A stretch of 43,343 nt of DNA from the IMG/VR virus record IMGVR_UViG_3300048918_000106, positions 1-43,343 of that record; one strand, written 5' to 3'. The translations under genes and the position numbers were made by a program. The notes below the pieces were generated by a model. It made no database searches, was not told the origin of the DNA, and worked only from the letters and a program-made list of their open reading frames with translations. How positions within the stretch are numbered: the stretch's first letter is position 1; each line of letters starts with the position of its first letter. This stretch comes from a virus. Positions 1-43,343 of this stretch are shown in pieces.

Positions 1-114
1 CCCATGTACAAATTTTTAGTTTATAAGAGGATAAAATGTACATAAACAGGGTAAAAACCCATGTTCTGTAGAAACTGTACTGTAAATGGTAGTTCTGGCG
101 AGTGGGACGGATGC

Positions 115-146
115 CTTCTGTCAAGCTTCTGTCAAGCTTCTGTCAG
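115..146. repeat. Three tandem 11-bp repeats (CTTCTGTCAAG)
   Basis: The unit CTTCTGTCAAG occurs at 115-125 and 126-136, and a shortened third copy (CTTCTGTCAG) at 137-146. Iterated sites of this size just ahead of a small terminase gene resemble protein-binding iterons such as pac/cos-type terminase sites or a late-promoter operator. The function is inferred from position only. Confidence 0.75.
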
Positions 147-207
147 AAACGAATTGTGACACCACGCGTGAACGAAACTGTAGAAAACTGTACTAAAAAC
201 ATGATAC

Positions 208-220
208 GATGCGTCGCATC
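208..220. promoter_or_regulatory. Perfect palindrome upstream of terS
   Basis: GATGCG-T-CGCATC is a perfect 6-bp inverted repeat around one central base. It lies just upstream of the GAGG ribosome-binding site of the small terminase gene and could be an operator or a small mRNA hairpin. No clear -35/-10 pair could be assigned around it. Confidence 0.4.
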
Positions 221-240
221 TAGTGAGGTGAGGTATCAAC

Positions 241-939
241 ATGAAGCCGATGCATGAACTATTTTGCCGGGAGTATGTGCGCGATTGGAACGCTTCGCGA
301 GCGTATGTTGCTGCTGGATTCAGCCCAAACGGTGCCGGACAATCTGCGCATACTCTTCTTAAATCGCCTGAAGTTGCTGATTGGATCGAGAAACACAAGG
401 CGCAGATCACCGCAAAGATCGACCTCAAGGTTGAGGACGTTGTACGCGCTATAACGGAAGTGATAACCGCCGACCCGCGCGAGCTGACCGAAACGCGCAT
501 TGGTGCATGCCGCTATTGCCATGGCCTGGATCACCAGTACCAGCGCACGCCGCAAGAGTTCCGCGACCATGTAGCCGCGTGGGAACGGCGCGAGAACACC
601 CCCGGTAAGGCGACAGGCCAACCGCTCAACATCCAGGGCGGCGACGGTTACAAGCGGTTTGTCGAGCCGCACCCTGAGTGCCCCGAGTGCGAAGGGCAAG
701 GCATCGCGCATACGATCATCAAGGACACGCGCAAGTTGTCCGCCTCGGCCGCGCGCCTGTATGCCGGCGTCAAGCAGGGGAAACACGGTATCGAGGTGCT
801 GACGCAATCTAAGGACAAAGCCATTGAGCAAGCCGCCAAGTACCTCGGTATGAATAAAGAACAGGTGTTGGTGGGCAATGCACCGGCTGGCTTGACGCAC
901 TTCTACCCGCCGCAAGAGGACAAGGCGAGCGATGAATAA
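241..939 (+). CDS. terS: Terminase small subunit
   Basis: 232 aa. Its likely role is to recognise phage DNA and hand it to the large terminase for packaging into procapsids. The N-terminal ~60 residues look like the helix-turn-helix DNA-binding region of Terminase_2-type small subunits (FCREYVRDWNASRAYVAAGF). A central insert has paired cysteines, CRYC near residue 90 and CPECEGQG (a DnaJ-like CxxCxGxG zinc motif) near 145, as in several proteobacterial phage small terminases. The conserved LSASAARLYAGVKQG segment and an oligomerisation-like tail follow. ATG is preceded by GAGGTGAGG. It is first in the late operon and overlaps the next gene by 8 bp. The assignment rests on family resemblance and its place before the large terminase. 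Confidence 0.88.
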   Translation: MKPMHELFCREYVRDWNASRAYVAAGFSPNGAGQSAHTLLKSPEVADWIEKHKAQITAKIDLKVEDVVRAITEVITADPRELTETRIGACRYCHGLDHQYQRTPQEFRDHVAAWERRENTPGKATGQPLNIQGGDGYKRFVEPHPECPECEGQGIAHTIIKDTRKLSASAARLYAGVKQGKHGIEVLTQSKDKAIEQAAKYLGMNKEQVLVGNAPAGLTHFYPPQEDKASDE

Positions 940-1219
940 GCGACCCGTCACCGAACGCGATTTCAGAATGCCCGAGTTTCGCGATGCAGACCCCGCTGAT
1001 TACGAGTTCCGCGACGACGGCAAGGTTGTGCGCAAAGACCGTTGGGAGGTCGGCATTCGCAACATCGCAAACATACTGCATGCTGACCGCGACGGATGGG
1101 AAATCAACGACATTGTTTGGCAGGTACAGGCAATGATTGAGGATGCGCGCGAGGTGCAAAAAGCTGCCGCTGACGCGCTTTGGCTTGACATCACAAGCGG
1201 CGCACTATATGCCGATTGA
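932..1219 (+). CDS. Conserved phage protein between the terminase genes
   Basis: 95 aa, function not known to me. It is acidic and mixed alpha/beta in appearance, with FRDADPADYEFRDDGKVVRKDRWEV-type sequence near the N-terminus and a helical C-terminal half. I recall similar short proteins beginning with an ADPADYEFR-like segment in other phages, often near structural genes, but no function comes with them. The start overlaps terS by 8 bp and the end overlaps the large terminase start by 11 bp, so translation is probably coupled. No membrane segment or metal site is visible. Confidence 0.7.
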   Translation: MNKRPVTERDFRMPEFRDADPADYEFRDDGKVVRKDRWEVGIRNIANILHADRDGWEINDIVWQVQAMIEDAREVQKAAADALWLDITSGALYAD

Positions 1220-2627
1220 CCTACGCAAACCGCAGCTCAACCCGGCGCTGCGTGACTTCTGGATGACCCCCGCCCGCAACCGTGTTTTGTATGGCGGCCG
1301 GTCGTCATCGAAATCATGGGACGCGGCCGGCTTCGCTACGTTCCTGGCTGATAACTTCAAGCTGCGCATCCTGTGTGTCCGCCAATTCCAAAACAAGATC
1401 GAAGAATCGGTCTACGCGCTACTTAAAACGCAGATTGAGCGATTTAGCCTAAGTCACCGCTTCGACATTCAACAGCGCAAAATCTACAACCGTGGCACCG
1501 GAACAGAGTTCATGTTCTACGGCCTGTGGCGCGACATCATGCAATTGAAGTCGATGGAAGGCGTTGACATATTGTGGATTGAGGAAGGCCACGCGCTGAC
1601 GAAAGAGCAATGGGAAATCTTGGAACCAACGATTCGTAAGGAAGGCTCGCAGGTTTGGCTGATCTTCAATCCAAACCTTGCTACCGATTTTGCGTATCAA
1701 CGTTTCGTCGTCAACCCGCCACCCGATACCATTGTCCGCCTGATCAACTTCAATGAAAACCCGTTCCTGTCATCGACCATCAAAAAAGTTATCGCGGCGG
1801 CCGAGGCGGAAGACCCTGACGACTTCGCACACATTTACCTGGGCGTGCCGCGCGACAACGACGATGCAGTTGTCATCAAGCGTTCATGGATCATGGCGGC
1901 CATCGACGCGCACATTACGCTGGACTTCAAGCCGTCCGGCCGCAAGCGTACAGGCTTTGACGTTGCGGATGATGGCGACGACAAGAACGCCACGGTGAGT
2001 GCGCATGGCAGCGTAGTGCAGGATGCCGACGAATGGAAAGGCGGCGAAGACGAGCTGTTGAAGTCGTGCACTCGCGTCTATGCGCATGCGCTTGAGTACG
2101 GATCGCACGTCAGTTACGACAGCATCGGTGTTGGCGCGATGGCTGGCGCGAAGTTTGGCGAGCTGAACGCAGCGCGGACCGATGGCCAGCGCATCACCTA
2201 TGCCAAGTTCAACGCTGGCGGTGCAGTGTGGCGGCCTGACTCGGTGTACGCCAAGACGCAGACCAAGAACAAAGACCACTTCGCGAACATTAAAGCGCAA
2301 GCATGGTGGCTGGTGGCTGACCGCTTCCGCAACACGTACAACGCCGTCACCAACGGCGCGAAGTTCAACGACGATGAGCTGATCAGCATTGACAGCCGCT
2401 TACCGTTCCTGTCGAAATTGATTGACGAGTTGGCGACGCCTAAGCGAGACTTCGACGCTAACGGTAAAGTCAAAGTTGAAAGTAAGAAGGATATGGCGAA
2501 GAAAAACCGCGAAGGCGGCCCGGTTAAGTCGCCAAACCTGGGCGATGCGTTTATCATGGCGTTTGCACCGGGCATAGAACCGATGACGATTAGCTCGACC
2601 GTACTCAACAAATCCAAGAGGCGATAA
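1209..2627 (+). CDS. terL: Terminase large subunit (packaging ATPase/nuclease)
   Basis: 472 aa. The ATP-driven packaging motor that also cuts the DNA concatemer. Walker A-like YGGRSSSKSWD lies at residues 28-38 and the Walker B/catalytic Glu segment (ILWIEEGHAL) near 118-127. A C-terminal RNase H-fold nuclease region begins around FDVADDGDD (~249), with a second acidic site at SYDSIGVG (~300). It resembles PBSX/Terminase_3-type large subunits. The frame is open from 1137, but the ATG at 1209 (MPIDLRKPQLNP) is preferred. It starts at the expected point before the ATPase domain and overlaps the upstream gene by only 11 bp. Confidence 0.93.
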   Translation: MPIDLRKPQLNPALRDFWMTPARNRVLYGGRSSSKSWDAAGFATFLADNFKLRILCVRQFQNKIEESVYALLKTQIERFSLSHRFDIQQRKIYNRGTGTEFMFYGLWRDIMQLKSMEGVDILWIEEGHALTKEQWEILEPTIRKEGSQVWLIFNPNLATDFAYQRFVVNPPPDTIVRLINFNENPFLSSTIKKVIAAAEAEDPDDFAHIYLGVPRDNDDAVVIKRSWIMAAIDAHITLDFKPSGRKRTGFDVADDGDDKNATVSAHGSVVQDADEWKGGEDELLKSCTRVYAHALEYGSHVSYDSIGVGAMAGAKFGELNAARTDGQRITYAKFNAGGAVWRPDSVYAKTQTKNKDHFANIKAQAWWLVADRFRNTYNAVTNGAKFNDDELISIDSRLPFLSKLIDELATPKRDFDANGKVKVESKKDMAKKNREGGPVKSPNLGDAFIMAFAPGIEPMTISSTVLNKSKRR

Positions 2628-2628
2628 C

Positions 2629-2871
2629 ATGACTCAACAGCAAATGCTGCTTTATTCCTTTGGTGGTGCCGGCCTGCTCTTCGCGGTTATCATTATCTGG
2701 GCGTCATGGTCGGCTGGACGCTCGCGACCGAAGCATTCGCACTCTGCCCATTGGCTTGCCGCACCTCCGATGCCGCGCATACCGGATCACATCACGCGCG
2801 CCGAGCGCGAACACCCCGTAATGAAAATTCGCCGTCAACGAAAGGCCCGCCATGCGCTATCTAACACCTAA
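2629..2871 (+). CDS. Small membrane protein between terL and portal
   Basis: 80 aa. It has one hydrophobic segment at about residues 8-28 (LYSFGGAGLLFAVIIIWASW), then a basic, proline- and histidine-containing tail ending in an Arg/Lys-rich stretch, so it is probably a single-pass inner-membrane protein with a cytoplasmic tail. It starts one base after terL and overlaps the portal ORF by 20 bp. A membrane protein inside a head module is unusual. No family recognised. Confidence 0.6.
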   Translation: MTQQQMLLYSFGGAGLLFAVIIIWASWSAGRSRPKHSHSAHWLAAPPMPRIPDHITRAEREHPVMKIRRQRKARHALSNT

Positions 2872-4483
2872 CGAAATCACGTTCATCCTAATTGCGGCGC
2901 TCGTTGCGTATCTAGCCGGCATTACATGGGAACTGTGGGTTGCGCCAGCTATCAGCAACCATCGAGCGCGGCGACGAGCGCCAGCCTTGCGCGCTCGCGC
3001 GCTCGATAATACCGTGCCGCCAACCAGTGCCGAGCCACCGCCTGCCACCGTCAAGGCGATGCGGATTAGCGGCATGGTCATTGAGCGCGCCAAGATGACG
3101 GCTCGGCAGCTCGCCGCCACCGCTGGCGAAATGGTCATGCCGTACGACCCGCCGCCGGGTGTGGTGCCGAACAACCAGCGCGCCAACGCAATCGCGATGG
3201 ACGAAACGCCATACGACTACATCAACCAGTCGTTCTATTGCGCTGAGCGTTTCCGTGGTTATCCCTACCTTGCCATGCTGTCGCAGCTTCCAGACTACCG
3301 GAAGATGAGCGAAACCATCGCCAAGCAGATGACACGCAAATGGATTAAGTTGACGACCAAGGGCGACGACGACAAGACCGAAAAACTGCAAAAGCTGGAA
3401 GCCGCCCTTGAGAAGTTCAAGGTGCGCGAGCTGTTCCAGGGTGCGGCCGAACTTGACGGCTTCTTTGGGCGCGGCCAAATCTACATTGATGTTAAGACGC
3501 CGCGCGGGCAGATACCGGCGCGCGACGATCCCGACGAGCTACAAACGCCGCTGCTGATGACATCATCGAAGATCGCCAAGGACTCGCTGATTGGCTTCAC
3601 GCTCATTGAGCCAATGTGGACGTACCCGAACCAGTACAACACGCGCGATCCGCTCGCCCCCGACTACTACAAGCCGCGTTCCTGGTACGTCATGGGTAAG
3701 ACCGTTCACGCTTCGCGCCTACTGATGTTCAGCTCGCGCCCGGTGCCGGACATCCTCAAGGCGTCGTACAACTTCGGCGGCCTGTCGCTGTCGCAACTGG
3801 CTGAGCCGGCCGTCAACAACTGGTTGCGCACGCGGGACAGTGTGTCCGACCTGATCCACTCGTTTTCGATCACCGGCATCAAGACCAATATGGGCACTGC
3901 GCTGAGTGGCGGCGACGGCTCCGATATGTTTGCGCGCGCCGATCTGTTCAACGAGACGCGCGACAATCGCGGCTTGATGATGCTCGACCTCGACGCCGAG
4001 GAAATGTTCCAGCTCAACACGCCGCTGTCAGGCATCGCTGACCTTCAGTCCCAAGCGCAGGAACAGCCGGCCGCCGTCAGCAACATTCCGCTTGTCTTCC
4101 TGCTCGGCATCACGCCAAACGGAATGAATGCGACCAGCGAAGGCGAAATTGAGGTGTTCTACAGCTACATCGGGACCATGCAAGACACGCTATTTCGCGC
4201 GCCGCTCAACAAGGTTTTGGACGTGTTGCAGCTCAACGAGTTTGGTAGTATCGATGAGGACATTGGCGCAGAGTTCGTGCCGCTGTCGGAAATGACGCCG
4301 GAACAGCGCGCCACTATCGAGAAGACCAAGGCGGACACGGATGCGGTGTTGATTGACAAGTGCGTTATCTCGCCGGACGATGCGCGCGACCGCCTGATTG
4401 CTGACCCGAACAACGATTATCACGGCCTGGAACCGGGCGCACCGGACCTGCCGGAAGATGATAACGGCGCGGGCGATGACTAA
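2852..4483 (+). CDS. Portal protein (DUF1073 type)
   Basis: 543 aa as read. It should form the dodecameric ring at the capsid vertex through which DNA passes. From about residue 115 (YDYINQSFY..FRGYPYLAMLSQLPDYRKM) it follows the DUF1073 portal family, including the NIPLVFLLGITPNGMNATSEGE segment near 415 and a charged C-terminus. The first ~70 residues are atypical, with a hydrophobic helix (about 10-30, ITFILIAALVAYLAGITWELW) and an Arg/Ala/Pro-rich linker. The true start could be the ATG at 3059, but its Shine-Dalgarno is weak. It overlaps the Mu F-like gene by 8 bp. Confidence 0.88.
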   Translation: MRYLTPNEITFILIAALVAYLAGITWELWVAPAISNHRARRRAPALRARALDNTVPPTSAEPPPATVKAMRISGMVIERAKMTARQLAATAGEMVMPYDPPPGVVPNNQRANAIAMDETPYDYINQSFYCAERFRGYPYLAMLSQLPDYRKMSETIAKQMTRKWIKLTTKGDDDKTEKLQKLEAALEKFKVRELFQGAAELDGFFGRGQIYIDVKTPRGQIPARDDPDELQTPLLMTSSKIAKDSLIGFTLIEPMWTYPNQYNTRDPLAPDYYKPRSWYVMGKTVHASRLLMFSSRPVPDILKASYNFGGLSLSQLAEPAVNNWLRTRDSVSDLIHSFSITGIKTNMGTALSGGDGSDMFARADLFNETRDNRGLMMLDLDAEEMFQLNTPLSGIADLQSQAQEQPAAVSNIPLVFLLGITPNGMNATSEGEIEVFYSYIGTMQDTLFRAPLNKVLDVLQLNEFGSIDEDIGAEFVPLSEMTPEQRATIEKTKADTDAVLIDKCVISPDDARDRLIADPNNDYHGLEPGAPDLPEDDNGAGDD

Positions 4484-5276
4484 GCTCGTCTCCCCTACCG
4501 GCAAGCCGCTAACTCTGGCGTCCGTCCGCGCCAACGTCGGCGTAGAGGTGCGCTATCGGCGGCTGATCATGGCGTATGTTGACGCCATGCATGCGGACAT
4601 CGTACGCACCATTGAGCGCGCCTACGTGTCGAGCGGCGCGCAGGAAATGGCGCACGACGCGACGCCGGCCAACGAGCTGCGCGAGGCAATGCGCAAGATG
4701 GGCGACAAGTGGCTCAAACGGTTTGATGTCGGCTCCAAGGAACTCGCTGCATGGTTCGCCCAACAGGCGCGCGACCGCAGCGACACGGCGCTGGATGCGA
4801 TCTTACGCAAGGCTGGCTTCACGGTGCGGTTCCACATGAGCCACAACATGCAGAACGCATACGATGCGGTGATTGGCGAGCAAGTCGGGCTGATTCGCTC
4901 AATCGCCAGCCGCCATCTGACGCAAGTTGAAACGCTCGTGATGCAAGCTGTCCAGGCGGGTCGCAAATTAGATGTGCTCGCCAAGCTGTTGCATGAACAA
5001 TACGATGTCACCAAGCGCCGCGCCGCGCTCATCGCACGCGATCAAAACAACAAGGCGACCGGCACGCTTAACCGTCAGCGCCGCCTCGATTTGGGTATGA
5101 CGCAAGCGAAATGGCGGCATAGTGGCGCAGGCCGGCACCCCCGCCCCGAACACGTAAAAGCTGACGGAGACATTTACGAAATCACAAAAGGCATGTATCT
5201 TGATGGTTCTTGGACATGGCCGGGTTACGAAATCAACTGTCGATGTTTCGACAACCCGGTGATTCCAGGTTTCTAA
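4476..5276 (+). CDS. Mu gpF-like minor head protein
   Basis: 266 aa. A head morphogenesis protein thought to sit near the portal inside the capsid. The C-terminal third has the family pattern: RAALIARDQNNKATGTLNRQR, then a W..SGAGRHPRPEH segment and a final PGYEINCRCFDNPV with the paired cysteines typical of phage Mu F-like (SPP1 gp7) proteins. The frame is open from 4398, but the ATG at 4476 inside GCGATGACTAAG overlaps the portal stop by 8 bp, so it is chosen. It follows the portal gene, the usual order. Confidence 0.85.
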   Translation: MTKLVSPTGKPLTLASVRANVGVEVRYRRLIMAYVDAMHADIVRTIERAYVSSGAQEMAHDATPANELREAMRKMGDKWLKRFDVGSKELAAWFAQQARDRSDTALDAILRKAGFTVRFHMSHNMQNAYDAVIGEQVGLIRSIASRHLTQVETLVMQAVQAGRKLDVLAKLLHEQYDVTKRRAALIARDQNNKATGTLNRQRRLDLGMTQAKWRHSGAGRHPRPEHVKADGDIYEITKGMYLDGSWTWPGYEINCRCFDNPVIPGF

Positions 5277-5299
5277 ACAACCACTCATGAGGTATAAAA

Positions 5300-5743
5300 A
5301 TGAAAAGCAAATTGTCTCTCTGCCGCCTGCTCACAGGCACCGTTGTTGCACTGATGATCGCCGCCTGCGGTAGCAACCTCGCGCACGCCGCTGCCGAAAG
5401 CAAGACCTTCGTTTCGTCCGACAACAAAGTTTTCAGCCTGGAAAACGTCAAGGCTGTGGAATCGCAACCCGGCGTCATCGTCCTGACCTTCACCGACAAC
5501 ACGACCTCGGGCGGCTACTTGGCCGACAATACCGGCTCCGTCTACAGTACCGTCCTCGCGAACATCGGCTCGGCCTGGGCGCAAGCACCCGGCGCAAACA
5601 AGTACTACAACCCGCTGTATGCGCGCTATACGATCTGCAACGGTACGGCGACGACCATTGGCTGGTTTCTCGGCGGCGCTGAAACCGTACCTGATGCCGG
5701 CTGCGTGTTCTTCGGGCGCATCAAGGCGGTTTCGCATCCGTAG
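5300..5743 (+). CDS. Secreted protein or lipoprotein, probable cargo (moron) gene
   Basis: 147 aa. A basic n-region and hydrophobic core lead to a lipobox-like IAAC with Cys at residue 23. A signal peptidase I-type site (AHA) follows at about residue 30, so it may be an outer-membrane lipoprotein or a periplasmic protein. The mature part is a small beta-rich domain with two later cysteines (in YTICNG and DAGCVFFG) that could form a disulfide. No family recognised. Exported proteins are not head parts, so a role in the infected cell such as superinfection exclusion is plausible but inferred. GAGG lies upstream of the ATG and a 9-bp hairpin follows the stop. Confidence 0.68.
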   Translation: MKSKLSLCRLLTGTVVALMIAACGSNLAHAAAESKTFVSSDNKVFSLENVKAVESQPGVIVLTFTDNTTSGGYLADNTGSVYSTVLANIGSAWAQAPGANKYYNPLYARYTICNGTATTIGWFLGGAETVPDAGCVFFGRIKAVSHP

Positions 5744-5772
5744 ACAACGGACCTGGACTGGTTGAAACCTGA

Positions 5773-5800
5773 TTACGGCCGGGGTAACGCTCGGCCGTAA
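5773..5800 (+). terminator. 9-bp perfect hairpin after the lipoprotein gene
   Basis: TTACGGCCG pairs perfectly with CGGCCGTAA across a 10-nt loop. There is no following T run, so it may be a partial or factor-dependent terminator, an mRNA-stability element or a processing site rather than a strong intrinsic terminator. Confidence 0.4.
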
Positions 5801-5823
5801 CAACATCAAACAAAGGAAAAATC

Positions 5824-6210
5824 ATGCAACCCTATGTCGGACAAATCGTTGTTATCAAGACGGTCAACATTACCTCCAACGGCACCAACTCGCACCCGGC
5901 CTTCGTAACCCGCTCGTGGAACCAGAATGACATCGTGGCTGGCGAGCTGAACAAAGTCGGAATGGTCAACGTTTCCGTGCTGCCCGACGCCGGCCATCAT
6001 GTGATCCCGCACACCAGCTTGAGCCTGTACGCAACCGAGCGCGACGGCGACAAGGTTACTGCGGCGCGCACACCAGCCGGCAGCGAGCCGCGCCCGCATT
6101 TCGCGTACGTCGCCGGCTGCGGTAACGCGGAAATCACCGATAAGCAATATGCGGCGATGTTGCCCGCAACCCCCGTGACCCGCCCTGACGGCGGCGTTGA
6201 CGTGGTGTAG
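5824..6210 (+). CDS. Hypothetical head-region protein
   Basis: 128 aa, no recognised family. The sequence is beta-rich (MQPYVGQIVVIKTVNITSNGT at the start) with no membrane segment or signal peptide. A single Cys and an alanine/proline-rich tail end in DGGVDVV. AAGGAAAA precedes the ATG. It lies between the lipoprotein gene and the protease/scaffold genes. Small proteins here may be capsid decoration or assembly factors, but nothing in the sequence decides this. Confidence 0.6.
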   Translation: MQPYVGQIVVIKTVNITSNGTNSHPAFVTRSWNQNDIVAGELNKVGMVNVSVLPDAGHHVIPHTSLSLYATERDGDKVTAARTPAGSEPRPHFAYVAGCGNAEITDKQYAAMLPATPVTRPDGGVDVV

Positions 6211-6213
6211 ACC

Positions 6214-6387
6214 ATGAACCAGCAACCCGCCGCAACGTGCCAACTGTGCAGCAAGAAACCGCCTCAAGGTGGTTGCTCGCACGTTGACTGCCCGTCGCGG
6301 CGGCTTGTCACTGCTGCCCCGCGCGGCACCGCATCACCTGTTGCGCCGAGCACTTACAGGGTGCTACCAAAATTGTTTGAGGATTGA
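6214..6387 (+). CDS. 57-aa zinc-finger-like miniprotein
   Basis: This short frame begins MNQQPAATCQLCSKKPPQGG and has four cysteines spaced C-x2-C-x8-C-x4-C within residues 9-26, plus a His, a plausible single zinc knuckle. The ATG is three bases after the previous stop, and the TGA ends two bases before the next ATG, so it fills the gap exactly. No strong ribosome-binding site is visible, and coupling to the upstream gene is likely. Function unknown; the rest of the chain is Pro/Ala/Arg-rich and probably disordered. Confidence 0.5.
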   Translation: MNQQPAATCQLCSKKPPQGGCSHVDCPSRRLVTAAPRGTASPVAPSTYRVLPKLFED

Positions 6388-6389
6388 CC

Positions 6390-7676
6390 ATGCCACAACT
6401 CGCCTTTGACCGTTCCGTGCGTTCCGTTGACGTTGACGGCCGGCTGCACGTCAAGCTGTCGAATATCAGCAAGGCGAACGTGTGTCCGTATTACGGCTAC
6501 GAAATCCCCGGCGCGGAAGATCGCGGCCTGGACCCCAACAAAATTTATATGCTGCTGCGCGACCCCGAAGAACTCGCCCGCGCAGCACCATCGTTCAACA
6601 ACATTCCGTTGCTCGACCGTCACGTTGCGGTGAGCGCGGATGCTCCGCAAAAAGAATTCATCGTTGGCTCAACCGGCACCGACGCGCGGTTTGACGGCAC
6701 CTATTTGCAAAACTCGCTTGTGGTTTGGGATCAAATCGCCATCGACGGCATCCAGACAAAAGAACAATGCGAAATTTCCTGCGGTTATCGTTATAGTGTA
6801 GACTGGACGCCGGGAGTGTATGAGAATACGCCCTATGACGGCCGAATGACTAACATCATCGGCAATCATGTTGCGCTCGTTGAAGTTGGCCGCGCCGGGC
6901 CGGACGTAGTAGTTGGCGACAAAAACCCTTTCACAACCACGGAGTACAAAACCATGAAGCTATCGCGAAAAGCGGTTGCAATCCGTGCGGCCTTGGGGAC
7001 GATCCTGCGTCCGCAACTCGCACAAGATGCTGCCGCGCTCGACCTCGGCGCACTGGTGAAGGACGTTAAGTCTGCCACTATCGCCCAAGACTCGGCACGC
7101 ATCGTTGCGGCTGTTGTCGCGAAGTTCCCGACCGTTGACCAGACGGCGCTCGCTGACGCAATCAAGTTTGCGGCCGACGCCGAACCGGACGACGCGCTCA
7201 CCGCCGAAGATCAGCAACCGGGCGAATCGGACGAAGATTTCGCCAAGCGAAAGGCCGGCAAGCAGGCTAAAGACGCCCTGCCCCAGCCGTCCGTCGCACC
7301 GACCGCCGCACCCAAGCAGCTTGTTGTTGATGTGGCTCACGGCATGGACGAGGCAGCCATTACCGCGCTCGTCGCCAAGGAACGCGCCGCAGCCGTGGCT
7401 GACATGAACGCTCTCCGCCAAGCTGAGCGCGAAGTGCTGCCGCTGATCGGTGAAGTCATTGGCCAGGACTCGGCCGCCGCCGTCTACAAGATGGCGCTGG
7501 ACCAAGCCGGCACCGACCTTACCGGCGTGCACGTTTCGGCCTACCCGGCTATGGTCAAGATGCTGCTGGCAAACAAGCAGCAGGCCGCCTCGCAACCCGC
7601 CATCGCTCAGGACTCGGCAGCAAGCGCAAGCATTGCCGCCATGTTCCCGGCCGCCGGCCAACTGAAACGGAGCTAA
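6390..7676 (+). CDS. DUF2213 capsid protease/scaffold protein
   Basis: 428 aa. The N-terminal ~180 residues match DUF2213 proteins of phage head modules (CPYYGYEIPG near 32-41, NIPLLDRHV, EISCGYRYSVD, NHVALVEVGRAG), a prohead-protease-like fold. The C-terminal half is Ala/Gln/Asp-rich, charged and probably helical, typical of a scaffold, so the protein likely combines maturation protease and scaffold. A TTG lies six bases upstream but the ATG at 6390 is chosen. An in-frame internal ATG with a good Shine-Dalgarno at 6954 probably yields the scaffold alone (separate entry). Its position before the cement and capsid genes fits. Confidence 0.82.
   Translation: MPQLAFDRSVRSVDVDGRLHVKLSNISKANVCPYYGYEIPGAEDRGLDPNKIYMLLRDPEELARAAPSFNNIPLLDRHVAVSADAPQKEFIVGSTGTDARFDGTYLQNSLVVWDQIAIDGIQTKEQCEISCGYRYSVDWTPGVYENTPYDGRMTNIIGNHVALVEVGRAGPDVVVGDKNPFTTTEYKTMKLSRKAVAIRAALGTILRPQLAQDAAALDLGALVKDVKSATIAQDSARIVAAVVAKFPTVDQTALADAIKFAADAEPDDALTAEDQQPGESDEDFAKRKAGKQAKDALPQPSVAPTAAPKQLVVDVAHGMDEAAITALVAKERAAAVADMNALRQAEREVLPLIGEVIGQDSAAAVYKMALDQAGTDLTGVHVSAYPAMVKMLLANKQQAASQPAIAQDSAASASIAAMFPAAGQLKRS
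6954..7676 (+). CDS. Probable nested scaffold from an internal start
   Basis: ATG at 6954 is in frame with the DUF2213 gene (codon 189) and is preceded by GGAG nine bases upstream, a better ribosome-binding site than that of the full-length start. The product would be 240 aa (MKLSRKAVAIRAALGTILRP...), alanine- and glutamine-rich and helical, starting exactly where the protease-like domain ends. Nested protease/scaffold pairs are established for lambda C/Nu3 and related phages. Use of this start here is inferred and needs protein evidence. Confidence 0.5.
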   Translation: MKLSRKAVAIRAALGTILRPQLAQDAAALDLGALVKDVKSATIAQDSARIVAAVVAKFPTVDQTALADAIKFAADAEPDDALTAEDQQPGESDEDFAKRKAGKQAKDALPQPSVAPTAAPKQLVVDVAHGMDEAAITALVAKERAAAVADMNALRQAEREVLPLIGEVIGQDSAAAVYKMALDQAGTDLTGVHVSAYPAMVKMLLANKQQAASQPAIAQDSAASASIAAMFPAAGQLKRS

Positions 7677-7680
7677 CGCC

Positions 7681-8166
7681 ATGAGCTTCCCGCGTACTGT
7701 TCAACAATACCAAGCGCCGGCAGTCGAAGGTGACTTCGCGTCGGCCAATCCGCGCTTCAGCGTCATCGCTGGCGAAGGCGCGCTCATCGCTGGCGTCGGT
7801 GGCGCAACCGTCGGCCGCTTCGGCTGGGCTGATGCCAACGGCCTTGTCACCAACGCCGGCAGCGGCGCACCGACAGGCTTCCTGCACCGCGATAACCAGG
7901 CCCTGCTCGCTGGCTACCTGGACGTTAACAACATGACCATCGCGGCCGGCCTGCCGGTCACGATGCTGCGTGCTGCTGACGTTTGGGTCAAGACCGCAAC
8001 CACGGCGACTGTCGGCCAGAAGGCGTTCGCATCCAACACCGATGGTTCGATCAAAACCGGCGCGACCGGCGCGACCATCGCAGGCTTCACCGAAACTTCG
8101 TTCGTCGTTGACAGCGCGGGCGCGGTTGGTGAACTCATCAAAATTTCCAACGGGGCGCGTCCATGA
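7681..8166 (+). CDS. Capsid cement/decoration protein
   Basis: 161 aa. It resembles the structural cement (gp24-like) proteins that precede DUF2184 capsid genes. It is Gly/Ala/Thr-rich, beta-type and without cysteines, with [20 protein letters not shown] near 35-55 and [10 protein letters not shown] near 67. Such proteins bind the outside of the expanded capsid lattice and stabilise it. GGAG precedes the ATG. The stop overlaps the major capsid start (ATGA), so the two are probably translated together. Confidence 0.72.
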
Positions 8167-9230
8167 AACTGACCACTCAACAGCAACTCGCGCAGCTTGC
8201 GTACCTCCAGCGCGAATACGGGATCGTGTTCGACGGCGCAATGGGTCCGATCAAAGGTCTGTTGCCGCGCGTCGAACTCAACGATGGCGCGTTCGGCAAC
8301 GTCGCGATGGACGCTCAGCCGGCCATGATCACCGTGTCGAACGCGGCCATTCCTGGCTACCTGACCAACTACATCGACCCGGAAGTGATTCGTGTGCTCG
8401 TCACGCCAATGAAGGCTTCGCAGATTTTTGGCGAAACCAAGAAAGGCGACTGGACGACGAAGACGACGACCTTCCCCATTGTGGAATCGACCGGCCAAGT
8501 CTCCAGCTATGGCGACTACAGCAACAACGGCTCGGTTGGCTCCAACGTCAATTGGGAAAACCGGCAGTCGTACCACTTCCAGACCATCACCCAATGGGGC
8601 GAGCAAGAGCTGGAAATGTACGGCGTCGGCAAGATCGATTACGCGGCCAACCTGAACATCGCCTCGGCGCTGACCATCGAGAAATTCCGCAACAAAACGT
8701 ACTTCTTCGGCGTCGCCGGCCTGCGCAACTACGGCGCGCTCAACGACCCGTCGCTGTTCACCCCGATTGCTCCGGCTGCAACCGGCACAAGCAGCGGCAC
8801 GCTGTGGAGCACCAAGGACGGTGCGGCCGTTTACGGTGACATCCAGTTGCTGTTCCAGCAGCTCGTGACGCAGACTCGCGGTCTGGTGGATCGCGAGTCG
8901 AAGATGACCTTGGCGTTGTCGCCGGAAATGGAAGTGAACTTCACGAAGACGAACCAGTACAACGTCAACGTGAGCGACCAGCTCAAGAAAAATTTCCCCA
9001 ACATGACCGTCAAAACCGCCGTGGAATACGCGACGACCGGCGGCCAGCTCGTGCAGCTCATCGCGGACAGCGCAGAAGGCCAAACCGTCGGCTACTGCGC
9101 GTTCACCGAGAAGATGCGCGCGCATCCGGTCATCCCTGACCTGTCGAGCTGGAAGCAGAAGAAATCGGCCGGCACCTGGGGCGCAATCATCCGCATGCCG
9201 ATGCTGATTGCCCAATTGCTGGGCGTGTAA
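8163..9230 (+). CDS. Major capsid protein (DUF2184)
   Basis: 355 aa. The shell subunit, expected to have the HK97 fold. The chain matches DUF2184 capsid proteins: N-terminal arm ([15 protein letters not shown]), [16 protein letters not shown] near residue 62, an E-loop-like stretch ([18 protein letters not shown]), [20 protein letters not shown], and a C-terminal half with ATGGQLVQL and [14 protein letters not shown]. No separate N-terminal delta domain is evident, fitting a separate scaffold. ATGA overlap with the cement gene. A strong hairpin follows the stop. Confidence 0.92.
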
Positions 9231-9238
9231 CACAACCC

Positions 9239-9268
9239 TGCGGCCGGTTGCTTCGGTAGCCGGCCGCA
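9239..9268 (+). terminator. GC-rich hairpin after the major capsid gene
   Basis: TGCGGCCGG pairs with CCGGCCGCA (9 bp, perfect) across a 12-nt loop. No T run follows, so read-through into the neck genes is expected. It may stabilise the capsid mRNA or act as a partial terminator, raising capsid output over downstream genes. Confidence 0.45.
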
Positions 9269-9289
9269 TCACCTTGAGGACCAAATAAA

Positions 9290-9658
9290 ATGAGTAAAAA
9301 TACTATCCCGAACTCGGGCAAAATCTCGGTTGGCTGCAAACTCCCGCACGGCCTGCATTTGGACATTGGCGATACGCGCGTCACGCTCAAGGGCGCGAAC
9401 GACGCGGAAATCATCGGCGGCCACGGCATCACCGAAAACGTCGATGCTGCTTTCTTCGCCAAGTGGTGCGAACTGAACCACCAGCATCCGGCGCTGGAAA
9501 ACAACCTGATTTTCGCGCAGGCCAAAACCGCCGACGTGAAGGCGCAAGCCAAAGAGCAAAAGAACGTGAAAACCGGCTTCGAGGGCATCAACCCGGCCGC
9601 ACCCGGTGACGGTGTGAAGCCGGACGAGAAGCAGCAAATGCCGGAATCGAGGGAATAA
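9290..9658 (+). CDS. Hypothetical protein after the capsid gene
   Basis: 122 aa, no firm family. The first ~80 residues look like a compact domain ([36 protein letters not shown]) followed by [17 protein letters not shown]. The last 40 residues are Lys/Glu/Gln-rich and probably disordered. Similar small proteins sit between capsid and neck genes in other DUF2184 phages and may be minor head components. GAGG precedes the ATG. Confidence 0.65.
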
Positions 9659-9660
9659 CC

Positions 9661-10080
9661 GTGGCCATCGTCGCTTTCGATATTGCCGCTTTCCGCGCCC
9701 GCTACCCTGAGTTTGTCAGTGTGAGCGATCAGGCGCTGAACGACTATTTTTCGGAAGCGACGATTTATTGCAACAACACCGACGCAAGCCGCGTTGCTGA
9801 CGTGAGCATTCGTGCAGTTTTCCTAAATATGTTGACCGCGCACATTGCTGACCTGAGCAAACGCGCCCAAACCGCGCCGCTCGTCGGGCGTATCACCGAA
9901 GCAACCGAAGGCTCCGTCTCCGTGCGCGCTGAAATGGCCCCGGCGGACGGCTCGTCTGCATGGTTCATGCAGACGCAGTACGGCGCGGCCTATTGGCAGG
10001 CGTCAGCACCCTACAGGACGTTTCAAACCGTTCCAGGTCGATCCTATACCCAGCGAGGCGGCCGAGGATGGCCACGGTAA
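9661..10080 (+). CDS. DUF4054 head-tail adaptor
   Basis: 139 aa from a GTG start, with GAGGGAATAACC upstream. The [32 protein letters not shown] start, the helical middle ([10 protein letters not shown]) and the late [14 protein letters not shown] segment are typical of DUF4054 adaptor proteins, which bind under the portal and begin the neck, like the lambda/HK97 gp6 type. The C-terminus is Arg-rich. It overlaps the next gene by 13 bp. Confidence 0.8.
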
Positions 10081-10613
10081 AAATAACGGGCGGTAAGAAC
10101 GTTCAAGAAACGTTGAAGCGCATTGCTGCGCTCATCGAGAAGGGTAAAGGCGTCAACGTCGGGTTCCTTGAAGACGCGACCTACCCCGATGGTACGAAGG
10201 TTGCGATGGTGGCGGCAATCCAGAACTTCGGTGCACCCGGCCGCAGCATCCCTGCGCGCCCGTTCTTTACAAATATGGTGTCGAACAAAGCGCCAACCTG
10301 GGGCGCTGCGTTCGCTAAGCTGCTGAAGGCGAACAACTACGACACGCACGCCGCGCTCGCGATGATGGGCGAAGGCATCAAGGGTCAGCTACAACAGGCC
10401 ATCAAGGACACGAACGAGCCGCCGCTATCGCAAATTACGCTCATGCTCCGCAAGATGCGCAGCGAGGATCAAAGCCTTGAGGTGACAGGCGCGGTCGTTG
10501 GCGAGGCGGCGCGGCGGGTGGCTGCCGGTGAGAGCACGGCCGGCGTGTCTACTAAGCCGCTCAACGATACGGCACACATGCAAAACAGCGTCGATTATGA
10601 GGTGATAGGATGA
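10068..10613 (+). CDS. Neck/tail-completion protein (HK97 gp10-like)
   Basis: 181 aa. [39 protein letters not shown] is the characteristic core of phage virion morphogenesis proteins of the gp10/gpZ kind (GxxIPARPFxR pattern). These complete the neck or tail end during joining. The frame is open from 9960, but the ATG at 10068 follows GCCGAGG and avoids a long overlap. The stop overlaps the next start (ATGA). Confidence 0.78.
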
Positions 10614-10996
10614 ACCTGCACGCGCTCGCCAGCGGCCTTACGGGCAACGTGAATCCCCCCGTGGATGTGGTCGTAAAACGCAGCCTGGGTGCCGGCGAGG
10701 ACGCGAGCGGGCGCGTGGTGCCGCAATACGATACCCCGCTGGCTACAACGGGCAACAAACAGAGTTTGACGGGCAGTGATATTTACCGCCTTCAAGGACA
10801 AAACGTCCAGGGGGTGGTGTGCAAAATGTACCTAAGCGGCAACTATGAAGGGCTGTTTCGGGTACTCGGTAAAGGTGGCGATCTTCTCATCTTTGAGAAT
10901 CACACATATCTTGTTGCGGCCGTGCTTGAGCGTTACCCCGAGTGGTGCTGCGTGGCACTAACGATGCAACTTGACGGTGCTAGCGGACGGGGTTAA
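10610..10996 (+). CDS. Head-tail connector-like protein
   Basis: 128 aa, no specific family recognised. The chain is mostly beta (VVVKRSLGAGEDASGRVVPQ, then KMYLSGNYEGLFRVLGKGGDLLIFENHTYLVAAVLERYPEWCCVALT). Its slot between the gp10-like protein and the tail terminator is that of a head-closure or connector protein in many myoviruses. The start overlaps the previous stop (ATGA). Confidence 0.65.
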   Translation: MNLHALASGLTGNVNPPVDVVVKRSLGAGEDASGRVVPQYDTPLATTGNKQSLTGSDIYRLQGQNVQGVVCKMYLSGNYEGLFRVLGKGGDLLIFENHTYLVAAVLERYPEWCCVALTMQLDGASGRG

Positions 10997-10999
10997 CCC

Positions 11000-11515
11000 A
11001 TGATCATAACGCCAAACGAAGACCAAGTTTTTACGACTTTGCGCGCGTTTATCGTGACGCTCGCTGGCACGCAGCGCGTATTGCGCACACCTGTGAACCG
11101 CGCCGACATGCCGAAGGACGCGTTTGTTGCAATGACGCCTGGGGTTTTTGAGCTGCTTGCCACGAACAGCAGCACAACGAATGCGACGACGCGCACAGTG
11201 TATAGTCACAAGCGGTTCGACTGTCAAATTGATTGCTACGGCCCCAGCTCGTCGGACTTGGCAAACACGATTACAACACTGTTTCGCGACCCATACGGAG
11301 CGGATGCGTTGGCCGTGTCGGGATTTGACATCGCGCCGCTGTATGCCGATACCGCGCAGCAAATGCCCATCGTTGACAGCGAAAACCAGTACCAGGAACG
11401 TTGGACGTTCAAATTGGTCTTGCAAGTCAATCATGTGGTGTCAACCGACCAACAATCGGCTAATATTGCGACTGTTGATATTGTGAACGTAGATTCGACG
11501 TATCCCCCAACTTAA
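11000..11515 (+). CDS. Tail terminator/neck protein (LIC_12616-like)
   Basis: 171 aa. The pattern of an N-terminal helix (EDQVFTTLRAFIVTLA), VLRTPVNRADMPKDAFVAMTPG, FDCQIDCYGPSSSDLANTITTLFRDPYGADAL and a QERWTFKLVLQVNHVV strand is that of the LIC_12616 family, neck proteins encoded just before DUF3383 sheath genes. It likely caps the tail tube and sheath and joins them to the head. One short intergenic gap leads to the sheath gene. Confidence 0.78.
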   Translation: MIITPNEDQVFTTLRAFIVTLAGTQRVLRTPVNRADMPKDAFVAMTPGVFELLATNSSTTNATTRTVYSHKRFDCQIDCYGPSSSDLANTITTLFRDPYGADALAVSGFDIAPLYADTAQQMPIVDSENQYQERWTFKLVLQVNHVVSTDQQSANIATVDIVNVDSTYPPT

Positions 11516-11527
11516 CCGGAGCGACAA

Positions 11528-13009
11528 ATGAGCATCCCTGTAAGCAACCTTGTGCAGATTAATCCCGCAGTTCTGAGCGGCGGCGGTGCCGCGCTTGCGC
11601 TTGCCGGCTTGATGCTGACCAACTCGACCGCCATCCCGATCAACACCGTTCAAAGCTTCAACAGTCAAGCTGCTGTTGCCGCTTTCTTCGGCGCAGGTTC
11701 AACCGAAGCATCGCTCGCATCAAACTACTTCTCGGGTTACGACAACTCGACTGTTAAACCGGGCAACCTGCTGATGGCGCAGTACCCGAGCACCGCAGTT
11801 GCAGCTTACATGCGCGGCGGCAGCTTGGCGGCCATGACGCTCGCGCAGCTCCAGGCGCTCAACGGCATTCTCACCGTGACGGTTGACGGGGTGCCGAAAA
11901 CGTCGTCTGCGATCAACCTTTCCACGGCAACCAGTTTTTCGGACGCGGCAACGAAGATTCAAGCCGGTTTCACCGCGCCCAACTTCGTCGTCAGCTACGA
12001 CGCGCAGCGTGCGGGCTTCGTGTTCACATCGAACACGACCGGCAACGCGTCGAGTGCAACTGTCGCGTCCGGCACCCTGTCGGCCGGCCTGAACCTGACT
12101 ACCGCAACCGGCGCGGTTGTGTCGCCCGGTGCTGCCGCTACCACGCCGGCCGCCGCGATGGACAACATTGCAACGCTCACGCAGAATTGGGCGGCGTTCA
12201 CCACGACGTTTGAGCCGGTGATTGCCGACAAACTGGCCTTCGCAGCCTGGACGAGCGGCAAGAACAACCGCTTTGCCTACGTCGGCTGGGATACCGACGC
12301 GACCAATGCAACCAACGGCGCGAACGCGGCCGGCTTCGGCGCGCAGGTTGCAACCGCCGGTTACTCGGGCGTCATGCCTATCTACGGCGGCGCGCAGTAT
12401 GCCGCCTTTGTGCTCGGTACAGCAGCATCTATCGACTTCACGCGGCGCAACGGTCGCATCACGTTCGCGTACAAATCCCAATCGGGCCTTGTGGCCAACG
12501 TGACCGACTCGACTGCGGCGGCAAATCTCGCCGCGAACGGCTACAACTTATACGGCCAGTACGCATCACCCGGCAATTCGGCGTCGTTCCTCGCACCCGG
12601 TTCGATTTCAGGCCCGTTCAAGTGGGCTGATACCTACTTCAACGAAATCCAGCTCAGCAGCGCCTTTCAGGCCGCGCTGATTGCGCTGTTGACCGGCACC
12701 CCGTCCATTCCGTACAACCCGGACGGCAAGAACATGGTTGAATCGGCGCTCATCGGCCCGATCAACGCGGCGCTCGACTTCGGCTCGATCCGCGAAAACG
12801 TTGCGCTGTCGGCCGCGCAGGCTGCGCAGGTCAACACCGCCGCCGGCACGCAGATTGATTCCGTGCTGTCGTCGCGCGGCTGGTATCTCCAGGTAAAGGA
12901 CGCGCCGGCCAACGTGCGCGCCGCTCGTGGTTCGTTCCCGCTGACGTTCTGGTACATGGACGGTGGCAGCGTGCACAACTTCAACATGGCATCTATCGCC
13001 ATCCAGTAA
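11528..13009 (+). CDS. Contractile tail sheath protein (DUF3383)
   Basis: 493 aa. DUF3383-family sheath. The start MSIPVSNLVQINPAVLSGGG, a variable Ser/Thr/Ala-rich inserted domain (about 110-210, LTVTVDGVPKTSSAINLSTA), then FVLGTAASIDFTRRNGRITFAYK and a C-terminal handshake-type region (GWYLQVKDAPANVRAARG, FWYMDGGSVHNFNMASIAIQ) follow the family. It polymerises round the tube and contracts on infection. The gene defines the phage as a myovirus. CGGAGCGACAA precedes the ATG. Confidence 0.9.
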   Translation: MSIPVSNLVQINPAVLSGGGAALALAGLMLTNSTAIPINTVQSFNSQAAVAAFFGAGSTEASLASNYFSGYDNSTVKPGNLLMAQYPSTAVAAYMRGGSLAAMTLAQLQALNGILTVTVDGVPKTSSAINLSTATSFSDAATKIQAGFTAPNFVVSYDAQRAGFVFTSNTTGNASSATVASGTLSAGLNLTTATGAVVSPGAAATTPAAAMDNIATLTQNWAAFTTTFEPVIADKLAFAAWTSGKNNRFAYVGWDTDATNATNGANAAGFGAQVATAGYSGVMPIYGGAQYAAFVLGTAASIDFTRRNGRITFAYKSQSGLVANVTDSTAAANLAANGYNLYGQYASPGNSASFLAPGSISGPFKWADTYFNEIQLSSAFQAALIALLTGTPSIPYNPDGKNMVESALIGPINAALDFGSIRENVALSAAQAAQVNTAAGTQIDSVLSSRGWYLQVKDAPANVRAARGSFPLTFWYMDGGSVHNFNMASIAIQ

Positions 13010-13025
13010 AAAGGGACAACCTGAC

Positions 13026-13457
13026 ATGAAAACCTTAACCACAGCCAACAGCTCGCTTTTCCTCCAGATTACCGGGCTGTATCCGATCCCGCAGAAGATC
13101 GAAGGTTTTGCGATGGACGAAGCCTTCGCGACCGACGACGTGACGACCGCCGAAACCCAAATGGGCGTTGATGGCCGGCTGTCGTCCGGCTACACCCCGT
13201 ACCCGGTATCGCTCAAGATCGTGCTTCAAGCGGACTCGCCGTCGATGAGCATTTTCGACAACCTCATCGCCGCGCAGGACGCGGCAAACGAGGTGTACCG
13301 CATCGACGCGTCCGCGCTGCTGCAAGGAACCGGCGACAAGTACGCCTTCATCAAGGGTACGCTTACCAAGTTCACGCCGATGTCTGAATCGAAAAAGATT
13401 CTGCAACCTCGGACGTTTGAATTCGTGTTTGAGAGCAAAACCAAGTCGCCGGTATAA
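13026..13457 (+). CDS. Tail tube protein
   Basis: 143 aa. A beta-rich tube subunit typical of this position: NSSLFLQITGLYPIPQKIEG, ATDDVTTAETQMGVDGRLSSGYTPYPVSLKIVLQ, and a final LQPRTFEFVFESKTKSP strand. It stacks as hexamers inside the sheath. The frame is open from 12963, but the ATG at 13026 lies just after the sheath stop and gives the expected N-terminus. Confidence 0.83.
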   Translation: MKTLTTANSSLFLQITGLYPIPQKIEGFAMDEAFATDDVTTAETQMGVDGRLSSGYTPYPVSLKIVLQADSPSMSIFDNLIAAQDAANEVYRIDASALLQGTGDKYAFIKGTLTKFTPMSESKKILQPRTFEFVFESKTKSPV

Positions 13458-13460
13458 GCC

Positions 13461-13898
13461 ATGCTCAACACGAAAACAATCACCATCCGGGGCGGCCGCG
13501 ATGACGGCAAAATGTTCGTCATCACCGAAATGCCCGCACGTCCGGCTTACCGCTGGGCGCTGCGGGCGCTTTTCGCGCTGATGAACTCGGGCGTTGAAGT
13601 ACCGGAAGACATCCAGGCGGCCGGCATGGCTGCGATTGCGGCGCTCGGCATTAAGGCGCTCGGTAACGCGAGCTTCGCCGCAATGGAGCCGCTTCTCGAT
13701 GAAATGCTGGCGTGTGTCAGTTTCGTCCCCGATCCGTCGAAATCTGACATCAGGTTGAACGACATTGAACGTCACATCGAGGACGCAAAGACCTTCTTCA
13801 CCCTGCAAAAAGAAACCGTGACCCTGCATCTTGCACCTTTTATGCAAGGCGTCGTATCGAATGGGGCTTCGACGCCGCAGATGCCCCACGCGGGCTGA
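13461..13898 (+). CDS. Tail assembly chaperone, short (G-like) form
   Basis: 145 aa if read without a shift. It lies between tube and tape measure, the place of lambda G/GT-type chaperones that coat the tape measure during tail assembly. The first ~115 residues form a helical domain (MLNTKTITIRGGRDDGKMF; MPARPAYRWALRALFALMNSG). After about residue 115 the reading weakens, while the -1 frame becomes protein-like and stays open to 14065 with no start of its own. The longer form is a separate entry. Confidence 0.8.
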   Translation: MLNTKTITIRGGRDDGKMFVITEMPARPAYRWALRALFALMNSGVEVPEDIQAAGMAAIAALGIKALGNASFAAMEPLLDEMLACVSFVPDPSKSDIRLNDIERHIEDAKTFFTLQKETVTLHLAPFMQGVVSNGASTPQMPHAG

Positions 13899-14065
13899 TC
13901 GACTACGCGAACGTGCCGCGCCCCATCGGCGCGGTTGTGTCTCGCGGGCTGGCGTCCCTGCACGAGTTGGACACCGTGTACGGGACGCCGGACCTTTATG
14001 ACATGCTGGAAATTATCACCGTTGATGCCCATAATCAGCGAGTGATGAACAAACCGAAGGTGTGA
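13461..14065 (+). CDS. Tail assembly chaperone, -1 frameshifted (GT-like) form
   Basis: A ribosomal -1 slip would give a 201-aa fusion. The -1 frame has a stop at 13766-13768 and is then open to the TGA at 14063-14065, so the slip lies between 13769 and about 13895. The extension reads FYARRRIEWGFDAADAPRG, then LIDYANVPRPIGAV and LASLHELDTVYGTPDLYDML, a plausible folded domain filling an otherwise empty 170-bp gap before the tape measure. Candidate slip sites are CGCAAAG (13784-13790), GCAAAAA (13805-13811) and ACCTTTT (13835-13841); none is a textbook heptamer. Programmed frameshifting at this position is common in tailed phages; here it is inferred. Confidence 0.68.
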
Positions 14066-14067
14066 GC

Positions 14068-16116
14068 ATGCCCACAATTATTGATTCCCTGCTTGTCACC
14101 CTCGGCGTCGATCCCAAACAGTTTGTCAAGGGTGCGGCGGACGCGAACAAAGCGCAAAAGAGCATCGAGCGGCAGGCGGGGCGAACCGCGCGAGTGCTCA
14201 CCGAGTACGAACGCAAGGTTGCTGACGAGCGCAAAAAATACGCCAGGGAATCCGAAGAACAAGCGAAGCGGATGGCTGAGAATATCCGCGCGGTCCGCAA
14301 CGAGCTGATTGGCTGGCTTGCGGTCCTGACGGCCGGCAAGACGCTGAAAGACTTCTTCGGTGACACGATCAACGAAGCGGCCAAGTTGCACTTCCTGTCG
14401 CAAAACCTGCGGATGAGCACCGAGGATTTGCAGGCGTGGCAGCGCGCGGCAGAACGTGCGGGCGGCTCTAAAGAAGGCATGCTCAACCAACTGCGCAAGT
14501 CGGCCGAGGATATTGCCGCGCTGCGTTCGGGCCTTGGCCCGTCCGATGCGATGCAATGGTTTTTCCGCATGGGTGGCTCGGCGTCGGACCTCAAGGACGG
14601 AAATACCTATTTGCTAGCTCGCGCGCAAATAATCCACGACCTGTTTGCAAAAGACCCGTCGCGCGCGGCACTGATCGCCGCGAACATGGGTATATCGCAA
14701 GATCAGTTCGACCTGATCAAACAGGGGCCGTCTGCAATCCTGGCACTCGTGGACGCACAGAAAAAGAATTCCGCCATCACGGGGCAGGATGCGAGCGCCG
14801 CGCTCGCCCTGCGTAATCGCTGGCTCGACTTCAAAGATTCGCTTCAGGCGACGACGACAAAAATTTTGGTTGCGTCAATCCCGGCAATCGAAGCCTTGGT
14901 TGGCTGGTTGCAGAAGTTGACCCAATGGGTTACTGAAAACAAGGATGAAATTGGCCGCTGGGCCAGCGACGTTGTTGCAAAAATGATTCCGGTGCTGACC
15001 GACATCGGCCGCGCGCTTGCAAATACGGACTGGAAGGCAACCAAGGACGGCATTAAGGAAGTTGGTGCGGCGATCATCGAGATTGCGGACAGTCTGCGTG
15101 AAGTGCTCGACCTTTGGAACAAGTGGACCGGGCGCAACGAGAAGCCGACCGCAGGCGTGAGCAAAGTCGGCCCGGTTCGGCTGGGTAAAAAAGAAGACCT
15201 CAAGACCGACGACGCGCACAATGGGCGCGCGCCGACACGCGAAGCGCCGCAGGCCATCAAACCGGGTTCGTTCTTGGCGAAGGTGAGCGATGGTATCGAA
15301 ATGGCGCTTGCGCGCACGCTTGCGTCGTTTGGCAACAAGCCTGCCGCAGAGTTTGTGCGCGATAAAACCGGCAAGGATGATTACAACGCCGGCCCCGCGC
15401 ACAGTTCCATCGTTGACAAGTTGATCAAGATGGGTTGGACGCGCGAACAAGCGGCCGGTATCACTGCCAGCTTCGACCAGGAAAGCGGACTCAACCCAGC
15501 CGCACGCAATCCGAAGTCGGGCGCGTACGGGTTGGCTCAATGGCTTGGGTCACGGGTTTCTGATTTCAAAAAATGGTCCGGTCGCGATTTAGTCGGGTCG
15601 TCGCTTGATGATCAGCTTGGATTTTTCCAGTACGAAGTGACCAAGGGTAAAGAACGGGCGGCCGGCGATGCATTGCGCGCTGCAAAAACTGCGGCCGAGG
15701 CGGCGCGCATTCACGCTACGATGTACGAGCGCCCCGACGCAAACGAAGCGAACATAGCGCGCCGTCAGTCGCTTGCCGAGGCGATCAATTCGCAAATGCA
15801 GAAACGCGACGCGCCACGCCCTTCCGCACCGCCGGTGGCACCTGACGTTGCCAGTGACAGTAAAACACGCGCTGGCGGCGATTTAGCGACCCTGGCGGGG
15901 CAATTGCGAGCGCTGGACGTTGCGCGGACACCAGCGCTTGCCGCATTGCAGCCGAATGCGAGCCGGTCTGCAAACGTGCAAACTGAGGTTAAAATAGGCC
16001 AATTGGTAATCAACACCAAAGCCACGGATGCGGCCGGTATCGCGCGTGAGCTTCCCGGCGAGCTGGAAAAAGGCGGCTTCGGCTGGGTGACGCAAGCTAA
16101 CACGGGGATTGCATAA
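14068..16116 (+). CDS. Tape measure protein with tail lysozyme domain
   Basis: 682 aa. It sets tail length and is threaded into the cell on infection. The first ~350 residues are helical and coiled-coil-like (DANKAQKSIERQAGRTARVL), with a hydrophobic stretch near 90 (ELIGWLAVLTAGKTL). Residues ~445-560 form a phage tail lysozyme-like domain (VDKLIKMGWTREQAAGITAS, FDQESGLNPAA, GAYGLAQWLGSR), where the Glu of DQESGL is the likely catalytic acid. The C-terminus carries a beta motif (VKIGQLVINTKATDAAGIA) seen in many tape measures. A GTG lies at 14062, but the ATG at 14068 is taken. At 682 aa it predicts a fairly short tail. Confidence 0.88.
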   Translation: MPTIIDSLLVTLGVDPKQFVKGAADANKAQKSIERQAGRTARVLTEYERKVADERKKYARESEEQAKRMAENIRAVRNELIGWLAVLTAGKTLKDFFGDTINEAAKLHFLSQNLRMSTEDLQAWQRAAERAGGSKEGMLNQLRKSAEDIAALRSGLGPSDAMQWFFRMGGSASDLKDGNTYLLARAQIIHDLFAKDPSRAALIAANMGISQDQFDLIKQGPSAILALVDAQKKNSAITGQDASAALALRNRWLDFKDSLQATTTKILVASIPAIEALVGWLQKLTQWVTENKDEIGRWASDVVAKMIPVLTDIGRALANTDWKATKDGIKEVGAAIIEIADSLREVLDLWNKWTGRNEKPTAGVSKVGPVRLGKKEDLKTDDAHNGRAPTREAPQAIKPGSFLAKVSDGIEMALARTLASFGNKPAAEFVRDKTGKDDYNAGPAHSSIVDKLIKMGWTREQAAGITASFDQESGLNPAARNPKSGAYGLAQWLGSRVSDFKKWSGRDLVGSSLDDQLGFFQYEVTKGKERAAGDALRAAKTAAEAARIHATMYERPDANEANIARRQSLAEAINSQMQKRDAPRPSAPPVAPDVASDSKTRAGGDLATLAGQLRALDVARTPALAALQPNASRSANVQTEVKIGQLVINTKATDAAGIARELPGELEKGGFGWVTQANTGIA

Positions 16117-16757
16117 TGCCGCTGCCTGTTGTTCCTAAATCACTCTACCCGCTCGTGCCGTTCGCGCCGGGTATTCCGGCCGTCTTGCGCAGCGGCGCGG
16201 CAATTCTCGACGCGGCTACGCTGAACAAGCTTGGCATCGGTGACGCCCTGAATTCATTTTTGGGTAGCAATGCGCCGAAATGGGGGCTGTACGATACGGA
16301 CGGCAACCCGGTTGTTTTTGCTGATTCGGTGGAAGCATTCGACTACAACAGCGGGTCAAGCGTGTCCAACTACCCAATCGAAGGCGGTAAATTTTCGTCG
16401 TACAACAAGGTTGCGAACCCCTATGACATTGTTTTGCGCATGAACTGCGGTAGCGCCATCGATAACCGGGTTGACTTCCTAGTGGGCCTGGAGAACGCAG
16501 CCGCGTCACTTGAGCTTTATACTGTCGTGACCCCGGAATTCGTCTACCATGACGCGAATGTTGTTTCGTTCAACTACCGGCGGGAATCCACCAGCGGCGC
16601 AAACAAAATCATCGCGGATGTGCACATCACGGAGGTGCGTCAAGTTGAAGCATCGCAGTTCACCAATACGAAATCCGACAGTGCTGTTGGTGCGGTGTCG
16701 CTCGGTCAGATACAGCCAGTTGGTGATGTAGACTTCGATCCTGGGGAGTTTGTCTAA
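16116..16757 (+). CDS. Baseplate/tail protein after the tape measure
   Basis: 213 aa. It starts in a TAATG overlap with the tape measure stop. The N-terminal third is hydrophobic, Pro- and Ala-rich; residues ~60-200 look beta-rich ([46 protein letters not shown]). The position and the 'YNKVxxPYD' segment resemble baseplate proteins of contractile phages that initiate the tube at the hub (DUF6046-like/Dit-like role), but I cannot fix the family. Confidence 0.68.
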
Positions 16758-17056
16758 TGCTTCGAATCCCGCTCACCCCTGACCCATCGCTGACGTTCTC
16801 GGTAACGCTCGGCGGCCAAACGTGCAAGGTTGAATTGGCGCAACGGCTAACCGGCGTGTATATGGATTTGTACGTTGGCGATCAGCCGATTGTGCAGGGT
16901 GCTGTCTGCCTGGACCGCGTGCGCATTGTTCGATACGGCTACCTCGGATTTGTTGGCGACTTGGCGTTTATCGATACGCAGGGAACAAACGACCCCCATT
17001 TTTCCGGCTTCGGCGGCCGGTTCACGTTGGTCTACCTTGAAGCGGCGGACCTATGA
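16757..17056 (+). CDS. Baseplate plug protein
   Basis: 99 aa. A compact beta protein starting in a TAATG overlap. The composition and motifs ([53 protein letters not shown]) match the small baseplate plug proteins of short contractile phages such as cyanophage Pam3, which seal the tube lumen next to the hub. ATGA overlap with the hub gene. Confidence 0.75.
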
Positions 17057-17916
17057 GCACCACGTTTGCAGAAAAGACGCTGGAGCTGACGATAACATTG
17101 GGCGAAGGCGACTTTGGCGCAACTGCGGGGCCGACCGTCACTCTGTCCGGTTTGCGCATGCGCGCCGAGCTGGTGAACCCCGGCGGCGATTCAATGGGCA
17201 TGTTGCAAATCCGCGTTTGGGGTATGGACCCTAAAATGATGAACCGCCTTACGACCATTGGGCAAGTCAACCGCGCGATTCGGACGAAGAATTCGGTTTT
17301 GCTTGCGGCCGGTGATGTTGACGGCGCGTTGCATGGGGTGTTTCAAGGTACAATCTTTGACGCCTGGGCGGACTACAACAGCGCGCCCGAAGTTGCATTC
17401 AATGTGGTTGCGTATGCAGGTCTTGACCTCGCCGTTACCCCCGCGTCAGCGCTGAGCTTTAACGGTCCGGCAGACGTTGCAATGATCATGCAGAACATCG
17501 CCACCAAAGCCGGATTGGCGTTTGAAAACAACGGGGTTCAGGTGCAGCTATCGAATCCATATCTACCGGGCACGCCTCTTGCGCAAATCCGCGCGTGTGC
17601 TCGCGCCGCGAACATCCGGCACACGATTGACCGTGGCGTGTTGGCTATTTGGCCGAAAGACGGAAACCGCACCGGCAGCGTGCCGGTTATTTCGTCGGAT
17701 ACCGGAATGGTCGGATACCCCGCGTTGTCAAGCAAAGGGATGACCGTAACGACTCTGTTTAACCCTGAAATCGCGCTCGGTGCGGACGTTCAAATACAAA
17801 GCGAAATCCCGATGGCTTGCGGTAAATTCCGTGTGTTCAACGTCAGCCATATGCTTGCATGCCGCATGCCCGATGGCCCTTGGTTCTCCCGATTGGATTG
17901 CTACAATGTCGCTTGA
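17053..17916 (+). CDS. Baseplate hub protein (gp27/gpD-like)
   Basis: 287 aa. The N-terminal beta domain ([33 protein letters not shown]) and the later swap domain ([30 protein letters not shown], then [16 protein letters not shown]) follow tail hub proteins that link the tube to the spike. The position between plug and spike genes supports this. It overlaps the spike gene by 11 bp. Confidence 0.78.
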
Positions 17917-18604
17917 TAATTCAGCCGGCAGATACGGTCTTGAGGACGTTGAGGCTAAAACATCACAGTACAACGCGATCCGGTTCATTGTCGATCGCAT
18001 CTTAGATGCGCGCTGCCACGCGGCGCTTGTGCGCGTCGTCGCTGTTGGTAGCGGCACAGTTGACGTGCAGCCGATGGTCAACCAACTTGACGGCCAGAAC
18101 GTTCCGGTTCCGCATGGCGTCGTCCACGGGTTGCCGTACTTCATTTCGCAGGCAGGCGCAAACGCGGTGATCCTGACCCCCGAAAAAGGGGATGTTGGCC
18201 TCGCGGTGTTTGCGGACCGCGACATATCGTCAGTCAAGGCGACGCGCGATGTCGCAAACCCCGGCTCAATGCGCCGCGCCGATATGGCAGATGGCCTGTA
18301 TATCGGCGGGTTCCTAAATGGCGTGGCGTCGCAGTTTGTGCGCTTCACGCCGGACGGTATTGCAATCACCTCACCGCAAAAGATCACGCTTACTGCGCCG
18401 ACCGTTGAGCTGAATGCGTCCGACGCGGTTACGGTGACAACCCCGCAATTTACGGTTAATGGGGCGTCAACTTTTAACGGCCCCGTGAATGCGCCGAGTG
18501 ATACAATCACAGGTAACGAAGTTGTAGGCGGCGGTAAGACGCTCAGCACGCACAAGCACGACAAAGTTAAGTTCGGCACCGATATTAGCGGGGAACCTGT
18601 ATGA
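17906..18604 (+). CDS. Baseplate spike protein (gp138/gpV-like)
   Basis: 232 aa. The OB-fold-like N-terminal half (RCHAALVRVVAVGSGTVDVQ, MVNQLDGQNVPVPHGVVHGLPYF, GDVGLAVFADRDIS) matches Gp138_N spike proteins. The C-terminal half is short beta repeats (IAITSPQKITLTAPTVELNA) ending with STHKHDKVKFG, whose HxH pair could bind the tip metal ion seen in such spikes. It punctures the outer membrane. The ATG at 17906 is chosen over a long upstream extension that would overlap the hub gene. ATGA overlap with the next gene. Confidence 0.83.
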   Translation: MSLDNSAGRYGLEDVEAKTSQYNAIRFIVDRILDARCHAALVRVVAVGSGTVDVQPMVNQLDGQNVPVPHGVVHGLPYFISQAGANAVILTPEKGDVGLAVFADRDISSVKATRDVANPGSMRRADMADGLYIGGFLNGVASQFVRFTPDGIAITSPQKITLTAPTVELNASDAVTVTTPQFTVNGASTFNGPVNAPSDTITGNEVVGGGKTLSTHKHDKVKFGTDISGEPV

Positions 18605-18951
18605 GCGACACCCTTTTACTTGCACAGGATACGTGGGATTTAGTGCTCGACGCGAGCGGTAACATCGCGCGCGCATCGGCTCCGTACGCGATGGCACAGG
18701 ATGTGGCGAGCGCATGCCGCGTCTTCGCTGGCGAACTGTGGTATGACACGACACAGGGCGTCCCGTATAACAACATCCTGGCGCAGCGTCCGCCGCTGCA
18801 GTACATCAATGCGCAGCTTGAGCGCGCAGCGCTCACTGTGCCGGGTGTCGTCAAAGCGCGCTGTATTATTTCGGGTTTCACGGGCCGCAAGATGAGTGGT
18901 CAAATCCAAATCACGGATGCAACCGGAGCTGTCGCAAATGCCGAATTCTAG
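18601..18951 (+). CDS. Baseplate wedge protein (gpW/gp25-like)
   Basis: 116 aa. It matches the small gpW/gp25 wedge family: TLLLAQDTWDLVLDASGNIA, YAMAQDVASACRVFAGELWYDTTQGVPYNNIL, the LQYINAQLERAALTVPGVV helix and GQIQITDATG. It joins sheath to baseplate. It overlaps the spike gene by 4 bp and the J-like gene by 14 bp. Confidence 0.85.
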   Translation: MSDTLLLAQDTWDLVLDASGNIARASAPYAMAQDVASACRVFAGELWYDTTQGVPYNNILAQRPPLQYINAQLERAALTVPGVVKARCIISGFTGRKMSGQIQITDATGAVANAEF

Positions 18952-20134
18952 CGTACCTCGAATCACCTTCACGGCAACCGGCGTATCAGCCCCGGCTGAA
19001 TCCGACATCCTCGCGGGGGTGCAAGCGGATTTTAACGCTGCGTTTGGCGGCAACATGAACATGGCGTTGTCCACTTCGCAAGGCCAGTTGGCGACAACCG
19101 AGGCGGCGCTAATCAAAGCAAAAAACGACCTGTTTTTGCAGTTCGTGAACCAAATCGATCCGGCTACATCATTCGGCCGAATGCAAGACGCAATCGGCCG
19201 ACTGTACCAAATGGACCGCATAGCAGGGACACCGACGGTGGTGCAAGTAACGTGCAGCGGTTTGGCCGGCACGGTTATTCCCATCGGGATGCTCGTCCCG
19301 GATGTGGACGGCAACAAGTACGCATGCACTCAGGCCGGCACTATCGCGAGCAACGGGATGGTCACGCTGCCGTTTGCTGCCATCGTCAATGGTCCCACTC
19401 CGTGCGGCGCGGGTGCAATCACGACGATCTACCAAAGCATCATCGGCTTGGATAGCGTGACGAACGCGGCAGCAGGCGTACTCGGCACCCTGGTTGAAAG
19501 CCGCGCCGATTTTGAATTTCGCCGCCAACAATCGGTTGCAAAAAACGCGCTCGGCACCCTACAGGCAATCTATTCGGCGGTGTTCTCCGTCGCTGGCGTC
19601 ACGGATGCGTACGTTATCCAAAACGTCACCGACAACCCGGTTGTAAATGGCGCTATCACGCTGCTACCGCACTCGATTTATGCTTGCGCGTCGGGTGGTC
19701 TGGATGCCGACATCGCACAAGCAATTTTCCGTTCCCCGGTTGCCGGCGCTAACACCAATGGCAACACGAGCGTTATTGTGCAAGATGCATCGGGATATGC
19801 AAACCCGGTGCCGACATACGCTATTAAATTCCAGCGTCCGACCGACCTCACCATCGCATTCGCAATCACCGTGCAAAACTTGAGCGGTCAACCAAACTCG
19901 ACGCTCACCCCGTTGATTCAAAACGCTGTACTTAGCGCGTTTGCGGGCGGTGACGGCGGTCAACGTGCGCGCATCGGTTCAACGATTTTTGCAAGCCGCT
20001 TCTTTGCTGCTATCGCGAGCGCAGGCCCGCTAGCCATTATCTCCGCGCTAATCAACGGCGGTACATCGGTTGACGCCGGCATTGACCAGCGGCCGGTGCT
20101 GTCCGCATCGAATATTGCCGTATCTTTCGTCTAA
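18938..20134 (+). CDS. Baseplate J-like protein
   Basis: 398 aa. The wedge backbone of the baseplate, gpJ/gp6-like. The family pattern is visible: ILAGVQADFNAAFGGNMNMALSTSQGQL, DLFLQFVNQIDPATSFGRMQDAIGRLYQM, the LAGTVIPIGMLVPD domain, ESRADFEFRRQQSVAKNALG, and the final IASAGPLAIISALING strand region. The ATG at 18938 with GGAG nine bases upstream is chosen over an earlier GTG. Confidence 0.88.
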   Translation: MPNSSVPRITFTATGVSAPAESDILAGVQADFNAAFGGNMNMALSTSQGQLATTEAALIKAKNDLFLQFVNQIDPATSFGRMQDAIGRLYQMDRIAGTPTVVQVTCSGLAGTVIPIGMLVPDVDGNKYACTQAGTIASNGMVTLPFAAIVNGPTPCGAGAITTIYQSIIGLDSVTNAAAGVLGTLVESRADFEFRRQQSVAKNALGTLQAIYSAVFSVAGVTDAYVIQNVTDNPVVNGAITLLPHSIYACASGGLDADIAQAIFRSPVAGANTNGNTSVIVQDASGYANPVPTYAIKFQRPTDLTIAFAITVQNLSGQPNSTLTPLIQNAVLSAFAGGDGGQRARIGSTIFASRFFAAIASAGPLAIISALINGGTSVDAGIDQRPVLSASNIAVSFV

Positions 20135-20142
20135 GGTGACGC

Positions 20143-20766
20143 ATGGCTAACCCGCGCTACTTTGACAGCGATTACGTAACGGGTGTGCCGTTTTTTGACC
20201 CGGCGCAAACCATCGCAAGCCAATACCAGAACAGCCCAACGCTGCTTTCGCTGATCGAATCAATGCGGCAAAATCTGCTGCTCGATGACACCTTTGAAAA
20301 GTTCTACGAATACGTGTGGGACATCGACACGGCGCAAGGTTTTGGCCTTGACATCCTCGGCCGTGTGCTCAATATCCCCCGCCAGTTCAACGTGCCGGCA
20401 ATCTTCCCGTTCGACGCGCCAAGCGGCTTGCTAAGCCTGAACGACGACCAGTACCGGATTGTGTTGCGCGCAAAGGCCGCGACAAACATTAGCGTCGCGA
20501 GCATACCGGCAATCAACGCAGTGTTGCGGACACTGTTCGCCGGTCGCGGCAACGCCTATGTCGTCAACGTCGGCAACATGCATATGAGTTACTCGCTTTT
20601 ATTTGCAGTTACTGGCGTTGAATTTGGTATCATGCAGCAACAAGAGGCGTTGCCCGCGCCGGCCGCCGTGCAGATTGACGGCATCCAATCCGTTCAAAAC
20701 TATTTCGGCTTTGCGGAAGCCGGGTCATGGTCTACGTTCGGAGAAAACACTTTTGCATCTTACTGA
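20143..20766 (+). CDS. DUF2612 baseplate/tail protein
   Basis: 207 aa. The pattern QNSPTLLSLIESMRQNLL, VWDIDTAQGFGLDILGRVLNIPRQF, GLLSLNDDQYRIVLRAKAATNI and a late FGIMQQQEALPAPAAVQIDG is that of DUF2612 proteins. These follow J-like genes and play the gpI role of attaching tail fibres to the baseplate. A short gap with AAGGTGACGC precedes the ATG. Confidence 0.83.
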   Translation: MANPRYFDSDYVTGVPFFDPAQTIASQYQNSPTLLSLIESMRQNLLLDDTFEKFYEYVWDIDTAQGFGLDILGRVLNIPRQFNVPAIFPFDAPSGLLSLNDDQYRIVLRAKAATNISVASIPAINAVLRTLFAGRGNAYVVNVGNMHMSYSLLFAVTGVEFGIMQQQEALPAPAAVQIDGIQSVQNYFGFAEAGSWSTFGENTFASY

Positions 20767-20775
20767 GGCTGAGTT

Positions 20776-21966
20776 ATGCCAACACCAGTGATCAAGCCAA
20801 CAACCATCGTTGAGCCTTTTGCGCTCAATGGTCAGAAGAACGTCATACCGACGACTACGGCAACGCCGGGTGCCGCATCGCTTGACCAGGGCTTTCCGGC
20901 GCTGACGATGACGCCCGTTCAACAAGGCGGCGTGCCGCCGAGTGGGCGCGACTTCAACGGCATTTTGAACCTGATCACGCAACACATTGTGTGGGCCAAC
21001 GCGGGGTGCCGGTACACGTTTGATGCGGCGCTCGCGGCGTTCATCGGCGGCTATCCCGTGGGTGCGGTGTTGCAATCGGATGACGGTGCGTCAAGCTACG
21101 TAAATATGTCGGCCAACAACTCGGCCAACTTCAACACGGACCCGTCGCAAATCGGCGTTACGTGGATGCCTTTTGGCGGCGCTGCTGTCAACCCGAGCAA
21201 TACAACGACGATTGCCACAACGGGTGGCACAACCGTGTTGACTGGCAAGCAGGCGGCAAGCGGCGTAATCAAGGTTACGGGCACGCTTGTGAGCAACGCT
21301 AACGTCATTTTCCCGGCGGGCATGTCGCGCCCGTGGACGATCATCAACGCCACGTCCGGAGCGTTCACCGTGAACGTCGCACCGAGCGGCGGAACAAGCG
21401 TCAGCGTCGCGCAAAGTACACGCAACATCGTTATCAGCGACGGCGCGGTGATGAGCTACGCGCAGACCGACGCGCCGACGCAGACGGCCGGCGACAACTC
21501 AACCAGGATTGCAAATACTGCGTTTGTTGGATCAGCCATCGCTACGGCTATTGCTGCGGCGCTCATCAACACGGTGTTGACCGGCACACCAACCGCACCG
21601 ACGCGACCGCCCAACGACAACTCAACCAAGCTCGCAACCACGGCTTACACGGATGCTGCCGTTGCCACGTTGTCGGCGCTGGTGGCCGGCTCATCCCCTG
21701 CATACTACACCGCGAATTTTACGGCTGGCCCCACGGGCGATTTTTGGGTCAACACATCGGCGGGTCCATTTACGCTGACTCTACCCGATCCACCGAATGG
21801 CGCGAATCCAATCCGCGTGCAGGACGTTTCGGCAACGTGGGGCATGAACGCGCTCACCATCAATCCTGGAACAAAAACCATCCTCGGTGACACGTCGCTA
21901 ATTTGCGACCGGAGCGGCGAGGCAATCGAATTGTGGTACGACGGATCAACCTGGAGGGTCGTCTAA
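20776..21966 (+). CDS. Tail fibre protein
   Basis: 396 aa. The N-terminus (PFALNGQKNVIP, ASLDQGFPALTMTP, GGVPPSGRDFNGILNLITQH) is the conserved baseplate-attachment part of many phage fibres. The middle has two copies of a DNSTR/KIANTAFV-type fibre repeat (GDNSTRIANTAFVGSAIATA near 240; NDNSTKLATTAYTDAAVATL near 282). The C-terminal ~90 residues form a beta domain (FTLTLPDPPNGANPIRVQDV). The next gene, two bases on, is probably its adhesin tip. Confidence 0.85.
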   Translation: MPTPVIKPTTIVEPFALNGQKNVIPTTTATPGAASLDQGFPALTMTPVQQGGVPPSGRDFNGILNLITQHIVWANAGCRYTFDAALAAFIGGYPVGAVLQSDDGASSYVNMSANNSANFNTDPSQIGVTWMPFGGAAVNPSNTTTIATTGGTTVLTGKQAASGVIKVTGTLVSNANVIFPAGMSRPWTIINATSGAFTVNVAPSGGTSVSVAQSTRNIVISDGAVMSYAQTDAPTQTAGDNSTRIANTAFVGSAIATAIAAALINTVLTGTPTAPTRPPNDNSTKLATTAYTDAAVATLSALVAGSSPAYYTANFTAGPTGDFWVNTSAGPFTLTLPDPPNGANPIRVQDVSATWGMNALTINPGTKTILGDTSLICDRSGEAIELWYDGSTWRVV

Positions 21967-21967
21967 A

Positions 21968-22888
21968 ATGTTACTCAGTGATGTCATTGGGCGTACCGCG
22001 CTCAGCAATGTATCTATCAATAATCCACCCGCCGGATTCATGGGTCTGTTCGGTCGCGGCGGCTATCAGGTGTTTGGTGTTCCTGGCACCTTCACCTTTA
22101 CCGTTCCGTCTGGTATCACCAAGATTCGCGGGCGCACGGTTGGTGCCGGCGGCGGTTCTTCAACATCGGGTTCAAGTGCCGGCGGTGGTGGTGGCGGATT
22201 TGCGCTCGGCGAATTTACCGTTACCCCCGGTCAAACTATAACCGTCACGGTTGGAGCCGGCGGCGGAGTGAACACCGCTGGCGGCACATCGTCAATTGGC
22301 GCACTTTTGTCCGCAACGGGTGGTGGTGGTGGCGCAGGCACATCAGGCGGTGCCGGCGGCGTCGGTACGGGCGGTTACATACAGGCGTCAGGTGGTGCAG
22401 GCGGTGCCGCCGGCAGCAGTACGGGCGGCGGTGGTGGCGCAGGATCGCAACTCGGCGTTGGTGGTTCTGGTGGTGCCGGCACAACTGTCACAGGTGGCGG
22501 CGGGGGCGTTGGTGGCGGTGCTGGTGGAACTGGCACGAATAACGGCGGAGGTTCGCCGTTTGGTGCAGCCTCTGCACTCGGCGCACCAAACATTCTCGGC
22601 TTGACCGGGGGTACTGCGAACCCAATAAATGCGTCGCTGCGGTTTCCATTCGACGGCTTTGTTGGGGGCGGCGGTGCGGCTGGTAGCGGTGCCTCGGGCA
22701 CCACAGGCGGCATTGGCGGTGGTGGCGGTGGCGGCAGCGCAGGCTCGCCGGGTACTAGCGGCGGCGTTGGTGGCGGCGCTAGTGGTGGCGGTGGCGTTGG
22801 TCCTACTGGCGGTATCGGCGGTGGCGGTGGTGGTGGCAGCACTGGCGCAGGCTTCGGCGGCCCCGGCATTGTTGTGATCGAATACTAA
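21968..22888 (+). CDS. Glycine-rich tail fibre adhesin
   Basis: 306 aa. After an N-terminal ~60 residues (FGVPGTFTFTVPSGITKIRG) the protein is dominated by glycine-rich runs (GGGGGGFALGEFTVTPGQTI; later GGGG motifs to the end) separated by short variable loops. This is the style of phage glycine-rich receptor-binding tips such as T-even gp38-type adhesins. It probably decides host range with the fibre gene just upstream. The repeated GGT/GGC codons make it prone to recombination. It ends FGGPGIVVIEY, as similar fibre proteins do. Confidence 0.8.
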   Translation: MLLSDVIGRTALSNVSINNPPAGFMGLFGRGGYQVFGVPGTFTFTVPSGITKIRGRTVGAGGGSSTSGSSAGGGGGGFALGEFTVTPGQTITVTVGAGGGVNTAGGTSSIGALLSATGGGGGAGTSGGAGGVGTGGYIQASGGAGGAAGSSTGGGGGAGSQLGVGGSGGAGTTVTGGGGGVGGGAGGTGTNNGGGSPFGAASALGAPNILGLTGGTANPINASLRFPFDGFVGGGGAAGSGASGTTGGIGGGGGGGSAGSPGTSGGVGGGASGGGGVGPTGGIGGGGGGGSTGAGFGGPGIVVIEY

Positions 22889-22899
22889 AAGGTGACGTG

Positions 22900-23343
22900 A
22901 TGACTAAGTACGCACGTATTGTTGATGGCCGCGCGGTTGACGTGGTGGATACCGACCCGGCCGAATTGTTCCATCCCGAGGTGGCAGAGCAATTCATCAC
23001 CGTGCCGGATGACACGAGCACGAGTGATCATTTCGACGGCGAAGCCTGGACGAAGTACGTCCCGCCTGAGCTGCCGGCCGTGCTGCCAGTGCCGCCGGTT
23101 GTCACGCCGCCCGAGTTCAAGTTGCTGATCCTGGACGAGCTGCCGGAAATCATGGAAGCGGCTCAGACCGACATTAAGATAGCGGCCTTTATGGAGGTTG
23201 TGAACGACCCCCGATTAACCGAAGTCGATTTGTCGTTGAAGTCTGTTCAAAATGGGTTAAAGTATTGCCTGAAACAAATCGGGCGTACGGATACCGTCAT
23301 TTCCGAGCGCATGGACGAAATTCTAAGCGGGAAATGGTCTTGA
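22900..23343 (+). CDS. Tail fibre-associated hypothetical protein
   Basis: 147 aa. The first ~50 residues (YARIVDGRAVDVVDTDPAELFHPEV) resemble the start of phage tail-fibre assembly or tail-tip proteins. A Pro/Val-rich linker (ELPAVLPVPPVVTPPEF) then leads to a helical C-terminal domain. The ATG at 22900 is used; a GTG directly before it is also possible. It lies between adhesin and holin, a frequent place for fibre chaperones. Confidence 0.65.
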   Translation: MTKYARIVDGRAVDVVDTDPAELFHPEVAEQFITVPDDTSTSDHFDGEAWTKYVPPELPAVLPVPPVVTPPEFKLLILDELPEIMEAAQTDIKIAAFMEVVNDPRLTEVDLSLKSVQNGLKYCLKQIGRTDTVISERMDEILSGKWS

Positions 23344-23345
23344 AA

Positions 23346-23681
23346 ATGGATATTCAACCCAAGCCGAGCGTCATCACCGCATTTGCTGATTGGTCAACAT
23401 GGGCGGTGATGACGGCGATTTCGCTACTCGGCGGGTTCGCATCCTTTTACCAGAAAATGAAAAACGGACACGTCCGGGTTTGGAACTTAACCGAGCTAAT
23501 CGGAGAGCTGACAATATCGGCGTTCGTCGGTATTGTATTCTTCAACCTGTGCCAGCATTACGGCATCGACCTGAATATGACCGTCGCGATTGTCGGTATC
23601 AGTTCTCACATGGGTACGAAAGCAATCATGTTGTGCGAGCGCGCGCTATCGGCCCGATTCCCAACACCCCCAAAGGATTGA
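23346..23681 (+). CDS. Holin
   Basis: 111 aa. Three hydrophobic segments (WAVMTAISLLGGFASF near 18-33; LIGELTISAFVGIVFFNLC near 50-68; NMTVAIVGISSHMGTKAIML near 77-96) separated by short polar loops fit the LydA/holin superfamily III pattern, including RVWNLTELIGE before the second segment. It should permeabilise the inner membrane for the endolysin encoded next. The ATG at 23346 is preferred over an upstream overlapping start. Confidence 0.8.
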   Translation: MDIQPKPSVITAFADWSTWAVMTAISLLGGFASFYQKMKNGHVRVWNLTELIGELTISAFVGIVFFNLCQHYGIDLNMTVAIVGISSHMGTKAIMLCERALSARFPTPPKD

Positions 23682-23683
23682 CT

Positions 23684-24136
23684 ATGGACAACGCAGACAA
23701 ATTCATTGCGCAGATTGCGCCAGCAGCCCAAGCGGCACAGCGTACGAGCGGTATCCCGGCATCCTTCCACATTGCACAAGCCGCGTTGGAATCCGCCTGG
23801 GGCACGCGCGCAATCGGCTGCAACCTGTTCGGCGTCAAGGCTGATCCGTCGTGGGGCACCAAGCCGGTCACGATGGTGCCAACGCATGAGCACATCAACG
23901 GGCGCTATGTCGCCATCACGGCGGCATTTCGCTGCTATGCGTCGTGGGACGAATCGTTTGCGGACCACATCAAGTTTTACAAGCGCAACCCGCGCTATGC
24001 GCCGTGCTTCCGCGAAACGACGCCGGAAGGCTGGGCGCACGCCGTGCAGGTTGCCGGCTACAGCACCGATCCGAACTACGCCAAGGTGCTGTGCGACATC
24101 ATCAATGGCCGCAAACTCAAACGCTTTGACGTGTGA
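23684..24136 (+). CDS. Endolysin, GH73 glucosaminidase-like
   Basis: 150 aa. PASFHIAQAALESAWGTRAIG (residues ~25-45) is the core of FlgJ-like GH73 N-acetylglucosaminidases, with Glu36 the probable general acid. CNLFGVKADPSWG and the helical SWDESFADHIKFYKRNPRYA region fit too. No signal peptide, so it relies on the holin. It starts two bases after the holin stop. The small single-domain form is usual for Gram-negative phages. Confidence 0.88.
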   Translation: MDNADKFIAQIAPAAQAAQRTSGIPASFHIAQAALESAWGTRAIGCNLFGVKADPSWGTKPVTMVPTHEHINGRYVAITAAFRCYASWDESFADHIKFYKRNPRYAPCFRETTPEGWAHAVQVAGYSTDPNYAKVLCDIINGRKLKRFDV

Positions 24137-24138
24137 CC

Positions 24139-24498
24139 ATGGACATCATTGCGCACATCGTTGACGCCGCCAAGGGTAAGCATCCAATCAACCATCCGCG
24201 CTCGTCGCGCTGGCCAACCGTACGCAAAGCGCACCTCGCTGCCAACCCGAATTGCGCTGCCTGTGGCGGCTCGGACAAGCTGGAGGTGCATCACGTCGCG
24301 CCGTTCCATCTGCACCCTGAGCTGGAGCTGGACCCGAACAACCTTGTAACCCTGTGCGAGTCGCTGCGCAACGGCGTCAACTGTCATTTGCTGTTCGGAC
24401 ACCTCGGCAATTTCCGCAGCCTCAACACAACCGTGGGTGCCGACTCGGCCGCATGGCTGGTGAAGCTGCAAACCCGCCCCATCCACCAATCGGAGTGA
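24139..24498 (+). CDS. HNH-type nuclease-like protein in the lysis cassette
   Basis: 119 aa. A zinc/HNH layout is visible: CAAC at residues 39-42, LEVHHVAPF with the paired His at 51-52, DPNNLVTLC with Asn68 and Cys73, and NCH at 82-83. This is the CxxC...HH...N...C..H order of HNH endonucleases. It sits in frame with the lysis genes, unlike a free-standing homing endonuclease flanked by spacers. A packaging-linked or DNA-nicking role is possible, as is a homing element. The ATG is two bases after the endolysin stop. Confidence 0.75.
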   Translation: MDIIAHIVDAAKGKHPINHPRSSRWPTVRKAHLAANPNCAACGGSDKLEVHHVAPFHLHPELELDPNNLVTLCESLRNGVNCHLLFGHLGNFRSLNTTVGADSAAWLVKLQTRPIHQSE

Positions 24499-24501
24499 CA
24501 C

Positions 24502-24810
24502 ATGAAAAAGCTCGCATCCGTGGTACTGGCCGCCTTGCTCGTCGGCTGCGCATCAACGCAACCTGTCCAGGTCAATTACGCGCAGGCGTGCGCGGCATAC
24601 GGCGCAGGCTTTGCGACCGCACTGGAGCTGCGCAAGGCCGGAAAACTCAACCAAGCGCAGATTGCGCAAATTTCGATGCTCGATGCGCAAGTGACGCCGA
24701 TTTGCACCGGCAATCTGCCGGCTGACTCGGACGCGGCAACGCAGCAAGTTGTAGCCGCCGTCACGACCTTGGCCGTCATCGAGGCTATCACGAAAGGCGG
24801 TGCCCAATGA
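24502..24810 (+). CDS. Small lipoprotein in the lysis cassette
   Basis: 102 aa. MKKLASVVLAALLVGCASTQ is a clear lipoprotein signal with lipobox LVGC and modified Cys16. The +2 residue is Ala, so sorting to the outer membrane is likely. The mature chain is a helical, Ala/Gln-rich domain with two further cysteines. The placement after the endolysin suggests an outer-membrane spanin or lysis accessory, but the usual Pro-rich o-spanin shape is absent. ATGA overlap with the next gene. Confidence 0.7.
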   Translation: MKKLASVVLAALLVGCASTQPVQVNYAQACAAYGAGFATALELRKAGKLNQAQIAQISMLDAQVTPICTGNLPADSDAATQQVVAAVTTLAVIEAITKGGAQ

Positions 24811-25055
24811 ATACGCTCACAACCGCCGCACAGGCTGCCGGCGCTGCTGGTGTGATGGCAGCAACCAACCCCAAGGCGGCCGCTATCGTGGCTCTCGCGC
24901 CGCTGGTGGTGCAGTTCCTCGATAGCGCAACCAAGTTGCAACAGGCCGGCGTGATTCCGCCTGAACAGCTCGCCGCGCTGTTTGCGAGCATCGGGCAAGG
25001 CGTGCAGAAGACGCACGACGAATGGGCGGCAATGGACGCGGCGGGGGTAAAATGA
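24807..25055 (+). CDS. Small hydrophobic-core protein in the lysis cassette
   Basis: 82 aa. An Ala-rich N-terminus with a hydrophobic stretch around 25-40 (AAAIVALAPLVVQFL) is followed by an amphipathic helical tail (SATKLQQAGVIPPEQLAALF). It may be a weak membrane helix or a soluble helical bundle. It starts within the lipoprotein stop and ends within the DUF1353 start. If a spanin pair exists here, this is the inner-membrane candidate, but the case is weak. Confidence 0.6.
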   Translation: MNTLTTAAQAAGAAGVMAATNPKAAAIVALAPLVVQFLDSATKLQQAGVIPPEQLAALFASIGQGVQKTHDEWAAMDAAGVK

Positions 25056-25432
25056 ATCCTTACTTTATCGGCAACCTGGACACGCGGCTTATCAACGATG
25101 ACCGGGCGGGCCTGTCAGAACTTCTCGCGGAATTCGGCTTCTATTCTGCCAAACTCAAGCGGAAATTCACCGCGCCCATTGGGTTCCGAACGGATTTTTG
25201 CAGCGTGCCGCGCGTGCCGTTGGCGTACACAATCCTGGGCAACCGTGCGCGCAAAACCGGGACAATCCACGACTGGCTGTACACGTCTCACGAAGTCACG
25301 CGCGAAGAAGCCGACGAGCTGCTACGCGAAATGCTGGTCATCAACGGCGTGAGTGCGTGCGAGGCGGAGGAATTCTACCTTGCTGTGCGCGCATTCGGCG
25401 GCTCGCATTGGGAACCGGCCGCAGCCGCATAG
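25052..25432 (+). CDS. DUF1353 protein
   Basis: 126 aa. The pattern FTAPIGFRTDFCSVPRVP, then ARKTGTIHDWLYTSHEVTREEADELLREML is the DUF1353 family, with conserved Asp (TDF) and His-Asp (HDWLY) residues. The family is common in phages at the end of lysis regions and its role is unknown. The ATG at 25052 overlaps the previous stop (ATGA). It is the last late gene. Its 3' end overlaps a leftward gene by 58 bp. Confidence 0.8.
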   Translation: MNPYFIGNLDTRLINDDRAGLSELLAEFGFYSAKLKRKFTAPIGFRTDFCSVPRVPLAYTILGNRARKTGTIHDWLYTSHEVTREEADELLREMLVINGVSACEAEEFYLAVRAFGGSHWEPAAAA

Positions 25433-25707
25433 TCCCGCTTTGCCAACCCGTACGCAACCTGAAACCACGTCCAGGCCGTACGGGTTTCAAACGACATATA
25501 CTCGTCGCCATTACGACCTATGCCGATCCCCGCCTTGACCGCGTGAACCTCAAAGCGCCTGCGTAGCGCGGTGGTGTTCTCCGTGCGCTTGCTGACGCCT
25601 TCTTTGCCGCAGCGAGGCGGCTCAGGATCGTTGGTATCCCATTGCAAGCCGCAACGACCACACATCGTGGTGTCGCCGGCTTGATACGCCTCGCATGCGG
25701 GCTTCAT
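25375..25707 (-). CDS. Zinc-ribbon hypothetical protein
   Basis: 110 aa, running toward the late operon and overlapping its last gene by 58 bp tail to tail. A zinc-ribbon start (MCGRCGLQWDTNDPEPPRCG, residues 15-34) is followed by FEVHAVKAGIGIGRNGDEYM and ETRTAWTWFQVAYGLAKR. I recognise the style of early phage hypothetical proteins but no function. The ATG at 25707 is used because it touches the upstream gene's stop; an earlier start would overlap that gene. Confidence 0.58.
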   Translation of the reverse strand: MKPACEAYQAGDTTMCGRCGLQWDTNDPEPPRCGKEGVSKRTENTTALRRRFEVHAVKAGIGIGRNGDEYMSFETRTAWTWFQVAYGLAKRDYAAAAGSQCEPPNARTAR

Positions 25708-25904
25708 CACACTACCCCGTAAGCGTGAAGCACCCTGTAGAGCCAATACAGGCCGTACAGGCCGCCAACGCCCCATGGGATGAGCCTAGTACCAGGAAGC
25801 TCGCGCGGCCCCCTGTCAAGCTCTGCATACGGCCCGAAAGCCTCATTGAGCGTGCGCGGGTGGCGGTCGCCGTGGAACTTGCTGGGGATGTCGTGGCGAT
25901 TCAT
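25707..25904 (-). CDS. Small hypothetical protein with a C-terminal hydrophobic helix
   Basis: 65 aa. A polar, basic N-terminal half (MNRHDIPSKFHGDRHPRTLN) is followed by a Gly/Leu/Tyr-rich segment (IPWGVGGLYGLYWLYRVLHA) that could enter a membrane. The stop shares a base with the next gene's start, and its start overlaps the stop of a possible upstream miniprotein (ATGA), which supports a translated operon. Function unknown. Confidence 0.5.
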   Translation of the reverse strand: MNRHDIPSKFHGDRHPRTLNEAFGPYAELDRGPRELPGTRLIPWGVGGLYGLYWLYRVLHAYGVV

Positions 25905-25990
25905 CGTGCGACCCTCCGCAGTATGGCAGCAATGAAGCGGACGATGCGCACCGCGAGCGATGGTGTACGGGTTGGAATGCGTTTGATCAC
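25901..25990 (-). CDS. Possible 29-aa basic amphipathic peptide
   Basis: A GTG-initiated frame (MIKRIPTRTPSLAVRIVRFI..) follows GAGGTGACT and ends in an ATGA overlap with the next gene. The peptide is highly basic and amphipathic. The tight spacing (7 bases from the upstream gene, 4-bp overlap downstream) suggests translation, but the length is too short for certainty. Confidence 0.35.
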   Translation of the reverse strand: MIKRIPTRTPSLAVRIVRFIAAILRRVAR

Positions 25991-25997
25991 AGTCACC

Positions 25998-26303
25998 TCA
26001 CTTCACGAGAAACAAAGCCTTGTTGATGTTCGACAGCATTACTGCCACGTCTTGCGGCGTCATGTTCGGTTCTAACTTGTTGCGCACGTCGCACAGGCAC
26101 TCAGCCAGAGTGTACGCCACATTATTTGCCGTATCGGCACGGCGCGGCTTGTGGCTAAGTGCAGACACGATGCGGTTTGTTGTCTCGCGTTGCGATCCGT
26201 CCGGCTGGTATGCAACGCGGGCGATGATGTCCGGACCGCGAGTGATGTTCACCCAATCGGCACCGAAGTTCCCGTCATGCATAATGATGTTGGCGTTAGC
26301 CAT
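25998..26303 (-). CDS. Early hypothetical protein
   Basis: 101 aa. MANANIIMHDGNFGADWVNI and the KPRRADTANNVAYTLAECLCDV segment do not match a family I know. It appears soluble, alpha/beta, with two nearby cysteines. AAAGGAAAC lies upstream of the ATG; a TTG two codons earlier is possible. It is first in a short leftward operon behind a clear sigma70-like promoter at 26327-26355. Confidence 0.62.
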   Translation of the reverse strand: MANANIIMHDGNFGADWVNITRGPDIIARVAYQPDGSQRETTNRIVSALSHKPRRADTANNVAYTLAECLCDVRNKLEPNMTPQDVAVMLSNINKALFLVK

Positions 26304-26326
26304 AGTCAAGTTTCCTTTCTATGCAG

Positions 26327-26355
26327 ATATTAAACACTACTGATTGTTTAGTCAA
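26327..26355 (-). promoter_or_regulatory. Early promoter (TTGACT-N4-AATCAGTA class)
   Basis: On the minus strand TTGACT, a 17-bp spacer and TAATAT are followed by the start of the gene at 26303. The 18 bp TTGACTAAACAATCAGTA match the element found at five other early promoters in this window (see findings). It lies just downstream of a terminator for the preceding gene. Confidence 0.72.
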
Positions 26356-26366
26356 CAACTGGTTAC

Positions 26367-26390
26367 AAAATACCCCGCGCGGTGGCGGGG
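26367..26390 (-). terminator. Rho-independent-type terminator
   Basis: On the minus strand CCCCGC, loop CACCGC and GCGGGG are followed by TATTTTG. It ends the transcript of the 26398-26580 gene just before the next leftward promoter. Confidence 0.65.
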
Positions 26391-26397
26391 CTTGGTG

Positions 26398-26580
26398 TCA
26401 ACTCTTGTGATTTTTATAGCACCATGTGCAGATAACAAAGTCGCCAATACCGCCGGTTTTAACCTTGTGGTATTGCTCGCCCTTTTTAATCCAGCGCCCG
26501 CAACCTGGATGCGACGTGGTGTTCGTGCAGCGCCGCTCAACACGAGCGGTTGAAGGTTTATCGACAGTATATTTGTTCAT
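26398..26580 (-). CDS. 60-aa Cys-rich, probable zinc-binding early protein
   Basis: 60 aa. Four cysteines in RRCTNTTSHPGCGRW...FVICTWCYK (about residues 18, 27, 51 and 54) suggest one zinc site. WIKKGEQYHKV between them resembles small treble-clef or HNH-like zinc proteins, but no catalytic His pair is evident. GGAG precedes the ATG. It is driven by the palindrome-bearing promoter at 26612-26639 and followed by a terminator, so it is a single-gene unit, and the strong promoter hints at high early expression. Confidence 0.68.
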   Translation of the reverse strand: MNKYTVDKPSTARVERRCTNTTSHPGCGRWIKKGEQYHKVKTGGIGDFVICTWCYKNHKS

Positions 26581-26611
26581 ACCGCGCTCCGTTTCGTTAG
26601 TTGATGGAGCT

Positions 26612-26639
26612 ATTATATACCGATTTTCGGTAGTGTCAA
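26612..26639 (-). promoter_or_regulatory. Consensus sigma70 promoter with a spacer palindrome (copy 1)
   Basis: On the minus strand TTGACA, a 16-bp spacer and TATAAT: both hexamers are perfect consensus. The spacer holds TACCGA-AAA-TCGGTA (26618-26632), an inverted repeat likely to be an operator. The untranslated leader matches that of the promoter at 42865 on the other strand (CTCCATCAAC..AACGGAGC..ATGAAC). The -35 overlaps the end of the upstream gene. Confidence 0.85.
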
Positions 26640-26845
26640 CACTTTTCGATGGAAATAAACAACACCCAATCAGTTTGTTCTGCGTAGGTGACGATTGCGT
26701 AAATAGGCAGCGCCACGGGTGCGCCAATCTCCAATATTTCCACGGCGTCACCCTTCTTTGCGGCCGAGTCGGCACCCAGCCGCAAAAACCGCTTCTCGCC
26801 ACGCTTCACGGCGCGGTATGCCTCGCGCGATAGCTCAACTCTCAT
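26636..26845 (-). CDS. Small ASCH/DUF3850-like protein
   Basis: 69 aa. The order REAYRAVKRGEKRFLRLGADSAAKKGDAVEILE, then a final strand ending WVLFISIEKC, resembles short DUF3850/ASCH-type beta-barrel proteins (PUA-like fold), proposed to bind RNA or modified nucleotides. The match is by eye only. The start overlaps the polymerase stop (ATGA), so it is probably coupled to it. Its own stop lies inside the -35 of the next promoter. Confidence 0.58.
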   Translation of the reverse strand: MRVELSREAYRAVKRGEKRFLRLGADSAAKKGDAVEILEIGAPVALPIYAIVTYAEQTDWVLFISIEKC

Positions 26846-28851
26846 AACCCAACGGACCTCAGTTTTTCGTACGCTTCCTGCACGTACCAGTTGTAATCAA
26901 TGTCCGGTGGCAGCACGTCCGGTAGCGTCATGCATGGTTTGCAACCTTCCGACCGCGCAACACGGTTGCCGTTCTTCGTGTACCCGATATAGCCGCGCTC
27001 ACCGCGCGCGTAGTACCAGCGCACTGCCTTACCGAGATAGTGTTTGCTGCCGTCCGAACGAACCCATTCCCCGCCGCCGGCTACCGCGCGCACGTTGACG
27101 AACTTGCGGATGTCCGAGCACTGGCGGATTGTGTGCTCAACCGGCGTGCCGTTCAGGATGTATTCTTTGCAGGCGTCAACGCAAATTTCGTTCGTCGGGT
27201 TCGGCCAGGACGGGCCGACCGGCTCAGGTGGCGCGAACGCTTCACCCTTGAGCTTTACTTCGCCGTCATCCTTGAACGCCATGTAGTTATTCACGTCGCG
27301 CAGGAAGATAGCGCGGTACTCGGCCGCCTCGGTTTCAAACCCCGTTACCGTCTCCCAATGCTTGACGATCATGTTGCGCATGTCGTGCATGTGGCGGGGG
27401 CATTTGACGACGACACCATCCGTGTTGGCCGACACAACGTTGATGCCCGCACCTTCCAGCATTTCAATCAGCATGAGCAAACACAGTTGCCCCGTGATCG
27501 TAATTTGGATCATCATCGACGGTGCGTTAAGTATGCTGTATCGCGATCCGGTCTTACCAAACGTCCCGTTGATCTTGGTCTTCTCGGCGTTGGCTTGCCG
27601 CTTCTTTTTGGCCTTCTTTGCCGCCACGCGGTGCGCTTTCCACTCGCTGAAAATATCGAGGAATACCGGGCCGATTTGCGGCGGGTACAACTGCAACTGA
27701 CACATGATTTCAGGATAGTAGGATATAACGTCAATATCCTGCATGCTGGTGTTGTCGTCGGCCAAATGATGCACGGTCTTTTCGCACGAGTGCAGTCCGC
27801 CGATGCCCATCTGATACTGCATTGCGCCGATGGTGATACGCTCACACTCCCAGCCTCGCGGACGCGTCAGCCACATACCGCGATCATCCAGGCGTTGCTG
27901 TTTTTCGCTCCAGTCGATGAAGCGATTACGGACGTGCGGAGCGATTCCGCCGGTCGGGCTGATCAAAAACGGGTTGTTGCAATACTCCGCCAGCGCGCGG
28001 TTTAGCTGCTCGGACCGGAACGATACGAAGGCCGGTTTCTTGTACAGCAGCGGTGTACCTGGAGGAATGAAAGGCGGCTCAACCTTGAAAGGTAACGTCT
28101 TTTTGAAGATGGCTTCCGCGATCTGCGCGTCGGACTTGCTGCGCAGATCAATACCGTATTGCTTCGACAGGTCGCGGCGTAGATCAATCAGTTCTTCAAA
28201 TTTGAAATATGCAGCAGCGTTTGTTGTCAGGTCGTTGCCGCAATACTCGTCTGTCTCGTCCATTTGCGCGGGTGTCAGTATCGCGTCGTGCGGGTACGGC
28301 AAGTCTTGAATCTTTTTGCAGTGCAGCTTACCGCCGTACGCCTTGAGGCTTGCTTGCCCCGGCAGCACTTCGATAAGGTCTATGTGGTCGAGATATGGCA
28401 GCGGCGCAAGGCCAAATTCCCGCTCAAGTTCCCAAGGTTGCATGTTGTTGCCAATGATGGCATTCGTCAGCGCCTTAAGCTGCGCGTTGTTGTAGCCGGC
28501 CAGCGCGGCAATAATCATCGGCTCGTCGTATTTTCTACCGTTGAATGTGACAATGGTTGACGTTGCCAACAGCCGCACAAGCTTGGCGGTGTCGAGCGGC
28601 GTCCACGCATTGAGCACGACGCTATCGAAAGCGTCGGTTGCCGGGTCGTAGAACTTCACCAGGAAGTAATTGACGTAGCACTCAACGTCGCACATGCGCA
28701 GTGTGCGCGGGGTGTCGGTGTGCGGCACCATCGGAACCCAACCGCCGCTTGGCGGTGGCGGCGGTGGCGGCGGTGGCGGCGGTGGCGGCGGTGGCGGCAC
28801 CCAGCCCGATCCGCCTTGCATTGCCGCCACGGGGCTGTAAATGGCGCTCAC
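26842..28851 (-). CDS. Family B DNA polymerase with a poly-proline N-terminus
   Basis: 669 aa from GTG at 28851 (TTG at 28857 or ATG at 28821 also possible). A replicative polymerase with a proofreading domain. Exonuclease motifs: CDVECYVNYF (DxE, ~55), TFNGRKYDEPM (~103), YCGNDLTTN (~207). Polymerase motifs: DIDVISYYPEIM (motif A, ~370), KTKINGTFGKTG (motif B, ~422) and ANTDGVVV (motif C, ~472), where the usual DTDS is NTDG, so one catalytic Asp appears replaced by Asn. Sixteen consecutive prolines lie at about residues 19-34. Coupled to the ASCH-like gene downstream; overlaps the upstream gene's stop region. Confidence 0.88.
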   Translation of the reverse strand: MSAIYSPVAAMQGGSGWVPPPPPPPPPPPPPPPPSGGWVPMVPHTDTPRTLRMCDVECYVNYFLVKFYDPATDAFDSVVLNAWTPLDTAKLVRLLATSTIVTFNGRKYDEPMIIAALAGYNNAQLKALTNAIIGNNMQPWELEREFGLAPLPYLDHIDLIEVLPGQASLKAYGGKLHCKKIQDLPYPHDAILTPAQMDETDEYCGNDLTTNAAAYFKFEELIDLRRDLSKQYGIDLRSKSDAQIAEAIFKKTLPFKVEPPFIPPGTPLLYKKPAFVSFRSEQLNRALAEYCNNPFLISPTGGIAPHVRNRFIDWSEKQQRLDDRGMWLTRPRGWECERITIGAMQYQMGIGGLHSCEKTVHHLADDNTSMQDIDVISYYPEIMCQLQLYPPQIGPVFLDIFSEWKAHRVAAKKAKKKRQANAEKTKINGTFGKTGSRYSILNAPSMMIQITITGQLCLLMLIEMLEGAGINVVSANTDGVVVKCPRHMHDMRNMIVKHWETVTGFETEAAEYRAIFLRDVNNYMAFKDDGEVKLKGEAFAPPEPVGPSWPNPTNEICVDACKEYILNGTPVEHTIRQCSDIRKFVNVRAVAGGGEWVRSDGSKHYLGKAVRWYYARGERGYIGYTKNGNRVARSEGCKPCMTLPDVLPPDIDYNWYVQEAYEKLRSVGL
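28750..28797 (-). repeat. 16-codon proline run (9-bp CCGCCACCG repeat)
   Basis: On the minus strand CCGCCACCG repeats in phase and encodes 16 consecutive prolines near the polymerase N-terminus. A perfect 9-bp tandem repeat like this can change length by slippage, and proline runs stall ribosomes unless EF-P helps. Confidence 0.9.
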
Positions 28852-28853
28852 AC

Positions 28854-29018
28854 TCAATCCCCGAGGTGAGTCAACGCATCATGCAGCCTGTCGTCTATCG
28901 ACTCATGCTCGTGCCATTCCGGGCTTCCAAGCTTCGTTCGGTCCTGCATGCGCGCGTTCTGTCGCTGCGCTTCGGTTATATGACGAATCGCTTCTTCGAT
29001 TTGCTTGTTGACGTTCAT
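28854..29018 (-). CDS. 54-aa helical hypothetical protein
   Basis: 54 aa (MNVNKQIEEAIRHITEAQRQ start), highly charged and helical, possibly a short coiled coil. CAGGGTG lies upstream of the ATG at 29018. The frame is open further upstream through the terminator hairpin, but that extension is not credible. It precedes the polymerase gene, overlapping its start region. Function unknown. Confidence 0.5.
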   Translation of the reverse strand: MNVNKQIEEAIRHITEAQRQNARMQDRTKLGSPEWHEHESIDDRLHDALTHLGD

Positions 29019-29033
29019 GTTGCACCCTGAATG

Positions 29034-29062
29034 AAAAAGACCCGCCTCATGTGGACGGCGGG
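29034..29062 (-). terminator. Rho-independent terminator after the ssDNA-binding gene
   Basis: On the minus strand CCCGCC, a 10-nt loop and GGCGGG are followed by TCTTTTT. It should reduce read-through from the ssDNA-binding protein gene into the polymerase genes, giving unequal dosage. Confidence 0.72.
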
Positions 29063-29096
29063 CCGCAAACCCGCGCAAATGCGCAGGGGAGACATC

Positions 29097-30266
29097 TTAC
29101 GGAGCCATGAAGCCGTTTTGCACCAGCATAGCATCGTTCCAGCCGGCCTGGATGTACGCGGCGTACGTCGTCGCGCCGGCCGCCGGCAACATGACTTTAC
29201 CAGTCGCGGGCGGCGGAGGCGCGACAGCAGCAGTCGCGGCAGGGGGCGGCGGTGCCACAGAACCAGCGATAGCCAAAGGGGCCGGTGCTGCCGGTTGCGC
29301 CATATAACCCGCGCCGATCAGCGCCTGATCCGTCCAGCCGGCCGCGATGTATTGCTGGTACGTCGTTGCACCGGCCGCCGGCAACATTTGCGGACCCGCC
29401 GTCAAAATAGCGGTGTGCGGCGTGACGGGCGGCGGGGGTGCCACAGCAGCAGGCGGCGGGGGTGCCACGGCAGCAGGCGGCGGGGGTGCCACGGCAGCAG
29501 GCGGCGGGGGTGCCACAGCAGCAGGCGCAGCACGGGTAGCGTGACCGGCGGCAACGATTTGATCGTCGCTCCAACCGGCCGCACGGAGCTGTTCGATGGT
29601 ATGCGGGGCACCAGGAACCGGCACCAAGCCGCCAGCGGCCGGTGCTGCGCCAGCCGTACCGCCGAACACGCTTGCCGCGTCGGGCCCGCTCGTGATCACG
29701 TCACCGATACGCGCCCATTCGACCATCGAGTGCGACACGTACAGGCCGGGTTTCATCGTGTCGTCGTTGCCTCTGATCGTGCCGGCCACGCGCACATAAT
29801 GGCCGCGCGGAATCGGGTTGACGCCGTTTTGCAGTTGCAACTGCTCATGCGGTTGGTACTTGCCCGTAGCAAAGCATTTCGGCGGGAATTGCGACGAGAA
29901 GCGCACAACCCAATGACCCGCGAAGCCTTCTTTGGTGCTGTTGAGGCGGCCGGTTTGGTCCGCGCCGTCGCCATCGATGATCTTAAACGCGAAGTTCGGG
30001 TTGACGCACGGGCTGGCGGGGTTTGGAAACAGCGTTGGGAAGTCGCGACGCGCCGTGTCTTCCAGCAGCTTGTGGAATGCCGGCCACGCCGGGTCATTTT
30101 TCGCGAACGCAACCGCGATGAAAAATTTCGTCATCGGTTGACCCTTGTTGGGGCCATTCTTGATGAGATACGGGTTGCCTTGCTGGTCTTTGGTCTGACC
30201 TTCAAAGCAATTGCCTTGAACCAAGCGACCAACGGGGGTGAGGAATTCAACAGCGGGTCCAGACAT
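29097..30266 (-). CDS. Enc34-like ssDNA-binding protein with AGW repeats
   Basis: 389 aa. The first ~190 residues (KFFIAVAFAKNDPAWPAFHKLL, FAFKIIDGDG, GHWVVRFSSQFPPKCF, RGHYVRVAGTIRGND) resemble the Enc34/DUF2815 ssDNA-binding family, which protects replication intermediates. The C-terminal half is unusual, with a DAASVFGG box (196-203), a first AGWSDDQIVAAGH repeat (~230), four tandem PAAVAPPP units (~249-280), and two more repeats (YQQYIAAGWTDQALIGAGYM ~303-322; YAAYIQAGWNDAMLVQNGFM ~368-387) separated by Pro/Ala linkers. TAGGAGT precedes the ATG. It has its own promoter and terminator, fitting high expression. Confidence 0.72.
   Translation of the reverse strand: MSGPAVEFLTPVGRLVQGNCFEGQTKDQQGNPYLIKNGPNKGQPMTKFFIAVAFAKNDPAWPAFHKLLEDTARRDFPTLFPNPASPCVNPNFAFKIIDGDGADQTGRLNSTKEGFAGHWVVRFSSQFPPKCFATGKYQPHEQLQLQNGVNPIPRGHYVRVAGTIRGNDDTMKPGLYVSHSMVEWARIGDVITSGPDAASVFGGTAGAAPAAGGLVPVPGAPHTIEQLRAAGWSDDQIVAAGHATRAAPAAVAPPPPAAVAPPPPAAVAPPPPAAVAPPPPVTPHTAILTAGPQMLPAAGATTYQQYIAAGWTDQALIGAGYMAQPAAPAPLAIAGSVAPPPPAATAAVAPPPPATGKVMLPAAGATTYAAYIQAGWNDAMLVQNGFMAP
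29428..29523 (-). repeat. Four tandem 24-bp repeats in the ssDNA-binding gene
   Basis: Four in-phase 24-bp units encode (PAAVAPPP)x4 in the Pro-rich linker. Units differ by one or two bases. Copy number can change without a frameshift, so linker length may vary between isolates. Confidence 0.9.
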
Positions 30267-30297
30267 GATTTTTACTCCTAGTTTTAATTGAACTTCT

Positions 30298-30327
30298 ATT
30301 GTGCTACGTTAATGATCAGGGGGTCAA
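30298..30327 (-). promoter_or_regulatory. Early promoter, variant of the TTGACY element
   Basis: On the minus strand TTGACC-CCCT-GATCATTA matches the shared early element. The -10 is poor (CACAAT at 18-bp spacing). It lies upstream of the ssDNA-binding gene and after the DUF1643 gene. Confidence 0.5.
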
Positions 30328-30337
30328 CGCAAAAATC

Positions 30338-30859
30338 TCAACTTTGAGAATATGGCGTCAACCGGCACGAGTACGGCAACATCAAGGGGTGCGCCGGGGT
30401 GCCGTCGCCCAGCGTGTGCAGCGTGAACAGGTGTGCACCCAAGCTCTGCATCATCTGCACAACCTGTTTGGCCCGTAGATGCCCCCGCGCATTTGCGCCC
30501 CATGCCAGCACGACCGGCTCATCGCCGTGCGTCAGATGCGAGTCGCACGCAACGTCACTCAACCAGTGATCGTTGTCCGGTCCAATCTGCCAACCGTTCC
30601 GCGCAAGGTCTTTCGGGTCCGTGGCGCGATACGCGTACAGGTTGGTGACGCGGATTTCGTTGAAGCCGAGGCGATCCGCAAACCCCATGCATTTGCGGAT
30701 CGTTGGATCATCAATGTCCGCATCGGCGGTGCTCGGGTTCAGCATGACAAAATGGATCAAGTGCCGCGCCACGCTGTCAATATCCCATTTTCGACCCAGC
30801 CGATAGCGAAATTTACCGCAGGGCGACACTAACGCCAAACGTTTGATATTTTCGATCAT
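30338..30859 (-). CDS. DUF1643 protein
   Basis: 173 aa. The pattern FRYRLGRKWD, FVMLNPSTADADIDDPTIRKCMGFADRLGF, RVTNLYAYRATDPKDLARNG and VVLAWGANA is characteristic of DUF1643, a family of unknown activity found in phages and bacteria. The start overlaps the stop of the upstream DUF2800 gene (ATGA), so the two are probably coupled. Its role among replication genes is not known. Confidence 0.85.
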   Translation of the reverse strand: MIENIKRLALVSPCGKFRYRLGRKWDIDSVARHLIHFVMLNPSTADADIDDPTIRKCMGFADRLGFNEIRVTNLYAYRATDPKDLARNGWQIGPDNDHWLSDVACDSHLTHGDEPVVLAWGANARGHLRAKQVVQMMQSLGAHLFTLHTLGDGTPAHPLMLPYSCRLTPYSQS

Positions 30860-32109
30860 GCCTCACTCCCAAACACGCGCGCCGCAACGGTCCCGTCATC
30901 CTCGACCAGTTGCATTGCACCGGGTTTGCGCGTCGTCCAGGCTTCCACCAGCTCAGCCGGATAACCCGCTTTCTTCGCCTGTGTGGGCGTCAGCAACGCG
31001 AGCTTTGCGACATCGACGCCAAGTTCGCGACCAACCGTCACAATGGTATCAATCGCAGACGACAGAGCCGGTTTTGCGACGTTGACGCTCATTGCGCGGC
31101 CGGTGTCGATGATGGTCTGAAGCGACGCTTTGCTCTCGTCCCAATACGCGCGCCCGTCGCCAAATTCCATGCGCCAACCTGGAACGCCGCCGCTTTGCCG
31201 CGAGCGCATCGCTATTTCTTCTTCCAGCGCACTCAACCGCGCCTTTAGCTGCGAATGCCCGCGCCGCAAGGTCTTGTATTCCAGACCGAGCGCGGCCGGC
31301 GACATACGAATCGGGATTGACCGAAACCCGTGCTCGTACCCCCGGTAGCCGGCGGCGATAGCAGCCTCGCAGCACAGGCGCGCGGGGCAATCCTCGCAAA
31401 CCTCGGGATCGGTGGCGTACACGGGTGCGTCGTCCGTCATCGCCAGCGCGTACCGCTCGCGCATGCGCGCAACGTATGGCTGCAACTCTGCAACGGTCGT
31501 CAGCCAGGGGCGATGCGGGCCGCCGCGATGGTAGCAGCGCGGTTGATGGATCGTTAGCACCACGCGGAAGTTTGGCGGCAGTACGACACCTTGTTGCGCC
31601 AGTTCTGCGATCTTGAGCGCCGCATAGTTCGCAAGCTGCCAGTTGCCGACCGCTTCCACGTACTTGTGGCCGTGCTTATAGTCGTCAACGAACAGTGCGA
31701 CAGGGCAGTATTCCACAAGGTCAGGCGTTCCCCAATTATCAGGATGGATCACCGCGTTGCGTATCGTACGCTCAACTTCGCGGTTGGGCACAAGGTTGAC
31801 ACGCGGCCAGTTAGCCGGCGCGTTCAGGTGGGCATTGACGCCCATCCGATTACTTATGTAGTAGTCAACCATTTCTGCGCAGTCGATCATTTCATCCGTC
31901 AACATAACGCCGTTGGCGGCAACCTGACCGACCGCAACCGCGCGGCCTTGCAACAGCTCAGCAAGCGCCCAATGCGCCGCCGTACCTTCGCGCGACTCAA
32001 TGGTTTCTTCCTGCGGCGGCATGAGCGCAACCATCGGGCGCGAGCCTGGGCACATCACCAACCGTTCCCCTGATGATGGTGCGGCCGGTGCGTGATCGCA
32101 TTGGCTCAT
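30856..32109 (-). CDS. DUF2800, PD-(D/E)XK nuclease-like protein
   Basis: 417 aa. REGTAAHWALAELLQG near the N-terminus, NWGTPDLVEYC (~125) and LFVDDYKHGHKYVEAVGNWQL (~140) give the G-D...D-x-K arrangement of PD-(D/E)XK exonucleases of the DUF2800/Cas4-RecB kind. The C-terminal half has CEDCPARLCCEAA (~237-249), a Cys cluster that may bind metal, although a Cas4-style four-Cys iron-sulfur set is not certain. It likely resects or processes phage DNA ends in recombination or replication. Overlaps neighbours by 4 bp on both sides. Confidence 0.75.
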   Translation of the reverse strand: MSQCDHAPAAPSSGERLVMCPGSRPMVALMPPQEETIESREGTAAHWALAELLQGRAVAVGQVAANGVMLTDEMIDCAEMVDYYISNRMGVNAHLNAPANWPRVNLVPNREVERTIRNAVIHPDNWGTPDLVEYCPVALFVDDYKHGHKYVEAVGNWQLANYAALKIAELAQQGVVLPPNFRVVLTIHQPRCYHRGGPHRPWLTTVAELQPYVARMRERYALAMTDDAPVYATDPEVCEDCPARLCCEAAIAAGYRGYEHGFRSIPIRMSPAALGLEYKTLRRGHSQLKARLSALEEEIAMRSRQSGGVPGWRMEFGDGRAYWDESKASLQTIIDTGRAMSVNVAKPALSSAIDTIVTVGRELGVDVAKLALLTPTQAKKAGYPAELVEAWTTRKPGAMQLVEDDGTVAARVFGSEA

Positions 32110-32339
32110 AGCGCCTGTCCCCGCAAATCGCGCTCGATTTTAAGCGCAGCAATGGACCGTTCGCGGTGCTTACTCCGCGCAATTTTGGTTCCGAGCGCCC
32201 GCATCGCAACAAAAAGCTGTTGCGATGGATGGATACCCGAATCGCACTCATGCAGTCCGCCGTACTTGCGCCAGTGCTGAGCATCCATCCGCAGCAACCG
32301 GGCTATTTGCCGCTTTACGCGGCGTTTGCGGGCGCTCAT
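32106..32339 (-). CDS. Small basic hypothetical protein
   Basis: 77 aa, N-terminus MSARKRRVKRQIARLLRMDA strongly basic, then QQLFVAMRALGTKIARSKHR and a helical tail. It may bind nucleic acid. ATGA overlaps join it to the genes on both sides, supporting a real coupled gene. No family recognised. Confidence 0.6.
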   Translation of the reverse strand: MSARKRRVKRQIARLLRMDAQHWRKYGGLHECDSGIHPSQQLFVAMRALGTKIARSKHRERSIAALKIERDLRGQAL

Positions 32340-33415
32340 GCCGTGTCACCAACCGACGCTTTAAAGTCGGCCAGGACCGGCGCGCACAGGTGTTTGTGCT
32401 GCGTGAGCTGCGCGAGCCCTTGGATACCGTGCTTGCCGCAAATTTCCCCAACTTTTTCCGCCGTTATTTTGTGCTCACCGACGTAGCGCGCGACCGCAAC
32501 GAAATCAACACCCGGCGGCGGGGGCGGTGCGGTTGTATTGCTAGTTGTTGGCGGTGGCGGCGCGGCAGCGGTAATTGCTTGCGGTGGGGGCGGCGGTGCA
32601 GCGGTAGCCGCTTGCGGTGGAGGCGGCGGAGGCGGTGCGGCCGGCGTGGCGGCATTCAGCGGTGTGAACGCTGCGACCTTCGGCGCTGACACCAGCGTGC
32701 GCAGTTCGGCGGTCACTGCCGCGACGGTGCCATCGTCAACGCCCCGAAGTTTCTTCCACACGTTCTTGGCGGTCTTCGTGCGCGTGCTCGCATGGATGCG
32801 CGCATCCCACGGCATGCCGTCCGAGTCAAGTTCCTGGGCAGGGCTGGTGGAAGCCGCAGGGGCCGGCACAGGTGCCGCTGACGGTGCAGGCGTTGCGCTC
32901 GCCGCTGCAAAGACGGCCGCCGCGTCGCTCGATTGCAGCGGCGAGGTTCCAGCGGTATTGGTTGGCGCGGGCTGCTGCCCATTGCTCGGAACCAAAGGGC
33001 CGTTAGTACCCCCGAACACCGCTGCCGCCTCGCTCATGGTGCCAGCCGGTGGCAGCGCAAAACCGTGCGCGATGAGCGTGTCGTCGGTCCATCCAGCATC
33101 GCGGTATTGCTTGTACGTGTGCTCGGCTGCGGTGGTCATGGTCAGCTCACCGGCCGGCGCGGTAACACCCTGGGTGAACACTTCGGCGGCGCTCGCTGTG
33201 CCGGCGGCCGGGTTGTCAGCGGCGTCGAGCTGTGCGGGCGGCAGCGTCGCGTCAGTTGCCGTCAACTCGATGTCAAGCTTGTCGATGGTCACGCGTTCGT
33301 CAACGACGCGGCGGCAGAACGCGGACATTTCGGCGGGAAACAGCGAGAACAACAATGTGAGAAGCGCGGACACGTCCGACGCCGCAAGCTGCTCAGTGTC
33401 AATGGTGATTTGCAT
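32336..33415 (-). CDS. Multi-domain early protein with shared AGW and FGG motifs
   Basis: 359 aa, no full-length family recognised. Modules in order: a helical N-terminus with a TIDTEQL-type start; an AGWTDDTLIAHGFALPP repeat (107-123) like those of the ssDNA-binding protein; SEAAAVFGGTNGPLVP (128-143) and DAAAVFAA (164-171); a PWDARIHASTRTKTAKNVWK region (202-221), a segment I have seen in many phage proteins; poly-Pro runs with 5-7 prolines (~260-301); and a C-terminal helical domain. It lacks obvious catalytic residues and looks like an adaptor that ties replisome parts together. First gene of the leftward operon, driven by the 33451-33480 promoter. Confidence 0.65.
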   Translation of the reverse strand: MQITIDTEQLAASDVSALLTLLFSLFPAEMSAFCRRVVDERVTIDKLDIELTATDATLPPAQLDAADNPAAGTASAAEVFTQGVTAPAGELTMTTAAEHTYKQYRDAGWTDDTLIAHGFALPPAGTMSEAAAVFGGTNGPLVPSNGQQPAPTNTAGTSPLQSSDAAAVFAAASATPAPSAAPVPAPAASTSPAQELDSDGMPWDARIHASTRTKTAKNVWKKLRGVDDGTVAAVTAELRTLVSAPKVAAFTPLNAATPAAPPPPPPPQAATAAPPPPPQAITAAAPPPPTTSNTTAPPPPPGVDFVAVARYVGEHKITAEKVGEICGKHGIQGLAQLTQHKHLCAPVLADFKASVGDTA

Positions 33416-33450
33416 TTCGAAACCTTATAAAATGAAGTTGCGGGAATCGC

Positions 33451-33480
33451 AGAATAAGGTCATACTGATTTGGAAGTCAA
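33451..33480 (-). promoter_or_regulatory. Early promoter (TTGACT-N4-AATCAGTA class)
   Basis: On the minus strand TTGACTTCCAAATCAGTA at 33463-33480 is followed, after an 18-bp spacer, by TATTCT. It drives the leftward replication genes. Confidence 0.62.
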
Positions 33481-33505
33481 CAACTATTTGAACTAGGGTG
33501 ACATC

Positions 33506-33691
33506 ATGGGTCATAGGGGAGATTGGTTTGACAAAGAACAGTGCATAGTAAGGCGCTTGGAAGACACTCGACGTAAGCGCAAGCGTGCAATCAAACCGCC
33601 TGTTGCGGCTCAACTACAAAGGAAGATCGACAAGTTGAAAATGACACTATCAAAACACCGCCGTACGTTACCGCAAGGTGACGAAGAATGA
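33506..33691 (+). CDS. 61-aa basic hypothetical protein
   Basis: 61 aa, rich in Arg/Lys (VRRLEDTRRKRKRAIKPP; LQRKIDKLKMTLSKHRRT), probably helical and possibly nucleic-acid binding. AGGGTGACATC precedes the ATG. It ends in an ATGA overlap with the helicase gene and opens the rightward early operon, divergent from the leftward one. No family recognised. Confidence 0.6.
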   Translation: MGHRGDWFDKEQCIVRRLEDTRRKRKRAIKPPVAAQLQRKIDKLKMTLSKHRRTLPQGDEE

Positions 33692-35337
33692 TTCGCACAG
33701 AGTTACGCCCTTTCCAAGCGGACGTTAAGGCGGCGCTTTACCGCGAGTGGGCGCAAAACAAAGTTGCAAACTTGCTTGCCGTGCTGCCGACCGGCGCAGG
33801 CAAGACCGTGCTGTTCTCTGACATCATTTCCGATGAACAGGGCGCGGTGTGCGTGATGGCGCACAGGTCCGAACTCGTTAGCCAAATTTCGCTTGCGCTT
33901 GCAAAGAACGGTGTACGGCATCGCATCATCGGTTCGGATGCGTTGCGCCGCGCGTGCGCCGCGCTACACCTGGATGAACTCGGGGTGAGCTACGTTGACG
34001 CCAACAGCCGTGTCGCCGCCGCGTCGGTCAAAACGCTGGTCGGTATGGACAAAAACGACCCGTGGTTTGCGGCTGTATCACTGGTCGTTGGCGACGAGGG
34101 GCACCACTATTTGCGCGATAACGAGTGGGGTAAAGCGTGCAAAATGTTCCCCAACGCGCGCGCCCTGCTGGTGACGGCCACACCGTGCCGCGCTGATGGC
34201 AAGGGGCTGGGTTCGCACGCTGACGGTATCGTTGACAAGATGATTGTTGGTCCCGGTATGCGCGACATCATCAACATGGGGTTCCTGACCGACTACCGCA
34301 TTTTTTGCCCGCCGTCAGACCTGGATGTGTCCGATGTGCCGATCACGGCAAGCGGCGAACTGAGCCAAAAGAAACTTGCGGCGGCAACACGCAGGTCAAG
34401 TATCACGGGCGATATTGTCGAGCATTACTTGCGCATCGCACCTGGAAAACTCGGCATCACTTTTGCGGTTGACGTTGAGCATGCGGGCGATCTAGCGGCA
34501 GCCTTCCGCGCTCGTGGCGTGCCGGCCGAGGTTGTCACGAGCAAGACGCCCGACTTGTTGCGCGCACAAATTCTGCGCGATTTCAAGGCTCGAAAAATCC
34601 TACAGCTCATCAACGTTGACTTGTTCGGTGAGGGGTTCGACCTTCCCGCCATCGAAGTTGTCAGCATGGGGCGCAAAACCGAATCGTACAGCCTGTACGC
34701 GCAGCAGTTCGGCCGTGTGCTGCGGCTGCTGGACGGCAAGGAACGCGGCATCATCATTGATCACGTTGGCAACGTGCTACGCCACGGTCTGCCGGATAAG
34801 CGCCGCGAATGGACGCTCGACCGTCGCAGCATCGGCGTTCGCAACGCGACCGATGAGAACGTAATTCCGCTCACTACCTGCACGGGGTGCAGCAACCCGT
34901 TTGAGCGCATCTACTCGAAATGCCCGCATTGCGGTGTTGCGCGTCCAGCGCCAGCCGCGCGCAGTGCGCCTGAGTTCGTAGAGGGTGATTTGTTTGAACT
35001 TGACCCCGATGTGCTTGCGACGATGCGCGGAGAAATTGAGGAATTCGACGGGCCGCCAGTCATCCCATACGGCGCGTCAGAGATCGTCAAAGCTAGCATC
35101 AACAAAAAGAAATGGGAACGCGATACCGCACAGCGCGAGCTGCGCAACACGATTGCGGTGTGGGCGGGCTGGCAAAAGCGTGACTACGGGCGCACCGACA
35201 GCGAAATATACCGCCTGTTCTTCCTCACATACGGAACGGACATCATGCGCGCACAGGTGCTGCCGGCGGCCGAGGCGACAGAATTATGCAACAAACTTCG
35301 CGCTAGGCTTGATCTAGCTCAAATCAAGGCGGCATAA
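33688..35337 (+). CDS. SF2 helicase/translocase with zinc ribbon
   Basis: 549 aa. LRPFQADVKAALY (Q-motif-like), LPTGAGKTVLF with Walker A at 34-40, VVGDEGHHYLRDN (DEAH-like Walker B, ~135), LLVTATPCRADGKGLG (motif III, ~163), INVDLFGEGFDLPAIEVV (motif V) and YAQQFGRVLRLLDG (motif VI, ~340) make it a Ski2/type I restriction-like DEAD/H ATPase. A CxxC..CxxC ribbon (CTGCSNPFERIYSKCPHCG) follows at about 397-415. It likely remodels DNA or nucleoprotein during replication or recombination. Translation is coupled to the small gene upstream. Confidence 0.9.
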   Translation: MIRTELRPFQADVKAALYREWAQNKVANLLAVLPTGAGKTVLFSDIISDEQGAVCVMAHRSELVSQISLALAKNGVRHRIIGSDALRRACAALHLDELGVSYVDANSRVAAASVKTLVGMDKNDPWFAAVSLVVGDEGHHYLRDNEWGKACKMFPNARALLVTATPCRADGKGLGSHADGIVDKMIVGPGMRDIINMGFLTDYRIFCPPSDLDVSDVPITASGELSQKKLAAATRRSSITGDIVEHYLRIAPGKLGITFAVDVEHAGDLAAAFRARGVPAEVVTSKTPDLLRAQILRDFKARKILQLINVDLFGEGFDLPAIEVVSMGRKTESYSLYAQQFGRVLRLLDGKERGIIIDHVGNVLRHGLPDKRREWTLDRRSIGVRNATDENVIPLTTCTGCSNPFERIYSKCPHCGVARPAPAARSAPEFVEGDLFELDPDVLATMRGEIEEFDGPPVIPYGASEIVKASINKKKWERDTAQRELRNTIAVWAGWQKRDYGRTDSEIYRLFFLTYGTDIMRAQVLPAAEATELCNKLRARLDLAQIKAA

Positions 35338-35360
35338 GGGCGCGCGATTGAATTTTACTG

Positions 35361-35389
35361 TTGACTACGCAATCAGTAACAATTATTCT
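35361..35389 (+). promoter_or_regulatory. Early promoter (TTGACT-N4-AATCAGTA class)
   Basis: TTGACTACGCAATCAGTA at 35361-35378, with TATTCT after a 17-bp spacer. It drives the 35423 gene, which has a strong GGAGG ribosome-binding site. Confidence 0.68.
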
Positions 35390-35422
35390 GGCAACTCTGT
35401 TTAACAATTTTGGAGGTTCGCC

Positions 35423-36100
35423 ATGTCGAACATTAGTGTTGAAGTCTGCATCAAAGCCCTGAACAATGCTGCCATGTCGCGGCGCGCGGCTTTTCAAACG
35501 GAATTGGCAGTCGGGTTCGCAATCTTCCTGGTGAACAACGGCACCGAACGCGCCGCGCGTCAAATACTCGTTGACGCGTACGCGAGCGCCGGCTATCAGT
35601 GCTTACAGACGTCAGATCAGGATTACAAGACCATCAATCGCCGCGTCAACGCGACCGCCGACCTGTTCAACCGGATTGGCGTCAAGGCTGTCAGGAAATG
35701 GGCAGGCAAGCACAACGACGACCAGCTCATCGCGGCTATGGTTGAAGGCTTGCGGCCTTACGAACTGTGGACGGTCAGCGACGTGCAACGCTACGCCGCC
35801 CCCGCGCCTGTCCCCGCCACGCCTGCGCCGACCGCTGCGCCCGTGAACCCACATAACGGTATCTTGACAGGTCCGGCGGCCGGCAACAACTCGGGACAGG
35901 TGGCGGTCATGGGTTTGTTTCGCCGCGCTGCCGATCAGGTGGCTAAGGGTGCGGAGCACATCGAGACGGAACATATGGCGGTCATGATCCCGAAGGACGC
36001 AACACCTGACGAGATTGTGACGCTCGCGTATAAGCTGCTGGAAATGGCTACAAAGCGGCGCGAGTCCGTCGATACGAAGGCCGAGCACACCCCCGCCTGA
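35423..36100 (+). CDS. Early protein of unknown function (PHNGILT motif)
   Basis: 225 aa. An N-terminal helical domain (~120 residues; VEVCIKALNNAAMSRRAAFQ, RRVNATADLFNRIGVKAVRK) is joined by a Pro/Ala linker (APAPVPATPAPTAAPV) to PHNGILTGPAAG and a C-terminal helical domain. NPHNGILT echoes TPHTAILT in the ssDNA-binding protein, another shared linker motif. Single-gene unit between its own promoter and an intrinsic terminator. Confidence 0.62.
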   Translation: MSNISVEVCIKALNNAAMSRRAAFQTELAVGFAIFLVNNGTERAARQILVDAYASAGYQCLQTSDQDYKTINRRVNATADLFNRIGVKAVRKWAGKHNDDQLIAAMVEGLRPYELWTVSDVQRYAAPAPVPATPAPTAAPVNPHNGILTGPAAGNNSGQVAVMGLFRRAADQVAKGAEHIETEHMAVMIPKDATPDEIVTLAYKLLEMATKRRESVDTKAEHTPA

Positions 36101-36123
36101 CCTGTCGTTTCCTACCCACACTA

Positions 36124-36148
36124 ATCGCCCTTCGGGGCGATTTTTATT
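36124..36148 (+). terminator. Intrinsic terminator with TTCG loop
   Basis: ATCGCCC-TTCG-GGGCGAT followed by TTTTTATTT. A classic stem with a stable tetraloop ends the 35423 gene and separates it from the next promoter at 36155. Confidence 0.88.
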
Positions 36149-36154
36149 TGTCTG

Positions 36155-36184
36155 TTGACTTGCGAATCATCAACGATGTAAGAT
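36155..36184 (+). promoter_or_regulatory. Early promoter, variant of the TTGACY element
   Basis: TTGACTTGCGAATCATCA at 36155-36172 and TAAGAT at 36179-36184 (18-bp spacer), directly after the terminator. It should drive the 36219-39331 operon (VRR-NUC, methyltransferase, SLOG, ParB). Confidence 0.62.
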
Positions 36185-36218
36185 TTGTCTTACATTAATT
36201 TTGAACAGGGGTTGCGCA

Positions 36219-36548
36219 ATGAATGATTCGCAAGTCAGTTTGAACGACGCACGCCGGGCGATGCTGCATATCGACAGTGTTGTTGAGGGTATCGCCAACG
36301 GCGCTATCTTCGTGCGCCAAATTGCGCCGCAGCTCGCAACCATCGCGGACTACCTCAACCAGCAAGTCGCCTTGACGGTTTCCAATGCTGAGAACACCGA
36401 GGCGCAGGCCGTTATTGCCGCCGTCACCGCCGAGGCGTGCCCGCGCTGCTCGCTGCACGAAAGCCAGCTCACCAACGCGCGTAATGAAATCGAACGCCTG
36501 AACGGTATCGTGCGGCCGGAAGCGCAAACGGGGCGTCATCTTGGCTGA
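36219..36548 (+). CDS. Early hypothetical protein
   Basis: 109 aa. Helical, with NDSQVSLNDARRAMLHIDSV at the start and a C-terminal segment holding CPRCS (CxxC, ~77) and NARNEIERLNGIV, a possible short coiled coil. The ATG at 36219 follows AGGGG. It is first in the operon and overlaps the VRR-NUC frame by 8 bp. Function unknown. Confidence 0.58.
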   Translation: MNDSQVSLNDARRAMLHIDSVVEGIANGAIFVRQIAPQLATIADYLNQQVALTVSNAENTEAQAVIAAVTAEACPRCSLHESQLTNARNEIERLNGIVRPEAQTGRHLG

Positions 36549-37026
36549 CGTGATCGCGTGGGCAAATCGCCACGGGGTTACGCTCGCCGCTGTGCAAGAA
36601 TTGTTGCACGAGCTTGGCCAGGGGTATGCCCCGCCGCAGCCTGATTTTCAACTCGGTCATTCGGAAGCCGCTGTCACCTCGCGCGTGCGCCTGGAAGCGG
36701 CGAGCAAGGGTGTCATCCTATGGCGCAATCAGGTTGGCGCGCTGCCCGATGCAAACGGCCGGCTTGTGCGCTTTGGCCTTTGCAATGACAGCGCAATCGT
36801 CAACAGAGAAATCAAGTCGTCGGACTGGATTGGTATGCGTGCACACCTTGTCACCCCTGCCGATGTCGGCCATGTTCTCGGGCAGTTCGTGGCGCGCGAA
36901 ATAAAAGAAGAAGGCTGGACGTTCAACGTCCACGACAAGCACCAGGAAGCGCAAGCGAAGTTCGGCCGCATCGTCACGTCGTACGGTGGCGATTTCGCGT
37001 TTTGCACGGGCGTGGGGTCATTGTGA
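36541..37026 (+). CDS. VRR-NUC domain nuclease
   Basis: 161 aa from a TTG start at 36541 with GGGGCG upstream. The core (SRVRLEAASKGVILWRNQVGALPDANGRLVRFGLCNDS, then EIKSSDWIG and GQFVAREIKEEGW) matches VRR-NUC nucleases, relatives of PD-(D/E)XK enzymes such as Fan1, which act on branched or recombination DNA. The likely metal site includes E58-type, D and E-x-K residues in EIKEEG. The stop overlaps the methyltransferase GTG by 4 bp, so the two are probably co-translated. Confidence 0.78.
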   Translation: MADVIAWANRHGVTLAAVQELLHELGQGYAPPQPDFQLGHSEAAVTSRVRLEAASKGVILWRNQVGALPDANGRLVRFGLCNDSAIVNREIKSSDWIGMRAHLVTPADVGHVLGQFVAREIKEEGWTFNVHDKHQEAQAKFGRIVTSYGGDFAFCTGVGSL

Positions 37027-37828
37027 AGGTTGGGTTTTGGGACGAGAAGGCTGCGGAGTGGGTGCGCAATCTGGTTGCTGCCGACTTGATTGAACCGGCA
37101 TATTACAACGAGATTAACCCCCACGCCGCAGCGTGGCTGCGTAACCTGATTGATGCCGGCCATATCGCGCCGGGGTTTGTGGATGAACGGAGTATTGAAG
37201 ATGTCAGACCTTCCGACCTTGCCGGCTTTGCGCAATGCCATTTTTTCGCCGGAATCGGAATCTGGTCGCTTGCGCTTCGCCGCGCTGGGTGGCCTGACGA
37301 TAAGCGAGTTTGGACAGGCTCTTGTCCCTGCCAACCTTTCAGCCAGGCAGGCGAAGGCGGCGGGTTTGCTGACGAGCGGCATTTGTGGCCGCACTGGTTC
37401 CACCTCATCACACAGCGCCGCCCTGATGTCATTCTTGGGGAACAGGTTGCAAGCAAAGACGGCCTCGCTTGGCTCGACCTTGTACACGCTGACATGGAAG
37501 CTGCGAACTACGGGGGGGGGGGGGGGCTGTCGATTTATTCGCTGCGGGCGTCGGCGCTCCGCACATCCGACAACGGTTGTATCGGGCTGCCTACGCCAAG
37601 TGGGACCAGCAATCACGGGCGAAATCACGTATCGGGCCGGCTGGACGAATGGGGTGGATCGGGGAACCCCTTCCGTGGAACGGAGGTTGGGAGGTTGCAC
37701 TTGCCGGGTTTCGAGCTATGGGTGATGGGAATCCCCGATGCGTGGCGGCCACGGATGCCGCTCGCAACGCAATTGTCCCGCAAGTCGCAACCGTCTTCAT
37801 CGAAACCGTAATGGAGTGCTTACCGTGA
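37023..37828 (+). CDS. C5 cytosine methyltransferase, frame broken at a G15 run
   Basis: The GTG at 37023 overlaps the nuclease stop. Motif I HFFAGIGIWSLALRRAG (~73), motif IV SCPCQPFSQAG (catalytic Cys ~103) and an ENV-like EQV (~140) are in the first frame. After 15 Gs (37512-37526) that frame degenerates and runs to 37811. The frame one base back carries the missing half: AVDLFAAGVGAPHIRQRLYR (motif VIII-like RQR), a target region, and NAIVPQVATVFIETVMECLP (motif X), ending at 37828 inside the next gene's GTGA. Losing two Gs or gaining one joins them into a 267-268-aa enzyme. So the gene is switched off by slippage or the run was miscounted. It probably methylates cytosine to evade or mimic host modification. 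Confidence 0.88.
37512..37526 (+). repeat. Run of 15 G in the methyltransferase gene
   Basis: An uninterrupted G15 tract lies in the coding region just before the conserved AVDLFAAGVGAPH segment. It is by far the longest homopolymer I noticed in the window and sits exactly at the frame break. Such tracts are typical slipped-strand phase-variation sites and also typical of sequencing miscounts. Confidence 0.95.
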
Positions 37829-38298
37829 CCGTCTACGCAGCAACCGGACACCGACCGGACAAGCTTGGTGGCTTCGGCGCGCACTACCACAATCGGCTGG
37901 TGCGTGTTGCTGCTGAGTTCCTTGCGGTGCACCGTCCGAGCAAGTGTATTAGCGGCATGGCGCTAGGCTGGGACATGGCGTATGCGGAAGCCGCGCTCAG
38001 CCTGGGTATCCCGCTGCTGGCCGCCGTGCCGTTCGCGGGTCAGCAATCCATGTGGCCGCTCGCTTGTCAGCAACAGTATCAGGACATCATAGATCGCGCC
38101 GCCGATGTCATCATCGTGTCGCAAAATGGCTTCAGCGCGCGTGCAATGCAGGTCCGCAACGAATGGATGGTTGACCATGCCGATGTGATAGCCGCAATGT
38201 TTGACGGCTCGCGCGGCGGCACATACAACTGCTTGTGGTACGCGCACACGAACAACAAACCGATTATCAACCTGTACGACCAATGGAGAAGAAAATGA
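37825..38298 (+). CDS. SLOG/YspA-like nucleotide-binding protein
   Basis: 157 aa from a GTG that overlaps the methyltransferase stop (GTGA). YAATGHRPDKLGGFG, VHRPSKCISGMALGWDMAYAE and LAAVPFAGQQSMWP give the Rossmann-like pattern of DUF1273/YspA-type SLOG proteins, which bind nucleotides or nucleotide-like ligands. It ends FDGSRGGTYNCLWYAH and NKPIINLY. SLOG domains occur in defence and nucleotide-signalling systems; here a counter-defence or nucleotide-sensing role is possible but inferred. ATGA overlap with the ParB-like gene. Confidence 0.82.
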   Translation: MTVYAATGHRPDKLGGFGAHYHNRLVRVAAEFLAVHRPSKCISGMALGWDMAYAEAALSLGIPLLAAVPFAGQQSMWPLACQQQYQDIIDRAADVIIVSQNGFSARAMQVRNEWMVDHADVIAAMFDGSRGGTYNCLWYAHTNNKPIINLYDQWRRK

Positions 38299-39110
38299 GC
38301 AAAAAGAAACCCGCCGCACCCGCAAAGTTGCACCCGTCGCTTAAAGCAATGGCCGAAGACAAGAGCCTGGAAGGCGTTGGCAAGATCACTAATTTTGCCG
38401 TTGACCCGCGCATACTGGAGATTGAAGACGGCTTCAACGGCCGACCCATCGACAAGGACCATGTGCGCGCGATGGCGAACGGCTATCACAACGGAGCGAC
38501 GTTCCCGCCGCTCGACGTGCGCGTTGAAGATGGCCGCGTCATCGTGGTTGACGGTCATCACCGCCGCGAAGCCGCGTTGCTCGCAATCTCGGAAGGGTGC
38601 GAGCTGCAAGCGGTTGAGTGCCGTCACTTCCGTGGCAACGACATCGACCGCATCATGCTCATGGTCACGAGCCAGCAAGGGTTGCCGATGACGCCGCTCC
38701 AGCTCGGCGTGCAATACAAAAAATTGCTCGGCCTGGGCTGGACCGCTCAGCAGATTGCCGGCCGCGCTGGCAAGTCCGGGCAGCACGTCAAAGACTGCAT
38801 CGCCCTGGCCGAGACGAACAGCGACGTGCAACAGCTCGTGACGGCCGGCAAGGTGTCGGCCAAGGTTGCGCTGACGACCGCTAAGAAGCACGGCAGCAAG
38901 GCCGGCGAGGTGCTGCAAGCGGACCTCAAGAACGCTGCCGCTGCCGGCAAATCCAAGGTCACGCAGAAGACCGCCAGCGTCAAGACGGTGCGCATGTCGC
39001 TGCTCGACGCGATCCGCCGCGAGATTGACACGAACGGTGCCGAGAAGGCCCATGTGCTCGCGCCGCAGTACGAGCGCGAAATCCAGTACCTGCGCGCCAC
39101 GGGGCTGTGA
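38295..39110 (+). CDS. ParB-like DNA-binding protein
   Basis: 271 aa. An N-terminal ParB/Srx-like domain (FPPLDVRVEDGRVIVVDGHHRREAALLAI; GHHRREA replaces the classic GERRxRA box) is followed by a helix-turn-helix region (LGLGWTAQQIAGRAGKSGQHVKDCIAL, ~145-175) and a Lys/Ala-rich C-terminus. In phages such proteins may act as nucleases or regulators rather than in partition, and no ParA is present. The ATG at 38295 overlaps the SLOG stop. Confidence 0.83.
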   Translation: MSKKKPAAPAKLHPSLKAMAEDKSLEGVGKITNFAVDPRILEIEDGFNGRPIDKDHVRAMANGYHNGATFPPLDVRVEDGRVIVVDGHHRREAALLAISEGCELQAVECRHFRGNDIDRIMLMVTSQQGLPMTPLQLGVQYKKLLGLGWTAQQIAGRAGKSGQHVKDCIALAETNSDVQQLVTAGKVSAKVALTTAKKHGSKAGEVLQADLKNAAAAGKSKVTQKTASVKTVRMSLLDAIRREIDTNGAEKAHVLAPQYEREIQYLRATGL

Positions 39111-39331
39111 TGGCGGGGGCGAGCGTACAAATCAAGCCGCGTGCTCGGTGGGCTGGCGAGCTATGCGTCGTGCGCTGCGGTTCGGATGTCGCCTGCGCGC
39201 CGACGCTTGATGCCGCGCTGCATGGACTCAGAGTGGTCCGCGAGGCGCGGTTGCAGCGCGAGCATAATTCGCGGCGCGCGCTTGAGCACGTTGCGCGCGT
39301 CAAGGACGTTGCGGCCGACTATAAACGTTGA
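39110..39331 (+). CDS. Small hypothetical protein
   Basis: 73 aa from the ATG at 39110, which overlaps the ParB-like gene's TGA (TGATG). Residues 30-73 form a basic helical segment (LRVVREARLQREHNSRRALE). Two cysteines lie in ELCVVRCGSDV. The last gene of this operon; its end overlaps the next promoter. No family recognised. Confidence 0.5.
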   Translation: MAGASVQIKPRARWAGELCVVRCGSDVACAPTLDAALHGLRVVREARLQREHNSRRALEHVARVKDVAADYKR

Positions 39332-39356
39332 CCGGCCAATCAGCACCCCGTAGTAT
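39328..39356 (+). promoter_or_regulatory. Early promoter, variant of the TTGACY element
   Basis: TTGACCGGCCAATCAGCA at 39328-39345 with TAGTAT at 39351-39356 (17-bp spacer). It precedes the TetR-like and primase-helicase genes. Confidence 0.6.
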
Positions 39357-39390
39357 GTTCCATTTCATCCACCTATAAGTACACGACACT

Positions 39391-39693
39391 ATGGCAATCC
39401 GAATGAAGAAAGAGGACCGCAAGGCGTCCATCCTGGAATCCGCTATTGCGGTGGCCGCGAGTGCCGGGTTCGCGCAGATGCGCATGAGTGACGTTGCTAA
39501 GCACGCACAGTGCGTCAATGGCACCGTCACGCTGTACTGGCGCACCATGACCCAACTCCGTCGCGCTGTGATGCGTGCGGCGATCAATCGCGGTATCGCG
39601 AAAATCGTTGCGGCGGGGCTGGCCATTGGCGACAAGGACGCCAAGAAAGCCCCCGAAGCCTTGAAGGAAGCGGCCCGCGCATCGCTGGGGTGA
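39391..39693 (+). CDS. TetR-like HTH regulator, short
   Basis: 100 aa. KASILESAIAVAASAGFAQMRMSDVAKHAQCVNGTVTLYWRTMTQLRRAVM (residues ~11-61) is a TetR-family N-terminal helix-turn-helix, ending in the Y-W pattern of the recognition helix region. The usual ~120-residue ligand-binding domain is missing, so the protein would dimerise another way. As the only clear transcription factor-like protein in the window, it is a candidate for binding the promoter palindromes. It lies between an early promoter and the primase gene. Confidence 0.8.
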   Translation: MAIRMKKEDRKASILESAIAVAASAGFAQMRMSDVAKHAQCVNGTVTLYWRTMTQLRRAVMRAAINRGIAKIVAAGLAIGDKDAKKAPEALKEAARASLG

Positions 39694-39697
39694 GAAC

Positions 39698-42145
39698 GTG
39701 TTCATTCTCCCCGGCGCACTTGCGCCGTTGGCCCGCTTTGCCCAATTCATATTGGTGCAGTTTGTCCCCGAACTGGACGAGCAAGGACGGCCCACGGGCA
39801 AAAACATAAAGCATCCGATAAACCCGGCGACGTTGTTGCGTCATGACGCGCACGACCCGTCGATATGGCGCGATGTGAGCACCATTGCGGCCATTGCTGC
39901 CGCGCTCGGTCCTGGTTGGGGTGTCGGCTTCGTGCTGACCGACGCGGACCCGTTCGGGTGCTTCGACATCGACAAATGCCGCACCGCTGACGGCTGGACG
40001 CCGCACGCGCTGGCGATGCTCGCTGAGCTTCCAGGTGCAACCGAAGTGTCGAACAGCAGCACCGGCCTGCACCAATGGGTTTGCTATCAAGGCGTCGCGC
40101 CGCCGCACCGCAAGCGCGCGCCGAAGGTCAACGGTGTTGATCATCACATGGAGTTTTACACCGGGAAGCGCTTCATTGCGTTTGGCTCGACCGCGAACGG
40201 GCAAATGTACGATGTCACGGCACTGCTACCCGGATTCATCGCAAAGTGGTTCCCGCCCGCGCCGGAAGGTGAACTTGAACTAGACGAGTACAGTACGCCG
40301 GATCCAGCCTATACGCCGCTGACCGACGATGAGCTGTTCACCAAAGCCCGCGCGAGCGTACCGAAGCAGGACGCCGCAGCCGTGTTTGGTGGTGCGCCGC
40401 CGATGGCGTCATTCTCGGACCTGTTCGACCGCAACGTTGCTGTGCTCGCGCGCGTGTTCCCGCCGCAAATGGCCGGCAAGGAATTCAACTATTCGGACGC
40501 TGACGCCGCGCTCGCAAAAGAGCTGGCCTACTGGACCGGCCGCGACGCGCCACGCGTAGCACGCCTCATGCTGCTGTCCGCGCTGCGGCGCGAAAAGTGG
40601 GATACACGCGTACACCGAACATATTTTCAGGACACGATCATCAACGGGATTGGCCGATGCAAGGCGGTCTATCACGTTAAGCCTGTGTTGCCTGCGCCGC
40701 CCCCGCCGGTCGCTGAAGGCGGCGTCACGAAGCCGCAGGCTCAGGTTATCGCGCACAACACGTTTGTTGGCCGGGACAACATTGCGAAAGTTTTTGAAGG
40801 CTGTGTGTACGTGCGCGACAACAACGAAACCTTGCTGCCAAACGGTGATCTTGTTGACCAAGCGCGTTTTAAGGTCGAGTACGCCGGCTACGCCTTTTCC
40901 ATGGACAATCTCAACGAGAAGACAACGCGCGACGCCTGGGATGCTTTTATCAACAACCAAATCATTCGCTTCCCCCGTGTGGAAGGAACAATGTTTGACC
41001 CGAAGTACGAATTTCAAGCGGTGTTGGAACGGGGCGGCCGGCGCTGGGTGAACGTCTACAAAGCGCCCGTCATTGACCGCCGCCCTGGTGACGTTGCGCC
41101 ATTTATGAACCTGCTGCACAAGCTGCTGCCCAACGGTGACGACGCAATCATTTTGCTGTCGTACATGGCCGCTGTCGTGCAGAACCCCGGCATGAAATTC
41201 CGTTGGGCACCCTTTATCCAGGGCGTCGAGGGTAACGGTAAGTCAACCATCATCGGCTGCCTGAAACACGCGCTCGGCAACAAATACATTTTTAGCGTCA
41301 AGGCCGGCATGATCGAGAACGGTTTCAACGCGTGGCTTGAGCACAATATTTTGTACGTGGCCGACGACATCTATTCGTCAAAAGATCGAACCGACATGAT
41401 GGAAGCGTTGAAATCGCTCATCACTGAGCGGGATCAGGCAATCACGTTGAAGGGTATCGACTCCATCCAGAAGCGCATTTGCGGTAACTTCATCTTCACC
41501 GACAACCATAAAGATGCGATGCAGAAGCGCGACGCGACGCGCCGTATCTGCACGCTTTATTGCGCGCAGCAGAGCAAGTACGACCGCAGCCGAGACGGGC
41601 TGACAAAAGAGTTCTTTGTGGGTCGTAACGGCCTGATTCCGTGGCTTGAGCGCGAGGGGTATGCGGCGGTTGCGGAAATGCTGCACACGATGCCGATTGA
41701 CCCGCGCTACAACCCGGCCGGCGAGTGCCAGGAAGCGCCTGACACCAGCGTTACGCACGAAGCCATCGTTGACGGCCGCACGGGCGTTGAGCACGAAGTT
41801 GCGGAATGGATCGAGTTGAGCGAACCGGGCTTCTGCGGCAACTTCGTGAGCGCAAACATGCTAAAGCGCAAACTCAAAGAGAATCCGCAGTTTGCCAAGT
41901 TTGCATCGCACCTGAAGTTGAAGGAAACCATGTTGCGCCTTGGGTATGAGGTGCACCGTGGGCTGGAGCAAGGCCGATGCGTGACCGACGTGCAACCGGA
42001 CGGTATGCGCCCGGTCCTGTACGTCAAAGCCGAAAGCGCAGAGGCGCAATTAAAAGACGGGGCGCTGATCGGTCAGCGTTATCAAGTAGCACAACAGGCC
42101 GCGATGACGGCCGCCATTGAACGGAGGTTCGGAAATGGAACTTGA
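39698..42145 (+). CDS. Primase-polymerase/helicase (NrS-1-like)
   Basis: 815 aa from a GTG start, four bases after the HTH gene. An N-terminal primase-polymerase-like domain has GWGVGFVLTDADPFGCFDID (DxD, ~90) and later HHMEFYTGKRFIAFGS. A linker with DAAAVFGG (225-232) follows. The C-terminal helicase has FIQGVEGNGKSTIIGC (Walker A, ~510) and ILYVADDIYSS (Walker B, ~554), then an SF3/DUF5906-type core. The layout matches phage primase-helicases related to NrS-1 and P4-like proteins, which prime and unwind the replication fork. It pairs with the family B polymerase on the other strand. Confidence 0.87.
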   Translation: MFILPGALAPLARFAQFILVQFVPELDEQGRPTGKNIKHPINPATLLRHDAHDPSIWRDVSTIAAIAAALGPGWGVGFVLTDADPFGCFDIDKCRTADGWTPHALAMLAELPGATEVSNSSTGLHQWVCYQGVAPPHRKRAPKVNGVDHHMEFYTGKRFIAFGSTANGQMYDVTALLPGFIAKWFPPAPEGELELDEYSTPDPAYTPLTDDELFTKARASVPKQDAAAVFGGAPPMASFSDLFDRNVAVLARVFPPQMAGKEFNYSDADAALAKELAYWTGRDAPRVARLMLLSALRREKWDTRVHRTYFQDTIINGIGRCKAVYHVKPVLPAPPPPVAEGGVTKPQAQVIAHNTFVGRDNIAKVFEGCVYVRDNNETLLPNGDLVDQARFKVEYAGYAFSMDNLNEKTTRDAWDAFINNQIIRFPRVEGTMFDPKYEFQAVLERGGRRWVNVYKAPVIDRRPGDVAPFMNLLHKLLPNGDDAIILLSYMAAVVQNPGMKFRWAPFIQGVEGNGKSTIIGCLKHALGNKYIFSVKAGMIENGFNAWLEHNILYVADDIYSSKDRTDMMEALKSLITERDQAITLKGIDSIQKRICGNFIFTDNHKDAMQKRDATRRICTLYCAQQSKYDRSRDGLTKEFFVGRNGLIPWLEREGYAAVAEMLHTMPIDPRYNPAGECQEAPDTSVTHEAIVDGRTGVEHEVAEWIELSEPGFCGNFVSANMLKRKLKENPQFAKFASHLKLKETMLRLGYEVHRGLEQGRCVTDVQPDGMRPVLYVKAESAEAQLKDGALIGQRYQVAQQAAMTAAIERRFGNGT

Positions 42146-42377
42146 CACTGCAATCGGAGCTGCTGAGCACGCCAAGGAACAAGGACATACAAGCTACATG
42201 GCGCGCGCCGCCGTGGCGCTGGCGGCCGAGGTTAAACGGCTGCGTATGAAACTGCAAACGGAAGAAGGCTTGCGGTATTTGGCGGAACAACGAACGCTTG
42301 GTGATCGGGTAAGCGATGGGCGTGGGCGTCTAGGTCGCCCTGGCGCTGACTCGCGCACGCTTGGGAGTGCATCGTGA
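42135..42377 (+). CDS. Small hypothetical protein
   Basis: 80 aa. The ATG at 42135 has GGAGG upstream and overlaps the primase gene by 11 bp. It is helical and charged (ARAAVALAAEVKRLRMKLQT), perhaps a coiled coil, ending in a Gly/Arg/Ser-rich tail. GTGA overlap with the next gene. Function unknown. Confidence 0.55.
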   Translation: MELDTAIGAAEHAKEQGHTSYMARAAVALAAEVKRLRMKLQTEEGLRYLAEQRTLGDRVSDGRGRLGRPGADSRTLGSAS

Positions 42378-42607
42378 TCGGCCGCGCTATGGCTTACATG
42401 CTATTTGCGGTCCTGGTGTGGCTGTTGGCCTACTTCGTTAGCACGTACGCGTCATTCACCCGCGACAAGCAGAACTCGTACCGGCGATACTGCCGGCGCT
42501 GCGGGCAACGGCAAGAGCTGCACGAGAATTGCTTCGGCTTTCACTATTGGGCGGACATGGGGTGTGTTCTTGACACCCAATGCAACTGTCATTTTTGGGC
42601 GGACTAG
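42374..42607 (+). CDS. Small membrane protein with Cys-rich tail
   Basis: 77 aa from GTG at 42374 (overlapping the previous stop), or from ATG at 42389. One transmembrane helix (MAYMLFAVLVWLLAYFVSTY) is followed by a zinc-ribbon-like cytoplasmic or periplasmic tail with CRRC, C, C and CNC (YCRRCGQRQELHENCFG; CVLDTQCNCHFWAD). No family recognised. An early membrane protein may act on the host envelope or in replication anchoring, which is inference. Confidence 0.6.
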   Translation: MIGRAMAYMLFAVLVWLLAYFVSTYASFTRDKQNSYRRYCRRCGQRQELHENCFGFHYWADMGCVLDTQCNCHFWAD

Positions 42608-42609
42608 CC

Positions 42610-42894
42610 ATGTGCTCGGATGCGTACCGGAACGCCCAGCGCGCACAGGTTGCGTCACTGCGTGCGTGGGCGTTCGGTGACGGGCCGATGCCGAGCAAGC
42701 GCATTGTGGTGCGCGTCGAGGACACCAAAGGCCGCTACCCGCCAGCGACGTACAGCCTCGATCCCGCGCTCGGCCCGTTCGGTGCGCAAGCCGCCGCCCT
42801 GGAGACGTACTGTGTTGTAAATAAGTATCAGCCGCCAGCCCAAAAATTATTTTCGCGATTCCGCTTGACACTACCGAATATCGGTATATACTGA
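42610..42894 (+). CDS. Hypothetical protein reading through a promoter
   Basis: 94 aa from ATG at 42610, two bases after the previous stop. Residues 1-80 look like a small soluble domain (RAWAFGDGPMPSKRIVVRVE, YPPATYSLDPALGPFGAQAA). The last ~15 residues (FRLTLPNIGIY) are encoded within the next gene's promoter, so this end is not conserved-looking and the protein may be degenerate at its C-terminus. Confidence 0.45.
   Translation: MCSDAYRNAQRAQVASLRAWAFGDGPMPSKRIVVRVEDTKGRYPPATYSLDPALGPFGAQAAALETYCVVNKYQPPAQKLFSRFRLTLPNIGIY
42865..42892 (+). promoter_or_regulatory. Sigma70 promoter with a spacer palindrome (copy 2)
   Basis: TTGACA, 16-bp spacer, TATACT. The spacer holds TACCGA-ATA-TCGGTA (42872-42886), the same inverted repeat as in the promoter at 26612. 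The leader after -10 (ACTCCATCAAC..AACGGAGC..ATGAAC) also matches that copy, so both appear to be a duplicated regulatory cassette. Confidence 0.85.
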
Positions 42895-42925
42895 CTCCAT
42901 CAACCAACCAAACGGAGCAGTTAAA

Positions 42926-43216
42926 ATGAACTTCCCGAAAATCATACCGAACACCTTCACCACCGAGCAGACCGATACCGGCGTATATCGTTCGGAGCTG
43001 AAAGGCACTGTGCAAGTTGAGTTTGAAGGTATCGCACACACTGTCCCGGCAACCCGCGTTATTGGTGTTGAAATTTTCTACGCAGAAGGTTTCAAGGCTA
43101 AAGGTATGAACAAAAAAGACTACCGCCTGAGCGTCAGCTACCGTCCGGGTGATGACAGCCACGACTGCCGCGTTGGCGGTGGTATCGTAAAAATCTCCAG
43201 CATCTTCAAGGCGTAA
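42926..43216 (+). CDS. Hypothetical protein of a strong early unit
   Basis: 96 aa. Beta-rich in appearance (TGVYRSELKGTVQVEFEGIA, VIGVEIFYAEGFKAKG, DYRLSVSYRPGDD, GGGIVKISSIFKA), no membrane segment, one Cys. GGAG precedes the ATG. It follows a near-consensus promoter with an operator palindrome, so it is probably made early in large amounts. It is not similar to the Cys-rich gene behind the matching promoter beyond the starting MN. No family recognised. Confidence 0.68.
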   Translation: MNFPKIIPNTFTTEQTDTGVYRSELKGTVQVEFEGIAHTVPATRVIGVEIFYAEGFKAKGMNKKDYRLSVSYRPGDDSHDCRVGGGIVKISSIFKA

Positions 43217-43222
43217 TAGTGA

Positions 43223-43242
43223 ACGGGGCAGCAACGCCCCGT
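43223..43242 (+). terminator. 7-bp hairpin after the 42926 gene
   Basis: ACGGGGC, loop AGCAAC, GCCCCGT: a perfect 7-bp stem just past the stop. No T run follows, so it may be a weak terminator or an mRNA-end structure. Confidence 0.4.
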
Positions 43243-43263
43243 GTTCAATCGCAGGGGCGCAAA

Positions 43264-43343
43264 ATGGCACTCAGTAAGAAATTTCTAGAGTTCGTCAAGG
43301 ATAACAATCGAATCAAGGATTGGTATCACGACGGCACCTATTA
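43264..43343 (+). CDS. Partial gene at the window end
   Basis: An ATG after AGGGGCGCAAA opens a frame reading MALSKKFLEFVKDNNRIKDW, then YHDGTY, cut by the window edge. No conclusion on function is possible. If the window is a circular or permuted genome, the frame would run only six more codons into its own start (to a TAG at 17-19), giving a 32-aa peptide. Confidence 0.5.
   Translation, partial: MALSKKFLEFVKDNNRIKDWYHDGTY

Follow-up and report, generated by a model that had tools for sequence, protein, structure and literature searches.

Between the tail tube and tape measure genes of a virus lies a reading frame with no plausible start codon of its own, and the question is how it comes to be translated. 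The stretch analyzed here, hereafter the window, is 43,343 nucleotides long (positions 1 to 43,343 of IMG/VR record IMGVR_UViG_3300048918_000106). The original prediction, made from the sequence alone, was that this frame is joined to the preceding gene by a probable -1 ribosomal frameshift, giving a tail chaperone fusion.

A Myophage Tail Module with an Overlapping -1 Frame

The window contains a myophage tail module in the order sheath, tube, chaperone, and tape measure (table 1), and the chaperone and its candidate extension sit between the tube and tape measure genes, as expected of a G/GT-type pair. The tape measure ATG starts two bases past the stop of the -1 frame. The tape measure protein also contains a Phage_lysozyme2 domain (8e-25) in residues 447–575 (window 15406–15792); given this match, the protein may participate in peptidoglycan cutting during DNA entry.

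Relative to the chaperone ORF, no stop interrupts the -1 frame between 13769 and a TGA whose last base is 14065, exactly as predicted, and its translation includes both peptides originally listed, FYARRRIEWGFDAADAPRG and LASLHELDTVYGTPD. The claim that it has no sensible start also holds: its first ATG, GTG, or TTG is the GTG at 13913, this and all later start codons lie inside the conserved domain, and no clear Shine–Dalgarno sequence is found in the 20 bases upstream of them. The product of 13769–14065 matches phrog_3976, a family with no function given, at 1e-21 and is found in 28 phage records and hundreds of viral contigs, so the open frame is more than a chance occurrence. However, the Phe codon of ACCTTTT marks the onset of conservation in the -1 frame, and the part of the frame 5' of ~13838 is, on the alignments, open only incidentally. 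The same product also weakly matches phrog_18181 and phrog_4774 (170–177 aa) at their C-terminal ends; these partial matches suggest longer proteins with the same terminal domain, possibly single-frame fusions. No natural single-frame fusion of the chaperone and the extension is present among the fetched loci.

Table 1. Features of the Tail Module and of the Predicted Frameshift Region, in Window Coordinates
Feature	Coordinates	Strand	Basis
Tail sheath (DUF3383)	11528..13009	+	PF11863, E 1e-132; phrog_205
Tail tube protein	13026..13457	+	phrog_1964 and PF22764 (E217_Gp32); position after sheath
Tail assembly chaperone, short form, 145 aa, frame 0	13461..13898	+	phrog_1932, E 7e-40
Predicted slip site A_CCU_UUU, core tetramer U_UUU (13838–13841)	13835..13841	+	Aligned NNU_UUY; conservation switch
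Predicted C-terminal extension, reached only by a -1 shift; adds 74 aa after Phe127	13838..14065	+	phrog_3976, E 5e-22; no start before 13913; conserved
Spacer AUGCAA, 6 bases, slip site to stem 1	13842..13847	+	Sequence
Stem 1, 5' arm GGCGUCG, predicted stimulatory structure	13848..13854	+	Folding; arm swapping
Likely pseudoknot stem 2, 5' arm UGGGGC, within stem 1 loop	13862..13867	+	P 0.013 versus shuffles given stem 1
Stem 1, 3' arm CGACGCC	13870..13876	+	Folding
Likely pseudoknot stem 2, 3' arm GCCCCA	13883..13888	+	Shuffles
Tape measure protein	14068..16116	+	phrog_9570 (tail length tape measure), E 9e-60

The Frame Relation in Related Loci

By tblastn, 84 phage records contain the chaperone and 28 contain the downstream part; we also collected 80 viral-contig loci by a profile search and 31 prophage loci in bacterial genomes. 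Given that loci were gathered via the downstream protein only, they were selected without regard to the frame relation. With a single exception, the more than 100 related loci, whether in phages, viral contigs, or prophages, encode the downstream domain in the -1 frame of the chaperone. This arrangement is found in every fetched phage record (Aeromonas, Klebsiella, Pseudomonas, Pantoea, Acetobacter, Stenotrophomonas, Bordetella, and Acinetobacter phages and a Helicobacter prophage), in 30 of the 31 prophage loci, and in the viral-contig loci, including a few script failures read by eye; our slip detection script missed or misplaced L011, L012, L013, L027, and others, which were read or reassigned by hand. 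The exception, L103 (1550–1978 and 1878–2174), in which the upstream frame has the other phase and LHLDFFF is followed by a longer run of T, is perhaps a decayed or mis-sequenced copy.

Across the phage records the junction falls at the same place, at NNU_UUU, mostly following a Leu-His pair. Comparison with relatives, which the original prediction had proposed as a check, therefore supports a tail chaperone fusion via a -1 frameshift, with the downstream domain in the -1 frame and the slip point fixed. We found no earlier report of frameshifting in this phage family in the literature within our reach, outside of which most subscription journals fall.

A Conserved Slip Site

An alignment of 71 non-redundant loci has NNU_UUY at the same place in all 71. 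The codon preceding the Phe codon ends in U in every one of them, whereas NNU accounts for 33% of the NNY codons farther upstream in these genes, and the Phe codon itself is UUU in 69 loci, as compared with 30% upstream. At precisely this codon, amino-acid conservation passes from frame 0 into frame -1: conserved E, T, L, and H residues precede it in frame 0, conserved F/Y, R, and R residues follow it in frame -1, and the frame 0 tail past it is variable and rich in Ala, Ser, and Thr. In 20 of the 71 loci a -1 stop lies at most 18 codons upstream of the slip site (directly before it in L014 and L032), making an earlier shift impossible there. The invariance of NNU_UUY, the conservation switch, and these upstream stops together place the slip site of the window at A_CCU_UUU. 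Three candidate slip points had been proposed, CGCAAAG (13784–13790), GCAAAAA (13805–13811), and ACCTTTT; all three are present and none is an X_XXY_YYZ heptamer, as stated, but only the third corresponds to the conserved site, and the other two are not conserved.

The 80 distinct loci that include the window can be divided into 28 with X_XXU_UUY, ~29 with U_UUU_UUN one codon later, and ~23, the window among them, with neither (L013 was reassigned by hand in this classification); the U_UUY tetramer is common to all 80. Approximately 57 of the 80 loci, in either register, have an X_XXY_YYZ site, at which the tRNAs in both the P and A sites can re-pair with cognate codons, and the A_CCU_UUU of the window does not. 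The window does have a tetramer of the Z_ZZN type (motifs A_AAG, U_UUY, and C_CCY), with a predicted 7-bp stem beginning six bases downstream. In measurements of all tetramers in E. coli by Sharma and colleagues, A_AAG is the most shift-prone when a pseudoknot is present, followed by U_UUC and U_UUU, whereas U_UUU and other tetramers hardly shift without a stimulator (PMC4066793). The missing X_XXY_YYZ heptamer and the very low shiftiness of unstimulated U_UUU in E. coli count against a frameshift; however, the tetramer at the slip core of the window is known to be shift-prone if followed by a pseudoknot (PMC4066793). We assume here that the tRNAs behave as they do in E. coli. The original remark that the mechanism may be unusual is apt insofar as the window lacks a textbook heptamer, but it is weakened by this property of U_UUU and by near viral-contig relatives that have a full C_CCU_UUU or an N_CCU_UUU of the same type. 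One of these, L017 (59% identity in the extension, same PFM motif), has C_CCU_UUU, which is among the efficient heptamers in E. coli (PMC4066793).

Two other details of this region can be described. The frame 0 stop is fixed at codon +19 past the slip site in the window (13896–13898) and in L017, L018, L020, L021, and L034, as a TGA or TAA inside conserved Leu-Ile codons of the -1 frame. In the window, positions 13829–13848 can form a CUUGCA/UGCAAG hairpin with CCUUUUA of the slip site as its loop, which is not seen in near relatives and would be melted once a ribosome occupies the slip site.

Predicted RNA Structure Downstream of the Slip Site

When the 71 loci were folded in 48-base segments at 12-base steps, the mean z was -1.36 ± 0.16 solely for the segment starting right after the slip codon, as compared with -0.45 to +0.19 for the others. 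The best hairpin beginning 3–10 bases downstream has a mean energy of -9.5 kcal/mol by a simple stacking score, as compared with -1.7 to -3.9 at other offsets, and significant hairpins in the family begin mostly 5–6 bases past the slip codon. Because the -1 frame encodes conserved arginines in this region, we swapped 3' arms between loci; own arms pair better than swapped arms across loci (Wilcoxon P 6e-6), and stem 1 of the window (7 bp) is equaled by 1.4% of swapped arms. Among 40 in-frame NNU_UUY sites in 19 window genes, the slip site has by a clear margin the best downstream structure. We observed no link between a weak slip site and a stronger structure among the loci (Mann–Whitney P 0.73), and L017 lacks a comparable stem.

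Stems 1 and 2 of the window together form a predicted H-type pseudoknot (P 0.018 versus shuffles; stem 2 given stem 1, P 0.013). The plain minimum free energy (MFE) z of the window's own downstream RNA is not significant (-0.4; -0.3 in the family scan), so the local case is based on the specific stem, spacer, and pseudoknot, and we consider the pseudoknot in the window RNA only likely.

Alternative Explanations

Many database records present the downstream part as a separate small gene with its own internal start, and in L004, L014, and L015 an ATG in the downstream frame is annotated as the gene start. We judge this arrangement very unlikely: conservation begins at the slip codon, 5' of any start, an ATG, GTG, or TTG occurs within the first 15 codons in only 10 of 69 loci, the downstream frame of L010 has no start codon at all, the window's starts from 13913 onward have no clear Shine–Dalgarno sequence, and a separate gene would leave the invariant U_UUY and the positioned RNA structure unexplained. 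A shift at one of the two earlier, A-rich sites, CGCAAAG (containing A_AAG) or GCAAAAA (A_AAA), would exploit the most shift-prone tetramer in E. coli (PMC4066793) and a -1 frame that in the window is already open from 13769, and CAA_AAG occupies the second place in several of the nearest relatives. However, the residues A-K encoded at the first site are V-L or V-A in neighbors, the second place is lost in L029 and L031, frame 0 rather than frame -1 is conserved from there up to the Phe codon, a -1 stop intervenes between these two points in 14 of 71 loci, and the family folding scan detects no RNA structure after the A-rich sites; this explanation, too, seems to us highly improbable.

Transcriptional slippage on the T run, which would generate mRNAs with altered numbers of U, is compatible with the runs of six or seven T at the site in many relatives, but the window and others have only four. 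A run of four T is too short for efficient polymerase slippage. Given also that the downstream structure lies at a spacing characteristic of ribosomes and so points to translation, we consider slippage by the polymerase exceedingly improbable. The last alternative is a variant that does not exclude our preferred reading, namely a shift at A_CCU_UUU stimulated by the 7-bp hairpin only, without a pseudoknot. MFE folding of 13842–13900 yields stem 1 without stem 2, and the evidence for stem 2 across the family is modest (P < 0.05 in 8 of 57 loci); in the window, however, stem 2 (UGGGGC/GCCCCA) beats nearly all shuffles given stem 1, and the loop lengths fit an H-type pseudoknot. We regard the hairpin-only variant as a serious possibility, if a rather doubtful one.

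Predicted Products and Mechanism

We conclude with high confidence, from sequence comparison, that the locus encodes a tail assembly chaperone pair of the lambda G/GT type made by -1 frameshifting at A_CCU_UUU: the second part overlaps in the -1 frame without a start of its own, the slip site is conserved in relatives, and the N-terminal part belongs to a tail assembly chaperone family and fold (phrog_1932; 2ob9 and 3klu). AlphaFold models built with family alignments have a pLDDT of 90 for the N-terminal chaperone part and 89 for the extension. The chaperone model resembles the HK97 tail assembly chaperone 2ob9 (Z 5.3) and YqbN 3klu (Z 5.1), with a Vibrio PICI-like protein as its best structural match (5ir0, Z 8.1), against a background of ~3 for unrelated structures (next unrelated Z 3.1). 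The match of the window's chaperone to Pfam Phage_TAC_15 is below the cut-off, and 14 of 59 relatives match that family. The extension is modeled as helical, and Foldseek returns no meaningful match for it in the PDB.

Most ribosomes would read the chaperone ORF to its stop and produce the short form. A minority would be stalled at CCU_UUU (13836–13841) by the RNA structure six bases downstream; tRNA-Phe in the A site would re-pair one base back, UUU to UUU, and tRNA-Pro would retain pairing at two of three positions, CCU to ACC. The shifted ribosomes would continue in the -1 frame to 14065, giving a predicted fusion of ~201 aa that shares ~127 aa with the short form, joins HLAPF to YARRRIEWGF at the junction, and has ETVTLHLAPFYAR as its predicted tryptic junction peptide. 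If the two products act as in lambda, the N-terminal part common to both would coat the tape measure protein, and tube subunits would be recruited by the extension. Although the frame relation, the conserved slip site, the conservation switch, the family-wide structure, and the lack of a start codon are read directly from the sequences, the shift itself, its rate, the tRNA that moves, the pseudoknot in the window RNA, and the roles of the two products are inferred. In the part of the family with a bare U_UUY tetramer, which includes the window, we tentatively posit, with a confidence just below even, that tRNA-Phe slips in the A site and that the pseudoknot or stem replaces P-site pairing, such that selection keeps only the tetramer and the structure while the P-site codon drifts; P-site codons among the loci include GGU, GAU, AGU, GCU, CCU, UCU, CAU, and others.

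Relation to Known Systems

The lambda gpG/gpGT proteins have been reviewed together with the tail chaperone frameshift that is conserved among long-tailed phages (PMC5009743). Like G/GT, the locus lies between the tail tube and tape measure genes and is predicted to yield a low-abundance C-terminal extension, and its chaperone fold is related to that of the HK97 chaperone 2ob9; unlike G/GT, the families are phrog_1932 with phrog_3976, the slip core is U_UUY rather than the lambda site, and the window family has a conserved downstream stem or pseudoknot. A chaperone frameshift has been argued for Vandenendeviridae and Andersonviridae (phage Adele), which have an invariant GTTTTT (PMC12846349). 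These phages share with ours contractile tails, a proposed -1 shift, a T-rich site at the 3' end of the short form, and a downstream part annotated as a separate hypothetical gene (PMC12846349), whereas GTTTTT is missing from the window (CCTTTTA) and some relatives, and the downstream RNA structure is a feature of the window family. We are nonetheless cautious, given that the T4-like phage work cited in PMC12846349 proposes, by its title, a route other than frameshifting. In IS elements with Z_ZZN sites, shifting at a U_UUU tetramer likewise depends on a pseudoknot located 3' of it and serves transposase synthesis (PMC4066793) rather than tail assembly.

Acinetobacter phage AP22 (Obolenskvirus), Aeromonas phage vB_AsaM-56 (Popoffvirus), and 4_D05 (Kunmingvirus) have a homologous locus in which the downstream ORF is again in the -1 frame; the U-rich site in these three, unlike that of the window, is a canonical heptamer. 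Their records list two separate genes, a chaperone or hypothetical protein followed by a hypothetical protein. Judged by these comparisons, the locus appears to represent a known type of tail-assembly frameshift in a further phage family, with a slip site weaker than the textbook one.

This reading corrects an annotation error that recurs in Obolenskvirus, Popoffvirus, Kunmingvirus, and many uncultured myophages, in which the conserved hypothetical gene before the tape measure gene would be the tail end of the chaperone. The family also constitutes a natural experiment, in that its sites drift between a canonical heptamer and a bare U_UUY while a structure at a set spacing is mostly kept, and it would allow P-site pairing and the stimulator to be compared directly for what each contributes to -1 frameshifting in bacteria.

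Follow-up and report, generated by a model that had tools for sequence, protein, structure and literature searches.

A G tract in a putatively double-coded methyltransferase gene

The stretch of viral DNA analyzed here (43,343 nucleotides; the window) encodes, to judge from its motifs, a phage orphan C5 cytosine methyltransferase, and the same DNA very probably encodes a second protein in the frame +1 to it. A tract of 15 G residues sits inside the overlap, so that both proteins are thrown out of register together. In the following, M denotes the methylase frame and S denotes frame +1 of M. The complete reading, that of a double-coded M/S gene with a slippage-prone tract and no proven switch, is the one that we consider probable on balance. 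The features concerned are the following:

37023 to 37511, + strand: N-half of M, with motifs I (FAGIG), IV (PCQP; PCQPFS), and VI (EQV); start codon GTG at 37023
37188 to 37192, + strand: Shine-Dalgarno-like CGGAG of putative S, 8 bases before the ATG
37201 to 37511, + strand: N-part of putative S (MSDLPTLPALRNAIFSPESESG...GSTLYTLTWKLRT), ATG at 37201; match to phrog_1008
37512 to 37526, + strand: G15 tract, exact letter count
37526 to 37828, + strand: C-half of M (AVDLFAAGVGAPHIRQR...NAIVPQV), stop codon TGA at 37826 to 37828
37527 to 37811, + strand: C-part of putative S including the stop codon (LSIYSLRASALRTSDNGCIGLPTPSGTSNHGRNHVSGRLDEWGGSGNPFRG...)
37023 to 37811, + strand: frame as deposited with 15 Gs, the N-half of M read into the C-part of S; 262 aa
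37825 to 38298, + strand: next gene, whose GTG start and the M stop overlap; matches phrog_289 (GTP-binding domain) weakly

The first-pass annotation had proposed that the tract splits a phage C5 methyltransferase, and the sequence bears this out: 15 Gs are counted, and across them the C-half of M is offset one base back relative to the N-half. The repair that it suggested, loss of two Gs or gain of one, agrees with the frame arithmetic, since M is restored by 3n+1 Gs (13 Gs give 267 aa and 16 Gs give 268 aa); the usual length at the homologous site in relatives is equivalent to 10 Gs. The stop of the C-half also fits the next gene as described, with the TGA at 37826 to 37828 overlapping its GTGA. 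The C-half contains motif VIII (GAPHIRQRLY), a short target-recognition stretch, and motif X (RNAIVPQV), and the two halves match consecutive ranges of phrog_363 (2.6e-55 for the N-half and 5.3e-07 for the C-half). Thus, motifs I, IV, VI, VIII, and X of a C5 methyltransferase are all present in order, shared between two frames, and in the deposited sequence the phrog_363 enzyme does not run in one continuous frame but switches at G15. Motifs I and IV and the EQV reported earlier are indeed there, the EQV being ordinary in the family and no defect. In the window, the aromatic residue of RQRLY is followed by Arg, where 138 of the 139 scored relatives have Trp or Phe, which may be a hint of relaxed selection on this copy of M.

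G15 is the only homopolymer longer than six bases in the window, any base counted, and overlapping G8 windows number 8 against 0.73 expected. Interruption by a homopolymer is an adequate description of the split gene. However, the first-pass annotation overlooked that the frame with 15 Gs does not end early: it stays open until 37811, with its tail in the +1 frame of the enzyme. Both frames 3' of the tract are still open, whereas the N-part of S, read with 15 Gs, enters the third frame and meets a stop at ~37725. The tract is intragenic and sets the frame by its length, as contingency loci do. The large genes that were checked in the window (portal, major head, tape measure, DNA polymerase, helicase, and primase) are intact and have strong family matches, so that its sequence appears to be generally sound. 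The gene at 37825 to 38298 also weakly matches the PADLOC model ShosA (1.8e-05). Elsewhere in the window, two long open frames lie on opposite strands at 29031 to 30281 (+) and 29097 to 30266 (-), of 416 and 389 codons, respectively; the + frame is without a PHROG match.

Frame +1 in related phages

The closest homologue of the C-half, L070, is an intact single-frame enzyme. Between it and the window, S is the more similar frame, with 74% over 84 aa versus 66% over 99 aa for M. Mismatches at methylase codon positions 1, 2, and 3 number 35, 30, and 70 in the N-half and 28, 15, and 26 in the C-half, and the latter distribution is, on this sequence comparison, a double-coding pattern. When phages were searched with the +1 tail, matches came from those of Vibrio, Paracoccus, and Pseudomonas, in which the same DNA is annotated variously as a methylase or as a hypothetical protein read in frame +1. 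Among the Vibrio phages, for instance, homologous DNA is annotated as a methylase in L168 and L170 versus an S-frame hypothetical protein in L167, L169, and L171. When 50,697 phage records were searched with one S protein, 199 matched. S extends from ~15 codons before motif I through motif X. The region had previously been read as one gene; the +1 frame appears instead to be a conserved second coding frame, and the tract hits both.

Stop codons in the overlapping frames

Expected numbers of stop codons were obtained by exchanging synonymous codons inside each gene, so that neither the methylase protein nor its codon usage changed; the loci share descent, and deviations from the shuffles are accordingly not probabilities. 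In the C-half of 121 methyltransferases that had been fetched without S, there were 9 stops in frame +1 versus 193.6 ± 9.5 expected, and 116 of the 121 genes were open in this frame versus 27 expected; frame +2 showed no stop depletion. In 161 phage methyltransferases, the 80 codons before motif VIII contained a single +1 stop (~235 expected), and the stretch from motif VIII to motif X contained 17 (283 expected). The limits of the depletion were sharp, with an onset ~100 to 120 codons before motif VIII (approximately at motif I) and an end at motif X, and outside these limits +1 stops were normal or in excess. The idea that S is peculiar to this window was thereby ruled out, the depletion being family-wide. 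As a control, 150 further genes from these contigs had 1,847 stops versus 1,848 expected (ratio, 1.00). An independent set made up of bacterial genomes together with N15, epsilon15, phiKX1, ZS04, and PMG1 gave 4 stops versus 56.8 expected. A stop in S was seen in ~6% of the M genes scored.

The reciprocal test gave the same picture. For 57 loci found with an S protein as the query, shuffling of the S codons led to an expectation of 341 stops in the M frame, and 1 was found, while the third frame contained 596 versus 598 expected; both frames were open in 55 of the 57 loci. Given M, S is thus open much more often than chance would allow, as an overprinted gene is.

Twenty-one other (cellular) C5 enzymes, including Escherichia coli Dcm, had 109 +1 stops versus 127 expected. 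Seven genes of the same type among them, however, had none, where only ~9 were expected. These represent a second C5 type (AGYPCQPFSVAGKRR...ENVAHHLR; L384 to L386 and L394 to L397) and come from bacterial genomes, mostly of Rhodobacteraceae. S or an analogue may therefore extend to this type.

Selection on S and its initiation signal

For 45 distinct members of the window subfamily (LPTPSGTSNHGKNHVAGRLDEWGGSSNPFRGT), the mean amino acid entropy was 0.92 for S and 1.85 for M, figures that favor S because most of these members had been fetched with S peptides; variation fell on the first codon position of the methylase, which is the third of S. The comparison of the window with L070, which was first found by the N-half of M, and the family-wide pair counts are free of this bias. 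In 73 disjoint pairs, the fractions of differences at methylase positions 1, 2, and 3 were 0.27, 0.25, and 0.54 before S; 0.18, 0.15, and 0.37 from motif I to motif VIII; and 0.33, 0.24, and 0.34 from motif VIII onward. The intermediate set indicates that amino-acid-level selection on S is clearest in the C part, and purifying selection on the second frame was likewise found to be strongest there. Pairwise identity of S was above the shuffled expectation, but so was that of frame +2, and the identity test is thus supportive at most.

In the window, the sequence CGGAG-N8-ATG is found at 37188 to 37203. Of 113 genes, 63 had GGAG at the upstream methylase motif RSI.DV (14.7 expected) and 90 had an S-frame ATG there (45 expected); after identical sites were dropped, the counts were 46 of 90 and 67 of 90, respectively. 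A Shine-Dalgarno-like motif preceded the first S ATG in 91 of 181 cases, compared with 15% for any ATG. Statistically, then, S has an initiation signal of its own, with some members lacking it. This enrichment favors, as far as sequence signals go, own initiation over frameshifting from M into S. As for a slippery site at the M/S junction, the site of the G tract is not conserved among >150 relatives.

Could frame +1 be open merely through the amino acids and the codon bias of the methylase? Conserved methylase motifs, read in frame +1, yield some of the S motifs (RVADG.P, for example, yields WLMG.P), and S has no match in Pfam, NCBIfam, or PDB, as this explanation would have it. However, the synonymous shuffles preserve both amino acids and codon use and still expect hundreds of stops that are absent, the variation falls on the first and not the third codon position of the methylase, the Shine-Dalgarno motif and the ATG are enriched, and the cellular C5 enzymes are without depletion. 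We consider such a fortuitous opening very improbable and S, with high confidence, a real overlapping gene.

Properties of the predicted protein S

The S open frame has a median length of 309 codons. In N15 (NC_001901), it spans 44739 to 45467, and its first ATG is at 44823. Its matches are to phrog_1008 and phrog_31772 (up to 1e-39), both labeled "DNA methyltransferase," and a search of PADLOC, as of the domain and structure databases named above, gave no match. S was rejected as a second methyltransferase subunit for want of a methyltransferase domain match and as a homing endonuclease of the ShiLan type because it has no Pfam nuclease domain and overlies the methylase's own motifs. It carries up to four WPTP-like repeats, which track LAD[AT]-like repeats of the methylase (r = 0.71). 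The AlphaFold model of S (mean pLDDT, 65), of moderate confidence and only in part, contains a helix and a beta hairpin (approximately residues 76 to 123), the remainder being poor, and the fold search with this model found no solved structure in PDB resembling it. A BFVD search gave four matches at E values of ≤0.001, including an Edwardsiella phage "Methyltransferase" and an uncharacterized protein of Xanthomonas phage FoX4, both of which are probably S-frame entries. No account of S was found in the literature searched, which left subscription journals mostly outside, and S is apparently undescribed.

Two loci show changes of length or frame in this region. In Aeromonas phage AeroV_348 (L162; locus ~2420 to 2470), a 15-base duplication near motif VIII reads AADLCAADLCAAG in M and QICALQICALRAS in S; its length is divisible by three, and both frames are maintained. 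In Paracidovorax citrulli DSM 17060 (L370; NZ_FNEY01000009.1, ~2900 to 3900), the frame of a phage-type methylase is broken near motif IV, with the N end of the methylase continuing in a different frame and S remaining open over a long distance.

The tract site in other contigs and explanations for G15

None of the >150 viral-contig homologues has a G run at the tract site; a fixed-length Y-A-x-G-A-x-D is found there instead. A pattern of eight or more Gs plus a degenerate downstream motif had zero matches in the viral and bacterial-genome contigs searched, while the same motif with GGGG was matched by 40 loci. The tract is thus not kept in related genes, either among these relatives or in the two contig collections, and no second copy of the locus with a different G count was found in the collections searched. 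With no variation shown, no phase variation is shown. In the viral collection, 64 of 89 G15 runs lie within 300 bases of a locus end. Poly-G runs of at least 15 in these viral contigs (L214 to L293) cluster at contig ends and are probably read artifacts retained by the assemblies.

In the reading that we prefer, the DNA of the phage orphan C5 methyltransferase would also encode S in frame +1, and ribosomes would start S at an internal site of the M message. That S and the methylase are permanently paired points to an accessory role, and S might act alongside the enzyme, as a tentative guess, as an accessory or DNA-protection protein. G15 in the overlap would put M and S out of register together, with only 3n+1 Gs keeping both. 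A slippage-prone tract would make the recorded length unreliable, and phages with an in-register length would carry intact M and S. We infer the instability of the tract from its length alone. Most likely, in our view, the tract is unstable or miscounted and has no proven function, although the ratings given here to this reading, a switch, a fixed frameshift, and an artifact overlap in part.

G tracts of such size act as contingency loci in some bacteria, for example, in phase-variable Neisseria methyltransferases, and the first-pass annotation had raised phase variation or miscount, the right pair of alternatives. If the length of the tract changed often in replication and were kept so by selection, populations would be mixed for M (and S) and hence in methylation and restriction sensitivity. 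A coding-region run of 15 Gs and a lost frame that is open to the natural stop of the gene are consistent with this, as is the similar size of known contingency tracts. Against a selected switch are the absence of the tract from relatives and from its site in viral and bacterial contigs, the failure to find a length variant, and a literature search that gave no phage methylase switched by a G tract. The tract is known from one record, and the selected switch proposed earlier is unsupported; we regard it as possible but unlikely, and as no likelier than a dead allele or a tract that is unstable or miscounted. Still more doubtful is a three-state switch controlling both proteins of the double-coded phage gene, in which slippage would change methylation and S together: (i) 3n+1 Gs would give the methylase and S; (ii) 3n Gs, as deposited, would fuse the methylase to S and leave S itself truncated; and (iii) 3n+2 Gs would cut the methylase short and join the N-part of S to the C-part of the methylase.

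The phage may instead carry exactly 15 Gs; the methylase would then be dead, or the 262-aa M/S fusion would have taken its place, in a decaying locus. The Arg after RQRLY, the joining of M to S without a stop in the deposited frame, and the single-base break of a methylase frame elsewhere (L370) point that way. Both downstream frames are otherwise intact and L070-like, however, and a G15 run is unlikely to hold one length, so that a fixed frameshift also seems improbable. Poly-G calling might have replaced an ordinary GCCGTCGGGG-like stretch: the relatives are without the tract, and most G15 runs in the viral contigs are terminal, as read artifacts would be. The tract of the window is internal, though, with clean homologous sequence on both sides, and end-of-read poly-G does not normally return to the true sequence; we give a sequencing or assembly artifact a similarly small chance.

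Implications and comparison with known systems

A real S would mean that a hidden gene of ~200 to 400 codons, which the databases misname or omit, overlies the cytosine methyltransferase of hundreds of tailed phages, the laboratory phages N15 and epsilon15 among them. The odd repeats and the constraint in these methylases would be explained, and an unstudied protein would join the phage DNA-modification toolkit. As a frame change at the tract alters two proteins, knock-outs and phase-variation claims should be read with both in mind.

The orphan C5 methyltransferases of phrog_363/PF00145 (N15 gene 58, epsilon15 p22, and the enzyme of Klebsiella phage LASTA) share motifs, size, gene context, and the S frame with the window gene, but they have no G tract and encode M in a single frame. 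The annotated proteins of phrog_1008 and phrog_31772 are read in the S frame; their label belongs to the methylase, whereas S itself has no methyltransferase domain match. In the G-tract contingency loci of Neisseria, Campylobacter, and others, a tract inside the gene likewise determines the frame through its length; unlike these, the tract in the window is not conserved among relatives and is known here from one record. Overlapping genes at a C5 methyltransferase are also found in E. coli dcm-vsr, where the overlap is short and at the gene end only, and Dcm is without a long +1 frame. Literature searches for poly-G tracts in phage methyltransferases and for genes that overlap methylases gave a sole relevant match, the report of ShiLan, an out-of-frame HNH endonuclease within mycobacteriophage methylase genes (PMC11855218). 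ShiLan resembles S in being a second protein out of frame inside a phage methylase gene, but it is an inserted homing element (PMC11855218), whereas S overlies the methylase's own conserved motifs throughout the family.
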